Positions 1 to 64,000 of a stretch of 64,000 bases of DNA are shown one piece after another (the stretch's first letter is position 1; each line of letters opens with the position of its first letter). Both the position numbers and the translations under genes were made by a program. Source of the stretch: a virus. The stretch covers positions 1 through 64,000 of IMG/VR virus record IMGVR_UViG_3300020196_000021, one strand, 5' to 3'. The notes under the pieces were generated by a model. That model was not told where the DNA came from and searched no databases. It was given only the letters and a program-made list of their open reading frames with translations.

Positions 1-484
1 CAAGACGGAATCCCCCAATGAGATCATCTTCATCAGTTTCGATAGTAATGTTAACACGGATAAGTTCTCGTTTTAGTTGGGCACATGCTTGTTCAACACT
101 TACAGTTTTACCATTACCAGAAAGACCCGTGATGAAGGTGGGATAGAAAAGACGCGATTGAATAATCTTTTTAATATCGGTAAAATTGCCAAATTTAACA
201 AAAGAACTATCAATCTCAGGAATAAGATTTTGCTGCACAGTTGGTTCTACAGAAGGAGATTTGAAAGTTTGTTCCAGTTTTTCTTGAACAGTCAAGTCCC
301 AACGACCATGACCAACTTTGTAGTTATCAAGACGTTTTGAAATAGTGGGATAAGACACATCAAAATAATCTGCTGCTGCATTAATAGCATCACCGCCGAA
401 GGCATCGCCGTAACTTTGACGAATAAAGTTAAGGAGTTCTGCAATTTCAATGTTGTGATTGCGGGACATTTGTGAGTTGTTCAT
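1..484 (-). CDS. cobS: CobS-like AAA+ ATPase (partial, C-terminus outside window)
   Basis: The minus frame opens with ATG at 484 and runs off the left edge, giving 161 codons. Residues 1 to about 70 look like a helical DNA-binding or adaptor region. A Walker A motif, GLSGNGKT, follows near residue 120, and then an ETDEDDLIGG segment typical of CobS/MoxR-type AAA+ ATPases. The bacterial family supplies ATPase rings for cobaltochelatase. T4-like cyanophages commonly carry a homologue annotated as a porphyrin biosynthesis protein. An in-frame ATG at 469 is an alternative start. The cobT-like gene lies 60 bases upstream on the same strand, so the two probably act together. No chelatase catalytic subunit (CobN) is visible here. 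A role in host tetrapyrrole or cobalamin metabolism is inferred. Confidence 0.8.
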   Translation of the reverse strand, partial: MNNSQMSRNHNIEIAELLNFIRQSYGDAFGGDAINAAADYFDVSYPTISKRLDNYKVGHGRWDLTVQEKLEQTFKSPSVEPTVQQNLIPEIDSSFVKFGNFTDIKKIIQSRLFYPTFITGLSGNGKTVSVEQACAQLKRELIRVNITIETDEDDLIGGFRL

Positions 485-544
485 TGTTGACTTTAATAGT
501 ATAAGAGGAAGATGAGGAAAATGGCTCCTCTGTGTGCCAGATCG

Positions 545-2683
545 TCAAGCGACCACAGTAATGAAGGATGAGAGGATCTTTTTATTCAAGCACTTGCTCT
601 TAAGAGATTTCTGAAATGCACTTTTAATTTGTGAATTTGTTGCATTCTCATCCACAATAAACTGTTCACTTTGATTAAGTGAAGTAGAGGAAATACCATA
701 AAGAACATGATATCCACTGTCCTCAATAATAAACGACCTTTGTTTATTCCAAATCTTACGATATTCATCGTAACTTATCTTAGGTTCATGAGTCCAGTAA
801 AATGAACTAACCTGACTACTAGGAAGAATACGAAACCCAATAAAGTTAACGTTAGGGTAGTTATCACGAAGATTGTTGATGAGAGTTTTAGTGACATTGT
901 GTTCCTTTTTAAATGTTTTGTAGATATGACCTGTCTTGCGATCACGAAGACAGCACATACTTGTCACTCCTGCCATACCAATCATGTCTTCATCAGGACG
1001 ATCCCAACGCTTAACCGTAGTATAACGTGCAAGACCAGCAGATTCCCCATCTGTCAGGATTATAACATTTGCTTTTTGAATAGCATTTTGTTTGATAAAT
1101 TCGGGGATCATTTTTTTTAATGCAATCAGAGTTTCATTCAACGGAGTCCCAGAAAGACCAAGACCAGAAGGAATTATAGAGTATCCCTTGTTTTCAGAAT
1201 ATGCAATACGCCACATATACTTACATTGATTTTCAAAATCTTTAGTATTGCAGCGATGCGAAATCAAATTCAAAAGACGGAAAGATTCGTGTACAACGAT
1301 ATCTCCTGGTCTCTTCTCTTGGATTTCAATTTTATCATCCGCACATCTCCCTACAAGCGAGTTATGAATACCAGCAAATTCATAGGTAAAGGCATATACC
1401 TCAAAAGGAATTTGTACTTTTTTACAGAACCAGACAAGATTAAGAAGTTGTTTTACAGTATCCAAGATAACATCTGACATAGAACCAGACCAATCAAGAA
1501 TAAAAATGAGTCCATGATTCTTACCATCAGGAATAACATTAATCTTTTTAAAAAGATCATCATTAAATTTATAAGTATGAAGTTTGGTGCAATCAAGTAC
1601 TCCTGTACGTGCTGTAGAAGTACGTGAATATGCATCTGCAGATTTCTTGCATTCAAATTCTTTTACAAGATAGTTTACACCATTAATAGATTCTTTATAA
1701 AAATTTGAATATGCTAAATCAAACTGCTTGATCGCATCAGCATAGATAGGTATATCATTATAGAACTGATTACAATGATCACCAAGTAATTTATAATCAA
1801 CAACAATATTATCAAGTTTTATATCTGGAACTTCTACGTAAATTGTATCCTGAGTATAGTTATCAATAAAATCTTTTTGGTTTTCTTGAAATGCTTTATC
1901 AGTAACAGAAGAAAGATCATCGTTATTATGACCACCACTATTATCAACTTTATCTTGTTTATCTTGATTTAATTTACCAGTTGATGATAAAGCTTCTTCA
2001 TTTTTAGATTCAGATTTTATAGTGGTATCATTTGAAACACTAAACTCTTCTTCAGATTGCTGCTTTTCCATCTCAATAGATTCTGAAGACCTACCAGCAG
2101 ATGCAGAAGTATTATCAGATTGAATATTAATATTTTCTTGCTTTTTATTGTTCTTTGTATAGTTATACACATCAAGAGCAATCTGTTGAACTTCTTCAAA
2201 AGTTTCTGCATTTTCCGTTCGCTCAATAAACTCTTGCTCTTGCTCATTAAATTCAATGCAAGAAAAAGAACCAATCTTAAAGTAAAGATTAATGCGATCA
2301 ATCAAATTTATTTTATTAATCTCATCTTCTTTAATACAAAAGAAATTATCATCATTAAGTTCTTGGTATCCACGATAAAAAGTTTTAGAAAATCCTGGAT
2401 ACTTCCTCTTCATCATTTTCTCAATACGTGCATCTTCAATGACGTTAATATAATCTTTAGGGATAGAAAAATCCCAATCTGAATTAGGAGTAAAAAGAGC
2501 ATGACCTACTTCATGCCCAACAAGAAGATCGTAAACAGTATTAGAAGCACGTTGCCAATTGGGGAGGATTAGAACACGACGGTCCACATCAAACGATGCA
2601 GTGCTAACGTTCTTGTGTTCAACAATCAGGTTTTCAGTAGCAAGCAATTTAGCAAGATTGCCTTTAACTTCTTGGTTGTACAT
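545..2683 (-). CDS. cobT: CobT-like protein with HExxH motif and C-terminal VWA domain
   Basis: This 712-aa protein has three parts. The N-terminal region has HEVGH (residues 57-61) followed by an acidic ED pair near 83-84, the layout of a zinc metalloprotease-like site. A polar, low-complexity linker rich in Ser, Glu, Asp and Lys spans about 184-255. The C-terminal von Willebrand A domain has the MIDAS motif D397-x-S399-x-S401, a later SGTPLNE threonine and a TDGES aspartate. This is the architecture of cobaltochelatase subunit CobT, which pairs with the AAA+ subunit CobS, and the next gene downstream is cobS-like. The preceding transcript is stopped by a strong terminator, so the pair probably has its own promoter, which I could not identify. 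The function in infection is inferred; a MoxR/VWA-like chaperone role is an alternative. Confidence 0.75.
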   Translation of the reverse strand: MYNQEVKGNLAKLLATENLIVEHKNVSTASFDVDRRVLILPNWQRASNTVYDLLVGHEVGHALFTPNSDWDFSIPKDYINVIEDARIEKMMKRKYPGFSKTFYRGYQELNDDNFFCIKEDEINKINLIDRINLYFKIGSFSCIEFNEQEQEFIERTENAETFEEVQQIALDVYNYTKNNKKQENINIQSDNTSASAGRSSESIEMEKQQSEEEFSVSNDTTIKSESKNEEALSSTGKLNQDKQDKVDNSGGHNNDDLSSVTDKAFQENQKDFIDNYTQDTIYVEVPDIKLDNIVVDYKLLGDHCNQFYNDIPIYADAIKQFDLAYSNFYKESINGVNYLVKEFECKKSADAYSRTSTARTGVLDCTKLHTYKFNDDLFKKINVIPDGKNHGLIFILDWSGSMSDVILDTVKQLLNLVWFCKKVQIPFEVYAFTYEFAGIHNSLVGRCADDKIEIQEKRPGDIVVHESFRLLNLISHRCNTKDFENQCKYMWRIAYSENKGYSIIPSGLGLSGTPLNETLIALKKMIPEFIKQNAIQKANVIILTDGESAGLARYTTVKRWDRPDEDMIGMAGVTSMCCLRDRKTGHIYKTFKKEHNVTKTLINNLRDNYPNVNFIGFRILPSSQVSSFYWTHEPKISYDEYRKIWNKQRSFIIEDSGYHVLYGISSTSLNQSEQFIVDENATNSQIKSAFQKSLKSKCLNKKILSSFITVVA

Positions 2684-2708
2684 AAGTAAGGTTCCGTTTT
2701 GGATGTAC

Positions 2709-2861
2709 CTATACTACAAAAAAAGACCTCCCTTTGCGGGAGGTCATGTGACACTTTTTGAACTGGGCGAGTCGCTTCTTCGCCTGACGCATCGCCTGAG
2801 GTTTCAGATGACGCTTTTGATCTTTCTTAGAATGGTGTTGCCAATTAGGTAGTTGTGCCAT
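2709..2861 (-). CDS. Small basic protein, 50 aa, unknown function
   Basis: The frame starts at ATG 2861, overlapping the 3' end of gp46 by 17 bases, and stops with TAG at 2709-2711. The product begins MAQLPNWQHHSKKDQKRH and is very rich in Lys, Arg, His and Gln, with no Asp or Glu beyond the first third, so a nucleic-acid-binding role is possible but unproven. Its last eleven or so codons are the terminator hairpin and its T-run. There is no strong Shine-Dalgarno sequence; translational coupling to gp46 is plausible. It could be a chance frame, although its composition and its tight join to gp46 favour a real gene. Confidence 0.5.
   Translation of the reverse strand: MAQLPNWQHHSKKDQKRHLKPQAMRQAKKRLAQFKKCHMTSRKGRSFFVV
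2718..2745 (-). terminator. Intrinsic terminator of the gp55-gp47-gp46 operon
   Basis: An 8-bp perfect stem (GACCTCCC/GGGAGGTC, 2725-2732 with 2738-2745) and 5-base loop are followed on the minus strand by seven T residues (2718-2724). It lies between gp46 and the cobT-like gene and is also inside the last codons of the small gene at 2709-2861. Confidence 0.9.
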
Positions 2862-4578
2862 TTGACTGAGTGGGTTTGGAAAAGTTTTTAACCTTTTTGA
2901 ACTCTATCACATTATCAAACTTATCGTGCAGCAGGTCCCCTTTGTGTGAGATGACGAACACATTGTTACCTTCTGTAATATTACGAAGGATTCCAATAAA
3001 CTCTTGAGTGCCATTACTATCTAGCGAACTATCAAATACTTCATCAAGAATTAAAAGATTTGTATTGACAGAATTTTTTAATTTAGCAACTTCTCTCCAA
3101 GTAAACAAAAGTGATAAATCAATTCTCATTTTTTCCCCCTCACTGAATGAAGCATAGGAAAACTCATCACGATATCTTGATTTAATTATTTCATTAAAAT
3201 TTTCATCAAGAGTAAAGTTAACATAAAATTCAAGTTCCCCCAAATACTTATTGATAAGATGATTCATGACAGGAAGATACTTCTTAATGATAGTAGATTT
3301 AACTCCATTATCTTTTAAAATATCAGCAACAATTTGATGATCTGCTTTTACCTTCAATGCTCTTCGGCATTCTTTTTCCTTTTCAATTCCAAAAGAAATT
3401 AAATCTTTTAATTTTTCTTTCTCTCTAAGTACATTACCATCATTGTTTTCAATAACAATAATTTCTTTTTTGAGATCTGCAATTTGCTTGGTCTTCCATT
3501 TAATTTCTTGAATACATGATTGCATCTTAGAATTTAAATTAGATATCTTTGTATTATTTTGATTGTAAGATATTTTAATTTTTTTAATAAGATCAATTTC
3601 ATTTTGAACTTCTTTCAAAATAATTTTATGAGATTGTATCTCATCTTCTGATAACTTTGTTTTATGTTGTTTCAAATGTTCATTTATATTTTGATTACAA
3701 GTTGGGCATACAGTATTTTCAGAAAAAAACTTATGCTCAGATCGTTTTTCTTTAATCTTACTTTCAGCAAAATAATATTTTTGGTTAAGACCATCAAATT
3801 GCTTATCAATAATATTAATATCAATTTGATCAGAAGTAATTAAATTAATTTCTTTATTAATATCATTTATAGATTCTTCTACTTGTTCAATCTCTTCTTC
3901 AAGGAATGAAACCTTATCATTTTTTTCATTGATATTTTGATTGCTTTGCTGCTTAAGATCATTAATAAATCTTTTCTGAACATCTACCTTTTCCTTAAGC
4001 AAGGAAATATCATAATTCAATTCAGTAACAACATCTTTAGATTGTTTAAGGCGTTCTTTTAGAATTGTATTCATTGTTGAAAAAATTCTAATGTCAAGAA
4101 TATCTTCGATGACCTCTCGCCTTCCTGCTGCAGGCAACTGCATAAATGGAACAAATGTAGAGGAACCCAATATAACGATTTGAGTAAAGGATTTGTAATT
4201 TAACTTAAGTATATTTTGTTCTAACCATTTTTGTTGATCAGAAGATGCTGATGCTTGATCTAAGATTATATTATTTTTATAGATTTCAAATATATTAGGT
4301 TTCATTCCCCTAATAACTTTCCAATTTATTTTACCAATAGTAAACTCAATTTCAACCACACAATCTCCTTGATTGATTGTATTGATGAGTTGTGGTTTGT
4401 TAATTTTTCTAAATGGTTTATTAAATAATCCAAAGCACAGTGCATCTAAAATTGTAGATTTCCCAGCACCATTCTCTCCAATAATTAAAGTTTTGTTGTT
4501 TGAGCACAAATCAATTGTAGTGAAGTTATTTCCAGTGCTAAGGAAATTCTTCCATTTAATAGTTTTAAATTCAATCAT
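2845..4578 (-). CDS. gp46: gp46 recombination endonuclease subunit (Rad50/SbcC-like ATPase)
   Basis: This 577-aa SMC-type ATPase pairs with gp47 to resect DNA ends for recombination-dependent replication and host DNA breakdown. Visible motifs are Walker A GENGAGKS (34-41), long coiled-coil arms, a zinc-hook CPTC (291-294), ABC signature FSEGE (478-482), Walker B LLILDEVFD (508-516) and an H-loop SHK (544-546). The frame is open further upstream to 4623, but ATG 4578 gives the MIEFKTIKWKNF start typical of the family and sits just after the stop of the DUF3110-like gene (4581). Length is close to T4 gp46 (560 aa). It is the last long gene of the gp55-gp47 operon. Confidence 0.95.
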   Translation of the reverse strand: MIEFKTIKWKNFLSTGNNFTTIDLCSNNKTLIIGENGAGKSTILDALCFGLFNKPFRKINKPQLINTINQGDCVVEIEFTIGKINWKVIRGMKPNIFEIYKNNIILDQASASSDQQKWLEQNILKLNYKSFTQIVILGSSTFVPFMQLPAAGRREVIEDILDIRIFSTMNTILKERLKQSKDVVTELNYDISLLKEKVDVQKRFINDLKQQSNQNINEKNDKVSFLEEEIEQVEESINDINKEINLITSDQIDINIIDKQFDGLNQKYYFAESKIKEKRSEHKFFSENTVCPTCNQNINEHLKQHKTKLSEDEIQSHKIILKEVQNEIDLIKKIKISYNQNNTKISNLNSKMQSCIQEIKWKTKQIADLKKEIIVIENNDGNVLREKEKLKDLISFGIEKEKECRRALKVKADHQIVADILKDNGVKSTIIKKYLPVMNHLINKYLGELEFYVNFTLDENFNEIIKSRYRDEFSYASFSEGEKMRIDLSLLFTWREVAKLKNSVNTNLLILDEVFDSSLDSNGTQEFIGILRNITEGNNVFVISHKGDLLHDKFDNVIEFKKVKNFSKPTQSNGTTT

Positions 4579-4580
4579 TA

Positions 4581-4832
4581 CTAATTCGGTGGAATAACAA
4601 TATCTTCTGGGGTAATTATACAATAAGAATATCCATTGTCCTCACACAATCTAATTGCAACATCATCAGGAACTTCTACTACTGTCATCTTAGGAAAATC
4701 ATCTGCTTCTAATTGCATAGAATAACGTTCTGCATCTTCATGTTCTTCAAACATATACAAGATATTTTTATTGTTGATAGAAGGAGCATACGCCCCTTCG
4801 CTTTCTTTTCCTTCAACAGATAAAATAAACAT
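4581..4832 (-). CDS. DUF3110-like protein
   Basis: This 83-aa protein resembles the DUF3110 family, small proteins found mainly in cyanobacteria. The supporting features are the N-terminal EGAYAPSINNKNILYMFEE segment, then EDAERYSMQLEADDFPK, then a proline-containing C-terminus with ITPEDIVIPPN. The molecular function of the family is unknown to me. The start codon overlaps the gp47 stop by one base (TAATG) and the stop is 2 bases from the gp46 start, so the three are translationally coupled. Insertion of this gene between the two recombination nuclease subunits suggests either a host-derived passenger or a partner of gp46/gp47. The family call rests on remembered consensus, not a search. Confidence 0.7.
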   Translation of the reverse strand: MFILSVEGKESEGAYAPSINNKNILYMFEEHEDAERYSMQLEADDFPKMTVVEVPDDVAIRLCEDNGYSYCIITPEDIVIPPN

Positions 4833-5872
4833 TATTCGACCTCTAAAGATTCTAGGTATATAGTTTTAATTATACTCTTTAGATTGTCTTTGTCATCATA
4901 ATCAATTTGTTCTATATAATTTTCCAAGAAGGTTAATGTCCCTTCAATTTCAATGTCACCACTAGTAGTGATTTCTTCTTGTGCGTTATCTATAATTTTA
5001 AGTTCATGAATACCTGCTTTATACAAATTTTCAATAAACATATCAAAATGATAATGATTGCTTTTCTTTTCAATAATTAACTTTACTACTCTATTACTAA
5101 ACTGTTGGCAGTTAACTAAAGAATAATTTTCTTTCTGATCATTATAAAAAATTTTTACAAACATTTCATATGGATTTTTGATAAACTTTAACTTTAACGT
5201 TTCAGTATCAAAAAGATGAAACCCTCTAGTATCTTTGTAATCATTCCAATACATTTGATATGGATTGCCAAGATAAAAAACATTTCCAGCATTAGATCTA
5301 TGATGAAAATGACCAGAGAACACTTTCTTAAATTTAAAAAATAGATCTGAACTCATTCCATGTTCCATCATATATCCAACATGTGCTTCAAATCCACTTA
5401 ACTCCAGATGACCCATACATACTTTTGCTTTAGTATTACTTATTTCTAAAAATGTTTCAGTTTCATTTTCAGTACAGATCCATGGAAGAAAACAAATATC
5501 AAGTCCTTCAACAGTTATGGTCTGAGGTTTATCAATCATCAAAACATTTTTATACTCATTAAGTAACAGATTAACTGTATTGATTGAAAGAGTATTTTTA
5601 TAATATGCAGTATGATTACCAACAAGAGTTTTTACTTGAATGCCCAGTGCATCCAATTTGTCGTAATAATTTTCCTTTGCCCATTGCAAAGACCAAAAAT
5701 CAATTGACTTTCTATTATCAAATGTATCGCCCAAATCTAAAACTGTTTTAATATTTTCCTTTTTTAAAGTTGGGAAAAATATATTATCATAAAATTCTTT
5801 GATATAATCATGGAAAATTTGACTTCCCTTTCTCATTCCAAAGTGTTGATCTGTGATAATTGCTACAGTCAT
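4832..5872 (-). CDS. gp47: gp47 recombination endonuclease subunit (Mre11/SbcD-like)
   Basis: This 346-aa metallophosphoesterase is the nuclease partner of gp46. Conserved metal-binding motifs are DQH (D8, H10), LGDTFDNR (D49), VGNH (N86, H87), GH (H155) and SGHFHH (H188, H190). These match the five phosphodiesterase motifs of Mre11/SbcD in order and spacing. The length equals T4 gp47 within a few residues (339 aa). The start ATG immediately follows the gp55 TGA, and the stop overlaps the DUF3110-like start, so it is part of one tightly packed operon. Confidence 0.95.
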   Translation of the reverse strand: MTVAIITDQHFGMRKGSQIFHDYIKEFYDNIFFPTLKKENIKTVLDLGDTFDNRKSIDFWSLQWAKENYYDKLDALGIQVKTLVGNHTAYYKNTLSINTVNLLLNEYKNVLMIDKPQTITVEGLDICFLPWICTENETETFLEISNTKAKVCMGHLELSGFEAHVGYMMEHGMSSDLFFKFKKVFSGHFHHRSNAGNVFYLGNPYQMYWNDYKDTRGFHLFDTETLKLKFIKNPYEMFVKIFYNDQKENYSLVNCQQFSNRVVKLIIEKKSNHYHFDMFIENLYKAGIHELKIIDNAQEEITTSGDIEIEGTLTFLENYIEQIDYDDKDNLKSIIKTIYLESLEVE

Positions 5873-6337
5873 TCAACCTCTCATTTTTTGCTCAAGTGCA
5901 TCTTTAATTGAATTGTAATCTGATTCACTTCCATATTCATCACTAGTAAATACTTCACTAAATCCAGACCTCTCAATCATTTTGTTTTTGATATCAAGTT
6001 GTTTCTTTTCTTTTTGTATACGACGCAAGAACGCATAATAGATAATTTGCGTAAAATACGCAAATGGATTCTTTGATTTTTCAGGATCAAAGTTATCAAT
6101 GTAGGTAATACAATTTTCTATTCCATCCCCAATCATGTCATCCTTAAACATATAGTTGACAAAATTAGGTTTGTATGATAAATGCTGAGCAATTTTTAAA
6201 AAACAATCACCCAAATAATTTGTTATTCGTGGTCGTTCCAAACCTCTTTGCTTTGCAATCAATACCTTTTCACGATATTCGACTATAGCATAAAGGAACT
6301 CTTTGTTGTTTACGTAATGTTCTTTTTTTAAACTCAT
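5873..6337 (-). CDS. gp55: gp55 sigma factor for late transcription
   Basis: This 154-aa protein corresponds to T4 gp55 (185 aa), a divergent sigma-70 family factor that directs host RNA polymerase to late promoters with a TATAAATA -10 element and no -35. The N-terminal YVNNKEFLYAIVEYREK matches the start of T4 gp55. The core DDMIGDGIENCITYIDNFDPEKSKNPFAYF matches sigma region 2, followed by IIYYAFLRRIQKEKK. The C-terminus is shorter than in T4 and ends in MRG. It is the first gene after a sigma-70-type promoter, and its own target motifs occur throughout the structural genes here. An AAGGAA Shine-Dalgarno-like element lies about 12 bases before the ATG. Confidence 0.92.
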   Translation of the reverse strand: MSLKKEHYVNNKEFLYAIVEYREKVLIAKQRGLERPRITNYLGDCFLKIAQHLSYKPNFVNYMFKDDMIGDGIENCITYIDNFDPEKSKNPFAYFTQIIYYAFLRRIQKEKKQLDIKNKMIERSGFSEVFTSDEYGSESDYNSIKDALEQKMRG

Positions 6338-6364
6338 GGTTTATTTTGATTTCCTTACGTGTTC

Positions 6365-6393
6365 ATTATAGCACTAGTTGGATGGCTTGACAA
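6365..6393 (-). promoter_or_regulatory. Sigma-70-type early promoter for gp55-gp47-gp46
   Basis: On the minus strand TTGTCA (6388-6393), a 17-base spacer and TATAAT (6365-6370) form a near-consensus host promoter. Transcription would start around 6358, about 20 bases before the gp55 ATG. It sits in the 138-base gap upstream of gp55, the largest gap in the window. Apart from this promoter I see no gene or hairpin in that gap. Confidence 0.8.
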
Positions 6394-6475
6394 CCCCCGC
6401 TAAGTCGAGTAGGATAACTCTGCTAGGGATAAGAAACTATAGAGCTTTAAAATACTTAGGAAAGCAAAATCAATT

Positions 6476-6907
6476 TTAAGAGTCCTCTTTATGAACTTGT
6501 TTATATACTTCTTCTAAGAACTCTCTAGCTTCTTCAATAGATGAAACATATCCTTCTTCTCTAGTTAAATTAATTTGTTTATTACTGCGTTTATTTTTAA
6601 ACCTTCTGGGTGGAGAAGATTCAATCAAATGTAATTTACTTAAATTAGTAAGATAGAATTTAATTACAGGACCAGTTATTTCTTTAAATGTAAGTAATGA
6701 ATCTCCATCAATAATAAATTTACTTTCATTAGATATCTTCATCCAAATAGATAATTTAATACCCTGTACCACTCCTGGGATATCTATCTCTTCAAGTGAT
6801 ATGGGGTTTTCAATTACAATATAATCCTGTTCAAGATTTGTTTCAACTACTGTACATAATAATTCTTCTTGTGTTTTTAATTTGATTGCTGCATAAAATT
6901 CTTTCAT
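6476..6907 (-). CDS. Conserved phage protein of unknown function, possibly Sm-like
   Basis: This 143-aa protein follows uvsW by one base. Residues 1 to about 90 read as a small beta barrel: FYAAIKLKTQEELLCTVVE, then a YIVIENPISLEEI strand pair, then LSIWMKISNESKFIID and ITFKEI. This pattern resembles LSM/Sm-like proteins seen in T4-like marine phages. The C-terminus is charged, with basic residues (RRFKNKRSNK) then an acidic helix. Its place between uvsW and gp55 suggests a role in nucleic-acid metabolism or gene regulation. I cannot name a function, and the Sm-like reading is a guess from strand pattern. Confidence 0.6.
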   Translation of the reverse strand: MKEFYAAIKLKTQEELLCTVVETNLEQDYIVIENPISLEEIDIPGVVQGIKLSIWMKISNESKFIIDGDSLLTFKEITGPVIKFYLTNLSKLHLIESSPPRRFKNKRSNKQINLTREEGYVSSIEEAREFLEEVYKQVHKEDS

Positions 6908-6908
6908 T

Positions 6909-8372
6909 TTATTTTTTTAAATTTACGTTTACCATTTCATAATCAAAATTCTCTTCATTATAAATTTTAACTCTTTCAAATAAATGCTTTAAAGTATAAT
7001 TTTTAAAATTATTTTTTGATATATCATCAGCAATATCATAAAGAACTGCTTGATTTTTATTATCACCTTTTCTCAAGACCCTTCCAATTGATTGAAGATT
7101 TCGCACACGTGATTTAGAAGGTGATGCAAAGATAACGTTATGGAGATTGCGAATATTGATCCCAGTAGAGAAAGTTCCATAACTAGCAACAATAATTGCA
7201 TTATCTTCTTGTTCTGTGATTTTACGAACTTCTTCTCTGTCTTGCACATCAACACCACCATGAACAAAAAATATTTTGCGGTTTATGCCGACGCTACTAT
7301 TTATAAGTTCGTAAAGAGGTTCACCATGTTTCTCGACATAATTAAAAAGTAACAATGTGTTTCCTTCTAGATCTCTACACAAGTTACGAATAAATTTATT
7401 TCTATATTCATGAGTAACGAGGTACTCCATCTCATCATGATAAGAATCAAATTTTTGAAATTGATGCTTGAGAACTAATATTTTAATTTTTAATTTAGAA
7501 AGATACCCTCTCTTAATTAATTCATTTGTGTTAGTTACTTTTTCATGAGTACCAAATAATCCTTCAAGTACAAGTTTATTGGTATTACTTCCATCTAATG
7601 TTCCAGTAAAACCAATTCTATATTTGGCGTTGTGCATCTTGGTTAAAATATCAACCAAAGATTTTGCTTTAAACAAATGAGCTTCATCACCAATGACAGT
7701 AGTAAAATTATTAAAATAATCTTTTTTTAATTTGTATACGGATTGCCATGTAGTAATAGTGATTGGTTTATCACTAACTTTACTATATCCAGAATATACT
7801 TTATGGCAATATGTTTCTACGTCCCAACCATACTCTTCAAAATCTTTATACATCTGCTCAACTAATGAAGTAGTTGGAACTACTATCATAATTTTTTGAT
7901 TTGTTTCTACAAGAAATCTACAAATTGAATAGATGATAAATGATTTTCCAGATCCAGTTGGTGATACAATTAGCTTTCTTTTCTTTCTAAGAGATTCGTA
8001 AATTGCTTTGTACTGATAATCTCTTGCTTTTAGATTAGAAAATGTTTCAATGTATGATTTGATTCCATTAAAGGAAACAAGTTCATCCTCTGCATTTGGC
8101 ATTCCATAATAATTATTATCGGCATACTCATAACTATAACCTCTTTCTACACAAAACTGTTCAATGTATTCTATTAATCCACAATATATTTCTCCAGTTG
8201 CAGGAGAAAATAATCTAATTTTACCATCCCAATATTTGCTTTTATACGCAGGCATAAATTTTGCTGCTGGTACTTCAAAAGTAAAATGATCTGTTAACTC
8301 GTATGATATATGTGGTTGTACTTTTAGTTGTAGGTAAACTTCATTTTTCTTGCGAATAATAACGTCAGTCAT
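6909..8372 (-). CDS. uvsW: UvsW helicase
   Basis: This 487-aa superfamily 2 helicase in T4 unwinds R-loops and branched DNA and switches replication from origin-driven to recombination-driven initiation. The N-terminal domain (1-110) has the KYWDGKIRLFSP segment typical of UvsW. Helicase motifs follow: Walker A SPTGSGKS (137-144), DEAH at about 229-232, GFTGTLDG (motif III), and C-terminal motifs V and VI in TFSTGINI and QSIGRVLRKG. I chose ATG 8372, which overlaps the uvsY stop; the frame is open up to ATG 8402, but that start would overlap uvsY by 38 bases. Length is close to T4 UvsW (503 aa). Confidence 0.93.
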   Translation of the reverse strand: MTDVIIRKKNEVYLQLKVQPHISYELTDHFTFEVPAAKFMPAYKSKYWDGKIRLFSPATGEIYCGLIEYIEQFCVERGYSYEYADNNYYGMPNAEDELVSFNGIKSYIETFSNLKARDYQYKAIYESLRKKRKLIVSPTGSGKSFIIYSICRFLVETNQKIMIVVPTTSLVEQMYKDFEEYGWDVETYCHKVYSGYSKVSDKPITITTWQSVYKLKKDYFNNFTTVIGDEAHLFKAKSLVDILTKMHNAKYRIGFTGTLDGSNTNKLVLEGLFGTHEKVTNTNELIKRGYLSKLKIKILVLKHQFQKFDSYHDEMEYLVTHEYRNKFIRNLCRDLEGNTLLLFNYVEKHGEPLYELINSSVGINRKIFFVHGGVDVQDREEVRKITEQEDNAIIVASYGTFSTGINIRNLHNVIFASPSKSRVRNLQSIGRVLRKGDNKNQAVLYDIADDISKNNFKNYTLKHLFERVKIYNEENFDYEMVNVNLKK

Positions 8373-8778
8373 CAAGTCCTTTAGCATATTTCTTCCAATC
8401 AATAGCGTTCTTTATTTGGAATGATCGATTGTTAATATTATTTAGAATTTCTTTAAGAATGGATTCTATCTTTTCATAGTACTTTAACGATGCCTTTGCT
8501 TCAGTAACACTGGGGTCTGCATCGACGTATATTGATACTTCGTTTTTTAAAATGCGATCTTCTGGAGCAAGTTCATCCCTGCCCATATAATAATTGTAGA
8601 TCTCCCTATATTTAATTTTATAATTTAAATCTTTTTCTTCTTTTAATAGTTGAACTCTTAAATATTTGTCTAACCATTTTGCATGTAAAATTGGAATTCT
8701 TTTTGCTTCCTCAAATAAATCATCATTCATTTCAGCATCAACACGCCACTCTTCAATAATCTTTTCATGTAAACTCAT
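8365..8778 (-). CDS. uvsY: UvsY recombination mediator
   Basis: At 137 aa it has exactly the length of T4 UvsY, the mediator that loads UvsX recombinase onto single-stranded DNA covered by gp32. It is mostly helical and charged, with an EEWRVDAEMNDDLFEEAKRI segment followed by HAKWLDKYL, the arrangement found in T4-like UvsY proteins. It overlaps the upstream tail gene by 4 bases (ATGA) and the uvsW start by 8 bases. The uvsY-uvsW order is conserved from T4. The UvsX partner gene is not in this window. Confidence 0.9.
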   Translation of the reverse strand: MSLHEKIIEEWRVDAEMNDDLFEEAKRIPILHAKWLDKYLRVQLLKEEKDLNYKIKYREIYNYYMGRDELAPEDRILKNEVSIYVDADPSVTEAKASLKYYEKIESILKEILNNINNRSFQIKNAIDWKKYAKGLDD

Positions 8779-9320
8779 AGAGTAATTCTCCTTCCATTTT
8801 TATTTCCAATTTCATAATACGTATATGAAAACGTTGCAGTCGCTGTTGCATACACAATATCAGTTTGATCTGTACTAAATGCAATTCCAGTTAAATCTAC
8901 AGGAAATGCATTTATATATTTTACTGTTGCAATTGTATTGTAGTTGCTATTTAAAATTGATAATACACAATCTAATTGTTCATAATTATTTGTAGAAGTG
9001 AACTTTTTTTCTTTTAAAGATTTTGCTAGTTCTTGCCATTGTTCTAAGTATTGTGGATAAGTTATTCCTACCATCCAATTATGAATCATAGTATAATTAC
9101 TAAGATCTTCATCAATTAAAAATTTAACTGTCAAATTTTGATAGGTTAATTTATCTCCTGTTAATTGAAAATCATTAAGTGGAGTTGCTTGAATAGGACC
9201 ACTCATAGAAATTCCAGGGAGAGATGATTCAGTACAGGTAAATCCTATGGATTCAAATCCTGGAAAATCTAATCTAAACCCTGTTGGAGATAAAAAATTG
9301 TTATTACAATTTTGAGACAT
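8775..9320 (-). CDS. Tail-tube-like structural protein
   Basis: This 181-aa protein has the pattern of the gp19/gp54 tail-tube fold: an N-terminal loop, then CTESSLPGISMSG, a TYQNLTVKFLIDEDLSNY strand pair, HNWMVGITYP and a C-terminal beta strand ending in IVYATATATFSYTYYEI. The segment with LIDEDLSNYTMIHNWM resembles the region of T4 gp54 with an Asn-Tyr-Arg motif before an Asp-Trp. In cyanophages the gene between gp23 and uvsY is sometimes annotated gp3, tail completion protein, which would also fit this position. It is thus probably a tube initiator, terminator or completion protein. The exact T4 counterpart is not settled. A late promoter motif lies 25 bases upstream. Confidence 0.65.
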   Translation of the reverse strand: MSQNCNNNFLSPTGFRLDFPGFESIGFTCTESSLPGISMSGPIQATPLNDFQLTGDKLTYQNLTVKFLIDEDLSNYTMIHNWMVGITYPQYLEQWQELAKSLKEKKFTSTNNYEQLDCVLSILNSNYNTIATVKYINAFPVDLTGIAFSTDQTDIVYATATATFSYTYYEIGNKNGRRITL

Positions 9321-9344
9321 TTCATTCTATAGAGGATTATTAAC

Positions 9345-9352
9345 TATTTATT
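9345..9352 (-). promoter_or_regulatory. T4-type late promoter (AATAAATA)
   Basis: AATAAATA on the minus strand lies 25 bases before ATG 9320 and just after the gp23 terminator, so the tail-tube-like gene and uvsY-uvsW can be transcribed independently of gp23. It has one mismatch from TATAAATA. Confidence 0.6.
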
Positions 9353-9357
9353 GACAT

Positions 9358-9381
9358 AAAAAAACCCCCCTTGTGGGGGGT
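9358..9381 (-). terminator. Intrinsic terminator of gp23
   Basis: On the minus strand the 7-bp stem ACCCCCC/GGGGGGT with loop ACAA is followed by a run of seven T residues. It is placed 19 bases after the gp23 stop and limits read-through from the very highly expressed capsid gene. Confidence 0.9.
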
Positions 9382-9399
9382 CCAAAGTATGTGAATGAC

Positions 9400-10848
9400 T
9401 CACATGAGGTTTGCAACAGAAACTCTTCTGTAATAAACGTTGGTGCTGAGGTTAGCAGCTGCCGCTGGATTTGCATCCGAGAGGTATGAGTTGTAACCCT
9501 TAGCAAATGGGTTGAGTACCATGCCGTAACGGGTCTTAAATCCGATACGTGGTTGGAAGTCATCCTGACCAACGCTACGTACCATCTGAAGAGGTACATA
9601 TGGGCAGTAGAACATACCAGCGTCATAAGGAGAAGAACCCTTATAACCTACAACATAGTACTGATTACCTGATTGACCAGAAGCAGCAGATCCACCACGA
9701 GTGATGGTTGCATATGGGTCAATATAAACTCTAAAGCGACCGTTGAGGATACCAGCAAAAGTGTTACCAGTTTCGTCAACTTGGAGGCGATTGTTGCCCT
9801 CAAGAGCTGGGGTATAATCAAGTACACCTGCCATTGCGAGTGCCGAAGCAACGTCAGCAGAGCACATGATCATGTTGCCCTTTCCTCTACGAGTTTCACG
9901 TGCGATTGCGTTAGCATCACGCTCGATTTGGAACAAGAGACCCTTGAACTTCTCAACCGACCAACGACCATTGGAATCAACGTCCAGGTCAAAAGTACCT
10001 GCAGTAGCGGTATCGTGCTGAGCACCACGCTTAGCGGACTTATAGATGGTACGAACAACTTCTCTGTTGATTTCAGCAAGAATCTCAGATGACAGAATAT
10101 TTGCCAGTTCTGATTCTGCATCAAGACCATGAATAGCACGAAGGTCTTGTGCGAGTTCAATGCTGTATTCTGCTTTCAGAGCACGTGACTTAGCAGTAAC
10201 CGAGATTTTCTCGATGCTGAATCCCATCTCACGGAAGTCAGGAGCAGTGCCGTCGCTATCCAGCTTCTCAGAATCCTGAGTGCTCATTGGAAGACCGTTG
10301 CCATAGTAACCTTGAACGGTTGATTCGTTAGAACCAGAGAAACCGTCGTTCAGAACAGCAGGGTTGTCTCCAGTCAGTGCATCAGCAGCACCAGAAACGT
10401 CGTTAGCACCCTGAGTGCCTGAATGGTTAGGATTAGCTTCATTGAAGAATGCTTCAGTGTTAGAGGTTGAAGGACCGTCGTAACGAGCACGCATTGCGAA
10501 AATGAGTCCAGTAGGACCGCTCATTGGTTGAACACCTGCGAGATCATATGCAACGAGATTTGGCATTGCACGACGAATCAGGTTGATCATAATTGGATCA
10601 AAACCTGCAACAGGACCAGCAGCAGCTGCAGCATTAGAGAACCCTGCGTTTCCAGTAGCACCTGGGTCAGTGTTCATAGTTGGCAGTGCTTCCGAAAGAA
10701 TTTGACGCTCTTCGCGGATAACACGCTCTTGGTTTTCTAACAGGATAGAGGTGACAGCTTTCTTGTAGTTATCTTCAATCTTTGGGAGATCTCTGTGCTC
10801 AAGAACAGGTGCCCACTTTTCCTGGAGTTGTTGGGACATGCCTAACAT
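9400..10848 (-). CDS. gp23: gp23 major capsid protein
   Basis: This 482-aa HK97-fold capsid subunit is near T4 gp23 length (521 aa). Recognisable segments are QLQEKWAPVLEH near the start, PMSGPTGLIFAMRARY, an RALKAEYSIELAQDLRAIHGLD helix typical of gp23, the FVGYKGSSPYDAGMFYCPYVPL-type segment and the C-terminal VYYRRVSVANLM. The site LSE|ALPT (after residue 53) fits the prohead protease consensus (Leu/Ile-x-Glu before Ala/Gly), so removal of an N-terminal propeptide is likely. The DNA is richer in G+C than its neighbours (29 of 60 bases in 9421-9480 against 13 of 60 in 8401-8460). A TAGGAGAAAACA ribosome-binding region precedes the ATG. Confidence 0.97.
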   Translation of the reverse strand: MLGMSQQLQEKWAPVLEHRDLPKIEDNYKKAVTSILLENQERVIREERQILSEALPTMNTDPGATGNAGFSNAAAAAGPVAGFDPIMINLIRRAMPNLVAYDLAGVQPMSGPTGLIFAMRARYDGPSTSNTEAFFNEANPNHSGTQGANDVSGAADALTGDNPAVLNDGFSGSNESTVQGYYGNGLPMSTQDSEKLDSDGTAPDFREMGFSIEKISVTAKSRALKAEYSIELAQDLRAIHGLDAESELANILSSEILAEINREVVRTIYKSAKRGAQHDTATAGTFDLDVDSNGRWSVEKFKGLLFQIERDANAIARETRRGKGNMIMCSADVASALAMAGVLDYTPALEGNNRLQVDETGNTFAGILNGRFRVYIDPYATITRGGSAASGQSGNQYYVVGYKGSSPYDAGMFYCPYVPLQMVRSVGQDDFQPRIGFKTRYGMVLNPFAKGYNSYLSDANPAAAANLSTNVYYRRVSVANLM

Positions 10849-10887
10849 TTGTTTTCTCCTAGTAAGTAAGTAAGTGGTTTATAATAA

Positions 10888-11928
10888 TCATTTCCAACGG
10901 GAAATTGCCTGAACATAGGCAGCCATTGGACCCTCAATAGAGGATGCAACTTCTTCAGTTGCGATGTCTTCCTTGAGTTCAACCTTTGCTTTGGGGAAAT
11001 AAGTTTCCTTAATTGTTTCCAGTTTTGCTCTAAAGGACTCTTCGGATTCAAACTCAATTCCTTCTGCAAGGGAAGCAAGCTTCTCTGCTTGGGTTTGAGC
11101 AAGACCCTTAGAAACATCGGCAATCAATGACTCTTTTACAAAAGTATTGATTTTGCCGTTGAGTGACACATTTTTTTCAATTTGCTCATTGAGCTTATCT
11201 TCCATCTCATCTAATTTATTTGTCATCTCTTCTAATACATCATATCTATCTTCAGGGATTGAAACATAATTTTCTTCAAAAAGACCTTTAACGCCTGCCA
11301 TGAAGTTTTCCATAACTTCAAGTTTAATACCTTGGGTAATGGCAAGTTCGTTTTCTTTTCTCCATTCTTCGGCAACGTAAGAAAGGAACTTGTCCATCTT
11401 CTCAGCAAATTCTGCTTTGATGGTTTCAAGTTCTTCACACATTTTATTCTCATACTGCTTCGTCATTGCCTTCTCTTTATCTGCAACTTTTGCCTTAATA
11501 GCTGCTTCAAAGATAAGTTTGGTTTTTTCTTTAAACTCTTCAGAGAGTTCCTCACCAGCAATCAGCGCATTAACGTCTTCATCAACGCTAAACTCTTCAG
11601 TGGTTTCCTCTTCAGCAATAACCTCTTCGGTTTCAGAAATTTCTTCTTCTTCTTTGAGTTTGCCTTTAGAACCTTCCGCTGGTTTTGCTTTGGCGTTGTT
11701 CTTGTCCTTCACTTGTGATGTACCAGTTACGGTAATCTTTGATGAATTGTCATCAGATTTGTAATTCTGATTAGTAGGACCGCCAGTGTTTTGCTTCGCA
11801 GTATCTTGAGGAGCAGGGATAGATGCAGCCTGCATTGGGTCGGCACCCTTTGCACCATCTGTCACTTGACGCTCCTGCAAGTTTTCTTCTACGAAAGTTT
11901 CAAATTTTTGGTCAACTGATGCTGACAT
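10888..11928 (-). CDS. gp22: gp22 prohead core scaffolding protein
   Basis: This 346-aa acidic, highly charged and helical protein sits between protease gp21 and capsid gp23, as in T4. The first 100 residues are disordered (Gly, Gln, Ser, Lys), followed by a Glu-rich stretch and long helices with EEWRKENELAITQGIKLEVMENFMAGVKGLFEENY, which is typical of T4-like gp22. Sites such as IFE|A and LAE|G fit the gp21 cleavage consensus, in keeping with scaffold degradation on maturation. It is longer than T4 gp22 (269 aa). A strong AAGGAGATAG ribosome-binding site and a perfect late promoter precede it. Confidence 0.92.
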   Translation of the reverse strand: MSASVDQKFETFVEENLQERQVTDGAKGADPMQAASIPAPQDTAKQNTGGPTNQNYKSDDNSSKITVTGTSQVKDKNNAKAKPAEGSKGKLKEEEEISETEEVIAEEETTEEFSVDEDVNALIAGEELSEEFKEKTKLIFEAAIKAKVADKEKAMTKQYENKMCEELETIKAEFAEKMDKFLSYVAEEWRKENELAITQGIKLEVMENFMAGVKGLFEENYVSIPEDRYDVLEEMTNKLDEMEDKLNEQIEKNVSLNGKINTFVKESLIADVSKGLAQTQAEKLASLAEGIEFESEESFRAKLETIKETYFPKAKVELKEDIATEEVASSIEGPMAAYVQAISRWK

Positions 11929-11968
11929 GTGCTATCTCCTTAAATATAAAGCTGTTATATTCTAAACT

Positions 11969-11976
11969 TATTTATA
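11969..11976 (-). promoter_or_regulatory. T4-type late promoter (TATAAATA) for gp22-gp23
   Basis: A perfect TATAAATA on the minus strand lies in the gp21-gp22 gap, 41 bases before the gp22 ATG. It is the best visible promoter for both scaffold and capsid, since the region before gp23 has only a TATAAACC variant. Confidence 0.75.
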
Positions 11977-11978
11977 AT

Positions 11979-12623
11979 TTATAATCCTTTCAGGAATTTT
12001 TCAAACGCGGCAACTTTACGCTCTTGAAGATTGTAAATGGTCGCAGCATCTAATTCATGTTTAATTGAATTAATATAACGCTCTTTTAAAACGCCATTGT
12101 TCCAAATCCACTCTTTACCTTCCATAATTCCTTCAACAAATGCATCAGGAGCAGAAGGGTCTGCTACAATGTCAGCAGCAGTTGCGAGCATAAAATCACT
12201 ACGAACATAATTAGCACCTCTGCGCTCTTCTAAAGAACCAATTCCTCTAGATGAAACACCAAGTTTAACTCCTTCATTAATAAGATTTTTAGCAATCTTA
12301 CCCATTGGAGTTTCTAAAAGTTTTGCTTTACCTATAAAGTTTTTACCTTCACTTTGTAAAGAAACAATTTTATGTGACACTCTATCAAGATTTACAATTG
12401 GTCCCTCGGGATGTCCAAGTTCTCCTAATGCACGACCTTTGATTACGTACTGTTCATTATATCTTTGAACTTCTTTATCAAGAACATCAAATGGATAAAT
12501 CCTTCCATTCCTATTTTTGATATCTGATTGTAAGAAAATACCTTGAATATAGTGGGTCTTGTTAGATCCACTTTCTTCTATAAGTACTTCAATTTCTTCA
12601 ATCTGTTCCGTTATCAGTTTCAT
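11979..12623 (-). CDS. gp21: gp21 prohead core protease
   Basis: This 214-aa serine protease is of the HK97/herpes assembly type and cleaves scaffold and capsid proteins in the prohead. Visible family motifs are YIQGIFLQSDIKNRNGRIYP, ALGELGHPEG with the likely catalytic His71, LGVSSRGIGS with the likely Ser124 or Ser125, and ADPSAPDAFVEGI. The frame is open to 12695, but ATG 12623 gives the MKLITEQIEEIEVL start expected for the family; it overlaps the gp67-like gene by 26 bases. T4 gp21 is 212 aa, so the chosen length fits. Confidence 0.92.
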   Translation of the reverse strand: MKLITEQIEEIEVLIEESGSNKTHYIQGIFLQSDIKNRNGRIYPFDVLDKEVQRYNEQYVIKGRALGELGHPEGPIVNLDRVSHKIVSLQSEGKNFIGKAKLLETPMGKIAKNLINEGVKLGVSSRGIGSLEERRGANYVRSDFMLATAADIVADPSAPDAFVEGIMEGKEWIWNNGVLKERYINSIKHELDAATIYNLQERKVAAFEKFLKGL

Positions 12624-12795
12624 CTGTCGTTTCTTCTGGTGTGCTCTCAAGTCCTTGGAATAAAGATGCACCGACTCTTTGACGCTCTTGAGCAAGAACC
12701 TCTGCAGCTTTATTCATAATAATTTCTTTCACAGCATCGGATGCATCACTAAGATGATCCTTCATAATTTTATCTACAATTTCGATGGTATCCAT
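12598..12795 (-). CDS. gp67: gp67-like prohead core protein
   Basis: This 65-aa protein lies between portal gp20 and protease gp21, the place of T4 genes 67 and 68. It resembles gp67 in layout: a short N-terminal helix (TIEIVDKIMKDHL), a second Ala-rich helix (NKAAEVLAQERQRVGASLF) and an acidic Thr/Glu/Asp tail. Gp67 is an internal prohead core component cut to small peptides during maturation. A GAGG ribosome-binding site is 5 bases from the ATG. Only one such gene is present, so gp67 and gp68 are not both kept. Confidence 0.65.
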   Translation of the reverse strand: MDTIEIVDKIMKDHLSDASDAVKEIIMNKAAEVLAQERQRVGASLFQGLESTPEETTDETDNGTD

Positions 12796-12810
12796 AATTA
12801 CCTCAATAGT

Positions 12811-12818
12811 TATTTATT
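12811..12818 (-). promoter_or_regulatory. Possible late promoter (AATAAATA) for the gp67-like gene and gp21
   Basis: AATAAATA on the minus strand lies in the short gap after the gp20 stop, 16 bases before ATG 12795. The leader would be only about 10 bases, which still includes the GAGG ribosome-binding site. Confidence 0.45.
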
Positions 12819-12822
12819 ATTT

Positions 12823-14424
12823 TTATTTTCCTGCTGCTTTTGGTGGAGCGGGAGGATTTTTAAGTTGATCAAGTGAAACCTTTTTGGTTTCCATGTCAAG
12901 TTCAGCATTTTGCTTTTCTTGAGCAATTTGATTGAGCGGATCAATTACTTGACCCGTCTTAATTTCACTATTTATCTGTTCTTTCATCTCTTCAATTTCT
13001 TGCTCTGTAAATTTGAGCAATTGGCGCATAACATAATCTTGAGAGAAATACTTTCCAACATACAGATCTAATTTATCAAGTACATCCATTTTGGATTGAA
13101 GCATATCAAGTTCTGCCATTTCAGAGAATTGATTATCGTATATAAAATCATATTGTATATGCTCCTTCATCTCTTCCCAATCTTCAGGAGCAATGACTCC
13201 CTTAAGAATAAGTTGAGTTCTTAAAATATCATGAAAAAGATCTGAAAACTTTTTACGGAGACGACCTACAAATTTAGTAAATTTAATTTCGTCTCTATTA
13301 ATTTCTTCTGACTTTCCAAGATCAAAAGATTTATCACTCTCTAAACGTGATGGGGGTACATTAAGTGCTTTGTAAAGTTGTGTTTGAAAATATTTAATAT
13401 CAGTAAGTTCACCTAAATTCTGCCCTCCAGGCAGAGTGGTAATTTCTGTACCTCTTCCTCCTTCACGACGAGGTAACCAAAAATCTTCAAGCATACTCAT
13501 ATGCTTTTTATCATCACGGATTTCACCAGTTTGTGAATCATAAACAAGTTTATTTCTATAGCGTGACATTACCTCTCTAAGATATTGTTCCGCTTTTACT
13601 TTCGGTAAATTGCCTACATCAATGTAAAAGATTCTGCGCTCTGGAGCACGAGACAAACGATAGATAACGATACTATCTTCAAGCATTCTTAATTGATTAA
13701 GGAACTTGATTGCTTTATGAAGATAACTTAAATTAATATTTCTACCTTGATCCATTAAACCAGAGGTTATTGATGCAATAGCATCTGGTGCAATTTTTAT
13801 GCCTTGATTAGTATTATTGATTCCTTTGTTATTGTAAACAAAAAACTCAGTAACTTTACCAAAATCATGTCTCATGAATTGGTCAGAATCTACTGGAGGT
13901 TTTACTACTTGTCTTACCTTTTTAATTTTTAAAGGGTCAATATATCTTAATTCTAATATTCCTTTTGATGGATCTTCAAGATCAATTACTTTATGATAAT
14001 ATATTCTTCCATCAATATACCAACGCCTAAAAATTTCGTGACCAGTTTTGTCAAAATCAAGTAATCTTTTGACGTGATTAAATTCTTCTCTAATTGAATT
14101 TTTAATTGATTCTGATACTTGTAAATTTGATAGTTCTACTTCTACTGGACTATCATCTCTATCTGAAACAATTGCTTCGTTGCTAATATCTTCGATAGCA
14201 CTATCAACTTCTGGATGAAGTGCCATTTCTCTATATCTACGAATAAGAGCAACTTCGTCTCTTTTTTTCGTATCATCAAGATCTACATAATGACCAAACC
14301 ATCCCCCATACGGAAGGATGGTAGAAGAAGTGTCATTATCAGAAGGAGGAACAGGGGACGCTGGTGCTTTTGCCCCCTGAATTAATTCATCCTTCTTTAT
14401 TTGAAAACCAAATAACTCCGCCAT
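12823..14424 (-). CDS. gp20: gp20 portal vertex protein
   Basis: This 533-aa protein matches T4 gp20 (524 aa), the dodecameric portal through which DNA is packaged and to which the neck attaches. Recognised segments are ALIRRYREMALHPEVDSAIEDISNEAIV, ELRYIDPLKIKKVRQV, RMLEDSIVIYRLSRAPERRIFYIDVGNLPK, which is nearly invariant in T4-like portals, and YFQTQLYKALNVPPSRL. The C-terminus is a charged Lys/Gln/Pro tail. The region KAEQYLREVMSRYRNKLVYD is the one often used for cyanophage diversity surveys. It is preceded by gp19 at 21 bases, with no obvious terminator between them. Confidence 0.96.
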   Translation of the reverse strand: MAELFGFQIKKDELIQGAKAPASPVPPSDNDTSSTILPYGGWFGHYVDLDDTKKRDEVALIRRYREMALHPEVDSAIEDISNEAIVSDRDDSPVEVELSNLQVSESIKNSIREEFNHVKRLLDFDKTGHEIFRRWYIDGRIYYHKVIDLEDPSKGILELRYIDPLKIKKVRQVVKPPVDSDQFMRHDFGKVTEFFVYNNKGINNTNQGIKIAPDAIASITSGLMDQGRNINLSYLHKAIKFLNQLRMLEDSIVIYRLSRAPERRIFYIDVGNLPKVKAEQYLREVMSRYRNKLVYDSQTGEIRDDKKHMSMLEDFWLPRREGGRGTEITTLPGGQNLGELTDIKYFQTQLYKALNVPPSRLESDKSFDLGKSEEINRDEIKFTKFVGRLRKKFSDLFHDILRTQLILKGVIAPEDWEEMKEHIQYDFIYDNQFSEMAELDMLQSKMDVLDKLDLYVGKYFSQDYVMRQLLKFTEQEIEEMKEQINSEIKTGQVIDPLNQIAQEKQNAELDMETKKVSLDQLKNPPAPPKAAGK

Positions 14425-14445
14425 TCCAAATTTGTAACCTACTAA

Positions 14446-15081
14446 TTATTTAGCAACGTTTTGACCAGTGAGTAATCCCTTACTACCATCTCTTGCTTTT
14501 TGACTAGTTCCTGCACCAAAGCTATCAAAGTATTGATATTGGAATTCTACATCAAACTCTTCAATTGCATCATTACTATCATATGCAACTGTAATTGGTC
14601 CAACACTAGTTGGCCAAGAACCAATTAATTTATAAGTTTTGATGGTTCCTTTATCTTCACCTTGCTGTGTAGAATCTTTAGTATTCTGTGAAATTAAAAT
14701 ATCTTGGAAATATGCTCCACCAGGAGTTCCACCAATAGAACCATAGTTATAGGTTCCTATGTTTTCATCAACTTTGTTTCCAAGGTTGATCCATGCTTCA
14801 AACGCAGTTCTCAAATTGAAGGTTGTAGTATTGTAAAAAGTTGCAGTCCATGATTCAAAGGTTCTATCGCCAGGAATTTTCAAAAAGCGACCACGAAATG
14901 GTACTTCAATTAATCCCTGAGTTGAACCTGGAAGTGCCGCAGATCTACAGAGAAATTTAGTTTCTCCCATCAATTCCGTTGTGTTGTTACTAATAAGAGT
15001 TGGAAATGAAATCTCAACAGTATATAAATTGGGTCTTACCCCCCCAGCTAATTTTGATTTAAAATCGTTAATGTTTGCCAT
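14446..15081 (-). CDS. gp19: gp19 tail tube protein
   Basis: This 211-aa protein forms the inner tube of the contractile tail. It has the features of T4-like tube subunits: NINDFKSKLAGGVRPNLYTVEISFP, FLCRSAALPGSTQG, IEVPFRGRFLKIPGDRTFESWTATFYN, a central helix FNLRTAFEAWIN and a C-terminal strand EEFDVEFQYQYF. T4 gp19 is 163 aa; cyanophage homologues are somewhat longer, as here. It follows the sheath gene by 21 bases with an AAGGAG ribosome-binding site, consistent with co-transcription of sheath and tube. Confidence 0.95.
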   Translation of the reverse strand: MANINDFKSKLAGGVRPNLYTVEISFPTLISNNTTELMGETKFLCRSAALPGSTQGLIEVPFRGRFLKIPGDRTFESWTATFYNTTTFNLRTAFEAWINLGNKVDENIGTYNYGSIGGTPGGAYFQDILISQNTKDSTQQGEDKGTIKTYKLIGSWPTSVGPITVAYDSNDAIEEFDVEFQYQYFDSFGAGTSQKARDGSKGLLTGQNVAK

Positions 15082-15102
15082 TTGTTTTAGTTCTCCTTAA
15101 AT

Positions 15103-17817
15103 TTATTTAGCGATTGCTTCAGAGAATGAAATGCCAGTTCTTGTAGCAGTGAAGGTAAGAGTAATAAAGTTAATAGAACGAGCAGGTTGTATAAAGATGT
15201 CAGCAACAAACTCATTTCTGTCAATTACGGCAGAAGTATTGTTTGATCCATCGCAAACTAAGAGATAATCATAAAGACCTCTTCTTGCTTGAACATCTCT
15301 TAAGAATGGTTCAACAATTGCCTTAAATGAATTTCTTGTTGTTTCGTCGTTAATTTCAAAGAGTTGTGCTTTAGCAGCATTCTCAATTGCTCTTTCAAGA
15401 ATAAGGAATAGGCGACGAACATTAATTCTATCAAAGGCACTTGGAGTTGCGAGAGCAGTTTTATCTCCAAAGAGAACTGGTCCTTGACCTGGGAATGAAG
15501 CGATAGGATTAATTCGATTTGAATAAAGTTCATCTCTATCAACTTTATTTGGATTCCAAGCTAATTTTGCTGCTCCTTTGATTCCACCTCTGGTAAATCC
15601 AGCAGGAGAAAACCAAGGTTCTGCACTAATTGCACTATCTGCTACCAGTCCAGCAACATCACTATTGCATGGAATATAGCGATAGACATCATTCCATCTA
15701 TCATAAACATACTTGTAATTACAATCTAAAATAAGATATGAAGTACTAACAACATCTTTAAAGAATAATTTTAAGTTCTGTACAATATCTTGATTTCTCA
15801 GTGGTAAACCAGAAGATGCAATAATGTTTCCTTTATGTGGAGAAGCAAATGCAATACAATCTTTTCTATATGATGCAATACCAGCAATATGATTAATCTT
15901 TTGACGTGTCAAATCTGCAGTACTGCACCCAGGACCAACAATAAGATAATCAAGATCAACATTATCCAAATCTCTAAATTCATCATAAGCAGAGATAATA
16001 TCAGTAATAGATACTTCCCAATCGGTAGCACCATTTGCTAATGAATATGAAATAGATCCTTTTGGAGTAAATGTTGCGGTCCTAGAAGCATTTTCAAATA
16101 AGGTATCTCCAACGTAAATATACTCACTGGAATCTGAAACTATCTTTTTGTAATAATTGATTCCACCTTCTGGTCCTTTAGCATTGTTTGCTTTAGATGC
16201 ATAAGTATAAACTTCAAGAACAGTATCTTTTGATCCACTTATTCCACCATCTTCATCTACTACAGCAACGTGTATCGCATCTAACCCCAAAGAACTACCA
16301 TAGAATGCAGCAGCATCTTCAGTCGCTACTGGTCTTGCAGCAAGAGAATTCCATTTAATGGTAGAACCAGTATATAAAGTTTTTGCTTCATACCAAGCAG
16401 AACCATCATCTACTGATGCAATGGTAAGATTGGATTGAGTACCAATGTTAACAACGTCAGTTGTAGCAAATAATTGGTTTGATTCTGGATTTGGTACATA
16501 CTCATTGTTAGTATTTACAATAATAATGTGAACCGAAGTATAATTTGTCTCGCTTACTTTTACTGTGGAAACATCAATAACTTTTCCTTTTTTAGTACCA
16601 CTGGTTACGATATCTCCAACTAAAATGTTTGCATTTTCAGTTGACAATGTTAAACTTTGTTTTGGACCATTATCTATAACACAAACTCTTAAGTTATTGC
16701 CCCAAGCACCCTTTGTTCTACCTGCAAACAACCATCCAGAACTGTTGCCTAAGAACTGCGCTTCATAAACATCTGAGTTGTTGATTTTTACGGCTTCTGC
16801 TGCAATAGCAGCAGTTGCAGTGGCGGTTACACCTGGATCTGGGAAAGTAACTGTTAAGTTAGTAAAGTCACTAAAATTACCAAAGTTGGTAACCGTAACG
16901 TTAGTTACTGATCCATTACTAACTGTTGCAGTTCCTTGAAACGGAGTGGTTACTGTTCCACTACTACTAACTGTTATTGGATAACTTTGATTTACATCAT
17001 AGTTTGTACCACCACTGGTTACGGTAACTACAACGCCATTTGGTTGTGCAACTACAAGAGTTGGAGCGGTTGTATATCCAGTACCACCACTTAATACGAT
17101 TGATTGTATTTGACCATTTGCTACGGTTGCAGTAGCAGTTCCTCCAGTACCACCACCACCACTTACAGTGATCTGTGGTGCTGTCTGATAACCAGATCCT
17201 GCATTAGTGATATTAGCATTTCCAGTCAAATTGCCTCCAGAGAGGTTTCCCCCACCTGCCTCAGCTGTAGCTCTAGTTCCTCTTGCAACAGTTCCCAATG
17301 CTGTAACACCAACTGGAGAGATAGTAACTGATGGAGCAGAAGTGTATCCAGATCCAAGTTGTTCTACGACGATAGAAGATACTCTTCCTTGTGCGTTAAT
17401 TATTGCTCTTGCAGTTGCTTGAGTAGCACCTGGAGTAGTTGGAGCACCAACAGTTACAGTTGGAGCACTGACATACTTTCCATTTGTTGAAGCATTGTTA
17501 ACTGTAATTGCAGAAACGTAGTTACCTAATCTAGCAACTGAGTTAAATTGATTTGGGGTATCAATTCTTACGACTGAAAGTGTACCACCATACGAAAGAA
17601 AATTAGTAGCACTTAACCAATATTCTGCGTTTTCTTCTCTTGGTTCACCAAAGACATTAATAAGCTCACTTTCTGTTGAAATTAAAACTGGGTTTCCAAT
17701 TTCTCCTTTCTTAAAAGTTGCGGCAAAACCTGCAATATTATTAAGAGTAGCGTCAGCTCTACCGTTTGTAAGATCCTTTTCTTTAACAAGAATCCCTGGG
17801 GAGCGTAAAGTTGCCAT
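15103..17817 (-). CDS. gp18: gp18 tail sheath protein with a large repeat insertion
   Basis: This 904-aa contractile sheath protein is well over T4 gp18 length (659 aa). The N-terminal part (1-100, LRSPGILVKEKDLTNG) and the C-terminal sheath domain (RRLFLILERAIENAAKAQLFEINDE, LRDVQARRGLYDYLLVCD, NFITLTFTATRTGISFSE) are standard and contain the handshake strands. The extra length is an approximately 240-residue insertion (about 103-343) built of G-x-G-Y-T/x-A-P repeats rich in Gly, Thr, Ala and Val, which would be on the outer sheath surface. The same repeat is present in gp8 and the fibres of this phage. A perfect late promoter and a TAGGAGATAC ribosome-binding site precede it. It is followed by gp19. 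Confidence 0.95.
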   Translation of the reverse strand: MATLRSPGILVKEKDLTNGRADATLNNIAGFAATFKKGEIGNPVLISTESELINVFGEPREENAEYWLSATNFLSYGGTLSVVRIDTPNQFNSVARLGNYVSAITVNNASTNGKYVSAPTVTVGAPTTPGATQATARAIINAQGRVSSIVVEQLGSGYTSAPSVTISPVGVTALGTVARGTRATAEAGGGNLSGGNLTGNANITNAGSGYQTAPQITVSGGGGTGGTATATVANGQIQSIVLSGGTGYTTAPTLVVAQPNGVVVTVTSGGTNYDVNQSYPITVSSSGTVTTPFQGTATVSNGSVTNVTVTNFGNFSDFTNLTVTFPDPGVTATATAAIAAEAVKINNSDVYEAQFLGNSSGWLFAGRTKGAWGNNLRVCVIDNGPKQSLTLSTENANILVGDIVTSGTKKGKVIDVSTVKVSETNYTSVHIIIVNTNNEYVPNPESNQLFATTDVVNIGTQSNLTIASVDDGSAWYEAKTLYTGSTIKWNSLAARPVATEDAAAFYGSSLGLDAIHVAVVDEDGGISGSKDTVLEVYTYASKANNAKGPEGGINYYKKIVSDSSEYIYVGDTLFENASRTATFTPKGSISYSLANGATDWEVSITDIISAYDEFRDLDNVDLDYLIVGPGCSTADLTRQKINHIAGIASYRKDCIAFASPHKGNIIASSGLPLRNQDIVQNLKLFFKDVVSTSYLILDCNYKYVYDRWNDVYRYIPCNSDVAGLVADSAISAEPWFSPAGFTRGGIKGAAKLAWNPNKVDRDELYSNRINPIASFPGQGPVLFGDKTALATPSAFDRINVRRLFLILERAIENAAKAQLFEINDETTRNSFKAIVEPFLRDVQARRGLYDYLLVCDGSNNTSAVIDRNEFVADIFIQPARSINFITLTFTATRTGISFSEAIAK
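16789..17511 (-). repeat. G-x-G-Y-T repeat insertion in gp18
   Basis: This coding segment contains at least four degenerate copies of a unit of about 40-50 residues with the core GSGYTSAPSVTI, GSGYQTAPQITV, GTGYTTAPTLVV and variants. The units are separated by A/T-rich beta segments such as GTATATVANGQIQSIV. It separates the N-terminal and the main sheath domain. Confidence 0.75.
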
Positions 17818-17857
17818 CTGTATCTCCTAGCTATAAGTAAGTCATATTTTCTAAATC

Positions 17858-17865
17858 TATTTATA
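17858..17865 (-). promoter_or_regulatory. T4-type late promoter (TATAAATA) for gp18-gp19-gp20
   Basis: A perfect TATAAATA on the minus strand, 41 bases before the gp18 ATG and in the 60-base gap after gp17. Confidence 0.78.
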
Positions 17866-17877
17866 AATTATTCTTCT

Positions 17878-19560
17878 CTAGCGATACTCCCACATGTAAT
17901 TTACATCTCCATATTCACTAGTTTCTTTCCATCCTTTTTCATCAGCAACAATCCAAATATTTCCCTGACTATCTATTTCATCATAAGATCCAAGACCATC
18001 ATCAATGAAACCAAATGGTGCCATATCTTGATCAATTTGATTCTTTTGTTCTTCATAAATTCTTTTACGAACATCATTATCAGTCATCTCTTTGAAGTAT
18101 TCTTGCGCTACCAACCACGCAAAAATAACCAAACACATTGCTAAGTCATCGTTACAACCTTCTTCTGCCTCAAAAGATTGTTTCTTTTGAATAAACGTTG
18201 TAAGTTCAGAAATAATTTCATAATCATTTACCAATAATTTATCACCTTCAACTAATTGTTTTAGGTTAGAACATCCAATCTTTTTAACAGTAGTGCTCAT
18301 TTTTACACCAAGCTGTGTCTTAGCACCTGAAAATCCTTGACCAACCAATTGACCAGCACGACCTCTCATGGAACACATCAAAAGATTATCGTATTCCAAA
18401 TCATATTGTAAAATTGAAGCTACCTGATCGCCAATATCGTTGACTTCGCACAACACAAAGGCATGATTATAATTGATTGCAACTTGATGAATGATGCTAG
18501 GAAATAGCATTGGTTTGATTGAATTGTTTCTATACTTACCAACTACTCTATATGGAACGGTAGTTATATCATATAAGATAAATGCTGAATAATCATTGTT
18601 GACTCCACGAGACACGTCAACTGTCATTAAGTACTCATGATCTTCTTTTGATTCTTCATATATTGATAATCCCCCACTTTGATGCATTGGTTCATCATAT
18701 GTCATTGTCCTCAACTTTGAGGCAGCAATAAGAGTATCAACTGATCCTAAAAATTCACATTCAAATTCTTGAGTAAACTGTCGTGCAGAAGTATTTGCAA
18801 TTGTCTGTTCTTTCCATTTATCATCTCTTCCTGGTACTTCTCTCCAATGTACTTCAGTTGTAACATATTCATTCCTATTCAACTCTGCATCATGCCAGAG
18901 TTTATAGAACATGTTCATTCCATTTGGAGTTGAAATGATAATAACTTTTGTTGATTTACCAGATGAAATAGTAGGATATACAGACGAGAAAAACTGTTCA
19001 GCAATATGTGTTGGAATAAACGCAAATTCGTCTAGGAAAATTATATTAAATGACATTCCTCGCACAGCAGATGCTGATGTAGAGGCAGCAAGAATCTTAG
19101 AACCATTCTCAAGTTCCATAGATCCTTTGTTATAAACAATAATACCTTGCTGCATCCATACAGGTAAGTTTTCATATGCCAACTGCAATCTCTGCAAAAG
19201 TTCTCTAGCAGTAGATAATTTGTTAGCAAGAATACCAATGTTTACATTATCATTGAAGATTGCATAATGAAGAAGATAAGCTACTACAGTAGTAGATTTA
19301 CCTGTCTGTCTAGGTAACTTTGCAATATTGAATCTATTTTCATGAAATGTACGAATCATTTTTTCTTGAAAGTCGTACAAATTAAAAGGCACTAAACCTT
19401 CATCAAGAGAAACAATTTTAATATAATTTCTTGCAAAATATACTGGATCTTGTTTACATTTCAAATACTCTTCAATTTGATCTTGAGTGAAGTTGATTGC
19501 AACGTTCGCTTTTTTTAAATTTGGATTACCAAGATAAATCTCATTATGACTAAGAGACAT
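17878..19560 (-). CDS. gp17: gp17 terminase large subunit
   Basis: This 560-aa packaging motor and nuclease is close to T4 gp17 (610 aa). The ATPase domain has Walker A PRQTGKST (83-90) and Walker B IIFLDEFAF (173-181), with the coupling motif STPNG (210-214). The RNase H-like nuclease domain has Asp315 in TVDVSRG, an acidic residue in CEVND (about 371-375) and Asp-Asp in EGCNDDLAM. It forms the packaging complex with gp16 and the portal gp20. Its ATG lies directly after the stop of the 50-aa Cys-rich gene. Confidence 0.96.
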   Translation of the reverse strand: MSLSHNEIYLGNPNLKKANVAINFTQDQIEEYLKCKQDPVYFARNYIKIVSLDEGLVPFNLYDFQEKMIRTFHENRFNIAKLPRQTGKSTTVVAYLLHYAIFNDNVNIGILANKLSTARELLQRLQLAYENLPVWMQQGIIVYNKGSMELENGSKILAASTSASAVRGMSFNIIFLDEFAFIPTHIAEQFFSSVYPTISSGKSTKVIIISTPNGMNMFYKLWHDAELNRNEYVTTEVHWREVPGRDDKWKEQTIANTSARQFTQEFECEFLGSVDTLIAASKLRTMTYDEPMHQSGGLSIYEESKEDHEYLMTVDVSRGVNNDYSAFILYDITTVPYRVVGKYRNNSIKPMLFPSIIHQVAINYNHAFVLCEVNDIGDQVASILQYDLEYDNLLMCSMRGRAGQLVGQGFSGAKTQLGVKMSTTVKKIGCSNLKQLVEGDKLLVNDYEIISELTTFIQKKQSFEAEEGCNDDLAMCLVIFAWLVAQEYFKEMTDNDVRKRIYEEQKNQIDQDMAPFGFIDDGLGSYDEIDSQGNIWIVADEKGWKETSEYGDVNYMWEYR

Positions 19561-19713
19561 TCAACGCTCCCATTTTTCAGCAGGACACGCAAGTGGCATC
19601 AAAACTTTTAATGGCATAAAACATCCACACAATTTGCATTGTTGTGTGGATGATCTAAAATGCTCACATTCGCGGCACAATTCTAATTTCTGTTCAGGTG
19701 TCAATGGTTCCAT
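19561..19713 (-). CDS. Small Cys-rich putative zinc-binding protein, 50 aa
   Basis: The minus frame from ATG 19713 to TGA 19561-19563 encodes 50 residues with four to six cysteines arranged CxxC, CxxCxC and ACP: LCRECEHF, QQCKLCGCFM and a closing CPAEKWER. This is a compact zinc-knuckle-like layout, and similar mini-proteins sit near terminase genes in marine T4-like phages. It fills the gap between the DUF6321-like gene (stop 3 bases upstream) and gp17 (start immediately downstream), so it is translationally linked to the terminase. The role is unknown; a packaging accessory is a guess from position. Confidence 0.72.
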   Translation of the reverse strand: MEPLTPEQKLELCRECEHFRSSTQQCKLCGCFMPLKVLMPLACPAEKWER

Positions 19714-19716
19714 TAA

Positions 19717-19998
19717 TTAGCAATTCCAAGCTCTCAATGATTTATTTATTCTTGAATCTGGGTCTCGTGCAGTTTTCTTAGAAGTTAATTTCTTCTTCAT
19801 GCCCTTCATTCTTGCACAAAATGACGACCTACGGGGATTTCCAACCTTTTTTGAAGGTGCCTTAAGGTCGCTTCCAGGATTCTCACGTTCGTAAGATTTT
19901 CTTCCCTTCTCATTGAGTCCACCTTTTTTATTTTGACCCTCCTTACGAGTCCATGCTGATTCTTCTAATTGCTCAGAAAACTCTTTAAATGTTTTCAT
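19717..19998 (-). CDS. DUF6321-like small basic protein
   Basis: This 93-aa protein has a short acidic N-terminal helix (FKEFSEQLEESAW) followed by a strongly basic, Gly/Ser/Asn-rich body: WTRKEGQNKKGGLNEKGRKS, DLKAPSKK, NPRRSSFCARMKGMKKKL and DPDSRINKSLRAWNC. The sequence is highly conserved among many marine phages, and I recognise it as the DUF6321 type. The composition suggests nucleic-acid or capsid-interior association. The gene lies among gp16, gp17 and small genes of the packaging module. The function is not known. Confidence 0.75.
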   Translation of the reverse strand: MKTFKEFSEQLEESAWTRKEGQNKKGGLNEKGRKSYERENPGSDLKAPSKKVGNPRRSSFCARMKGMKKKLTSKKTARDPDSRINKSLRAWNC

Positions 19999-20019
19999 GT
20001 TAGGTTTTAGATTAAGTTA

Positions 20020-20265
20020 TTAGTTTGAATACGCAACTTTAACTGCTTTAAATCCTGCACCACCTTCAAGTGTATCCGTTGGATCCTTCTCAACAAAAGC
20101 AATTTCATTTGCTGCCATTGTAAAACTACCAACTGTAACACCATCAATATCTTTACGAGTTACTAATGCTGCAGTGCTAGTATTGATAACTCTAACAACA
20201 GTTGCTAAACTAACGTTAGTTGCTGATGTTAAAGTGGTTTCTGTAGCTAATACTTTAAGTGCCAT
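20020..20265 (-). CDS. Small conserved phage protein, probable virion component
   Basis: This 81-aa protein is rich in Thr, Ala and Val and appears all-beta: ATETTLTSATNVSLATVVRVINTS, then ALVTRKDIDG, GSFTMAANEIAFVEKDPTDT and GFKAVKVAYS. It may be a small capsid- or tail-decorating protein. The gene lies between gp16 and the DUF6321-like gene, a region with small conserved genes in T4-like cyanophages. No catalytic motif is present. I do not recognise a named family. Confidence 0.6.
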   Translation of the reverse strand: MALKVLATETTLTSATNVSLATVVRVINTSTAALVTRKDIDGVTVGSFTMAANEIAFVEKDPTDTLEGGAGFKAVKVAYSN

Positions 20266-20283
20266 AGTACTTCTTTTTATTGA

Positions 20284-20706
20284 TTATTTATTATCTATCA
20301 AACCTTGCTTAATTAATTTTGAGAGTTCTGCTGTTGAACCAACAAATAATGCATTGTTATTAGTTACATTTTGTTTTGATTTTGGTCCCTCTTCAAGATC
20401 TTGCATTTTCTTTTGAAGGTCAATTAATTTATCTGTAGCGTCTGAGACGCTTTTAATTAATTGACCAGCAACCTCATATGCTCTGGGGTGATCAGAGGCA
20501 CCAGCAACTTCTAAGATGCCATCCAAAGCCTCTTGACCTTTATCTATAATATTATATAATTGCGCTCTAGAATATTCATAATCTTTTTTAATATCTTTTT
20601 CAATATCAATATCAATATTTTTTTGTTTTTTCTTTTCGGGTGTTACTGAAATTAATTCAGTAGCAACATCTAGAGCTTGCTCAATACCATCAAATTGTTC
20701 TTTCAT
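20284..20706 (-). CDS. gp16: gp16 terminase small subunit
   Basis: This 140-aa helical protein corresponds to T4 gp16 (164 aa), the ring-forming terminase subunit that recognises DNA and stimulates the gp17 ATPase. The central pattern DYEYSRAQLYNIIDKGQEALDGILEVA then HPRAYEVAGQLIKSVSDATDKLIDLQKKM matches the coiled-coil core of T4 gp16, including the conserved Pro-Arg before the second helix. A charged, Lys/Asp-rich N-terminus precedes it. It follows gp15 by 2 bases, as in the T4 order 15-16-17. Confidence 0.92.
   Translation of the reverse strand: MKEQFDGIEQALDVATELISVTPEKKKQKNIDIDIEKDIKKDYEYSRAQLYNIIDKGQEALDGILEVAGASDHPRAYEVAGQLIKSVSDATDKLIDLQKKMQDLEEGPKSKQNVTNNNALFVGSTAELSKLIKQGLIDNK
20285..20292 (-). 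promoter_or_regulatory. Weak late promoter candidate (AATAAATA)
   Basis: AATAAATA overlaps the last codons of gp16 (Asn-Lys-stop) and lies 20 bases before ATG 20265. Because the coding sequence alone would produce most of the motif, it is uncertain. Confidence 0.35.
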
Positions 20707-20708
20707 GT

Positions 20709-21509
20709 TTATGAGTAGTACGCAACCGTTTCATTAAACCCAAAATCATCATCTGCAGTTAACAAGGAATCATCAATGGCATTGATTACCCCATCATTAT
20801 TAATATCAGTAAGTGCTTTTGGAGTTACTTCATATTGACGATGCCTGCTTGGAATAGTGCGATCAGTATTTGCATACTCTTTTACTATTGCTTTTTTGAT
20901 TTCGCCAACATCAGTGCTAGGACCATAGATATAAGTTTTAATAGAGAATCTTAGTGTATATGTAATAATTCTTCTATCTTCAAAATCTCCTTCATACTTA
21001 TCACTAAAATCAATAGTTGTTAAAACAATTGGAACATCTTTTACAATTAATGCATCTTCAACAAGTTTAATACTTATGTTGAATGATGGTTGAAAAAATG
21101 GTACAATTTGCTCTATGATTTGAAGAGCATCGTCTTGAGTCCTACTTAAGATGTTTAATTCAAATTCCAAATTATATGGAACTGGTACATAAGTTTTTTT
21201 TACACCTTCGTTATCTGCATTTGAAAGACAGTATTGAACAGGACTTTGCTTTCTAGAAGGATCATAAGACATTCCCACCATTTCAAATGATAACCTTGGC
21301 AGGGTTATGGCATTTGATCTACCCAATTCTGGTTGTTCCGTCAAACGTGCAAGGAACTTCTCTCTAGGACCATATGCCAGAGGAACCTTCATTCTCTGAT
21401 AAGTAGATCCATCTTCATTAACTTTTCTAATTTCTATATTATTAAAAAGTGTGCCGAAACCAACGACACACTTTCTTATAATTTGGTTATAACTGTAATT
21501 ACCTAACAT
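20709..21509 (-). CDS. gp15: gp15 proximal tail sheath stabilization protein
   Basis: This 266-aa protein matches T4 gp15 (272 aa), the hexameric terminator that caps the sheath and joins the tail to the head. The diagnostic start GNYSYNQIIRKCVVGFGTLFNNIEIRK is followed by RMKVPLAYGPREKFLARL and ITLPRLSFEMVGMSYDPSRK, and then the strand pair ILSRTQDDALQIIEQIVPFFQP. All are typical of gp15. The order gp13-gp14-gp15-gp16 is the same as in T4, with gaps of only 2 bases. Confidence 0.94.
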   Translation of the reverse strand: MLGNYSYNQIIRKCVVGFGTLFNNIEIRKVNEDGSTYQRMKVPLAYGPREKFLARLTEQPELGRSNAITLPRLSFEMVGMSYDPSRKQSPVQYCLSNADNEGVKKTYVPVPYNLEFELNILSRTQDDALQIIEQIVPFFQPSFNISIKLVEDALIVKDVPIVLTTIDFSDKYEGDFEDRRIITYTLRFSIKTYIYGPSTDVGEIKKAIVKEYANTDRTIPSRHRQYEVTPKALTDINNDGVINAIDDSLLTADDDFGFNETVAYYS

Positions 21510-21511
21510 GA

Positions 21512-22384
21512 TTATACATTCCTATTTCCGTATTCTCCAAATGGATTTGTTTCAGTGAAATCTAAAATATTATCACCTGTATTTTCAACTTTGATGTTGT
21601 CAGCGTAGGTATCCTTAATATCTAGTTCATCAAAACCAGTAATATTTATAGTAAATCCACTTTGTAATCCTGTAAGAGTTTCATTCTTAACAAATTCACC
21701 GTCAAAGGATCTTAATTCCACATAAGGTGGATTGTTATTAAAGTTGATTTTATTTATTCTTGCTTTAGATCCTGATGTAGATCCAACAACTTCTTCCCCA
21801 ATTTCTGGGGAACCATTTAATTGATTATAGTAATACTTAATGATAAAACCTTCATCAACTTGAGTATCAAATATTCCTTCATTTGGAACTTCATCTCTAT
21901 ATTCATAAAGTTCACATTTTAATTTATACGTATATAATTTACCAAATTGGTAAAATGGATCTTCATGCTCAACAAATTTAATTTCAAAAAAATTATCTGT
22001 CAAAGGAAAATGAATAATATCTCCTTCTTGTGGTCTATCTCCAACAAGCACTCCTTCAATATTTGCCATTGACATAGTAACAAAATCTTCAAATCTCTGT
22101 CTTGAAATTACCAGAGTAATTTCATCCGTTGATCTAATACCAAATTTTGTCAGAAGGTCACCCTGTCCTTGAAATCCATCAAAATTTTCCATGTATGCTT
22201 CTATCAAATATGCATCTGAAAATTGAGATGCGATAACTTCATTTAAGATATCATCTTTGTTTATAATTTGTCTTGGAATATAATGTATATCTAAACCAAA
22301 CATTTTAATGTATTCATCAACCAAAGATTGATTAAGAAACTGTTCGTTTCTAGTACCGTGAGTAAAGTAAGTAGATCTAGGCAT
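21512..22384 (-). CDS. gp14: gp14 neck protein
   Basis: This 290-aa protein corresponds to T4 gp14 (256 aa), a head-completion protein of the neck. It starts with PRSTYFTHGTRNEQFLNQSLVDEYIKMFGLDIHYIPR, the conserved N-terminus of the family, then PRQIINKDDILNEVIASQFSDAYLIEAYM. A later section with GEEVVGSTSGSKARINKINFNN has the beta pattern of a small inserted domain found in cyanophage versions. It is linked to gp13 and gp15 by 2-base gaps. Confidence 0.93.
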   Translation of the reverse strand: MPRSTYFTHGTRNEQFLNQSLVDEYIKMFGLDIHYIPRQIINKDDILNEVIASQFSDAYLIEAYMENFDGFQGQGDLLTKFGIRSTDEITLVISRQRFEDFVTMSMANIEGVLVGDRPQEGDIIHFPLTDNFFEIKFVEHEDPFYQFGKLYTYKLKCELYEYRDEVPNEGIFDTQVDEGFIIKYYYNQLNGSPEIGEEVVGSTSGSKARINKINFNNNPPYVELRSFDGEFVKNETLTGLQSGFTINITGFDELDIKDTYADNIKVENTGDNILDFTETNPFGEYGNRNV

Positions 22385-22386
22385 AA

Positions 22387-23190
22387 TTACCCTATCATAT
22401 CTAATGCTGGAAGTTCATAAGAAGAACGCATTTCAATTTCTATTTTTTCTACCTCAGCAATAGCATCATCATATAATTGTCTTCCATTCATAGTAATGCC
22501 ACCAGGAAGTTGTGCTCCTTGGAACTTAATTAAATTCTGACCCCATTGCCTTTTAATTAATGATGTCAAATAACGCTTTAAAAATGGATCATTATAAATC
22601 TGAGAGTTTGTTGTTGGATCTAAAACTCTATAGCAATCTATAATTACATATTCTCCTTCATCAATTTGCTTAGAATCTGTATCAATATAAAGGCGATCTC
22701 TTCTTCTATTATATCTGTAAGGAATAAAAGATCCATTATTTAAAACCATATCTAATGTTTCAAGATAAGATTTAGTCATATAATAACTTAGAATATCAAC
22801 TGATCCAAATTGATATAAATCATTTAAAAATAGTTGATACTCAAGACCAAAAAGATTACTCCTAATGTTACTTCCTTTAACACCAAAAATATTATTAATG
22901 CCAATTACATGATCAGGAACAACAATATAATTATTTCTTTCTTCCCATGTAGTTGTTCCTACCGTAGTTGTAGTGTTACTACTAGTAAATCTAGTTACAT
23001 CAGCAGCAGTGAATTGATGCTTTAAAAACATTCTTTCAATGCCATCAAAATGGCGCTCATGAAAATATTGAATAGCATCATCAATCAGATCTTCAATCTG
23101 ATCATCATCTACGTTAATTTCCAGAACTGGTTTACCTAACCTACGTAAACAATATTCTTTTAGTTGTGCTCTTGTTGATGGTTGCGCCAT
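22387..23190 (-). CDS. gp13: gp13 neck protein
   Basis: This 267-aa protein corresponds to T4 gp13 (309 aa), which stabilises the filled head at the portal. Typical segments are STRAQLKEYCLRRLGKPVLEINVDDDQIEDLIDDAIQYFHE, DHVIGINNIFGV and the C-terminal TNSQIYNDPFLKRYLTSLIKRQWGQNLIKFQ with GITMNGRQLYDDA. The start codon lies only about ten bases after the terminator T-run, no Shine-Dalgarno is visible, and the bases before it read TATAA joined to ATG. Its expression is thus unusual in layout. Confidence 0.93.
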   Translation of the reverse strand: MAQPSTRAQLKEYCLRRLGKPVLEINVDDDQIEDLIDDAIQYFHERHFDGIERMFLKHQFTAADVTRFTSSNTTTTVGTTTWEERNNYIVVPDHVIGINNIFGVKGSNIRSNLFGLEYQLFLNDLYQFGSVDILSYYMTKSYLETLDMVLNNGSFIPYRYNRRRDRLYIDTDSKQIDEGEYVIIDCYRVLDPTTNSQIYNDPFLKRYLTSLIKRQWGQNLIKFQGAQLPGGITMNGRQLYDDAIAEVEKIEIEMRSSYELPALDMIG

Positions 23191-23200
23191 TTATACGCAT

Positions 23201-23233
23201 AAAAAAGTCCTCTGCTTTATTTAGCAGAGGACT
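23201..23233 (-). terminator. Intrinsic terminator between the small coiled-coil gene and gp13
   Basis: An 11-bp perfect stem (23206-23216 with 23223-23233) and 6-base loop are followed on the minus strand by six T residues (23201-23206). It ends the adhesin-module transcript before the neck genes. The loop side reads CTAAATAAA, which resembles the late promoter core. Confidence 0.88.
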
Positions 23234-23238
23234 CATTT

Positions 23239-23433
23239 TTATTCTGCAGTTGCTACGCCTTCTGTTTCTGGCGTTGCCTCTGTTGTTTGAGTCATATTGA
23301 GTGCTTCAACTGCTCCTTGCAATCTAAAATATTGCTCTTTTTTTGAATTAATTTGAGAATCAAGATCACGAATTTCTTCAACGATCTTCTTCAGTTGCTC
23401 TTGAAAATCAGCAATCATTTGTTCAGTAGTCAT
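23239..23433 (-). CDS. Small coiled-coil protein, 64 aa
   Basis: This 64-aa protein is a predicted coiled coil (MIADFQEQLKKIVEEIRDLDSQINSKKEQYFRLQGAVEAL) with a Thr/Glu/Ala-rich tail. Such mini-proteins are common beside structural genes in cyanophages and could be a whisker, chaperone or fibre-trimerisation aid. No family is recognised. It has its own late promoter motif 30 bases upstream and ends just before the terminator. Confidence 0.65.
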   Translation of the reverse strand: MTTEQMIADFQEQLKKIVEEIRDLDSQINSKKEQYFRLQGAVEALNMTQTTEATPETEGVATAE

Positions 23434-23462
23434 AGTAGATAATTAAAAAATTACGACGCTAC

Positions 23463-23470
23463 TATTTATG
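23463..23470 (-). promoter_or_regulatory. T4-type late promoter (CATAAATA)
   Basis: CATAAATA on the minus strand overlaps the stop of the upstream gene and lies 30 bases before ATG 23433. It has one mismatch from the T4 core. Confidence 0.5.
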
Positions 23471-23852
23471 GGATTATATTTGATACTTCTTCTCTAATTG
23501 GGTTCGGTTGATTTGACCATTCTCTTACTCTATCAATAAATTCATACATATCATTTATTTTATCTTGATCACCAGAATTTAAAATATTATTTTGTTTCCA
23601 TAATGGATAAAATTTTGTAATTTGATCAAATGCAAATTGATTTATTTCATCTTGAGTATATTCATATGAAAAATTTTTTCTATAATTTTCCTCAGGTTCT
23701 TCTACATTTTCAATATTGCCTGATTGTATTGCTGCATGTTTGACAGAGAAAGAAGATACTAATTCAAAAGTATCTTTACCTCCCATCATATCAAATTGAG
23801 ATACTGTACCGTTAAATTCTACTACTTGGGTATCTAAATTAATTACTTTCAT
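23466..23852 (-). CDS. Unknown protein in the adhesin module, possible fibre-assembly factor
   Basis: This 128-aa soluble, acidic protein has beta strands in the first third (KVINLDTQVVEFNGTVSQFDMM) and helices after that (YEYTQDEINQFAFDQITKFYPLWKQNNIL and INDMYEFIDRVREW). The size and the placement after structural genes are like phage fibre-assembly proteins, but I see no diagnostic motif and do not assign that function. The next gene upstream is 10 bases away, so it belongs to the operon read from 25711. Confidence 0.5.
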   Translation of the reverse strand: MKVINLDTQVVEFNGTVSQFDMMGGKDTFELVSSFSVKHAAIQSGNIENVEEPEENYRKNFSYEYTQDEINQFAFDQITKFYPLWKQNNILNSGDQDKINDMYEFIDRVREWSNQPNPIREEVSNIIP

Positions 23853-23861
23853 TTCATTACC

Positions 23862-24557
23862 TCAAACTCTTCTATCTACGACACCATGATGATAAATTGC
23901 TAATTCATTTACATGAATTCTAACTGGTCCTAAATTTATAATTCTAATATATGCTACACCAATTCCCATACCAAAATCTGCACCTTTTGATAATTCTAGA
24001 TAATCATCATAGTTTGTGATTCCCCATGATTGACCCCTTATAGCATAATTTTGAAATCTTTGCTCATTATTCCAAACCCTAGGTTCAGAATAGTTTGGAG
24101 TTGGTGAACCAGTAGTTTGAAACTGGTGATAGGCACCAAAATAATTTTGCAAGATTGCAATTCTTGTTGTCGGTGGGTTTGAATATGGGTGCGGGGCATC
24201 GCCAACATGAATATTTGCGTAAAACGAAATCATATTTGCATTATTTTGAAAACTAGTTTCATATAGATCACCTTGATTTCCATTAGGCATATTGTCAGTT
24301 TCTCCAGAAGCTACTCTTGAGAACCAAGCTTGCTGTCCAGCACGAGTTAATGTAAAATCTGCATAAGAAGTTCCACTACCACCTGCAGTTCCTGGACTAT
24401 AATCACCAGAAGTGGTAAATCTCCAAGATCTACCTGGATCAGTAGAAAATCTTGGTTCTAAAGTAGTATATCCAGATGCTGGAGCAGATAATTGTAAAAA
24501 ACAATCTTCGACAGCAAATCCAAGTTGTTGTTTTCCTGTATAAGATCTAAGAGCCAT
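23862..24557 (-). CDS. Probable virion structural protein, unknown family
   Basis: This 231-aa beta-rich protein is dominated by Gly, Ser, Thr, Asn and aromatic residues. The N-terminal SYTGKQQLGFAVEDCFLQLSAP is followed by a Gly-rich loop (YSPGTAGGSGTSYADF), then WGITNYDDYLELSKGADFGMGIGVAYIRIINLGPVRIHVNELAIYHHG, which looks like a jelly-roll-type sandwich. It starts 3 bases from the upstream gene stop. Adhesin or decoration function is likely from composition and context only. Confidence 0.55.
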   Translation of the reverse strand: MALRSYTGKQQLGFAVEDCFLQLSAPASGYTTLEPRFSTDPGRSWRFTTSGDYSPGTAGGSGTSYADFTLTRAGQQAWFSRVASGETDNMPNGNQGDLYETSFQNNANMISFYANIHVGDAPHPYSNPPTTRIAILQNYFGAYHQFQTTGSPTPNYSEPRVWNNEQRFQNYAIRGQSWGITNYDDYLELSKGADFGMGIGVAYIRIINLGPVRIHVNELAIYHHGVVDRRV

Positions 24558-24559
24558 GT

Positions 24560-25711
24560 TTATTTAACTTCCTGTAATAACATTTTGTATTTTTTTCCAT
24601 TCCTATTATTTATCATGTAGATAGTATCTTCTCCTTCTTGAAGTGTCCAATCACCCCAAGTACCATCTACATTATTTTTTGATCCCTCATTTGACATGTG
24701 AAGGTCTGCAGTAAATATATTTCTCACCCTAAATGATGCAGATCCAATATCATATGCAGCATTTGCTTGAGGAATCATATGTCCTGAAGAATCCATTACC
24801 CATCTTTCTGTTGCTCTAGAGTTATTTGAATTGCCAGTTGCTCCAGTGTAAAATCTAATTACAGTGCCTTCAGTTAAATTCCATCCACCACCACCAATAT
24901 AAACATTATTTACTCCACCAGATCCCCATAATCCAAAACCAACCCAAGGAAGTGTAGATGGATTCTCTGCCATTGCTGTAATTGCTGCACCTCTAGAAGC
25001 AGTACTAGCAGAAGTTGTGTTAGTAATCATGAGAGCATTATAACTTCCTTGTGAAATAGAACTATTTAAATTTAAAGTTGCGGCGCATTGGTAGTAATTA
25101 ACTCCAGGATCTACGCCAATACCCACAGTACCATCACGACCACCACTTCCATTACCCCCACATATTACCATTTTACGAGATTCTGCATTTCCACTTCTGG
25201 TGTAAAATCCAAAATGAGGAGATCCAGAATTAGTATATTCTAATCTTATTGAACCAAGAGAAACTAATCCATCTGCTTGCTGCTTAAAAGTTATACCTCC
25301 ATAATTTCCATCACTGATTCCATGATTTGATCTAACCTCAATATCGTATCTGGTTATATTTTGAGTTCTTCCAATAATAACTGGTGCATCAGCAGAATCA
25401 ATATTTGTTAAAGTTTTTGATCCAGGACCTAAAACCGTTGTTCCAAAATAGGGATTTAGATATGTTAATCCTTGAGCAGTAAAATCTATTCCAGGAACAC
25501 CAGAAATATCATTAACTGAAAAAATAGATCCAGATGATAAATTATTATTAATTGAAAATAATTGTCCAGCAGATCCTTCAAAAGATAAGGTATTATCATC
25601 AAGAACTCTTAATCTTATTGGATTATTATTAAATCCTTTAAAATTAATTTCTGGTAAATTTGCCGTATCTTTGGCTGGTGTTATAAGAATGTCCTTATCG
25701 GAATTCGCCAT
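24560..25711 (-). CDS. Tail fibre-like structural protein
   Basis: This 383-aa protein begins with hydrophilic beta repeats (ITPAKDTANLPEINFKGF, LRVLDDNTLSFEGSAGQLFSI). It then has a Gly-rich, shufflon-like central region with GGNGSGGRDGTVGIGVDPG and TERWVMDSSGHMIPQ. The C-terminus (AAYDIGSASFRVRNIFTADLHMSN, then WGDWTLQEGEDTIYMINNRNGKKYKM) is a conserved module in many cyanophage and phage fibre proteins. No cleaved S74 chaperone signature is visible. It probably forms an accessory fibre or collar appendage. A late promoter motif lies 24 bases upstream. Confidence 0.7.
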   Translation of the reverse strand: MANSDKDILITPAKDTANLPEINFKGFNNNPIRLRVLDDNTLSFEGSAGQLFSINNNLSSGSIFSVNDISGVPGIDFTAQGLTYLNPYFGTTVLGPGSKTLTNIDSADAPVIIGRTQNITRYDIEVRSNHGISDGNYGGITFKQQADGLVSLGSIRLEYTNSGSPHFGFYTRSGNAESRKMVICGGNGSGGRDGTVGIGVDPGVNYYQCAATLNLNSSISQGSYNALMITNTTSASTASRGAAITAMAENPSTLPWVGFGLWGSGGVNNVYIGGGGWNLTEGTVIRFYTGATGNSNNSRATERWVMDSSGHMIPQANAAYDIGSASFRVRNIFTADLHMSNEGSKNNVDGTWGDWTLQEGEDTIYMINNRNGKKYKMLLQEVK

Positions 25712-25734
25712 TTTACTATATGCCCTTTACTGAA

Positions 25735-25742
25735 TATTTATG
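25735..25742 (-). promoter_or_regulatory. T4-type late promoter (CATAAATA)
   Basis: CATAAATA on the minus strand lies in the 41-base gap, 24 bases before ATG 25711. It has one mismatch from the T4 core. Confidence 0.55.
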
Positions 25743-25752
25743 TTTTAAAATG

Positions 25753-26601
25753 CTATTTACCAAACCTTACTTTTAAATTATTATAATTTTGATTAATTTC
25801 ACCAGCAGATAATTGTTTATGATAAGCCATAATTACTGCTATCGATCCATTATAAACACTGCCACCCGATCCGTTAGTTCCTGCACCATATCCAGATGAA
25901 TTGCAAGGACCCCATCTTGATCCTAAACTATATAACGGACCATTGACATCACCAACTAAAGTCACATTTTTATCTAGCACGTTATCAATATAAATTTTCA
26001 TATTAGTTCCAGATTTTGCCCACACAATATTATGCCATTGATTATCATTTATAGATCCGTTACTATCTAAGATTTGCCATGGGGCAGTATAGTACCAATA
26101 TCTTGCTTTTCCTGCTCCAATACCATATGATAAATTAACTGGACCTCCATTACAATGAGACCAAACACCTAAATCTCCACCACTTTGTGTTTTAATCCAA
26201 ATTGATACTGTTATATTTGATCCAGGATAAAATGGATCATAATTAGATGGATATTGATATGCACCTGTTGTTACGTGTGGTGCAGTTGCAGCAATTCCAT
26301 GCAAAATTCCAAAATCATTAGAACCATCAAATACAAAAGAACCTCCAGAATCTTCAGAAAAAGTTGGTGCTGCTGAAGCTACTTCTCCATAAGATCCAAA
26401 ACCATTTGCTTTCAATGAGAATTTTTTATTTTCAGAACTTCCACTTAAATCATTCCAAAATACTTCATTGTTAGTAGAATTATACGAGATAGATCTTCCA
26501 GTATCAAAATATAACTTTAATTGATCTATAACTAATCCACTAATGTTTATAACATTTAATTTATATTGTGTTTTATTATCTGGTCCTGCTGAACATCCCA
26601 T
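25753..26601 (-). CDS. LamG/concanavalin-like adhesin A
   Basis: This 282-aa protein has the layout of a LamG_3-type jelly roll: LYFDTGRSISYNSTNNEVFWNDLSG, FVFDGSNDFGILHGIA, SNITVSIWIKTQSGG, DNQWHNIVWAKSGTNMKIYIDN and a closing GSIAVIMAYHKQLSAGEINQNYNNLKVRF. This fold binds sugars or other surface ligands in many adhesins. The upstream gene is a shorter paralogue with the same C-terminal ending, and the two overlap by one base (TAATG). The adhesin function is inferred from the fold and the fibre context. Confidence 0.75.
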   Translation of the reverse strand: MGCSAGPDNKTQYKLNVINISGLVIDQLKLYFDTGRSISYNSTNNEVFWNDLSGSSENKKFSLKANGFGSYGEVASAAPTFSEDSGGSFVFDGSNDFGILHGIAATAPHVTTGAYQYPSNYDPFYPGSNITVSIWIKTQSGGDLGVWSHCNGGPVNLSYGIGAGKARYWYYTAPWQILDSNGSINDNQWHNIVWAKSGTNMKIYIDNVLDKNVTLVGDVNGPLYSLGSRWGPCNSSGYGAGTNGSGGSVYNGSIAVIMAYHKQLSAGEINQNYNNLKVRFGK

Positions 26602-27302
26602 TAGTATCCAAACCTTCCTTTGAGTGCTGTAAAGTTATTTGATATTTCTGTTTCAGTAAGAGCTCTTGAATGTGCGGTAAAAATAGCGAGTTTTCCAGTA
26701 TATATTCCACAACAAGGACTTCTTACTATTCCTGGTGTAGCATTTGAAAATGTTGTTTGTGATGCTGGAATAGAAGCAGAATTTTGAAAAACTCCATTTA
26801 GATAAAGTAAAACTGAAGCAGTTGATCTTCTATAAACAGCAACAACGTTATACCATAAACTAGAAGAAAGAGGAGACAAAAAGGGTATTCCTCCTTCTGT
26901 ATAAGTTGGACCAATCAAAAAATATATTCCATTCAATCCGACGCCAAATCTATATCCATCAGCACTCCCAGCATTTGAAAATAATCCAACTTGACCGCTA
27001 GCACTATTTGGATTTTTTATCCAACAAGATAAAGTAAAGTTGCCAGTTTGTGGGATCATATTTGAAGCAAATGTAAATCCTAATGTAGATCCCCACGATG
27101 CAGGACCAGTTGCTGAGGCAAAATTAAAACATTGTGCAACATCGGTAACAAATGGAACTGCTCCAAACATAGTTGCATTATATCTCAATCCACTTAAATC
27201 ATTCCACGTAGTTCCAGTTCCTGGATAACTGTTATAATTTCCAGCATCTAAATATAAAACTAAATTTTGAGTTAATACAGATGGTGAATGGAATAAACCC
27301 AT
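26601..27302 (-). CDS. LamG/concanavalin-like adhesin B
   Basis: This 233-aa paralogue of the next gene downstream (25753-26601) has LVLYLDAGNYNSYPGTGTTWNDLSG, FNFASATGPASW, GNFTLSCWIKNPNS, SLWYNVVAVYRRSTASVLLYLNGVF and the shared ending GKLAIFTAHSRALTETEISNNFTALKGRFGY. It is therefore a second LamG-type jelly-roll. The tandem arrangement suggests duplication and divergence of a host-binding module. It ends with the TAATG overlap that starts the paralogue. Confidence 0.75.
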   Translation of the reverse strand: MGLFHSPSVLTQNLVLYLDAGNYNSYPGTGTTWNDLSGLRYNATMFGAVPFVTDVAQCFNFASATGPASWGSTLGFTFASNMIPQTGNFTLSCWIKNPNSASGQVGLFSNAGSADGYRFGVGLNGIYFLIGPTYTEGGIPFLSPLSSSLWYNVVAVYRRSTASVLLYLNGVFQNSASIPASQTTFSNATPGIVRSPCCGIYTGKLAIFTAHSRALTETEISNNFTALKGRFGY

Positions 27303-27313
27303 AATACTTTACT

Positions 27314-28279
27314 TTAAAAAATATAATCTTTTGTTATTGGATTTTCCAAAAAAATCATTCTATCAAATAATGCTTCAGGATATGGATATGTTCCTCCATC
27401 ATTTGGTAAAGCATAATTATACAAAATCATTGCTCTAATATACTTAGTTCCGTATCTAAATGGAGTACTACTATTTCTATTTTCCCCAGTAAATGTTGTG
27501 CTTAAAGTTGTCCATGGAGAAGTTGGATACGAATTATATCCAAAAGCATAACTGTAAGTTCCTCCAGCAACTCCCCTTGCTACAGGAGTTCCAACTGGAA
27601 AAGAGTATCCATAATTAGGAAAGGTAGTAGCGTCTTCTTGATATTGTCTATTTCCCCCCACATAAACACTATAATTTGGTCTCGCTAATTTCAATCTCCA
27701 TTCACTTCCACTTATTTGAGTAATTTCACTAAAAATTAATTCTCCATTTCCACCTTCATCATAAAATCCTATTCTTGTATATTTCCATGGAGCACTATAT
27801 TTTGGATGACTTGGTGGATATAATATTACGTTTTTAAAATATGTTGCTTGTTCCGCACTACCCCATCCACTATTAGAAGCAATATACACATATTGATCTC
27901 CCACATTTAATTGCCTAGTTAATGTAGTATTTCCAACATCTCCACAATTTCTTAAGTCAATAAAATTTAAATTTTCATCCCATGTTGTAAAACCAATATA
28001 TGATTGCATCAATCTTCCAACAGAACTTGGATTTAAAGTTCTTGTTCTATATGAAAGAGTATATCTTTTTGTAGTATCTACTGGTATCCATTCATTATTC
28101 CAACCAGCAGATTGCCAAGTAGAATAGCATCTTAATGAATATTTACTACCAACAATATCATCATTAGAATCTAAAGAATAAATATCACTTGCTCCTTCAG
28201 ACCATCCAGATTTACTTCCCAATTCAAAATTATAATTAGAAAAGGATCCAATATTAGTTTTTCCGTAAGCAGTAGACAT
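27314..28279 (-). CDS. Virion protein with jelly-roll, carbohydrate-binding-like N-terminus
   Basis: This 321-aa protein opens with NIGSFSNYNFELGSKSGWSEG, the start pattern of CBM_4_9-like beta sandwiches (Asn-x-Phe-Glu and a Trp). It continues with SLRCYSTWQSAGWNNEWIPVDTTKRYTLSYRTRT. A second part has YTRIGFYDEGGNGELIFSEITQ and SEWRLKLARPNYSVYVGGN, and the C-terminus is KYIRAMILYNYALPND with MIFLENPITKDYIF. It is probably a host-surface-binding accessory fibre. The start overlaps the preceding stop by one base. The family assignment is tentative. Confidence 0.6.
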   Translation of the reverse strand: MSTAYGKTNIGSFSNYNFELGSKSGWSEGASDIYSLDSNDDIVGSKYSLRCYSTWQSAGWNNEWIPVDTTKRYTLSYRTRTLNPSSVGRLMQSYIGFTTWDENLNFIDLRNCGDVGNTTLTRQLNVGDQYVYIASNSGWGSAEQATYFKNVILYPPSHPKYSAPWKYTRIGFYDEGGNGELIFSEITQISGSEWRLKLARPNYSVYVGGNRQYQEDATTFPNYGYSFPVGTPVARGVAGGTYSYAFGYNSYPTSPWTTLSTTFTGENRNSSTPFRYGTKYIRAMILYNYALPNDGGTYPYPEALFDRMIFLENPITKDYIF

Positions 28280-28572
28280 TACAGTACCTTATTATAAAAT
28301 TCTATGTGGTCGTAAAATTCTTTAATGTTATTTTCTAATAATTGATCATATATTGACCAATTTGGAGATGAAAGAAATCCAACTAGTTCTTCTTTTTCAT
28401 ACTCTTTACTTTTATTTTCTAGATTGTTAATACATTCTGGCATATCACCTTCGTAAGATACTACATATCTAATATTTAAAAAATCATGTATACACTCTTG
28501 TTTTGAATTTTGATCCAAATTTGTAAAATTTAATTCTACAGTTGGATCATTGATGATTACATATTTTTTCAT
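28279..28572 (-). CDS. Small protein of unknown function downstream of the giant fibre
   Basis: This 97-aa acidic helical protein (INDPTVELNFTNLDQNSKQE, then YEGDMPECINNLENKSKEYEKEELVGFL, SIYDQLLENNIKEFYDHIEFYN) starts 1 base after the stop of the 3175-aa fibre. Small helical genes right after fibres often encode assembly chaperones. That role is only a guess, since no motif supports it. No family is recognised. Confidence 0.5.
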   Translation of the reverse strand: MKKYVIINDPTVELNFTNLDQNSKQECIHDFLNIRYVVSYEGDMPECINNLENKSKEYEKEELVGFLSSPNWSIYDQLLENNIKEFYDHIEFYNKVL

Positions 28573-28573
28573 G

Positions 28574-31500
28574 TTACTGTTCCTCAGATACTAATTCAAC
28601 TTCAACTTCTAACTTTTCAATATCCTTACGTGTGGCTTGTACGAAATAGAACGCTTGCCCACCACCTATGTATATCTTATTATTTTCAATTTTTTCAACC
28701 CATGAATTGTGATTACCAATAGAAGTAAGTTGAACAGTAATTGTATCTTCATCTACAAGAGCAATCCAGTAATCTGGAAGTTCAATTACATCAGTTGCTT
28801 TGCCACGAACATAAACTCCATGCTCTGGTCCTTCTAACGAACCATAAACAAGATCATAGTTTTCTTTAGTTGGGTGTGGAATGCGGAATGACTTAGAAGT
28901 AGCAGCAAATGAACCATTAACTTGTAACTTATAAGTGGTATTAGTATTAGTTCCAATACCTATTTGTAAGTTATTATTGATATATAATGCTTGAGTTGCA
29001 GCAGTAAAGGAATTTGAACTACCTCTTCCAATTGTAAAGTAATCACTAAAGGAACTCCAAATTGTATACCAAGATGAATATGATGTATTTCCTTGAACTA
29101 ATCCAGTATGACTTGCACCAGTTGAGTTTAAGTTGCTTCCCTGCCACATGGTAGCAGCACCATTTGCTCCATGATATGTCATACCAATTTCATTAATTGT
29201 GGTAGTATTACCAGCATAAATCATTTGGATTCTAGATCCATCATGACCTCTATTAATTGTTAATGGAGCACCATTTGGTTGAGTAGTCGTTACAAATAAT
29301 CCACCACCAATTGAATTATTTCTAAAATAACCTTGAGTTGCTGAACTATCCGTATTGAAATATATTGGACTATTATCATTCTGAGCAAATACAGCACCAC
29401 CTGGACTAGAAGTAATATTTAATCTATTACCTATTCCAGTAGATTCGCTAATTCCAAGATCTGATTTGATACGTAAAGGACCCGTTAAAGTACCACCAGA
29501 CAGTGCAAGGTTACCACTTGCAGTACCAGTTAAGTTTGCAGTAATATTATTTGCAGCAAAATTACCAGAAGAATCACGTTGAACTGCTTTGCTATTCGCA
29601 TTAGTATCATAAATTGCACCAGTAAATCCAGAACTGAATGTAATGTTTCCAGCGTGCCATACGTTGTTGCCATTGACTTGAAGTGCAGTGGCAGTACAAT
29701 TTAATGTACCAGTTCCAAGTGTAGATGAACCACCAGAAGCAATTAATCTTACGTCAAAATCGACATTATTGCCAGAGGTATTAAAATCAATATATGCAGA
29801 TGTACTTTCAACAATATTACCAAGTTCTAAGAATGCATTTCCACCTCCATCAGATCCAAGACGTGCCTTACGTCTTGCATAAGTTTCTACTGATGTAATT
29901 CCAAAATCAGTAACTGGATAGTATTCTGCTGGGGCAGTTGCAGTACCAATCTTTTTAATTGTTGTATTTAAGTTACCAGAAATTAATTCAACGGTAAGAA
30001 TTGTCCATGGATTTTCAACCTTTCTTTCATATTCAAATATTGCAGTTCCACCAGTTGCAGTTACTTGACCTGAAATATGAGTTGGGGGTACTGTACCTCC
30101 AGTATAACTACCAGTATTTGCATTAGCAACTCTGTAAATATTATGACCATAAAGAATTCTATCATTTCTATTCAAGTTAGTTAAACCAGAAACCCACTCA
30201 GTATTTTTTTCAACATACTGTTCGCCAGTTAAGTAATTTGCAGGATCTAAATTAATTTTCCTTGCGAGTACTCTAACTGTACCTTCGTTGACATTATTTG
30301 CGGTATACAGATTTAACTGTATACCTGCTGTTCCTGCTTGAGTATCTAATGAATTTATTAATTCTTGAGTTAAGTTATAACCTTCAATGTACACATCATA
30401 ATGACCACCATTATTTGTTTGGAACGCTGGACTTGGAACTACAATTCTAAGTTCCTTATTGATTGAATGTTCGTCTAATTGTAATGGGAGTTTAGTATTA
30501 GATATTGTATTTTCATTGATGTTCAGCGCATTTAAATACCAACGCTTATTCTTGTATTGCAGAAGATCTGCATCTAATCCAGAACCAATACCATCATTTC
30601 CATCATGCCATAATTTTCTCCAAGATGACCAAGTGTTACCTGGAGCAGATCCACTTCCCAAGAATGCAAGAGTTGCAGTTATAACTGCAGGCGTAGTTAT
30701 TTGCCTTGTATTTTGAGTACCAAACTGTTCAAATGGTAAGAAAGCTTGGAAAGTTCCAGTAGCAGTTCCAGTTCTATTGTATCCCCATCCACCATCTTTG
30801 AGGGTTACTGTTGTAATAGTACCACCAGAAACTATAATGTCTGCGGTTAATCCAGAACCTTCTCCACCACCAAGAAGAACGTTTGTATACGTGCCATTTT
30901 TATAACCAGCACCACCAGAAGTAATAGTAAGAGATGATACGTGGTTTGGTCCATTACTTCTAACCCAAATATTTGTATTATCAGTTTGACCTATTTGAGC
31001 AAGTGCTCCACTAGAAAAATCAGTAGAAGAACCTGATCTTCTGAAAGTCATAACACCATGATATAAACCACCATCTGCTAAGAATTGATTTGTATCATAA
31101 CCTTGAGTATTGCTCTTCCAATTAAAGATTACACCTTCTCCAAAGTTTGAAGGTGCAAAGATAGAAGTCCTAGTATCTACAGATTTTAATATTGTTGATG
31201 TTGCAGCATTTTGCTCAATTGAAATATTGTATGTACCAGATAATCTATCTTTTGGCAATACGCCAGAAGATATATTTGCAGCGTTTGTAAAGAAGGAAGA
31301 ATCCCTTGTATCAAGAGTATCTGCATCTAATCCAGAACCTTGACCAGTTTTTAAAGTTGCTCCTCCATTTGCACTGAAATCAAATTGACTCTTAAGAAAT
31401 CTAACTACACCAAGATTACCAAATGGTTCTGCTGCAACAGTTATGCCATCAACTCTATTAATATCAATAACACCATCATTAAATATTTTTGGTGTTGTTG

Positions 31501-34500
31501 CAAGAATTGCTCTTAATGATGCCGCAGAAGAACCATTTGGAGTGCCAATAATAGATGGAATAGGATTAATTGCAAAATCACCAGTAAATCCAACTCCACC
31601 ATCGGTGATACCAATTGTTCTAACTACACCATTAGCGATTATGCAAGTTGCTGTAGCATCAACTCCACCACCACCTTCAAATGTAACTATTGGAGTAAAA
31701 CCAAGTCCAGAACCACCATCAAGTATTCTAATAGAAGTTACAACACCATTAGAAACAATTGCTATCGCCTTAATGCTATTAATTGGTTGTGGAATTGCTT
31801 GATTGTCTTTAAAAATAATAGTTGGAGCGGTTGTATAACCAGTACCACCATTAGTTACAGTTACAGATCTTACTGTTCCATCGCTGATGAAAATAGTTCC
31901 TTTAAGACCTTCAGATCCAGTATTCCCACCAAGTAGTAAAGTATCAGTATAAGTTCCTACTGTGTAACCTGTACCACCATTTAATATTTGAATCTGTTTA
32001 ATATATGAACTTGTTGTATTGTTGGAACCAATTACAATTGGGGAACCATCAGAAATACGAAGAGATGATACTGTAGGAGCAAATCTAGAATCTCCTCTAA
32101 GATAAGTTAATGAGTTAGAAGGATAATTTGCACTAATTGTTGCTAACCTTGCTGGGTTAATAACACCACTTGTAATAAATGAGGCATCAATCGTTGATGA
32201 TGTTAACTGAACCCAGTTGTTGGCATTAGAACCTGATGTATTAATTGCATCAGTCAATGATATTGTAATAGGAGTTGCAGAAAAATCATTAATAGTATCT
32301 ACAACTGCTGTTTTAATATTATTGAGAATATTAATTCCCAATCTTGATCTAACAACACTGGTTAATACTGCTCCATTACCAGTAGCACTACTAATTGTTA
32401 TTGTTCCTGCAGCAGTTGATGGTGCAGTATAATATTTACTACCTCTTGTAATTAAAGTTACTCCAGTAATTTGACCAGAAGTTACAGTAAGAGTAGCTGT
32501 TGCAGCGACTCCGCCAGGAGGAGCACTAAATGTAACAGTATCATTTGAAGTGTATCCAGAACCACCATTATTAATAATAACTTGCCTTACTTGTCCGATA
32601 GTAAATGATGTAACTTGACCTTGACCACCACCAGGAGAAGCTAAAGTTATATTTCCAGTACTAAATGTATGAGATGGATTTGGTACAAACTGAAGTACTT
32701 GACTTTGCAAATCATTATTAAGAATATATGAAATTGTAGTATCTTGTTGAATTGCAATGTCTCCAGCAAGAGGTCCTTCTAATGCAAGACGTGCTGCTGT
32801 ATCTGCAACAGTAAAAATATTAAATGGTCTTAGTGCTGGAAGTTGATCAATATTAATACGACCAGATCCATCTAACTGAACAAGAGCATTTGGTGTTGGA
32901 ACAGTTGAGTATGTTCTACCAATATAGATGCCCAACTGGTTTGAGATGTAATCCTTAACTGCTTTTTGAGTTGGAAGTAATTCATCTTTTGATCCTGGTC
33001 CACCAAGCTCAATAGCACCCAATGTATTATCTGCAGAAAATCCAGTAATAACTACATTATTCCCTTTAATCTTTAAGAATTCAACTTCAGAAATTGTAAC
33101 TGTACCACCGAAGGTAATATTACCAGTTCTGTTTTCTACCTTAGCAAAATATCCAATCTTAAAGTCACCTAGTTCATCAGTACCTGAGGCATACACGCGA
33201 CCATTGTTCTGTGATACTTGTTCAAAATCTCCAGTGTTATCAGAACCTCTCTTACCCCCATTTTGTGGAAGAGCATTATAATTATTACCAGATCCAGAAA
33301 ATTCCCAAGTATGAGAAGAAGAGTTACAAATTGAAGGTCTTAGTAAGTCAATTGGATGATTTATTAATTTAGCTTTGCTGGTTGATGAGATAGTAAACCA
33401 ACCAGGGTTCCTAGTCGTCGTTACTCCACCTCCAGTAGGAATTGGACTTGATATTGAAGGATTATCTAAAATTGCTTTAAGTAATGTATTTAATGTTTCA
33501 ATAGCATTTTGCACATTAGTACAATCTGCAGTACTATACGGACCAGATGAAGAAGTTACATCGTGAATAACTGTGTTATCTACATATGGAATTTCATCTG
33601 TCCAAGATGCTACATGATATCCATTAGTTGTTTGTTGTGAGGTTGGAATTGTGCCTTTTCTCAATAATAAGTTATTGATTGCTTTTTTTGCAAGTGTTCT
33701 TGCCTGATCAAGAACTTCCTTAGTTGCTGCTACATATCCAGAAATATGTTGAATTGCATTACTACTAATATAAAGTTTACCAGCATCCCAAGTTGCATCA
33801 TTAGCATCATTCTTAATATCCTTTGCCCATGCCTTTACAATTTCTTCTACATCACGAATGCACTTATTTCTATTTTGATCATAAGCGTTTGTAGAAGTTA
33901 CTGCTGCTAAGAAATATGCTTCTTCTGCAATATAACGAGCATTCTTTTCAAGGAGAACTGCAGCATCGGTAAATCTGTTGTAGTTGCCACGTACAACCAT
34001 TGATGAGTTTGCTTGTACAATTGCAGTAACTGGAGCAACTGGAGTTGCACTAATCGTATCATTAATAAAGAATAATGGATTTTGACCTGACTGTATCTCT
34101 AATTCAAACCCACCTGGCTTAATAATATAGTGCTCAAGTGGAGCAGTTCCTAATTGTTCAATTTGGAATTTAGGAGTTCCAATATCTGTAAAGGTAATAT
34201 TTTTAATAATACCTTTATCAAATTCGTATGCTTCTTCTCTTATACCAGATGCTCTTAATGAAAAAGTACCAAAATTAGATGCTGAGTTTGTCAGTGATGC
34301 ATATCCACCAGATTCAACAATTGCCCCATCTTGAGTGAAGATACAGAAGACAGAAACCAACTGCGTGTAACCATCGTTAAAGACCCTGTAACCCACTCCA
34401 CCGAAGGAGATGATGGTGAATGCTGCAGCAACCATTGACTTGCCTTGTGGGGGCAAATTGGGTCTTCTGACGTTAGGTGTAGCAACTTTACTACCATCAA

Positions 34501-37500
34501 TCTCTGCTCCACTGCCACCAAGGAATGAGATTACAGAAGAATTGAAAATATATGGAGATACTTCAATGATTGGAAGATCATCCCAAGAATGACCAACATT
34601 AAAGAATTTATTATTGCTATCTAAGTAATGTGATGTTGCGTATGAAGTTGCTGGAAGTGTTCTGTTATTGATTCTATCAATAACAATATTCCATAAAGTA
34701 TAGATTGAGTTTGCTACATCATCACAAGCAAAGAATCTATTTGCATCATAAGTATTTGAGATTGTCTCGTCTTGATATGCAGTTATGTTTATTGACGCAT
34801 CAAATTCATTACCAACTCCAGTTAATACAATCTCACTACTACTAGTTCCAAGAACTACCCCTACATTATAATTAAATCCAATTGTAAGTGGATCAGTTCC
34901 TACACTTTGAAGTGCAATTTGCCAAGTGATTCCTCGATCTTCAGAAACTAATATTTTACCTACATTGCTAATTGTTGTTGCAGCCCAAAAACGATTGCCA
35001 TCATGTACAATATTCCTTAATGGTCCATTAATAATTCCTGTTGGATTGGTTCTAGTTGCATGATTTAAATTATCATTTGTAACTGCAGTAGTTACAATTG
35101 CAGTTAATGTATCGATTGATGTAGCAACATTTGCACATGCAGTTGCTGGATTTGAACCATCAAGTGAAATATCTGGTTTGAAGAATTGAGTTTGACCTAA
35201 GAAATTAGATCTTAATCCAGAAGTATATGAACTATTTGTCAAATAACTAGCAGTAATAGCAATATTACGCATAGCATTTTTAGCAAGATTTCTTGCTTCA
35301 TTGATAATGGCAACTGTTTGTGCCTCTTCTCCATCTACATGAGTAGTTCCAACATAGTAAGAAGCAGCATCATATACTTTACTATTACCACCATGACGTA
35401 AGTTATATGCTATTGCTTCTAAAACATCTACAACATCATCAATACAGTTTTGATTTCCTGTTGGGATTGTAAATGAATTTTCTGTTACATAATTAAATAC
35501 TGCTTGTGCGGCAATTAATTTTTTATTCTTTAAAATTAAATCAGCAGCATCTTGATATCTATCTGATTCTACGTTTGTTGTTGCTGAATTTGTTTCCCAA
35601 GTCAATCCACCATCATCACTTAATAATAAGGTTCCACTAGACAAGCCACCAACAACAGTTCTACCTTCAGTCCAACTAATTGAAATTAATCTATCTGAAG
35701 TGCCACTTTCTTGTGAAGTCCATGTTATACCATCTGTAGATACAATAATCTTGCCTTCATCGCCAATAGCAATAAATCTATCATAATCATCATTATAAAT
35801 GATATCACTTAAAGAAGAACTAGTTCCACTTGTTCTGGTAATCCAACTAGTAGCATTTTGTGATGTTAAAACTAATCCACCATCACCAACTATAACATAG
35901 GTAGTTCCATTGTATGCAATTGCCTTTAATTGAGTGCTTCCAACAGTTTTGGTAACCCATGATGTGCCATTATTTGAAATTAGTATTTTACCAGCAGCAC
36001 CAACTGCAATGTATTCTGGTACTCCTCTTTCTCCTACTGCCCACTTGTTCCATACAATATCATTTAATGGTTCTGTAGTACCAGAAGTTTGTGCATCCCA
36101 CTGTAAACCGTTTGAAGATGTATGAATTGCACCGTTTGATCCAACTGCTACAAATTTTTGATTGTCCCAAATAATCTTGCTATATGTTCCAGTATAACCA
36201 GATGGACGAGTTATTGCAGCAGTTGAACTATAATCAACGTACTGTAATTGATTACGCATTGCCTGAATAGACAGGTCTCTTGCTTGCTCAAATGCGTAAG
36301 TAGTTTCTTTAAGTTGATTCTCAATATGATCTAATGTACCACCAGTATAGTAATATTCTGCTGCTTCTTTAGTTGCAGCATTGCCACCCCAAGTTAAGTC
36401 ATAATTGATTGCACTGATAATGTGCTTAACATCAGTTTGGCATTGAGTTTCATCAGGAACAACTAATGCTGGATATTCTACCTTTGCTCTTCTTAATGCT
36501 TCTGCCGCAATACCATTCTTATTTCTATCAATAAGATCTGTAGCATCTAAGTACCTGTTTGATGCTTTTATTGATTCTTCAAATTTACGTGGTGAGTTAT
36601 CAAGAGAGAATACTACATAATGATCCGATGAAGTGACTGTAACTGCAAATGATGTGACATTATAAACTCCACTAGGAGCGCCCAATGCTGATAAGTTTGT
36701 TGGAGTATCTTTGAATACTACAAACTGTTTACTAAAACCATCTTCTGTTTCAATTCTGTGTGAAATATATTGACGACCATTGAAACGATTAAGATCTGCA
36801 AATGCTCCTGTATTTGGGAAATTGGCAAAGTCAACATATTGCCCAACTTCATAATCATGATAAACAGGAAGAGTAACAATTAAACCATCTGGATAGTTAA
36901 TTGGATCATAGGTTACCGAAGTTACACCATATGAAGCATGAGTAGTTACATGCTTAACTACTTGAGCATCAGGAGTTAACTGTTCACCATTACTTACTGA
37001 AAGATTATATGTTACTACTGGAGTGTTTGCTTGGTAAGTATATACTCCTCCAGTGGATTCAATAAGACCTGTAATATTATTAACTACTACATAACCACTT
37101 TGATCTGTATTTAAATTAAATACAACTTCTTTTACTGTTCCAGTACCACCTAATGGAGAATTTAAAACTTTTCCAACAGTTAAAAGTGAACCACCACCAT
37201 TAGAAGTAAAGGTTAATTTCCATTCTTGTTCTGCTGATATTTTATGACCAAGTTGAAAAGTTCTTCCATATTGACCACCTAATGTTTTTGGATAATAGAA
37301 TCTTTGTTTATCATCAAATACATAGGCATATCCCCAAGTTTTAATAGCAGTATTATTGTTATCAACTTGATCGCGGAATGTAATACCCGTCACATAATTT
37401 TCATTGGAAGCTTTAAACATATGCTTCCCTGGATTTTGTGGTCTAATAATACACAGACGAATATTATCACCAACAACTGAACAGAGATCAGGCAGAGAAA

Positions 37501-38101
37501 TTGGATTATCTTCTAAATAATCTCCACCTGCAACAATAATAGTTTCTTTATCTCCAGTTGATGCTGCTAACTGAGTTGCTCTTTTAATAGATCTGACTGG
37601 TTTAGTTGCAGAGCGACCGTCAAATGTATCGTTACCAATTTGAGCAGAAACATAGATACGACCACCAACGTCATTGGTTGCAATGTTATAAACAAAGTTT
37701 GTGGTAGCAATTTTATTGCTATCATCATTAAATGCTGGAGTTGCAGAACGAGGGAAGAGAATTTGACCAGTATTTGGATCAGTAAATGTATTAAGAACAG
37801 GAGCTTTTAAATTTAAACTTGGATTGACAATAGTATCAATATCAAGGTTTGCAATACGTGCAGTATCAGAAATAATAGATGTGGTTGTTCTAATTTGACC
37901 TTCTACATCTAATTCGTATTCTGGATCTAATGTATTAATGCCAACACGAACAAGTTTGTCTGCATTGTTTGATAATTTACCGAAAATGGCAACTTTTTCG
38001 TCAGCGCCCTGTCCAAGATCAACTCTTACACTAGTATCATTTTTAATTGAAAGGGTATTTGACTTGATGATCTGCTTGTCAGCATTAAATTCTAAAGCCA
38101 T
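28574..38101 (-). CDS. Giant tail fibre protein, 3175 aa
   Basis: This is the largest gene in the window. The N-terminal part has ELDVEGQIRTTTSIISDTA and a beta-helix-like section (YVSAQIGNDTFDGRSATKP, SLPDLCSVVGDNIRLCIIRPQNPG). Between about residues 510 and 1500 lie three helical repeat modules of about 100 residues and six Asp-box-type repeats (patterns S-x-x-G-x-x-W), which look like a BNR or Ycf48-like propeller. The rest is long beta-repeat shaft with G-x-G-Y-T units and the GSGLDADTLD and VWHAGNITF motifs common in phage fibres. The C-terminal ~120 residues have RIPHPTKENYDLVYGSLEGP and ELPDYWIALVDEDTITV, a conserved terminal module. A trimeric host-recognition fibre is likely. AGGAGCAAATG gives a strong start. 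Confidence 0.8.
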   Translation of the reverse strand: MALEFNADKQIIKSNTLSIKNDTSVRVDLGQGADEKVAIFGKLSNNADKLVRVGINTLDPEYELDVEGQIRTTTSIISDTARIANLDIDTIVNPSLNLKAPVLNTFTDPNTGQILFPRSATPAFNDDSNKIATTNFVYNIATNDVGGRIYVSAQIGNDTFDGRSATKPVRSIKRATQLAASTGDKETIIVAGGDYLEDNPISLPDLCSVVGDNIRLCIIRPQNPGKHMFKASNENYVTGITFRDQVDNNNTAIKTWGYAYVFDDKQRFYYPKTLGGQYGRTFQLGHKISAEQEWKLTFTSNGGGSLLTVGKVLNSPLGGTGTVKEVVFNLNTDQSGYVVVNNITGLIESTGGVYTYQANTPVVTYNLSVSNGEQLTPDAQVVKHVTTHASYGVTSVTYDPINYPDGLIVTLPVYHDYEVGQYVDFANFPNTGAFADLNRFNGRQYISHRIETEDGFSKQFVVFKDTPTNLSALGAPSGVYNVTSFAVTVTSSDHYVVFSLDNSPRKFEESIKASNRYLDATDLIDRNKNGIAAEALRRAKVEYPALVVPDETQCQTDVKHIISAINYDLTWGGNAATKEAAEYYYTGGTLDHIENQLKETTYAFEQARDLSIQAMRNQLQYVDYSSTAAITRPSGYTGTYSKIIWDNQKFVAVGSNGAIHTSSNGLQWDAQTSGTTEPLNDIVWNKWAVGERGVPEYIAVGAAGKILISNNGTSWVTKTVGSTQLKAIAYNGTTYVIVGDGGLVLTSQNATSWITRTSGTSSSLSDIIYNDDYDRFIAIGDEGKIIVSTDGITWTSQESGTSDRLISISWTEGRTVVGGLSSGTLLLSDDGGLTWETNSATTNVESDRYQDAADLILKNKKLIAAQAVFNYVTENSFTIPTGNQNCIDDVVDVLEAIAYNLRHGGNSKVYDAASYYVGTTHVDGEEAQTVAIINEARNLAKNAMRNIAITASYLTNSSYTSGLRSNFLGQTQFFKPDISLDGSNPATACANVATSIDTLTAIVTTAVTNDNLNHATRTNPTGIINGPLRNIVHDGNRFWAATTISNVGKILVSEDRGITWQIALQSVGTDPLTIGFNYNVGVVLGTSSSEIVLTGVGNEFDASINITAYQDETISNTYDANRFFACDDVANSIYTLWNIVIDRINNRTLPATSYATSHYLDSNNKFFNVGHSWDDLPIIEVSPYIFNSSVISFLGGSGAEIDGSKVATPNVRRPNLPPQGKSMVAAAFTIISFGGVGYRVFNDGYTQLVSVFCIFTQDGAIVESGGYASLTNSASNFGTFSLRASGIREEAYEFDKGIIKNITFTDIGTPKFQIEQLGTAPLEHYIIKPGGFELEIQSGQNPLFFINDTISATPVAPVTAIVQANSSMVVRGNYNRFTDAAVLLEKNARYIAEEAYFLAAVTSTNAYDQNRNKCIRDVEEIVKAWAKDIKNDANDATWDAGKLYISSNAIQHISGYVAATKEVLDQARTLAKKAINNLLLRKGTIPTSQQTTNGYHVASWTDEIPYVDNTVIHDVTSSSGPYSTADCTNVQNAIETLNTLLKAILDNPSISSPIPTGGGVTTTRNPGWFTISSTSKAKLINHPIDLLRPSICNSSSHTWEFSGSGNNYNALPQNGGKRGSDNTGDFEQVSQNNGRVYASGTDELGDFKIGYFAKVENRTGNITFGGTVTISEVEFLKIKGNNVVITGFSADNTLGAIELGGPGSKDELLPTQKAVKDYISNQLGIYIGRTYSTVPTPNALVQLDGSGRINIDQLPALRPFNIFTVADTAARLALEGPLAGDIAIQQDTTISYILNNDLQSQVLQFVPNPSHTFSTGNITLASPGGGQGQVTSFTIGQVRQVIINNGGSGYTSNDTVTFSAPPGGVAATATLTVTSGQITGVTLITRGSKYYTAPSTAAGTITISSATGNGAVLTSVVRSRLGINILNNIKTAVVDTINDFSATPITISLTDAINTSGSNANNWVQLTSSTIDASFITSGVINPARLATISANYPSNSLTYLRGDSRFAPTVSSLRISDGSPIVIGSNNTTSSYIKQIQILNGGTGYTVGTYTDTLLLGGNTGSEGLKGTIFISDGTVRSVTVTNGGTGYTTAPTIIFKDNQAIPQPINSIKAIAIVSNGVVTSIRILDGGSGLGFTPIVTFEGGGGVDATATCIIANGVVRTIGITDGGVGFTGDFAINPIPSIIGTPNGSSAASLRAILATTPKIFNDGVIDINRVDGITVAAEPFGNLGVVRFLKSQFDFSANGGATLKTGQGSGLDADTLDTRDSSFFTNAANISSGVLPKDRLSGTYNISIEQNAATSTILKSVDTRTSIFAPSNFGEGVIFNWKSNTQGYDTNQFLADGGLYHGVMTFRRSGSSTDFSSGALAQIGQTDNTNIWVRSNGPNHVSSLTITSGGAGYKNGTYTNVLLGGGEGSGLTADIIVSGGTITTVTLKDGGWGYNRTGTATGTFQAFLPFEQFGTQNTRQITTPAVITATLAFLGSGSAPGNTWSSWRKLWHDGNDGIGSGLDADLLQYKNKRWYLNALNINENTISNTKLPLQLDEHSINKELRIVVPSPAFQTNNGGHYDVYIEGYNLTQELINSLDTQAGTAGIQLNLYTANNVNEGTVRVLARKINLDPANYLTGEQYVEKNTEWVSGLTNLNRNDRILYGHNIYRVANANTGSYTGGTVPPTHISGQVTATGGTAIFEYERKVENPWTILTVELISGNLNTTIKKIGTATAPAEYYPVTDFGITSVETYARRKARLGSDGGGNAFLELGNIVESTSAYIDFNTSGNNVDFDVRLIASGGSSTLGTGTLNCTATALQVNGNNVWHAGNITFSSGFTGAIYDTNANSKAVQRDSSGNFAANNITANLTGTASGNLALSGGTLTGPLRIKSDLGISESTGIGNRLNITSSPGGAVFAQNDNSPIYFNTDSSATQGYFRNNSIGGGLFVTTTQPNGAPLTINRGHDGSRIQMIYAGNTTTINEIGMTYHGANGAATMWQGSNLNSTGASHTGLVQGNTSYSSWYTIWSSFSDYFTIGRGSSNSFTAATQALYINNNLQIGIGTNTNTTYKLQVNGSFAATSKSFRIPHPTKENYDLVYGSLEGPEHGVYVRGKATDVIELPDYWIALVDEDTITVQLTSIGNHNSWVEKIENNKIYIGGGQAFYFVQATRKDIEKLEVEVELVSEEQ
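33655..36565 (-). repeat. Three helical modules and Asp-box repeats in the giant fibre
   Basis: The three helical modules (approximately 36225-36565, 35225-35574 and 33655-33980) share LD/D-A-x-x-LI-x-x-N-K/A at the start, a central Cys followed by x-x-DV, and a closing A-R-x-L-A-x-x-A-M/I-x-N. Between the first two lie five Asp-box units (35575-36190) such as SSNGLQW, SNNGTSW, SQNATSW, STDGITW and SDDGGLTW. A sixth (SEDRGITW) lies at about 34850-35030. Confidence 0.7.
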
Positions 38102-38127
38102 TTGCTCCTATGGTCTCCTCGTTATTT

Positions 38128-38135
38128 TATTTATC
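38128..38135 (-). promoter_or_regulatory. T4-type late promoter variant (GATAAATA) for the giant fibre
   Basis: GATAAATA on the minus strand lies 27 bases before ATG 38101. It has one mismatch from the T4 core, and it gives the 9.5-kb fibre gene its own transcript. Confidence 0.5.
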
Positions 38136-38138
38136 TTA

Positions 38139-38909
38139 TTAATAATTACGTTCTGTATATAATATCTCTACCTTACCACTCCATCTAATCCCACTACCTC
38201 TCAACTCTAAATTACTATTTGTTGCTACTGATGGTGTAAATGTAAGTGTTTTTGTAGTATTATTTGCTACTGGTACAACTGACCAAGTTTGACCTGGAGG
38301 GATATTATCTTTAACAATAGTATTTAAATTTGAAGATATTGTTAAATTATTAGAAGAATCACTTAAAATAGAAGATTCTATTTTAATAGCATATTCCCAA
38401 TTTAATGAGTATGATGATACTTCTAATTCCTGCTGTAAAACTGGATTGTTTATATTGAGTGGAGTTGCAGTAGTAAATGTAAATGTATTTTTATTAGTTA
38501 CAATTACATTATAATTATTATTAAATGAAGTATATGGTGCTTTAAAAATAACAGAAATTAAATTACCTGTTGATAATCCATGATTTGCTAAAGTACAAGT
38601 TACTGTTGTACTATTTGCATTTGCATTATATACTGCTATTGGATAACCTTTCCATGTTCCTAAAAGGTAACCAGTTAAAAATATAATTCGATTTGATTCA
38701 ACTTCATGAGTTGGAATCATTTCTAATGATGTAGTTGCATTATTAAGTAATCCATGAACTACGTATTCTTTTTTAAAAGTTTTACTATTTGAATTATCTA
38801 AAATTTTTACAGTATGAGCATCAATAATATTTCTATTTTCATCAATAATGGTTGCTTCTTTTACAGAAAATCCACCTTCTGATTGTAACGATTTTAAGAT
38901 TTTTGCCAT
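38139..38909 (-). CDS. Virion structural protein, beta-rich, unknown family
   Basis: This 256-aa protein begins AKILKSLQSEGGFSVKEATIIDENRNIIDAHTVKILDNSN, a start typical of small cyanophage fibre-associated proteins. The remainder is beta-rich and Thr/Asn/Ser-rich (GLSTGNLISVIF, NTFTFTTATPL, TLTFTPSVATNSNLELRGSG) and ends in RWSGKVEILYTERNY. It follows the 2240-aa fibre by 4 bases and precedes the 3175-aa fibre, so it may be a joint or tip protein. The function is not determined. Confidence 0.55.
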   Translation of the reverse strand: MAKILKSLQSEGGFSVKEATIIDENRNIIDAHTVKILDNSNSKTFKKEYVVHGLLNNATTSLEMIPTHEVESNRIIFLTGYLLGTWKGYPIAVYNANANSTTVTCTLANHGLSTGNLISVIFKAPYTSFNNNYNVIVTNKNTFTFTTATPLNINNPVLQQELEVSSYSLNWEYAIKIESSILSDSSNNLTISSNLNTIVKDNIPPGQTWSVVPVANNTTKTLTFTPSVATNSNLELRGSGIRWSGKVEILYTERNY

Positions 38910-38913
38910 GGAG

Positions 38914-41900
38914 TTATGCCAGTACTGTTTGTGATACTACTTTGACGTTATAAACTATAGTTGAAGATCCTGTAAGATCTGTTACTTTTATCGCTACATT
39001 ATTCGACCCATCTAATTCAGCTTCAACATCACATAAAACTACATCAGTATATATCTTATTACTTTCAGTATAAATGATATCAGATCCATTTGATTTGACG
39101 ATATATGATATTTCTGAATATTGTCTTCTAGAAATAGTAGAGTCATCGGAAATTTCAATCATAACCTTCCCAGAATATGATTGAGTATATGGAAATAGTG
39201 GTATTGAAGTTGAATTTCCAGATGCAGTATTAATTGTAGAAACACCAGATGCAATTCTTGAATCTTTTAAATTAAATTGTCTTAAATCTTTATCAAATAA
39301 TTTAATATAACTTGATGCTACATTTTGACCATATAAATTATTTACAAGAAATTCTCCATTAATACCAAATTTTATAAATTCTCTATATGATGAGGTTAAT
39401 GTAAACGATAGTCCACCAGAAGAAACTGCTGCTATTCTTGCTGCAGATCCATCACTGGTAAATTCGAGTATACTACTTCCAAGAATCAATTTATCAGAAT
39501 TGAATACTATATTTTGACCAGGGTTTGTGAACGTTAACTGACCATAAATGTTTCTTACATATTTTAATTCCGCTGTTCCATTTGCAAAATTATTTCCAGT
39601 AGTATTTGTTGGAGCAGTTGTGCCAAGTGTACCTGATTGCATAACCATGTACACATTGATTCCATAATAAATGAATACACTTGGTTGATTGCCTGTTGGT
39701 GCAGTTACTGTTCCACCAGAAGTCCATTCTGGAATTCCATTTATATCAGTAGCATCTATTGATGTTATTTTTTGCAAAACAATTTTATTCTGTTCAACCT
39801 GCATAGATTGAACACCATCATTTACAAATCGTATAATATTATCATCATCTCCTGGATTTAATTCTGCACTAATATAAGTATTTCCATCAACATCTCTTAC
39901 GCCACCAAGAGAAACAAAATAATTTCCATTAAAACCTTCAAATCTAGATTCATTTGTATTAAATCTAATTGCTCCTGCTCCAGGTGCAGGAGGTCTTTCT
40001 GCGGTGCTTCCAGATGGAACAACTAATGCTTTTGATCCACTAATTTCAACTAAAGCATTTGCAGAAATTACAAGATTGCCAGGAGTGATTTTATTAATTT
40101 GGTTATTAGTTATTGATAACGAATCATTAATATTAATACCTGAAGTAGTACTTACTTTTAATTGTTTTGAAGTTATAGATCCATCAATTGGATCAAGTTT
40201 AATTACATCTGTAGAAGTAGCAGCACCAAATTGATAGAAATATTCTTGTCCATAGAATCCTAAAGATGCAGTACCATTTGTAACTGTTCCAGTTGTATGG
40301 ATAGGTGCATTTATTCCAAAAGTACCACTGGCAGTTACTTCATAAAAATTAGATTGATGCTTTACATAAGATCCAGATTGCACTTGAGCATTTGCTGTCC
40401 AATTTGTATAAACTGGTCTAAATGAGTTTGGAAGGTAAATTTTATCTCCTTCTTCATATCCAATTCCTAAATTATTGATCTCAGTTACTGTTACTACTCC
40501 AATAGTTTCAACTCTAAATTTAAAACTAGTAGTTGGAACTGTTGATGGTATTGCCGCATTAGTTATTGTATCAACATATGTCATACTTGCGGGATCTACC
40601 GTGAGTAGATCAAATACCTGATATCCAGATCCGCCGTCAACTATTGTAATTGAAGTTACTTTTCCACCAACAACTTCAATGTCTGCTTTTGCGCCAGTTC
40701 CTCCAGTGGAAGTTCCAATTGTAGCAACTTTAAAATTAAATCCAGATCCACTAGTTAATGTTGATACTGTTAAAGTTGCACCACTACCAACGTTGGTTTC
40801 TAATACTTGTATTGTACCATAATACGCAGAATTATTTGCTGAAATATAATAATATGTACCTGGAATATTAGGTGTCCAAGTTATGACTCCAGATGAAGCA
40901 CCATTATTCGTAACACCTGCAACATTATAGGTCGGATCATATCCACTATATGCACCTAATTGAGATACAATATAAAATGCATTATTTACTAATCCATTTC
41001 CTGGAGCACTTACATCAAAAGTCAAATCATCAAATTTATTTACTGTTAATGTTGGATTTGTTCCTGTGGCAGAACCAGTAAAAACATAACCAGAAGGAGA
41101 AGTATCTGTTACATTATACGTGTATGTTGCAGTACTATTAAAACTAGTGGTATCTACTGATAAAGTATCGCCTGATACATATCCTGCTCCTGGTTGGTTT
41201 ATAGTTGCAGATGTTATAAGACCCCCAGAAACAGTAATATTTGCTGTTGCTCCTTGACCTAATGAACCAATATTAGTTAAAGTTACATTATTATAATTAC
41301 CGTTTGCATAATTTGATCCACCAGAAGTTATAGATAATTGATTAATTTGTGATCCACCTAAATTGGATACATTTGCAGATAATGTATCATTTACTGTGTA
41401 TCCAGATCCACCATTTGTTATTGATATATTTGTTACAGAACCAGAAGCAATAGTAACTGTTGCTTTAGCAAAATTTCCAGTTCCACCAGTCAATGGGACA
41501 TTTGTGTATGTTCCATTGATATAATTTGATCCACCATTTAAATTAGAAGTAGTTAATACTGAACCACCTGGAAGAACAGAATAAATTAAAGGAATATCTA
41601 CATAAGTTGCATCAGTATATCCAAAACCTTGTTCAGTAAGAATACCATCAAATGCAACAGTAACATCAAATCTTAATCCACTTCCACTTCCACCTAAAAC
41701 TTCTTGATTTGTATATTTTCCTAATTGATATGCTGAACCTTTTTGTATTGTTGGATCAGCAAAAGATACAGTTACAAAATTTGTTTTTTTATAAAAATCT
41801 GTTCTATCTGCAGAAAATCTTAATATTCTTCCTTGATCTCCAACAGCACTAAATTTGCCATGACCTTCTCCATACTCTGCAAAAAATCCTGTTCTATTCC

Positions 41901-44900
41901 ACAATGTAGAATGTGGATCTGCATCAAACTTTATAGATGGTTCAGTTACTGATCCAAATGATGCAACAATATTATTAAGTGCTTTTATATCTCCTTGTGC
42001 TCTAATATTGCCGTTTACTTCTAATTTTTCAGTATCATAGATGTTTAATGGATCACCAAGATCTAAATTTGATGGAAAACCAATAGCAACAAATGCGTTT
42101 TGCTTTTCACTAGCTAACCAAGTTGTATCTTTTGATTCTAAATTTCCACTAAATGTCGCTTTAGTTTCAAAAGATTGAATTTTTACATGTTCTAAGAAAG
42201 AAGTTATTTTATATTTTAAGAAATTATTAAATGGTCCAGTACCAAAATTTGACTCTGCAGCACTAAGAATATCATTTATATCATATTTACTTGTACCAAA
42301 ATCAGTTATTGTTACTGATGTTACTGCTGAATCGACAGAAGATACAGTATAAGTAAATCCACTACCACTTCCAAATGTACCAGTTAATACATTACCAACT
42401 TGATACCCTTGTCCAAATGATGTTATAACTACACTAGATACAGTTTGAGTCGTAATACTTGTAGTTATTGTTGCTACAGCACCAGTTCCAGTACCAGATA
42501 CATTTGCTAATTGAACAGTATATGTTCCAGGTATGTAACCACTTCCAGCATTTGATATTGATCCACCAGAAATACCACCACCAGTAACTACAATAGTCGC
42601 TTTTGCTCCAGATCCATTACCACCAGTTAAATCAACATTTGTATAAGTTCCTGCTGGATATCCTAATCCATCAGTAATAATACCAGCAAATTCTCCAGAA
42701 TATGTTGTGATATCATCATAAAATTTGGAAGATCCTGTGGTTGTAGATGTATTTACTGTAAGTGTTCCAATAGTAGCATTACTAATATTAGAACTATCAA
42801 TAGAAATACTTTGATTTGATACAATATTTCCACCTACAGTTATGTCACCTGTAAAATTAGTATTGCCAGTAATTTGTAAATCATCATTTACTTGTACTAA
42901 GCTATTTCCCTGAGCAGTTAATACTAAATTTCCAGTAGAAGTGCTAATTGTATTTGCATTTACAGAACCAATTCTAATGTTTCCAATACTAAGAGGAGAA
43001 GTTTGTACTAACCCAGTTCCTGATATTATTTGATTTGAAGAAAGTGTTAAATTACCAACATTAATTGAAGTTGGTAAAATCGTAGTAGCATTCCCTGCAC
43101 TTGAAACAATTAAATTATCAAATGTTGTTGTACTAGATCCAGATCCAGCAAAAGATACTGTTCCTTTTTCTTGATCTATAATAAATGTTGTTCCTACTCT
43201 AAAATCACCATTTTGGTCAACGCTTGTGAACAATGCACGACCATTATTAGTTTCAATTACTTCATTTGCCTGATTAACCTGACTAATATCATTATCTTCA
43301 TTTTTACCAGTACCAATATAACTAAAATTATGAGTAATACAATATAATCTTACTCCCTTTCCGTTTGCAGTAAGACCTCTTTCTCCATAAATTGAAGCTG
43401 ATCCAATTGAACGAAGTTCTGCACCAAATGCAGTGTAATCTGCCAAAGTTACAAAATTAGCAGTTCCACCAGCAGAAGTTCTAATATCTTGTGATGCAAT
43501 ACCTCCATCAATAATTTCAGTACTTCCATTCAATCCTTCAAATTGAAGAAGAAGAGAGGTATTGATACTAGCAGTAAATGCCGTTGTTGAAGGAGTAAAA
43601 GTTCCAGTATATCTAGATACTCCTTTTGAAATTCTTACTTCATCAATATATCCCTTATAAGCATATGCACCATTAGGATCTGCACCAATTCTAACTGGAC
43701 GTACAGGATAATTGTTTGTATCAGTATAAGTTGATCCAACTTGAGTTCCATTGATGAATAATCTTGTTGATGATCCTGATCTGGTTAAAGCAACATGGTT
43801 CCAAGCATTAAGAGTAACCGATCCAACAGGTCCAACTCTATAATTACTATTATAATAGAAGTATATCGCACCAGTGTCACTCTGACCTAAGATAATTCCA
43901 TTAGTATCACTAGTGGTAGTTCTAAAGTCAAAGATAGTTCTATATGAAGTAAACTCAGTAGGATATACCCAGCACTCTAATGCAAAATCTCCAGTTGCAC
44001 TAGTAGTTGTTGTACCAGCTGCTACATTAATCACACCAAACATATTTGTGTGATTTTGACACTGGTAATAATAAGTGCCAGGTGTTACTCCAGCTGTATT
44101 CCAAGTAATTGTTCCCGTTGTAGATCCATTATTTGTTATTGTGCCTGTTGTTGTTCCGTTACCTACACCACCACCAGTGCCTGTGATTTGTGCTGTCTTA
44201 ACCCAAAATGGATGACTGGCGCTAACGTTTACATTAAATACTAATATATCTCCTGCAACTACGTTGAGAGTTGGAGCAGTTCCACTTGCACTTCCAGAAA
44301 ATTGGTAATTATTTGTACTACCAGTGTTTGCAGTTACAGTATACGTATACGTTGTGCTTGCTGGTGGACTAGGATTACTTGCAGCTCCAAAGTTAAAATC
44401 AGAAGAACTTGCTACTGATAAGTAATCTCCAGTTCCATCTAATATTAAAGAACTATTACCAAATTTTTTAATAGCAGTACTAATTTGAGCATCACCATTA
44501 ACAATTACCTGCTTTGGAGTTAATGATGATTGTAACGCCTCAACAAAATTACCTGTTCCTTGACCAGTAAGGTAAATATATGTACCATCATTTTGATTAA
44601 TAGTACCAGATGCTAAAACAGTTGTACCGTCAGTATCATATTGAGTTATAGTATTACCAGCAGCAAATGTGCCAGACATACCATTGAATTTTAATCTTGC
44701 TCTTCCCTGACCAGCAAATCCTGTTCCGCCTGGATTTTCTCCAATAACGCTATCTGCAGCAAAATAAGTAAATGAATTTAACCATTCACATCTAGCACCA
44801 TTTTTTAAATATAATCCAACTGAATTAGGTACAACAAATGTACATTCATTAAATAATATAGATGCTTCTGCTGAATTAGTTGCAACTACTCCACCATCAA

Positions 44901-45636
44901 TTAATACGCCTCTTCCTGCATCTCCCTGTGCATATCCTCTTGGATCGGATCCAGTGGTTACACTACCTTTAGTAATTACAGAACAACGCTGAACATAAGG
45001 TCTTCTTCCTGAAACACTTATAGTATATCCAGATTTTGTTCTAAATGCATATCCAGTATCATTTACTGAATCATAATAAAAATCAGTAACTGTAATATTT
45101 TCTATATTACAGTTACTTTGAATTAAAAACGCATCTTTATTATTAGTACCAACTGTTGGTTTAATAAAAGTGGTTTTGAATCCAGCACCAGAAATTGAAA
45201 CCCCAACTGGAACTGTTAATGGAAAAGTTTCAGTATAAACTCCTGAACCCACAACGACAGTATCCCCATCAGTAGCATAATTATCAAGACAATATTTTAA
45301 TGAGGAAAACGCCGTCATTGGCGTTTTGCCCCATGAATTTGAACCAGTAGTAGAACCGTGTCTAGGATTTACAGAACCAAGTATTGCTTTGTCTGTTCCA
45401 TTTTTTGAAACATACCAAGTTTTTCCGACTCCATCAGTAATCAAAGATGAAAACATTGATGGAACAATGGTTTCATCGTTTGGATCTGCGTTTAGAACTT
45501 CTTGAATAGTACCATTATTATTTACAAATAATGTCCTATCAGCAATATTAAGAGCTACTTCTTTGTCGTAAAGATCAGAAGTCGTCGGTGCTGAGTTCGG
45601 TGTTAGGGATCTCTTTAACTTGATTCTGGTTGCCAT
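38914..45636 (-). CDS. Giant fibre with LamG, cupredoxin-like and beta-repeat domains, 2240 aa
   Basis: The N-terminal ATRIKLKRSLTPNSAPTTSDL is a widely shared attachment segment of cyanophage fibre proteins. Residues 65-300 look like a beta-helix (TWYVSKNGTD, GDTVVVGSGVYTETFPLTV). A LamG-like domain begins near 392 and is broken at about 418 by a cupredoxin-like domain (about 428-540). That domain has His475 and Cys526-x2-His529-x2-Met532, the ligands of a type 1 copper site. The LamG domain resumes at 547-700 (FALECWVYP, WNHVALTRSG, YIDEVRISKGVSRYTG). A second cupredoxin-like copy near 1500-1613 lacks all four ligands. The middle is G-x-G-Y-T shaft repeats. The C-terminal region is beta-rich and ends in VYNVKVVSQTVLA. 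A host-binding fibre is likely; any metal function is inference. Confidence 0.8.
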   Translation of the reverse strand: MATRIKLKRSLTPNSAPTTSDLYDKEVALNIADRTLFVNNNGTIQEVLNADPNDETIVPSMFSSLITDGVGKTWYVSKNGTDKAILGSVNPRHGSTTGSNSWGKTPMTAFSSLKYCLDNYATDGDTVVVGSGVYTETFPLTVPVGVSISGAGFKTTFIKPTVGTNNKDAFLIQSNCNIENITVTDFYYDSVNDTGYAFRTKSGYTISVSGRRPYVQRCSVITKGSVTTGSDPRGYAQGDAGRGVLIDGGVVATNSAEASILFNECTFVVPNSVGLYLKNGARCEWLNSFTYFAADSVIGENPGGTGFAGQGRARLKFNGMSGTFAAGNTITQYDTDGTTVLASGTINQNDGTYIYLTGQGTGNFVEALQSSLTPKQVIVNGDAQISTAIKKFGNSSLILDGTGDYLSVASSSDFNFGAASNPSPPASTTYTYTVTANTGSTNNYQFSGSASGTAPTLNVVAGDILVFNVNVSASHPFWVKTAQITGTGGGVGNGTTTGTITNNGSTTGTITWNTAGVTPGTYYYQCQNHTNMFGVINVAAGTTTTSATGDFALECWVYPTEFTSYRTIFDFRTTTSDTNGIILGQSDTGAIYFYYNSNYRVGPVGSVTLNAWNHVALTRSGSSTRLFINGTQVGSTYTDTNNYPVRPVRIGADPNGAYAYKGYIDEVRISKGVSRYTGTFTPSTTAFTASINTSLLLQFEGLNGSTEIIDGGIASQDIRTSAGGTANFVTLADYTAFGAELRSIGSASIYGERGLTANGKGVRLYCITHNFSYIGTGKNEDNDISQVNQANEVIETNNGRALFTSVDQNGDFRVGTTFIIDQEKGTVSFAGSGSSTTTFDNLIVSSAGNATTILPTSINVGNLTLSSNQIISGTGLVQTSPLSIGNIRIGSVNANTISTSTGNLVLTAQGNSLVQVNDDLQITGNTNFTGDITVGGNIVSNQSISIDSSNISNATIGTLTVNTSTTTGSSKFYDDITTYSGEFAGIITDGLGYPAGTYTNVDLTGGNGSGAKATIVVTGGGISGGSISNAGSGYIPGTYTVQLANVSGTGTGAVATITTSITTQTVSSVVITSFGQGYQVGNVLTGTFGSGSGFTYTVSSVDSAVTSVTITDFGTSKYDINDILSAAESNFGTGPFNNFLKYKITSFLEHVKIQSFETKATFSGNLESKDTTWLASEKQNAFVAIGFPSNLDLGDPLNIYDTEKLEVNGNIRAQGDIKALNNIVASFGSVTEPSIKFDADPHSTLWNRTGFFAEYGEGHGKFSAVGDQGRILRFSADRTDFYKKTNFVTVSFADPTIQKGSAYQLGKYTNQEVLGGSGSGLRFDVTVAFDGILTEQGFGYTDATYVDIPLIYSVLPGGSVLTTSNLNGGSNYINGTYTNVPLTGGTGNFAKATVTIASGSVTNISITNGGSGYTVNDTLSANVSNLGGSQINQLSITSGGSNYANGNYNNVTLTNIGSLGQGATANITVSGGLITSATINQPGAGYVSGDTLSVDTTSFNSTATYTYNVTDTSPSGYVFTGSATGTNPTLTVNKFDDLTFDVSAPGNGLVNNAFYIVSQLGAYSGYDPTYNVAGVTNNGASSGVITWTPNIPGTYYYISANNSAYYGTIQVLETNVGSGATLTVSTLTSGSGFNFKVATIGTSTGGTGAKADIEVVGGKVTSITIVDGGSGYQVFDLLTVDPASMTYVDTITNAAIPSTVPTTSFKFRVETIGVVTVTEINNLGIGYEEGDKIYLPNSFRPVYTNWTANAQVQSGSYVKHQSNFYEVTASGTFGINAPIHTTGTVTNGTASLGFYGQEYFYQFGAATSTDVIKLDPIDGSITSKQLKVSTTSGININDSLSITNNQINKITPGNLVISANALVEISGSKALVVPSGSTAERPPAPGAGAIRFNTNESRFEGFNGNYFVSLGGVRDVDGNTYISAELNPGDDDNIIRFVNDGVQSMQVEQNKIVLQKITSIDATDINGIPEWTSGGTVTAPTGNQPSVFIYYGINVYMVMQSGTLGTTAPTNTTGNNFANGTAELKYVRNIYGQLTFTNPGQNIVFNSDKLILGSSILEFTSDGSAARIAAVSSGGLSFTLTSSYREFIKFGINGEFLVNNLYGQNVASSYIKLFDKDLRQFNLKDSRIASGVSTINTASGNSTSIPLFPYTQSYSGKVMIEISDDSTISRRQYSEISYIVKSNGSDIIYTESNKIYTDVVLCDVEAELDGSNNVAIKVTDLTGSSTIVYNVKVVSQTVLA
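40797..41136 (-). other. Degenerate cupredoxin-like domain copy
   Basis: This encodes TYTYNVTDTSPSGYVFTGS through IPGTYYYISANNSAYYGTI. It aligns with the 44017-44355 domain (shared YxFTGSA/S-G, GTYYY and Y/F-G-x-I), but the ligand positions read Asn, Ser, Asn and Tyr in place of His, Cys, His and Met. Confidence 0.6.
44017..44355 (-). other. Cupredoxin-like domain with intact type 1 copper ligand pattern
   Basis: Residues 428-540 of the 2240-aa fibre begin TYTYTVTANTGSTNNYQFSG and include GDILVFNVNVSASHPFWV and GTYYYQCQNHTNMFGVI. The four putative ligands are His475, Cys526, His529 and Met532, the same Cys-x2-His-x2-Met spacing as in amicyanin. Confidence 0.65.
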
Positions 45637-45790
45637 TTATAGCATTCTCTTGTTGTGACTTTTCTATAATACTATTTAACCTATTTGTCAAATCTTTAAC
45701 TTTTGCTTCTAATACTACATTAGTAAGGGTCAAGTCAGAAACCTTTTTTTGAAGGATTGAAATCAAAACATTAACATCTATTTCATTCAT
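45575..45790 (-). CDS. Small coiled-coil protein overlapping the 2240-aa fibre start
   Basis: This 71-aa protein has a coiled coil (DVNVLISILQKKVSDLTLTNVVLEAKVKDLTNRLNSIIEK) followed by a polar Gln/Asn tail. Its GAGGTAAC ribosome-binding site is well placed. The 3' 62 bases overlap, in another frame, the start of the 2240-aa fibre, whose ATG at 45636 is supported by its widely shared N-terminal sequence. Such small coiled-coil genes recur next to fibres in cyanophages and may aid trimer assembly. The function is unknown. Confidence 0.6.
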   Translation of the reverse strand: MNEIDVNVLISILQKKVSDLTLTNVVLEAKVKDLTNRLNSIIEKSQQENAINGNQNQVKEIPNTELSTDDF

Positions 45791-45798
45791 AAGTTACC

Positions 45799-48027
45799 TC
45801 AGGTAAATGTTCCTCCGTCAACTGTATCTGTCCATACTGGAATACCAGCAGCAGTTACAGTTAAAATTTGGAATGAAGTTGCAACATCAGGACCAACTCC
45901 TGGATTTGCCATATTAGCAGCAGCAGTTTCTTTGAGTTCTCCAATTCCGTTTCCGTAAAGAATTCCATTAGTATTAAATTCACTTCTACCAGTACCACCA
46001 AATTGGACCGCTAAATCATTGTCTAATTCAAGATCACCAATTAATACTGTTCCTCTAGTTGAAATAACAGAAATTACTCTCAGTAAAAGATCATCTGTTC
46101 CAACTACACCACCAATTAAATTACCACTAATAGTTAAAAGATCACCTTCTTGATAATAAGTTCCAGCAGAGGTAATAGTAATTGTGCTAATTGCACCAGA
46201 ACCATTTCTGGAAACAGATACTACTAATCCAGACCCACTTCCACCAGTTGGATTTAATGAAGGATATAATTGATTTGCTGCACCAGCAAGAGTTGTTCCA
46301 CTAGATACATCTAAATCATTTTTTTCACGCTCTACTGATCCAACTCCACCCACTGAATGAGTGAAAACATTATTTGTATTTGTAGCATCTTCAATAAATG
46401 TAAATGCACCTAAACCATCAGATCCTCCAGTTCTATCATATCCAAAGAATCCATGTTTAATTGAAGTTCCATTGTGATATGTATATTGAATACCACGGTC
46501 CATTCCATCGTTTGAACCTTGAACAATATCAATAGATTCTCCAAGATTAATTGCACCTGAAATACCATTAGATAAATTTAAAATTGTAGTTTCAAATACA
46601 GATTTATCTGTAGGTTCTTTAACAAGAATTAAAAGTTGTGGGGATCCAGTATTTGCTTTGGTTAAAGAACCACCTTCATAATATGAACTTTCTCTTAAGG
46701 ATAATGTAGGAGAAACTGTAATTCTTACTGTATTAGTAGTTTGAGTTTGGTATGTACCAATTTGCTCATAATTTGTACCATTATAAAAATAAATTGGCGC
46801 TCCTATACTTGGAGGAGTAGCGAACCCTCCAGCAGAAACGTGAAAAACAACTTCAATACTAGTGATGGTTCTACCACCAGTTCCAACATTATCTCCTGTT
46901 ACCAAGGATCCAGTATTGATACCAGAAGGATTATCAATATTAATTGCAGAGGTTCCTGCGATAGCATTTGCAGATAATACTTTTTGAGATGTTTGATCAC
47001 CAATGTTAAAGATTGGATCATTAACTGTAACTTGAGTTGAGTTTATAGTAGTGGTTGTACCAGCAACTTGAAGATTACCACGAATGATTAACTCCCCAGA
47101 AGCATCTCCGCTTGCTGGATCTGGATCTAAAATAATTGTGGATCCAGAAGTTGTTGAAATTGTATTGCCATCAAATCTTAAATTATCAATATTAAGTTGA
47201 CCTGTTTGATTAACAGTAACATTGGAATTTGTTACTGTGCCTTCAAATGTAACTCCATTTTTAAATGATGTAGTCGAATTTACAGTTAAGATATCGCTAG
47301 ATGATGTACCAAGAATTGCATTATCATCTACCCTAAGTTCTTTAATCCAAGCAGTTTTATCTACACCTAGTCCACCAGAAATCTTAACAGCACCTGTAGT
47401 TCTGCTAGATGATTCCGTTACGTCTGAGAATTGAACTGCAACTCCATTATCATATTGCCAATCCGCCCCATCAACACGAATTATATTTAATTGAGTTGCA
47501 TCATATCTGATACCACCATTTCCAACACTACCAAATTGAATTTTTAAATCATCATCTAAACGAAAATCTGGGGTATTTAACCCAACTCTATCTAATCTTA
47601 AGACATTAGCAGTAGCATCAAATTTTAATTCAATATCACCTGTAGTACCAAATTCCAATTCTTGTTCATCTTCAATAACAAGTTTACCAAAACCATTTGC
47701 TCTGAAAATGAGATCAGTATCAGTAGTATCTGTTTCTACTACGTTGCCGTCAAGATTAATATCATCTACTCTAAAGCGATTTATCTTTGAGTTATTATCT
47801 ACAATAACCCCAGAATTCGCAGTAAGAGTTCCATGAACATGATCAAGCATGTCAGTGAAATACTTACCGCCAATAACTTGTACTGTGGTATTATTATCAC
47901 CAATAAAAATCCTATCACCACGATTTACTTGAGTGCCAGTTCCAACTGTTACTGCAAGTTCACCGAATTCTAATGAAGATGGTACTGTGGTGCCAGTACT
48001 TCTTTTTATAAGGATGGTTGATGCCAT
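45799..48027 (-). CDS. Virion structural protein, fibre-like, 742 aa
   Basis: The N-terminal STILIKRSTGTTVPSSLEFGELAVTVG matches the attachment region of phage fibre proteins, with the pattern KRS-x-G-x-x-x-P-x-x-L-x-x-GE-LA. The middle carries beta repeats with similar cores, such as ELEFGTTGDIELKFDATANVLRLD and QFGSVGNGGIRYDATQLNIIRVD, and a later tail has TTSIEVV-type and G-x-Y-Y-x-E-G-D segments. It is likely a baseplate-proximal fibre or a base to which the giant fibres join. It overlaps the preceding small gene stop by one base. The exact T4 counterpart is not clear. Confidence 0.65.
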   Translation of the reverse strand: MASTILIKRSTGTTVPSSLEFGELAVTVGTGTQVNRGDRIFIGDNNTTVQVIGGKYFTDMLDHVHGTLTANSGVIVDNNSKINRFRVDDINLDGNVVETDTTDTDLIFRANGFGKLVIEDEQELEFGTTGDIELKFDATANVLRLDRVGLNTPDFRLDDDLKIQFGSVGNGGIRYDATQLNIIRVDGADWQYDNGVAVQFSDVTESSSRTTGAVKISGGLGVDKTAWIKELRVDDNAILGTSSSDILTVNSTTSFKNGVTFEGTVTNSNVTVNQTGQLNIDNLRFDGNTISTTSGSTIILDPDPASGDASGELIIRGNLQVAGTTTTINSTQVTVNDPIFNIGDQTSQKVLSANAIAGTSAINIDNPSGINTGSLVTGDNVGTGGRTITSIEVVFHVSAGGFATPPSIGAPIYFYNGTNYEQIGTYQTQTTNTVRITVSPTLSLRESSYYEGGSLTKANTGSPQLLILVKEPTDKSVFETTILNLSNGISGAINLGESIDIVQGSNDGMDRGIQYTYHNGTSIKHGFFGYDRTGGSDGLGAFTFIEDATNTNNVFTHSVGGVGSVEREKNDLDVSSGTTLAGAANQLYPSLNPTGGSGSGLVVSVSRNGSGAISTITITSAGTYYQEGDLLTISGNLIGGVVGTDDLLLRVISVISTRGTVLIGDLELDNDLAVQFGGTGRSEFNTNGILYGNGIGELKETAAANMANPGVGPDVATSFQILTVTAAGIPVWTDTVDGGTFT

Positions 48028-48236
48028 CAGAAGCTACCCCCGTTTACTGTTACGTTATTTAATACATTTCCTGATTGGAATCTACTTGTTGCAGCATTAT
48101 AAATTAGAATATATCCATCTTGCAAACCATTTGTTAAGACATCAACGTCACCTAAATTTTGCAATGTAGCTGCACCGCCAAGTGCTACTCTTGATACTTG
48201 TGGAGATGCTTGATCTCCAAATCTAACCCTTGCCAT
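48027..48236 (-). CDS. Small virion-associated protein, 69 aa
   Basis: This 69-aa Gly/Val/Asn-rich protein (ARVRFGDQASPQVSRVALGGA, then LQNLGDVDVLTNGLQDGYILIYNAATSRFQSG) resembles fragments of phage fibre shafts, where LGDVDVTNLQDGQ-type segments recur. It is linked by TGATG to the fibre-like gene at 45799-48027 and lies directly after the BppU-like gene. It is probably a small joint component. The family is not named with certainty. Confidence 0.6.
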   Translation of the reverse strand: MARVRFGDQASPQVSRVALGGAATLQNLGDVDVLTNGLQDGYILIYNAATSRFQSGNVLNNVTVNGGSF

Positions 48237-48575
48237 TTAGAGTGTTACTCCTTCTACTACTGTTAAAACACCTTCTAATACTCTAGATTTATAATTAGAA
48301 TTGCTGGTCAAAACAACATCATAAACATAACGTCCTGGTGTCATGGTAGAAGTTACTGTATTTGGTAATGATAAAGTAACGGAACCTGTATTTTGTGGAG
48401 GGTTTATATTCACATTCATAGTAACAGATGTGCTACTTGTATAATGTTTTTTGATCAAAGATTGACCAGTATACCCAGTCAAATTGAACTGAGAACCATT
48501 ATCGTTGGTTACAAAAAATGTAGTTTGGAAATCACTTCCTTGGTAAACAACTAAATTGGTTACAGCAGCTAACAT
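48237..48575 (-). CDS. BppU-like Ig-fold structural protein, 112 aa
   Basis: This 112-aa protein has the pattern of a BppU N-terminal or baseplate Ig-like domain: VVYQGSDFQTTFFVTNDNGSQFNLTGYTGQSLIKKHY, then VTLSLPNTVTSTMTPGRYVYDVVL and VLEGVLTVVEGVTL. This fold links baseplate proteins to receptor-binding proteins in other phages. It is the first gene after a perfect late promoter, and the next gene starts directly at its stop. An assembly or adaptor role in the fibre base is inferred. Confidence 0.65.
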   Translation of the reverse strand: MLAAVTNLVVYQGSDFQTTFFVTNDNGSQFNLTGYTGQSLIKKHYTSSTSVTMNVNINPPQNTGSVTLSLPNTVTSTMTPGRYVYDVVLTSNSNYKSRVLEGVLTVVEGVTL

Positions 48576-48597
48576 TATAGTATTCCTACTTCAAGTG

Positions 48598-48605
48598 TAT
48601 TTATA
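48598..48605 (-). promoter_or_regulatory. T4-type late promoter (TATAAATA) for the fibre operon
   Basis: A perfect TATAAATA on the minus strand lies 23 bases before ATG 48575. The operon it opens runs from the BppU-like gene through the 2240-aa fibre. Confidence 0.75.
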
Positions 48606-48845
48606 CTAATTGCTATTCTTATTTACCAGTTCTAGCAATAAATTTTTTATCTCTGCTATTTCTAATTTTAAATTATTGATATCTTCTTCGGCAGTTTCTA
48701 ATTTTATTTCCTGTTCTCTTTTTTTATTTCTTTGGGACACATATTTAAAATATGCCTCTTGGTCTGTGTTTACTATAGAATTTGTTTTTAGGTCACGATA
48801 CAGACCATCGTGACCTTCAACTGGGATTAAGCTAGAGCTATACAT
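48606..48845 (-). CDS. Small coiled-coil protein, 79 aa
   Basis: The N-terminal half is SSSLIPVEGHDGLYRDLKTNSIVNTD, a compact motif recurring in small cyanophage genes (HxGLYRDxxTxxIxNxD). The C-terminal half is a coiled coil with AEEDINNLKLEIAEIKNLLLEL. It overlaps the end of the 2062-aa gene by 19 bases. Related mini-proteins are found next to baseplate genes, but the role is not known. Confidence 0.62.
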   Translation of the reverse strand: MYSSSLIPVEGHDGLYRDLKTNSIVNTDQEAYFKYVSQRNKKREQEIKLETAEEDINNLKLEIAEIKNLLLELVNKNSN

Positions 48846-51800
48846 CTTAAATCTTTAATAATCGGAGCAACGGCAGCATTACGAGATCTCATTCTTAATT
48901 TGATTGTATATTTACTAAATGTTTCGTTTGCATTTGCAGTGTTATAATTATAAGAAAGATCAATAAATCTAAGTTCATCCTTTTTATTATAATTTGCTGT
49001 TGTTAGTTTTTCCCAAGGTATTTGATTGTAATCACTTTCATCACCAGTTAGTAACTTAACATAAACATCAACATCACAAACAGAAGGATTATAAGAAGCA
49101 AATTCAATTCTCAACCCTGTACATGGATTTGCAAGAGTTGCTATTTTTGTAATATAGTTTGCTGCATTGTAATCATGAATTGGATCAATTGCAATATTAA
49201 AAGTGTCATTGGGAGATGGTGGAGAATTAAAGAAATATTGTTTTTTAAATTCTGTTGAATCAAAATCAGTAACTCTATTGTTAGTAGTCACTAAACTAAC
49301 TCTATTTTTATCAATAATAGGACTTAAATTTTCCTTAGTACTAGAAAGAACCAATCGCATGGTTGCTGATTTTGCACCAATCATTTGTTTTTCTTCATTT
49401 AAGTTTGAAGCAATCAAATATGGAACAGAAAGTAAATTATTCTCATTTAAAACTATTGGAAAGAAGTCAGAATCTCTAATATAAGATTTTTGATTAGGTG
49501 AAGTATATGTGGAAGGATTTGAATAAGAAGACGAACCAATAGAAGTACCAGTAGTACCAGAGTATGAAGCCAAAATTGAAGTTCCTGGTAATTCTTTATA
49601 TGTAACAAGAGGTTCAAATTGAGTATACTGTATGTTCTGACTTACAAATACTTTATCTCCACCAATCGTTAAATTAGTTGCTGATGTTCTAGTTATTGGT
49701 AGATTAATTTGATAACTATCAAGTGTTATCCATTCTAAATTGCTGTGAATCGTATTAATCAATGTTAATGGAACTCCATCGATTACATAATTTTCGACCT
49801 GCCATTCTTCATCTGCTTTAAATCCATCAGATGGAGCAGTTCCAGAAATTCTTGCAAGTGTTGTGATTGTATAATTTCCATTTGTATCCGCAGTTCCAAC
49901 TGTAGTTGGATTGTAACTATATACAACTCCACCAATTTTTAAATAACCAGGATTTGTATTTGTTGGAGGACTTCCATTAATATTTGAAGTATAATAGAAT
50001 GCTGTTCTATTGCCGTTTACTGTAATTGCGCCTGGAGCACCACTCCAATTTACAGATAAAGTTGCATACTGTTCAGAACTTACTCCAGTAATGTCTACAA
50101 ATGATGCAGGATCATGCATACCATGATTAGTGTGATTTACTTTTATTCTATTTGAATTTACATTTAATTCAATTGGATCTCTTCTCAATTGAGTATATTG
50201 AAGTGATCCGCTATTATCGTTCACCCAATTGATAGTAGGTGATTCATTAATATTAAATGATGCTCTATAAATCTTAAATTTAAAATCTTGCATTTCTGAT
50301 GTTGTCCATGTAGATGCATTCTGTGATTTGAAAAGAACACCAGCATATGGTTGTTTAGATATTTTTTCTCCACTTAAGTCATCTTTACCCATTTCAGAAA
50401 GCCAAACTCTATATTCAACTGAAGATGTTAATAGTGCAAAACAATATTCTTTTCTTTCTGCAAGATAAATTGGAGTATCAAAAACAAAAGTAGTCACAGC
50501 ACTTGCATCTTTAGAAACAGAGACATTACTTGGATCTTTATTGATTGTGCCTAAAATCTCTGGAGATGGATACCCATTAACCATCTCTCTAATCTGCATA
50601 GTTACTGGAAGATTAGAATCTTTTGTGCTAAAGTATACATCAATTTTTGTAATAAAACATCCACCACTTTCTTCTATCAAGAATGATTGTGCAAGAGGGT
50701 CATACCAACCTCCAACTCTAGTGGAAGTTGACGAACTAGTTAACATTCTACTATCACTTACAGTATCTCTAACAACCTCTGCATTTCTAACTAATAATGT
50801 ATCTTGTTGTTTTGTAAGAATTGTTCCACTTGCAGTATAAGATGCTTCTGCAGAGCTGTCAACAACTCCAGGTATTAATGAATTGATTGGACTATCAGAT
50901 ACCCTGAATACTGATTCCCCAACTTTAAATCTTGGATTTGCATCATCATTTGGATCTGGAATGTAAAAACTTAATTGCACGTTGCCTAATTCATCGGCAA
51001 TCAATTTTTTATTGATGACTGTTGCTGTAGCACCACTTGTTAATCCAACAATGGTATCTCCCTCAAGTACATATCCACCCATTTCAGATGTATTTAATAC
51101 TTGCATTGATGGAATGTCAAGATTTAAAAATGTAGATGTTGATGTGTAGGAAGTTGCAGTAATTGTTTCACCATTATATGGATTTACTGTGTATGGACGA
51201 CCCAAATTATCAATACCAGATCCTGGAGCAACAAGTTTTGCTCTAAATTTTCTATTTACATTGCCAGTTACGATAATATCTTCATCAATTTGGAATGCAA
51301 CGGAAGATGCTGCCATAGCAATTTCTAAAATTTTTGGAGTTACAAAAGATGTAACATCTCTACCATCAAAAAATGCATATACTCTAATATTTGGTTTCAA
51401 TCTAAATGAAGTCACTGAAATATTTCTAGATCTCTTCCAATATGCGTATTTAGTATCTACTACTCTATCTCCAAGAACTTTTCTCTCTGTTTTTGGGGTA
51501 ACTCTAGGTCTAATTCCAGATCTAGTTTGGAATCTATCTGTTCTAGTTGTTGTTTGTTCAACGTTTCTTATTGGACCTCCACCTTCTGTCCACGTTTGGG
51601 TTGTTACAGAAGTTGATGACCATTGAGTTTTCCAAGCATTCCATTCAATAGGAGCAAAACCTGTATTCCTATCAACACCCATTGCAAAGACAGTAGCAGA
51701 ATAATCACCCTCAACTTCTGTTAGTGATTCTGGTAATCTATTTTCATCAATCCAATCATCTGATGCTGGAAATACAAAAGCAAGACCAACCCAGGAACTA

Positions 51801-54800
51801 ACAGCAAATGGGTTAACATTTTCCACAACTGCTGCATAATTTTGCTCAATTAATAATTTATCAGTATAATCAAGCATAATAAAATCACCTTTAATATATT
51901 TTGTAGGTGTTTCTTGATACTTCAATGCAACATTGGTAGTATAATGAGGTGGGCGCAATTCCCCAAGAGCACTATCAATAGCACATTTATAATTTGGATG
52001 ATCAGATTGTCCTATTGAATGAGAAGTAAAATTATCAACTAAAAATCCATTTTTTAATCGATTATTTCCATTTGAATCTTCTATAAACAAATTAGCTGTA
52101 TCTGTTTCCAGCAAACTAAGTTGAGTATAATATTCTACATTATCAAGGCGTTTTTCTAAATTGCCAATATCTCGCATTGTATATCTTTTGTTATTATATC
52201 TTCTTATAATAACATCATCCAAACTCCTAACATAAGGAGGCATTGATATGGACAACACTTTCATAGCATTAGCTAATGAATCTGTTGGGGGTTTTGGTTT
52301 TAATGCTGCTACTCCTTTTTGAGAAAGGAATTTGCCATTTTTATCAAGATATAAATCATCAATTCTACCAAGATAGTATTCTATATCGCCATCAGTTGTT
52401 CCAGATGGAAAAAGGTATTCTGAAGTGATATAGTTAGTGTTTCCATATGATAATAAATTAGTATTCGCTAAAATTTCATTAGCATTAATTGTATATGGTG
52501 CATTATATTCGCCTGATGTTGTACTGACATAAGTATCTAATTGATTGATTCTCCAATCAATTAGATCATTTAAATATACTCTATTTCCATCATAATTATA
52601 TGATGGAATTTCATCAATATCAGCATCATAATATGAATTTACCGTATAGAATTGACCTGATGTTACTTGATCTTTGAAATGATCCATGATAACAACAAGA
52701 TCTCCAGAAATAACGCTATCTGAAGATACTTTTGTTAAAGTTGAAAATTCAAATGTCTGATCTCTTTGACCATCATCTAACATATAGCGAGATTTTATAT
52801 CAGGCAATCCATTATTATTAATTACAGAAATAGTGCCAGTTGATGAACTTAAATATCCAAAAATATCTTCATTTATAGCAAAATTTGTCTGACTAATATA
52901 AGTAAAATAAATTGCATTTACATCTTGCTTTATAATTCTACCTTTAGCCCCACTTGATTTTCCAACAATTACTTCACCAATTTTAAATACTCCAGCACCA
53001 GCATTTAATGTAATTTTGGGAAGAATTGATTCGGTTAATGTACCAGACGAAGTATTGTAAATTGCATGAATTTTGGATACTCTAGTTGTTCCTAAAGAAA
53101 TTGTAGTATCATTTACATTATATTTGTTAGCAATATTTGCTAATCTCAATGCTCTCATTTTTTTGAGAGATGCTAATTTTATACTTGGGACGTTAATTTT
53201 CTCTGGACCAATTAATATGTATGCAGTTCCAGAAGAAACAGCAGATCCACTAAAAACAAAAGTTAAAGTACCACTACCATCGATTGCAAGATTGCTAATT
53301 GTTCTTTCTGTAGTTCCAGCATCTCCATTAATTCTTAATGTGTAATCTGCTGCATTTTTTGAATAATAACTTCTACCACTAATTGTTATTGTAGTTGTAG
53401 ATCCTGTTGAACCAATATATTTTGTAAAAACATCTTGTACTTTAGTATCAGTTAAAGATTTAATTACACTTGTTTCATAAACTGGAAAAAATAATGGGTT
53501 AAATGCTCCACTAATTTTATCAATTGTTTTTATGACTCCACCAGTTGATGTATTTGGCGTAGTTGTATAAGTAATTGTTCCCGCAAATCTTATCTTTTTA
53601 ATAGAAGATAAATTATATGAAGTTGATATAAATCTTATATTTGCTAATCTAATAATTATATAATCTGATGATCCACTATCGACTTGTTCATAGGATAGCA
53701 TTATTGCATATCCTATTACAGCATCATTAGTATCTAATAACGGTACAATAGAATTTAATGATGAAGTAAGTTGAGAATATGTTATGTGATTATTATTAGA
53801 AGAGTTGCTGATTCTAAATTCTATAGATCTAGCATCTGTTCTAATAGTTGCATTTCCAAGTAATTCAGTTGCTCTTGGTTTTTTAATATCAACATAAGTA
53901 GTTGCTAATGTTTCTAATTCATATCCTCTAACATAAGATTTACCAGGAGATACATTTATTTCAAATAAATCTTTGGATGGAGTATTTCCATCATCTGTAC
54001 TATTAATTGATGAAAAGATACCATTATTAATACCATCATTGAAGCATTCGTCTTTTGAAAAATCGTATGGACGAACTTCATAATCTCCAGATTCATCATA
54101 AGTTCTTCTTGCAAATGTATCTTCTAATGTTTTTGCTAACTGTGCTCTGGATGAAGATACTATTTCTTTAACATACCCCTTTTCTAATCTGAGAAGTTCA
54201 ATAAAATCAGTAACAGAAGTATCATCTAAACTTTTTTTAGTTAAAATCGCTGTTAACTTAAATCTATGTGCCCCTGGCGCAGAATAATTTGAATATCCTT
54301 GTGATGGATCAGTAAGAGAAATGTCATCCTCTGGGGTTACAATCTCTTCTAATATTTGTAAACCAACCTTATATGATGGTGTAGTTCCAAATTGATCTAA
54401 GATTATTTCTTGCTCTTCAACATTAACAAAATACCCTTTTGTATAATATATTCCGCTTGTTATTTTTGCGGCAGATCCAATAGAAGTTGGATTTAAACTA
54501 ATACACTTTGCGAAATCAGTATTTTTTTGAATTACAGTATTGCCAATGCTAAATGAATTTTCTGCAATTAATATTTCATCATTACCAAAGGTTCCATTTG
54601 TATTAGTAGTGCTTGCACTCAAATACTTTACATATAACGTTGTAAATCCTTTTTCTGACTGATCAGATGTTAAAGCATTGACAACTTTAGCACGAATACC
54701 AGAAGTATTTCCAACAATTGTCTGTCCTACAATATATTGAGAAAGAATATCAGCAGAAATTCCAAAATACTCTTCTTCAATTAAAATTGCATAGTAAGTA

Positions 54801-55015
54801 AGGTCATATCCAATTTGACCAGGAACAACCATAGCACCTTCTTTATAGATGCTAGAACCAAAATTTTCAATTTGATTTTGAAGTATTGATTGTATTGTTG
54901 TTAACTCTCTAGCCTGAAGAGGATATCCAGGTCTAAACAATACTTTATGAAATTTTTTCTTTGCATCAAAATCCTCAAAATATGGAGGAGTGTTCAGATT
55001 AGTTGACTGGGGCAT
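48827..55015 (-). CDS. Large baseplate-associated protein with DUF4815 N-terminus, 2062 aa
   Basis: Residues 1-330 match the DUF4815 type: PYFEDFDAKKKFHKVLFRPGYPLQARELTTIQSILQNQIENFG, EGAMVVPGQIGYDLTY, ARRTYDESGDYEVRPY. The middle contains KPRATELLGNATIRTDARS and RYTMRDIGNLEKRLDNVEYYTQLSLLE. The C-terminal half has NIRVYAFFDGRDV, a QSFLIEESGGCFITKIDVYFSTKD segment and jelly-roll-like strands. It is the first gene after gp8, in the place of T4 gp9/gp10, and its size suggests that it replaces several of the T4 wedge and fibre-attachment proteins. Its ATG lies 1 base after the gp8 stop. Its exact role in the baseplate is inferred from position. Confidence 0.75.
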   Translation of the reverse strand: MPQSTNLNTPPYFEDFDAKKKFHKVLFRPGYPLQARELTTIQSILQNQIENFGSSIYKEGAMVVPGQIGYDLTYYAILIEEEYFGISADILSQYIVGQTIVGNTSGIRAKVVNALTSDQSEKGFTTLYVKYLSASTTNTNGTFGNDEILIAENSFSIGNTVIQKNTDFAKCISLNPTSIGSAAKITSGIYYTKGYFVNVEEQEIILDQFGTTPSYKVGLQILEEIVTPEDDISLTDPSQGYSNYSAPGAHRFKLTAILTKKSLDDTSVTDFIELLRLEKGYVKEIVSSSRAQLAKTLEDTFARRTYDESGDYEVRPYDFSKDECFNDGINNGIFSSINSTDDGNTPSKDLFEINVSPGKSYVRGYELETLATTYVDIKKPRATELLGNATIRTDARSIEFRISNSSNNNHITYSQLTSSLNSIVPLLDTNDAVIGYAIMLSYEQVDSGSSDYIIIRLANIRFISTSYNLSSIKKIRFAGTITYTTTPNTSTGGVIKTIDKISGAFNPLFFPVYETSVIKSLTDTKVQDVFTKYIGSTGSTTTITISGRSYYSKNAADYTLRINGDAGTTERTISNLAIDGSGTLTFVFSGSAVSSGTAYILIGPEKINVPSIKLASLKKMRALRLANIANKYNVNDTTISLGTTRVSKIHAIYNTSSGTLTESILPKITLNAGAGVFKIGEVIVGKSSGAKGRIIKQDVNAIYFTYISQTNFAINEDIFGYLSSSTGTISVINNNGLPDIKSRYMLDDGQRDQTFEFSTLTKVSSDSVISGDLVVIMDHFKDQVTSGQFYTVNSYYDADIDEIPSYNYDGNRVYLNDLIDWRINQLDTYVSTTSGEYNAPYTINANEILANTNLLSYGNTNYITSEYLFPSGTTDGDIEYYLGRIDDLYLDKNGKFLSQKGVAALKPKPPTDSLANAMKVLSISMPPYVRSLDDVIIRRYNNKRYTMRDIGNLEKRLDNVEYYTQLSLLETDTANLFIEDSNGNNRLKNGFLVDNFTSHSIGQSDHPNYKCAIDSALGELRPPHYTTNVALKYQETPTKYIKGDFIMLDYTDKLLIEQNYAAVVENVNPFAVSSWVGLAFVFPASDDWIDENRLPESLTEVEGDYSATVFAMGVDRNTGFAPIEWNAWKTQWSSTSVTTQTWTEGGGPIRNVEQTTTRTDRFQTRSGIRPRVTPKTERKVLGDRVVDTKYAYWKRSRNISVTSFRLKPNIRVYAFFDGRDVTSFVTPKILEIAMAASSVAFQIDEDIIVTGNVNRKFRAKLVAPGSGIDNLGRPYTVNPYNGETITATSYTSTSTFLNLDIPSMQVLNTSEMGGYVLEGDTIVGLTSGATATVINKKLIADELGNVQLSFYIPDPNDDANPRFKVGESVFRVSDSPINSLIPGVVDSSAEASYTASGTILTKQQDTLLVRNAEVVRDTVSDSRMLTSSSTSTRVGGWYDPLAQSFLIEESGGCFITKIDVYFSTKDSNLPVTMQIREMVNGYPSPEILGTINKDPSNVSVSKDASAVTTFVFDTPIYLAERKEYCFALLTSSVEYRVWLSEMGKDDLSGEKISKQPYAGVLFKSQNASTWTTSEMQDFKFKIYRASFNINESPTINWVNDNSGSLQYTQLRRDPIELNVNSNRIKVNHTNHGMHDPASFVDITGVSSEQYATLSVNWSGAPGAITVNGNRTAFYYTSNINGSPPTNTNPGYLKIGGVVYSYNPTTVGTADTNGNYTITTLARISGTAPSDGFKADEEWQVENYVIDGVPLTLINTIHSNLEWITLDSYQINLPITRTSATNLTIGGDKVFVSQNIQYTQFEPLVTYKELPGTSILASYSGTTGTSIGSSSYSNPSTYTSPNQKSYIRDSDFFPIVLNENNLLSVPYLIASNLNEEKQMIGAKSATMRLVLSSTKENLSPIIDKNRVSLVTTNNRVTDFDSTEFKKQYFFNSPPSPNDTFNIAIDPIHDYNAANYITKIATLANPCTGLRIEFASYNPSVCDVDVYVKLLTGDESDYNQIPWEKLTTANYNKKDELRFIDLSYNYNTANANETFSKYTIKLRMRSRNAAVAPIIKDLRCIALA

Positions 55016-55016
55016 G

Positions 55017-56447
55017 TTAGAACTCTAAGATAATTTTAAAATCTTCTGTTTGATCCTTTGCTCTGGAGATCGTACTCCTATTATCTATGTAGATGATTTC
55101 TCCAGATCCTCTAGATAGTCCAGAGGATTTTACTGAAGTATTTCCTGCCGCAATAGTAGCAGTTTCTTGATCTGCACCAATACTAATGGTATCGCCAGGT
55201 AAGAAGGATGCTCTTGTACCATTAGAAGCCATTCCAAAACCAACTTCATTTTCTTGAGTGAAATATATGGTTTTGGTAGTATTTTCATAATGAACAATTC
55301 TTCCAGTAGCAGCAGTTTCTGTTACCCCTAATGCTCCAGATGAGTGTGCAGTAACACGTATTTGTAAATCATTATATTCTATTGTGCCATTTAAAGCAGA
55401 TGCCAAAACTAATTGTTTTGTGCCAATAGCAACATCAGTTCCTGAAGTAGTGACAATAGGATTATACAATACTCCAACAATACTAAAATCATTACCAAAA
55501 ACAAAATCATCTTTATCTAATTTTGCGTGAAGTGCAATTCGGTATGCACCAAGTTCTCTACCAATTGATACTGCCGTACCTTCTTTTGGTGAAATAATTG
55601 GAATTAATGATCCTCCTCCACTTCCTAAATTAATTTGTCCATATGTATATGCACTCCCTGGATTAATTACTAATACCGATGTTATTGCTCCAGATTGAGA
55701 AACTGAAGTGATTTTTACTTTTCCGCCAGTACCATCACCAACAATATCATATTCTGAATTGGCAGTATATCCTGTTCCTGCAGATTCAATAACTACATTA
55801 TAAATGGAACCTCCAAAATTTGCAGACGCTGGTAATTGGTTACTTACTGGAATTGAAATTGGAATTGGAATATATTCATCAGTTTTGAATTTTTCAAAAT
55901 CATTAGCATTGACAGTAAACATGTATTTCCACAGATACCCGTCAGATAATGTGAATGGAGCAGCACTTACTGAAGATGGTTGTACTGTAGAAGGAGAATT
56001 TTTATTATTAGATAAACACTTATACACTTTATATTCTGATGTCACCACATAATAGTTTGTTTCATATAAATGTTGTTCAAAATTTAAACCTTGAACATAA
56101 GTATTTGTAGTTCCAGCAGAAGTTAATAGTTTACCATAATCATCTCGGTAAATATCATAAATTGTTCCTTCTATCCATTTATTATTTCTAATAACCTGTC
56201 TTATTTCAGCAGAAGGAATCTTTTTAAGACCTATTATTTGATCATATAATCTAAATGAATCTTGCTGATTATCTGTTGGATCTAAAACAACTCCATCAAT
56301 CCAAGCAACGGATTTTGCAAAAAATAACCAAATTGTAGTACTTGGTACACCTAATGCAGTAAGAGTTTGATTCTCACCAACCTCAATTGCTTCTTTAAAT
56401 TTTTCAGCAAATATTACTCTAAATTTATCCGTTAAAATTGCTGCCAT
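55017..56447 (-). CDS. gp8: gp8 baseplate wedge protein
   Basis: This 476-aa protein resembles T4 gp8 (334 aa) in its N-terminal half: TDKFRVIFAEKFKEAI, TTIWLFFAKSVAWI, RQVIRNNKWIEGTIYDIYRDDY, YKVYKCLSNNKNSPS and FTLSDGYLWKYMFTVNANDFEKFKTDEYIPI. The last parallels the DGYVWEYLFEI segment of T4 gp8. The extra length includes a G-x-G-Y-T repeat pair (about 215-290: ESAGTGYTANSEYDI, NPGSAYTYGQINLGSGGG) and a beta-rich tail. Gp8 joins gp7 and gp10 in the wedge. A perfect late promoter lies 20 bases upstream. Confidence 0.88.
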   Translation of the reverse strand: MAAILTDKFRVIFAEKFKEAIEVGENQTLTALGVPSTTIWLFFAKSVAWIDGVVLDPTDNQQDSFRLYDQIIGLKKIPSAEIRQVIRNNKWIEGTIYDIYRDDYGKLLTSAGTTNTYVQGLNFEQHLYETNYYVVTSEYKVYKCLSNNKNSPSTVQPSSVSAAPFTLSDGYLWKYMFTVNANDFEKFKTDEYIPIPISIPVSNQLPASANFGGSIYNVVIESAGTGYTANSEYDIVGDGTGGKVKITSVSQSGAITSVLVINPGSAYTYGQINLGSGGGSLIPIISPKEGTAVSIGRELGAYRIALHAKLDKDDFVFGNDFSIVGVLYNPIVTTSGTDVAIGTKQLVLASALNGTIEYNDLQIRVTAHSSGALGVTETAATGRIVHYENTTKTIYFTQENEVGFGMASNGTRASFLPGDTISIGADQETATIAAGNTSVKSSGLSRGSGEIIYIDNRSTISRAKDQTEDFKIILEF

Positions 56448-56466
56448 TTTCTAAACGTTTTATTGT

Positions 56467-56474
56467 TATTTATA
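56467..56474 (-). promoter_or_regulatory. T4-type late promoter (TATAAATA) for gp8
   Basis: A perfect TATAAATA on the minus strand, preceded by C, lies 20 bases before the gp8 ATG and 6 bases after the stop of the upstream giant gene. Confidence 0.78.
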
Positions 56475-56479
56475 GGACA

Positions 56480-59400
56480 TTAGAAGTTATATATTAAATT
56501 TGTGCCAACTGTTAATGTTTGATATTCATTAATTAAATTATCAGCAGTTAATGTATATCCAAGAAAATTAGTCCAGTTTGCTGTAGTAACTGGTTTCGCA
56601 GTGTCAGTTAATTTGATGTATATAATTTTATCAATTATATCAAAATTTACAACAGTAAATTCACTAGTATTTGCATTGCCACCAAAATAATAAGTACTTA
56701 AATCAGAAGCAGATCCACTAACTTTTAATATTTGATTAAATGGTAAATCTACAATTTTTAAATTTTGCAATTCATCTTTACTACCAACAATCAATTGATT
56801 TCTAGGAACAAAAGAAACATAAGTAAAATCAACCATTCTTTTTGGGAAATTTGTTCCTGCTGGAATTATAAAAGATATTTTATTTGTATCATCATCAGGA
56901 GATGTTGGAAAATCAGAAGAAACATTATTTATTTTTATACTTGGTATTGATGTAGTAAATAATGTTTTACCAGTTAATGGATATGGAGATGGCGTACCGA
57001 TTTGGAATATACTTGAATTTATTGTTCTTCTTGATCTTAATGATTCTCTAACTCTAGCTGATTTGATTAAATCAGTTTTCCACCAATTATTTCCCCTATC
57101 AGATCCCAATTCAATTCCATTTGACGCTTCATATAAAACTCCAAATGATTCAGTTACAGATAATTTAGTAGCACTAGTTTTTTGAAGGATTCTTCTAGGT
57201 GATACTTCATTATATTGTAAAAGAATATCATTTGGTTCAACCGCGACATCAATATCAATTGTATTATAATCAGATTGTGATCCAACAAAAATATATCCTT
57301 CAAAATCTGATCCTCTTTTTGGAGGAGAATTGAAATCAATAATACTTCCTAATAATTTATAAGAACTTAGTGAATCACTATATGCTTCTAAACGACCAGA
57401 TTCTGTTGTAGATGGAATTTGATAAACTCCATCTATGAATAAAATTAAATTAGCAGATATATTTGCTTCTGGTCTATTATTTGAGATTAAACTAAAAATT
57501 TCTCCAGTAACACTTCTTAAATCAAAATTAGTTTTAATTGAATTAAATTGAGAAGATATATTTTGAATTGAAATAGTTTCTCCAACATAGAAACAATTAA
57601 ATGGGGTACTATCTGTTGGTGGTTCATTAAATTGAATTTCTGAATACTCATCTCCATCATTTGAAGTATTGTTTGGATTATTTTCAATAATTGTATATGA
57701 TGATCCTCTTTTTTGAAGAATGCCGTTAACAATAACAAAAATGTCTTTATTTGCTTCAATGTAAACTGAATTTCCATCCTTCAATAATGGGAATCTTGTT
57801 TTATTTGAATCAAATCCTCGTGCAAATCCACTACATTCCAATGAAACTGGAGTAATTTTCGTTACATTTGATCCATTTGAATGTACATTTGGAATAATTG
57901 ATGCAAGTTGTCCTCTTAAAACTGTTAAAACATTAGATGAAATATTAGTAATTTTCATAACTTCAACATCATTAACTAAAATATAATCATCATTAGCAAA
58001 TCCACTTGAACTTACAACATTAATTGTGGTATCGGAAGATAATACCATATATGATTCATCGAGAGTTGTTTGTGTTGATGTTTCTGAAGAAGACACATAT
58101 CCACTTAATAAAGTTGTACCGCTACTAAACGCATTATCTCGATTGACCTGAGTAGTATTAATTTTGACAACAACTAATTCTCTATGATTAAATCTAATTG
58201 AATTATTTAAGGGTAATGTTATAGTGAGAGAAGATGTACTAATATTTCTTAAAGTTACTGTTGAATTTATTTTGTTTATAGAAGTAATTTCTAATTCATT
58301 TCCATCAACAGAAGTTAATCCTATTGCAGGATCAAAGACAACTCTATCCCCAACAGAAATTCCAAGAACGCTATTTAAATTAATTGTTATGGTATTATTT
58401 GGAGCAACAACAGTAGAACTAACAGATTGAATTACTGTTTTTCTGATTTGCTTATCAATAATATTATCAACAATAGCATTAGATCCATTAGTTGGGGATA
58501 CAATATAATCGCCAACAATTAAATTAGAAACATTATTTTTTATAAAAATTCTATTTTTAGATATATCATCAAATTGATAATTTGGAGTGGAACCCAATGC
58601 TCCAGAAACATCTTGTCTTTGATATAAAAGACCTACGAATTGTCTTCCAACTTCAATATCACCTTTAAAATATTTTTGAGGTGGTTCAGTAAAATTAATT
58701 TTTCTAATACCACTAGATCCAGCAAGGTATGAAACAAATGGAGTTTGAACTACACCATTAATATCAAGAATATATTGATTTGAATCAATTACTAAACCAA
58801 CTGGGATATCAGTTTGACCATCTTCAATTTTATAATTATACAATTCGCTAAGAATATTATGAGATGATGTTTCTAAAGAAACTAATTTTGGATCAATATA
58901 AACAACCAACGAGTCATAATTAAATGAATAGTTAAAAATTACATTGTTTGATGAATTTAAACTATAATCAGAAGTTTTAATCAATATACCATCTACAAAT
59001 ATAAAATAACTTTCTTTTGATACAGTTACTGGTTTTGAAGCAATTGAAATTGCATTTCCACTAGTTACAGATCCATTTGTAAACTGATTTCTATGAGAAC
59101 CAACTATACATCTTGCTGATATTTGAGAACCAGCGGGAATACTTTCACTGAACACTAAATTGCCAGCAGACAATGTATATGAATCTGAACTTGATTGAAG
59201 GACACCATCTACAAAAACTAACCAATCGCTGGCATTGTAATTAGATCCAACAACTGCTGATGGGAATGCAGATCCATTTTGTTGAATTAATGGGAACGTT
59301 GTAGATGCAGAAGTTGTAATTTCATTAAAACCATAGATTACATTTGCTTCATTTAATTGACGATAAAAAAGAACATCACCACCTGGCATCAATTGTCCTG

Positions 59401-62400
59401 CATTTTCTACAGATTCAAAACTAAAAGTTTTATCAGCATCAGTTACAGTCCAAGAATCTCCGTAAGTTTGAACAATATTATCCAAAATTACAAGCATTTG
59501 ATCAATACTATAATTGGTAATATACTTATCAGTTACTCCGTCATCATTTTTTGGTTGAATTGGGTCAATGACCTTTAATTCAAATGATGTTTTTATACCA
59601 TTAAACTCATTAGAAAAATCCTCAAATGCTGCAACTACAGAAGTTTTAATATTTTTTACATCAGTTAATAGTTTATTAGCAACCTGAACTTCATCAACTG
59701 AGATATTTTTTGTAATCAGATAATTATATTTTTGATTCAATCTCACAATAGAAGATACATCAGTAGATATTGTTACTTTTGTTTCTGATGTAACTGGTAA
59801 TTTTGCACGTTGATTGATTTTAGTTTTTGCAAATAAATTATATCCTGCTGGATGAGCGGTTGAAATATAATTTTCTCTCCATTTATCTACGGGGACATTG
59901 GATGATATCTCATAAGCAAATTTTTGATATCTAAAACTATCTTGTAATTTAAAAATATTTTCGCCAAGGAATGAATTTTGACTTAAGAAAAGTTTTGGTT
60001 GTTCTAAATATGCTCCAAGTTTTAATGATGTATTAACCCCATCAACAAAATCTATTTTACCATATGATTCAGAATTAACTCCTCTTATAATATCATTTAC
60101 TTTTAATTCATATTGCAATCCAGTTATTCTTAATATTGAATTATTTTTTTGCCATCCTTTTATAGTTGACACATATCCAAAAGTATTTGGGTTATCATTG
60201 ATAATAACTTTTTCATTTGCAAAGAAATCAGATTTATCAATAATTAAAGTTATTGATGCTTTTCTTTCATTCAATAAAACTTTATAATATTGTACTTGTG
60301 CGTTTGTTGGCACAGAGATATAATCTAATGGATTAACATAAGTTTGTGATGCTAAAGTTAATTTTGATTTAATCGATGCTGTTTGTAAATCTGCAAAAAA
60401 TGTTACAGTCGATTCTTGATATTTTAAATTGGAATTTGTATCTAAGTAATATGCTCTTACTTTATAAGAATCATTTTCTTGGAAATAATCAGTAAAATCA
60501 AATTTAAATGACAAATCACCATTACTATTGATTGTTGTAAAATATGTTTTTTCGACATCTATAGTAGGTGCTGATGAATACGAAACTCCAGGATAAATTA
60601 TATCTACTGAAATTACTTTTTCATTATTTACATTTACTATCAAGGATGCATGTTGAGTATCTCCATCTCCTAATCCTCCACCTTTAATAACTGGACTGTT
60701 TGAAAATAAATATCCATCTCCTGGATCATCAATTCTATACGAAACAACTTTATAATTATTTTTTAACTTAGCTATTATTGGAAAAGAAATAACAGGTGAA
60801 TACGATGGATTTGGACTATATCCATAACCATTTGATGCATTAGCAATAGATTTAACTGATCCAACAGTGCTAGAGAATGCTTCTAAAGTAGCGCCAACTC
60901 CATTTGCAGTTACAAATCCAGTTACACTAGGGAGAATTTTATAATCAAATCCACCAGAAGTCAAAGTTGCTTTATGAATTGGTCCATTTGCAACTTTTGA
61001 TGTAGTAATATAATTAATAGTATTTGAATTGTAATCAGTAAATAGTGGATTTCTATCTATATAAAACTCAAAATAATTTGAAGTAGAATTCTCAATATAA
61101 AATTCACCATTATAAGGTTCAAATCTAATATTTAACTTTACATCTCTATAAATTCCCTGAGATTGTAAAGTAATACGCATTATAACATTAGTTAAATCTG
61201 AAGATTTTGGTACAATAGTAAATTTTGTTATTTTACCACTACCATCAAGTTCAATTGTGTTGTCAATATCAAAATATTCTTTTTGTTTATCTAATTCAGT
61301 AGAAAAACTAAAAAATTGAACAGTTATTGGTTCAACAGATTGAACATTAAAAATATATTTACTTCTTTCATACATTTCAAGAGTGCTTCCATTAGTATAG
61401 GTTTCACTCCCTTTAGTTATTGTAAAATTAACTGGATTTATTGTAAAATTAACATTATAGTTATTTTCAAGTTTTCTAGATGCATTAACTGTAATCTGAT
61501 CTCCCTGTACCAATCCATTTCCATTTGAAGTAAATCTAGATAGAATTCTATTTTCCTGATATGATTTTACTTTTGCATTAATATATCTTAATTTAGTAAC
61601 TATTGATCTTGGATAATGAAGTGATCTTACAGTATTGAATGATTGTCTTTCTACAGTAAGAATGTGCTTAAAATTTGATCCTATTATATCAATATTTGAT
61701 ACTATATTTGCTTTAATATAAGTTTGACTTGTTAATAATTCAATTCTAGGATTAGACATGATTGAACCATTAACAGTAATACCTGTTTGGTTTGGTGGTT
61801 GATCAAAAACTAAATCACTTACATCTCCATTTGCATTTAATACTACAGTTCCTTGAGCAGGTACTTGAGCACTACTATTAAGTTGCAAAATACCATTAAT
61901 GAAAAGATAATAAGTATTTGCTCCAGTAGTTCCACTTCCATCTTTTATTTTGGTAAATAAATTCTGAATTGTTTTGGTTACAGTAATGTTAACAACTTTG
62001 AAAATTTCCTCATCTACTTTAATAATATCTCCGATATTAAATTTTGAACTATCAAAAACTGGTAATTCACTCAACAAAGTAACAGTAGATCCATCTGCAT
62101 GAGGTGTTTGAATTGAATTTATACCTCTTTCAACTAAGATCTTATCAGAACTTGCCTTATACTTCACCAACATGTATTCGTCATCAATTTTTATATACTT
62201 ATTGATAGTTAGGGAGAAAAAGTCATCAATTGTACAATTTGTAAATCCAAATATACTTAAATAAGTTGTAGCACTATCGATGTCAGAATCTAATGTACAT
62301 TTAGTTTCTAATCCATTTATAACTGCCACTGTAGCATTAGTTCCAGTTAATTCGTTGGAAATTAAAACTTCTGGTGTTAATGTAGAGTCAAAAATGGGTT

Positions 62401-64000
62401 CTCCACTAGATGGATTATTACCAGTAACATTTTTTAAATATGCATATCTATCATTCTGATTGACAGAATGTATTACTGCACTAAATCCATCTGCTGTTTT
62501 TATTGTCGATCCATTTGAAAATGGAGTTGATTCATCATAGTATTCTAAGTAATCATATTCAGTAAATGTTGTTGATACTATGTCTTTTCCTTCTATAACA
62601 CTAACAAATCCAGCTGCACCAAATCCACTAGTTTCAGTATTATTGAATATTAGTTTATCTCCAATTTTATATCCAGAACCGCCGTCAACAATATTAATTG
62701 ATTGGACACTAGCTTCTGTTGATGATGGAATTGACTCTACAATAAAACTTCCAGGATCTAATGGTCTAGTTTTTTTGTATACATCTGTTGCTGGATCTAA
62801 ATAACGACTTAAATTAAAAATTTGATTTAATAAAGGAATCTCAGATAAATTGAATTCTGAATATGTTTTTCCTGAAAATTCAGATCCCACGAAGTAAGGA
62901 AATCCCAATTGCTTATTATTAAGATCAACTGTCATAAAATAAGCATATACTCCATTTGGAAATTCAGGAGTTATGCAGTACCTTCCGTTTTGCCTGTCTA
63001 AAGTAGCTTGAGAAGGAGACCAATAATAATCTTCTTCAAATGATCCAATTGCATAATTTTGAAGACCTCCATTTGCAGAAGGCAATAATCTAATTGGATT
63101 TAAATTGGTCTCAATTTTTTTCCAACCAGAAACCATTTTTTTGATAGTTGATTCTTCAAGTGGATTTTGATATCCATATGGACCATAAATTGGACTACCA
63201 TCTAGGGACCATCCAATTATAGGAGAATGCTTTGTAGAATCAGTTAAATTTACATTAACTAAACTTTTTTTTAATTTTAATTGTTTTGGTGCCCCAATAA
63301 TTGTATATTTTTTGGGGAATACTTTATCAGACGCTGGAATGATAGTACTTGAATATTGATATGATTTTCCAGATTCTACAGGAACAGGATCAAATTCATA
63401 AGAATTATTTTCCCCATATGTCAAAAGTAAAGTTTTTAAATCTGATGGAAGAGGATTATTCTCTATAATATTGATTCTAAATTTATTATCAATAATTTGA
63501 CCAGATACGTTTTCTTCAAAAATAATTTCAAATTTAATAGGATTAGTCCTATTAAATCCTCTTACAAAATGAAAACCTTCATATCTTAATACATATAAAT
63601 CTGATACTTGATTTGCAGTGTTTAATCTCATTTCTACATTATCTAATCCCCAAGTATCAAGTCCAGCACTAGTTCGTGTGTAATTTGGTTGTATTAATTT
63701 AAATCTAATAAAAGGATCTAATAAAGGACCTTCAAGCCTTACAGTAATGGGTTTCCAACTTCCACCTCCATAAGTATCAATTGAATACATTGAAAATGGA
63801 GTCCAAGTTGCACCATTATTTTTACTGTATTGAAGTTGTACAGGTTCATTTACTTCTGGAGAGTTTCCAATTGTATTAGGAGGAGCAGAATAAATTAAAT
63901 CAAATTTAAAAAATCCTCCATTAAGAGTATTAAATGGTTGCGTTGTAAATGATCTTGTGGGCAAACCATTAAAATAAAGTGCAGAAGTATTTGGACTTGG
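56480..64000 (-). CDS. Giant baseplate protein in the T4 gp7 position (partial, N-terminus outside window)
   Basis: The frame is open to the right edge, so the 2506 visible residues are only part of the protein; a TTG near 63964 is not a credible start, because coding sequence continues past it. The first visible region (YFNGLPTRSFTTQPFNTLNGGFFKFDLIY, then LQYSKNNGATW) is reelin-like. Next is a YHYH-type domain (62915-63232) with HSPIIGWSLDGSPIYGPYGY and NGRYCITPEFPNGVYAYF. The rest has G-x-G-Y repeats and six or so units of the pattern F/I-V-D/N-G-V/I-L/Y-Q, and a gp7-typical mixed beta architecture. T4 gp7 is 1032 aa, so this is at least 2.4 times longer. It directly precedes gp8, which supports the gp7 position; homology is not proven. 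Confidence 0.65.
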   Translation of the reverse strand, partial: PSPNTSALYFNGLPTRSFTTQPFNTLNGGFFKFDLIYSAPPNTIGNSPEVNEPVQLQYSKNNGATWTPFSMYSIDTYGGGSWKPITVRLEGPLLDPFIRFKLIQPNYTRTSAGLDTWGLDNVEMRLNTANQVSDLYVLRYEGFHFVRGFNRTNPIKFEIIFEENVSGQIIDNKFRINIIENNPLPSDLKTLLLTYGENNSYEFDPVPVESGKSYQYSSTIIPASDKVFPKKYTIIGAPKQLKLKKSLVNVNLTDSTKHSPIIGWSLDGSPIYGPYGYQNPLEESTIKKMVSGWKKIETNLNPIRLLPSANGGLQNYAIGSFEEDYYWSPSQATLDRQNGRYCITPEFPNGVYAYFMTVDLNNKQLGFPYFVGSEFSGKTYSEFNLSEIPLLNQIFNLSRYLDPATDVYKKTRPLDPGSFIVESIPSSTEASVQSINIVDGGSGYKIGDKLIFNNTETSGFGAAGFVSVIEGKDIVSTTFTEYDYLEYYDESTPFSNGSTIKTADGFSAVIHSVNQNDRYAYLKNVTGNNPSSGEPIFDSTLTPEVLISNELTGTNATVAVINGLETKCTLDSDIDSATTYLSIFGFTNCTIDDFFSLTINKYIKIDDEYMLVKYKASSDKILVERGINSIQTPHADGSTVTLLSELPVFDSSKFNIGDIIKVDEEIFKVVNITVTKTIQNLFTKIKDGSGTTGANTYYLFINGILQLNSSAQVPAQGTVVLNANGDVSDLVFDQPPNQTGITVNGSIMSNPRIELLTSQTYIKANIVSNIDIIGSNFKHILTVERQSFNTVRSLHYPRSIVTKLRYINAKVKSYQENRILSRFTSNGNGLVQGDQITVNASRKLENNYNVNFTINPVNFTITKGSETYTNGSTLEMYERSKYIFNVQSVEPITVQFFSFSTELDKQKEYFDIDNTIELDGSGKITKFTIVPKSSDLTNVIMRITLQSQGIYRDVKLNIRFEPYNGEFYIENSTSNYFEFYIDRNPLFTDYNSNTINYITTSKVANGPIHKATLTSGGFDYKILPSVTGFVTANGVGATLEAFSSTVGSVKSIANASNGYGYSPNPSYSPVISFPIIAKLKNNYKVVSYRIDDPGDGYLFSNSPVIKGGGLGDGDTQHASLIVNVNNEKVISVDIIYPGVSYSSAPTIDVEKTYFTTINSNGDLSFKFDFTDYFQENDSYKVRAYYLDTNSNLKYQESTVTFFADLQTASIKSKLTLASQTYVNPLDYISVPTNAQVQYYKVLLNERKASITLIIDKSDFFANEKVIINDNPNTFGYVSTIKGWQKNNSILRITGLQYELKVNDIIRGVNSESYGKIDFVDGVNTSLKLGAYLEQPKLFLSQNSFLGENIFKLQDSFRYQKFAYEISSNVPVDKWRENYISTAHPAGYNLFAKTKINQRAKLPVTSETKVTISTDVSSIVRLNQKYNYLITKNISVDEVQVANKLLTDVKNIKTSVVAAFEDFSNEFNGIKTSFELKVIDPIQPKNDDGVTDKYITNYSIDQMLVILDNIVQTYGDSWTVTDADKTFSFESVENAGQLMPGGDVLFYRQLNEANVIYGFNEITTSASTTFPLIQQNGSAFPSAVVGSNYNASDWLVFVDGVLQSSSDSYTLSAGNLVFSESIPAGSQISARCIVGSHRNQFTNGSVTSGNAISIASKPVTVSKESYFIFVDGILIKTSDYSLNSSNNVIFNYSFNYDSLVVYIDPKLVSLETSSHNILSELYNYKIEDGQTDIPVGLVIDSNQYILDINGVVQTPFVSYLAGSSGIRKINFTEPPQKYFKGDIEVGRQFVGLLYQRQDVSGALGSTPNYQFDDISKNRIFIKNNVSNLIVGDYIVSPTNGSNAIVDNIIDKQIRKTVIQSVSSTVVAPNNTITINLNSVLGISVGDRVVFDPAIGLTSVDGNELEITSINKINSTVTLRNISTSSLTITLPLNNSIRFNHRELVVVKINTTQVNRDNAFSSGTTLLSGYVSSSETSTQTTLDESYMVLSSDTTINVVSSSGFANDDYILVNDVEVMKITNISSNVLTVLRGQLASIIPNVHSNGSNVTKITPVSLECSGFARGFDSNKTRFPLLKDGNSVYIEANKDIFVIVNGILQKRGSSYTIIENNPNNTSNDGDEYSEIQFNEPPTDSTPFNCFYVGETISIQNISSQFNSIKTNFDLRSVTGEIFSLISNNRPEANISANLILFIDGVYQIPSTTESGRLEAYSDSLSSYKLLGSIIDFNSPPKRGSDFEGYIFVGSQSDYNTIDIDVAVEPNDILLQYNEVSPRRILQKTSATKLSVTESFGVLYEASNGIELGSDRGNNWWKTDLIKSARVRESLRSRRTINSSIFQIGTPSPYPLTGKTLFTTSIPSIKINNVSSDFPTSPDDDTNKISFIIPAGTNFPKRMVDFTYVSFVPRNQLIVGSKDELQNLKIVDLPFNQILKVSGSASDLSTYYFGGNANTSEFTVVNFDIIDKIIYIKLTDTAKPVTTANWTNFLGYTLTADNLINEYQTLTVGTNLIYNF

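Follow-up and report, generated by a model that had tools for sequence, protein, structure and literature searches.

Could a phage tail protein carry a type 1 (blue) copper site, and what might such a site do there? This question is raised by the window, that is, the whole stretch of 64,000 nucleotides of virus DNA analyzed here, in which an ORF on the minus strand (38914-45636) encodes a protein of 2240 residues. A first-pass annotation had described this protein as a tail fibre and had assigned to it a cupredoxin-like domain with a complete set of amicyanin-type copper ligands. The 'tail fibre' label was approximate and held only in part: residues 1-420 (44377-45636; all features given below are also on the minus strand) match cyanophage 'baseplate wedge subunit' families in PHROGs (phrog_32294, phrog_13163, phrog_1469 and phrog_19601), and matches elsewhere in the protein are to virion structural or tail fibre families. 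We refer to it here as the carrier, a tail/baseplate structural protein. Genes scanned in its neighborhood are of T4-like kind (portal, major capsid protein, scaffold, terminase, sheath, baseplate wedge) and also include very long fibre-like proteins. The major capsid protein shares 64.4% identity with its counterpart in Synechococcus phage S-CREM1, and the virus, whose whole record comprises 74,961 bases, is best explained as a relative of the T4-like cyanophages. Similar domains had been suggested to be widespread in marine viral sequences. The word 'marine' may not apply to the window phage, because an identical domain occurs on three contigs from IMG datasets 3300020109, 3300020197 and 3300021091, which are freshwater datasets (Lake Tanganyika). 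Separately, residues 93-260 of the tail sheath protein (15103-17817, 904 aa) match tail-fibre/head-closure families (phrog_5342, phrog_460) and are read as a fibre-like insert in the sheath.

Identity and predicted fold of the domain

The domain occupies residues 428-540, which correspond exactly to window positions 44017-44355, with the motifs ASHP from residue 473 and YYYQCQNHTNMFG from residue 522. Its predicted ligands are His475 (44212-44214), Cys526 (44059-44061), His529 (44050-44052) and the axial Met532 (44041-44043). The domain bounds, the motifs and the ligand residues are those proposed in the first-pass annotation, and all of them proved correct. A family profile of 14 relatives recovers the domain in its own record at E 3.9e-38, the window sequence being itself one of the rows. 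Compared with solved structures, the same profile finds plastocyanin 1bxu best (E 6.5e-6) and amicyanin 2gb2 at E 6e-5; in the alignment, the domain ligands fall on the known ligands of plastocyanin and amicyanin, and the claim of amicyanin-type Cys-x2-His-x2-Met spacing is upheld by the comparison with amicyanin. A larger profile of 88 diverse copies picks up pseudoazurin, plastocyanins, nitrite reductases, amicyanins and rusticyanins.

The fold itself is a model prediction. AlphaFold, run on the 88-copy alignment, returned nine strands with a pLDDT of 92.3 and a pTM of 0.86. Foldseek of this model against the PDB gave 87 matches at E<=0.001, and all 50 of those listed were cupredoxin-type copper proteins. 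VIA-align placed it on residues 24-137 of 2dv6 (Z 10.5, rmsd 3.3, 98 aligned) and on rusticyanin 2cal (Z 10.2, rmsd 2.6, 98 aligned). A prediction lacking the cupredoxin fold had been named as a result that would refute the assignment; the fold is present, and the claim of a cupredoxin-like beta sandwich stands on the model, the fold searches and the profiles together. In the numbering of the model, the ligands lie at positions 51, 102, 105 and 108 among strands 40-46, 53-56, 96-102 and 109-115: the first His is just ahead of strand 53-56, the Cys ends the penultimate strand (96-102), and the second His and the Met are found in the loop preceding the last strand. The four residues are thus at cupredoxin ligand places, but their closeness rests on strand layout only; distances are inferred, without coordinates.

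Single-sequence searches are much weaker. With the single domain sequence, phmmer found nothing in the PDB better than E 0.26. The window domain alone also scored below the gathering cut-off of Pfam PF00127 Copper-bind (12.9 against 21.2 bits), below that of the At5g54830-like domain PF25489 (15 bits, E 0.025, against 27 bits) and below the cut-off of the NCBIfam plastocyanin model TIGR02656 (17.6 against 87.85 bits). PF00127 matches 11 of the 14 relatives at E<=0.1 (best 4e-5), and its cut-off is passed by two other carriers, L062 (25.9 bits) and L143 (23.1 bits). These sub-threshold scores point to a divergent family. Kinship in sequence and in predicted fold nevertheless identifies residues 428-540 as a cupredoxin domain in which the type 1 ligand set is intact.

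The domain shares with the blue copper proteins amicyanin and plastocyanin (PF00127) the cupredoxin fold and the His, Cys, His and Met ligands, and with amicyanin also the Cys-x2-His-x2-Met ligand loop. It differs in that those proteins are soluble electron carriers, whereas the phage domain is a module of large tail proteins, and in that the first His is followed by Asn in plastocyanin, amicyanin and pseudoazurin (where alignments resolve it) but by Pro in the phage domain. Among phage families, the C-terminal ends of phrog_9158 and phrog_677 match the domain (E 1.7e-25 and 2.2e-16). The latter is labelled baseplate wedge tail fiber protein connector; neither has a copper or cupredoxin label in PHROGs, and the rest of each protein is unlike the window carrier. 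As a matter of fold likeness only, without ligand data, giant-virus 'Beta-sandwich proteins' (Marseillevirus-like and Pithovirus-like; A0A481YVH3, A0A481Z6J5 and others) matched the model in BFVD at Foldseek E 1e-7 to 3e-6.

Conservation and spread of the ligand site

Poor conservation of the four ligands had been named as a second possible refutation. Copies were kept out of the alignment if they had under 75 matched positions or were more than 85% identical to one already included. The loci of the window, of the isolates and of the virus's own record were also left out, giving 90 copies. These became 88 when one window-identical copy was swapped for the window sequence and two loci were omitted, one for a poor match (L005:7794-8123) and one whose contig stops before the Met (L135:2858-3163). 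All four ligands are present in 83 of the 88. The first His, the Cys and the second His are each found in 85 copies and the Met in 83, so that the four positions are near-invariant although identity to the window copy drops to 25%, and the assignment was not refuted. The Pro that follows the first His is found in 86 of 88. Losses comprise two copies that differ at the Met only (Asp, Lys) and three that differ at all four positions: L089 (one position being a gap), L138, and a second cupredoxin copy within the window protein itself. This second copy, which had not been noticed before, covers residues 1501-1613 (about 40798-41136; profile E 5.4e-14), and its ligands are replaced by Asn, Ser, Asn and Tyr.

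It could be objected that the Cys lay within the search pattern behind most of the viral loci in this alignment. For that reason a second scan was made with two patterns from the N-terminal half (one containing the first His, neither any other ligand) and scoring by a ligand-masked profile. The complete set HCHM was found in 76 of 89 distinct copies (108 copies, 80 loci). The remainder, in which a dash marks a position not covered, comprised three -CHM, two H---, two HSHL, two S--- and one each of ----, NSNY, Q--- and -SEM. Downstream losses are therefore seen in four copies, namely the two HSHL (L190, L191), NSNY and a half-copy with Ser-Glu-Met (L180). Nine further copies leave at least one of the four positions uncovered, and in three of these the first ligand is replaced, by Gln in the remaining half of the split L180 copy and by Ser in a second ORF of L190 and of L191. 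A wider count with the ligand-masked profile took in 161 distinct of 199 copies. HCHM was complete in 81 of 97 in the virus group, the others being six -CHM, five H--- and one each of TSSA, NSNY, GG--, HCHD and G---. In the genome group it was complete in 56 of 64, with two H--- and one each of HCHK, HCH-, Y---, TSNQ, -CHR and -CHM. The viral scans keep the best 80 loci only (of 325, of 523 and of 86). Resolution in the tree of the 88 copies is poor, with stars on 18 of its 85 inner branches; the ligand-less rows stand apart in it, which suggests separate losses as far as so weak a tree allows. By the NG86 method dN is lower than dS in six of six pairs. For the window cassette described below against its counterpart in L004, dN/dS is only moderately under 1 (0.52 by NG86, 0.72 by YN00). 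In L078, L180 (526/532-aa ORFs), L074, L076 and L085 the cupredoxin was matched solely as two separate halves; these copies look insert-split, and L180 lacks most ligands.

Named phages were screened with the 88-copy profile in 20 records, of which ACG-2014j and ACG-2014i had been picked because they had matches; the other 18 were 13 T4-like cyanophages and five controls. A non-plastocyanin copy with all four ligands is present in nine of the 13 (P-SSM2, P-SSM4, Syn9, P-SSM7, Syn33, S-SM1, P-HM1, P-HM2 and S-SSM7). No match was obtained in this screen for S-PM2 (NC_006820), S-SM2 or S-RSM4, nor for the controls T4, KVP40, pelagiphage HTVC008M and the podoviruses P-SSP7 and Syn5. Syn1 gave two weak matches, of which the aligned one (L361) lacks the site; L324, L327 and L363 are extra matches, likewise weak. 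In Syn9 and S-SM1 the domain forms the C-terminus of a protein annotated 'baseplate wedge tail fiber protein connector', and the carriers of P-SSM4, Syn33 and P-SSM7 resemble it by length and layout, in both of which they agree with it. P-SSM2 has two copies in a 'tail spike protein' and also carries the domain in a 'phage tail fiber-like protein'. Purified virions of S-SM1 contain 41 proteins (PMC3037559). The profile also matches P-SSM2 petE and a petE-like place in Syn9, whose identity is unconfirmed; it found no match in S-RSM4, where petE is listed (PMC2984593), and is thus an incomplete plastocyanin detector. P-HM2 (NC_015284) has two copies, the locus given being 97146-99128. According to PMC7112961, P-HM2 fails to adsorb in darkness and P-SSP7 can infect without light; of these two only P-HM2 carries the domain, and S-PM2 lacks it as P-SSP7 (NC_006882) does.

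The claim that the domain is widespread in viral sequences held, as judged by pattern and profile scans of IMG/VR and by the isolates. Relatives are encoded in 325 of 342 pattern-matched IMG/VR stretches and, with the N-terminal-half patterns, in at least 523 of 599. Of 111 distinct carriers, 58 have the domain at the C-terminus and 33 have it internally, and in the other 20 a contig end leaves its place undecided; 37 of the 83 carriers complete at both ends measure 650-710 residues. Eight of the 11 virus-contig carriers scanned with Pfam are subtilases (PF00082; seven of ten in one set, plus L022). A crude check for triad motifs found the GTSMA-type motif in eight of eight and HG[TS] in four of eight. 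Peptidase_S8 was absent from the window's own record in a scan of that whole record, which may be a fragment. In L022:7362-9566 and L200:2194-4257 the cupredoxin lies within the Peptidase_S8 domain; the other scanned carriers have it at the C-terminus or close by. The viral copies are best explained as one family of phage-borne cupredoxin modules, carried on baseplate/fibre connectors, fibre proteins and phage subtilases.

Of the 62 relatives in GTDB genomes, 61 are titled Bacteroidota and one Euryarchaeota. The latter (L097, PBPH01000083.1), from a metagenome-assembled genome, groups with virus locus L081 with support 100/97; it could be a viral contig that was binned wrongly. Bacterial carriers are either long, repeat-bearing proteins in which the domain is mostly C-terminal, or small ones of about 140-150 residues with little else. 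The small Bacteroidota proteins (L101:4812-5255, L144, L111 with two neighbouring ORFs, L099 and L102) consist of a signal-like N-terminus and the cupredoxin, and are candidate stand-alone copper proteins of the same family. The tree is too poorly resolved to show whether transfer went from phages to Bacteroidota or the other way.

The cassette within a LamG domain

The cupredoxin domain interrupts a lectin-like LamG (Laminin_G_3) domain, which the first-pass annotation had not remarked on. Pfam PF13385 matches from residue 541 onward (E 2.7e-23), and the first LamG strand precedes the insert. The first part covers about residues 386-418 (44383-44481), assigned by similarity to LamG relatives without an insert, and the remainder about residues 547-703 (43528-43998), supported by the Pfam match and by ConA-like fold matches up to Z 16.3. 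For modelling, a composite alignment of 8 LamG and 28 cupredoxin rows was used; another with many LamG rows was set aside because MAFFT had misaligned its cupredoxin rows. The composite model of residues 380-705 is of moderate quality (pLDDT 74.6, pTM 0.59) and matches pentraxin-like or lectin-like domains, best of all 8pvq (Z 16.3, rmsd 3.1), with 169 residues aligned between model residues 10 and 322. As a model prediction judged by the first and last aligned residues only, this supports, without proving, that both flanks belong to one LamG domain around the insert.

A sister contig, L225, lacks the insert. Its positions 1-3007 equal window 47388-44382 at 99.8%, with seven mismatches of which three are within the last 11 bases, and its positions 3000-3441 (442 bases) equal window 43999-43558 at 100%. 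Since these flanks abut in L225 without an insert, the window carries 390 extra bases (43992-44381), exactly 130 codons in frame. The ends of this cassette carry an imperfect 8-mer, identified from the window against the L225 and L004 junctions: TGGAGCTG at the left in the window (44382-44389), and TGCAACTG both at the right in the window (43992-43999) and in L225. The same cassette occurs in L004, in a different protein, at 86% DNA identity over 405 bases and with TGCAACTG at each end. The filled form was found in three further contigs; one contig has the empty junction. A scan with the 3' junction returned 15 stretches, four of them with the cassette (the three kin contigs and that of L004); the remaining 11 were rejected, being an unrelated small ORF. 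Because the site occurs both empty and filled, and because L004 has the cassette in a different protein, the cupredoxin is shown, as regards presence and absence, to be a mobile in-frame cassette. The short loop found here in 36 uninserted LamG relatives would favor gain of the cassette over its loss, but this is only a possibility and is not settled.

Possible roles on the phage tail

Folding, redox contact with the host surface and attachment had all been offered as functions in the first-pass annotation; these were neither upheld nor refuted and remain inference, as they were said to be. Copper binding by the domain is likely, but it is inferred and no metal-binding data support it directly. 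In the reading that we favor, copper would be taken from the lysing host or from the water and would lock the ligand loops and stabilize the sandwich, and the outer face of this compact, displayed module would help the tail protein to engage the host envelope, by analogy with the presumed role of Ig-like and lectin-like inserts. Phage structural proteins also contain Ig-like and other beta-sandwich inserts, mobile modules thought to aid attachment; these are not known to have such a ligand set, and the phage cupredoxin is akin in sequence to copper proteins. Type 1 copper is usually buried, fully coordinated and tightly held, which makes direct metal-mediated sticking to the host unlikely. Stabilization of a displayed module is the most economical proposal, because the domain accompanies lectin-like, fibre, connector and protease domains and because it is sometimes kept without ligands. 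Taken jointly, the identity of the domain, copper binding and some accessory role at the tail surface are a combination that we hold by a modest margin. Given bound copper, the specific role in copper-stabilized adhesion, inferred by analogy, could equally well be right or wrong. Several results weigh against this reading: the sub-threshold Pfam and NCBIfam scores, the Pro in place of Asn, the moderate dN/dS and the ligand losses.

Among the alternatives, a redox device has the most to be said for it, though we consider it unlikely. Electrons would pass between the type 1 site and either the host surface or oxidants and reductants outside the cell, and this exchange would gate tail action; adsorption might, for example, depend on whether a photosynthetic host is lit or on its redox state. 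Type 1 sites of solved relatives mostly serve electron transfer, and P-HM2, which does not adsorb in the dark, has two copies where the dark-infecting P-SSP7 has none (phenotypes from PMC7112961). Against this, the two phages are a myovirus and a podovirus, so their contrast is confounded, and no redox partner is known in the particle. Moreover, adsorption of cyanophages to WH7803, the host of S-PM2, is reportedly light-dependent, S-PM2 reportedly being one of these phages, and yet S-PM2 gave no match. The domain as the cause of light-dependent adsorption is accordingly left as a weak candidate.

A metal-free beta sandwich, in which the four residues are retained for folding or packing and the particle holds no copper, is also improbable. 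It is favored by the persistence of ligand-less copies, one of them within the window protein, and by the many beta-sandwich inserts of phage tails. Retention of some such copies means that a ligand-free form is tolerated, as would be expected of a purely structural module too. It is opposed by the near-invariance of His, Cys, His and Met at such low overall identity, by the three losses that strike all four positions together, and by a spacing in the Cys/Met loop identical to that of amicyanin. A bolder reading joins several claims: working blue-copper centres would sit on the virion exterior of T4-like cyanophages and their aquatic relatives, at the baseplate/fibre joint and on fibre proteins, as well as on phage subtilases, their redox or copper state would switch host engagement, and they would have spread among unrelated proteins as microhomology-flanked in-frame cassettes. 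As a joint claim it is doubtful.

Much less likely still is a copper bait or scavenger, in which copper on the particle draws it to a host copper-uptake receptor or shields the virion from copper. The 'Ferrojan Horse' idea of iron in phage tail fibres (e.g. PMC11705849) offers a precedent, but type 1 copper, buried and tightly held, would be a poor bait. A phage plastocyanin gene serving photosynthesis of the infected cell is all but ruled out: some cyanophages do have petE, and that of P-SSM2 is found by the same profile and shares the fold and a copper-protein nature, but it is a stand-alone metabolic gene of 345 bp, whereas the window domain is embedded in a 2240-aa structural protein and scores far below the plastocyanin cut-off. 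The copper-stabilized accessory module remains our preferred, if inferred, reading.

In the open-access literature searched, with hits judged by title or abstract, no cupredoxin or blue-copper domain was found described in phage tails. The first-pass annotation knew of no characterised copper-binding phage fibre. Two comparative papers on T4-like cyanophages (PMC2984593, PMC3037559) name plastocyanin as petE in the passages bearing on it, and the words 'cupredoxin' and 'copper' occur zero times in the main text of the latter. Within the limits of that literature, the fold is known, the family is divergent and its tail-protein setting was not found described. The empty and filled alleles, in which a whole domain has been gained or lost in frame between near-identical phages, allow modular tail evolution to be observed directly. 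Should the domain bind copper, blue-copper sites would be part of phage tails and would place metal, and perhaps redox chemistry, at the first contact between virus and host, and ligand mutants would allow the cause of light-dependent cyanophage adsorption to be tested.
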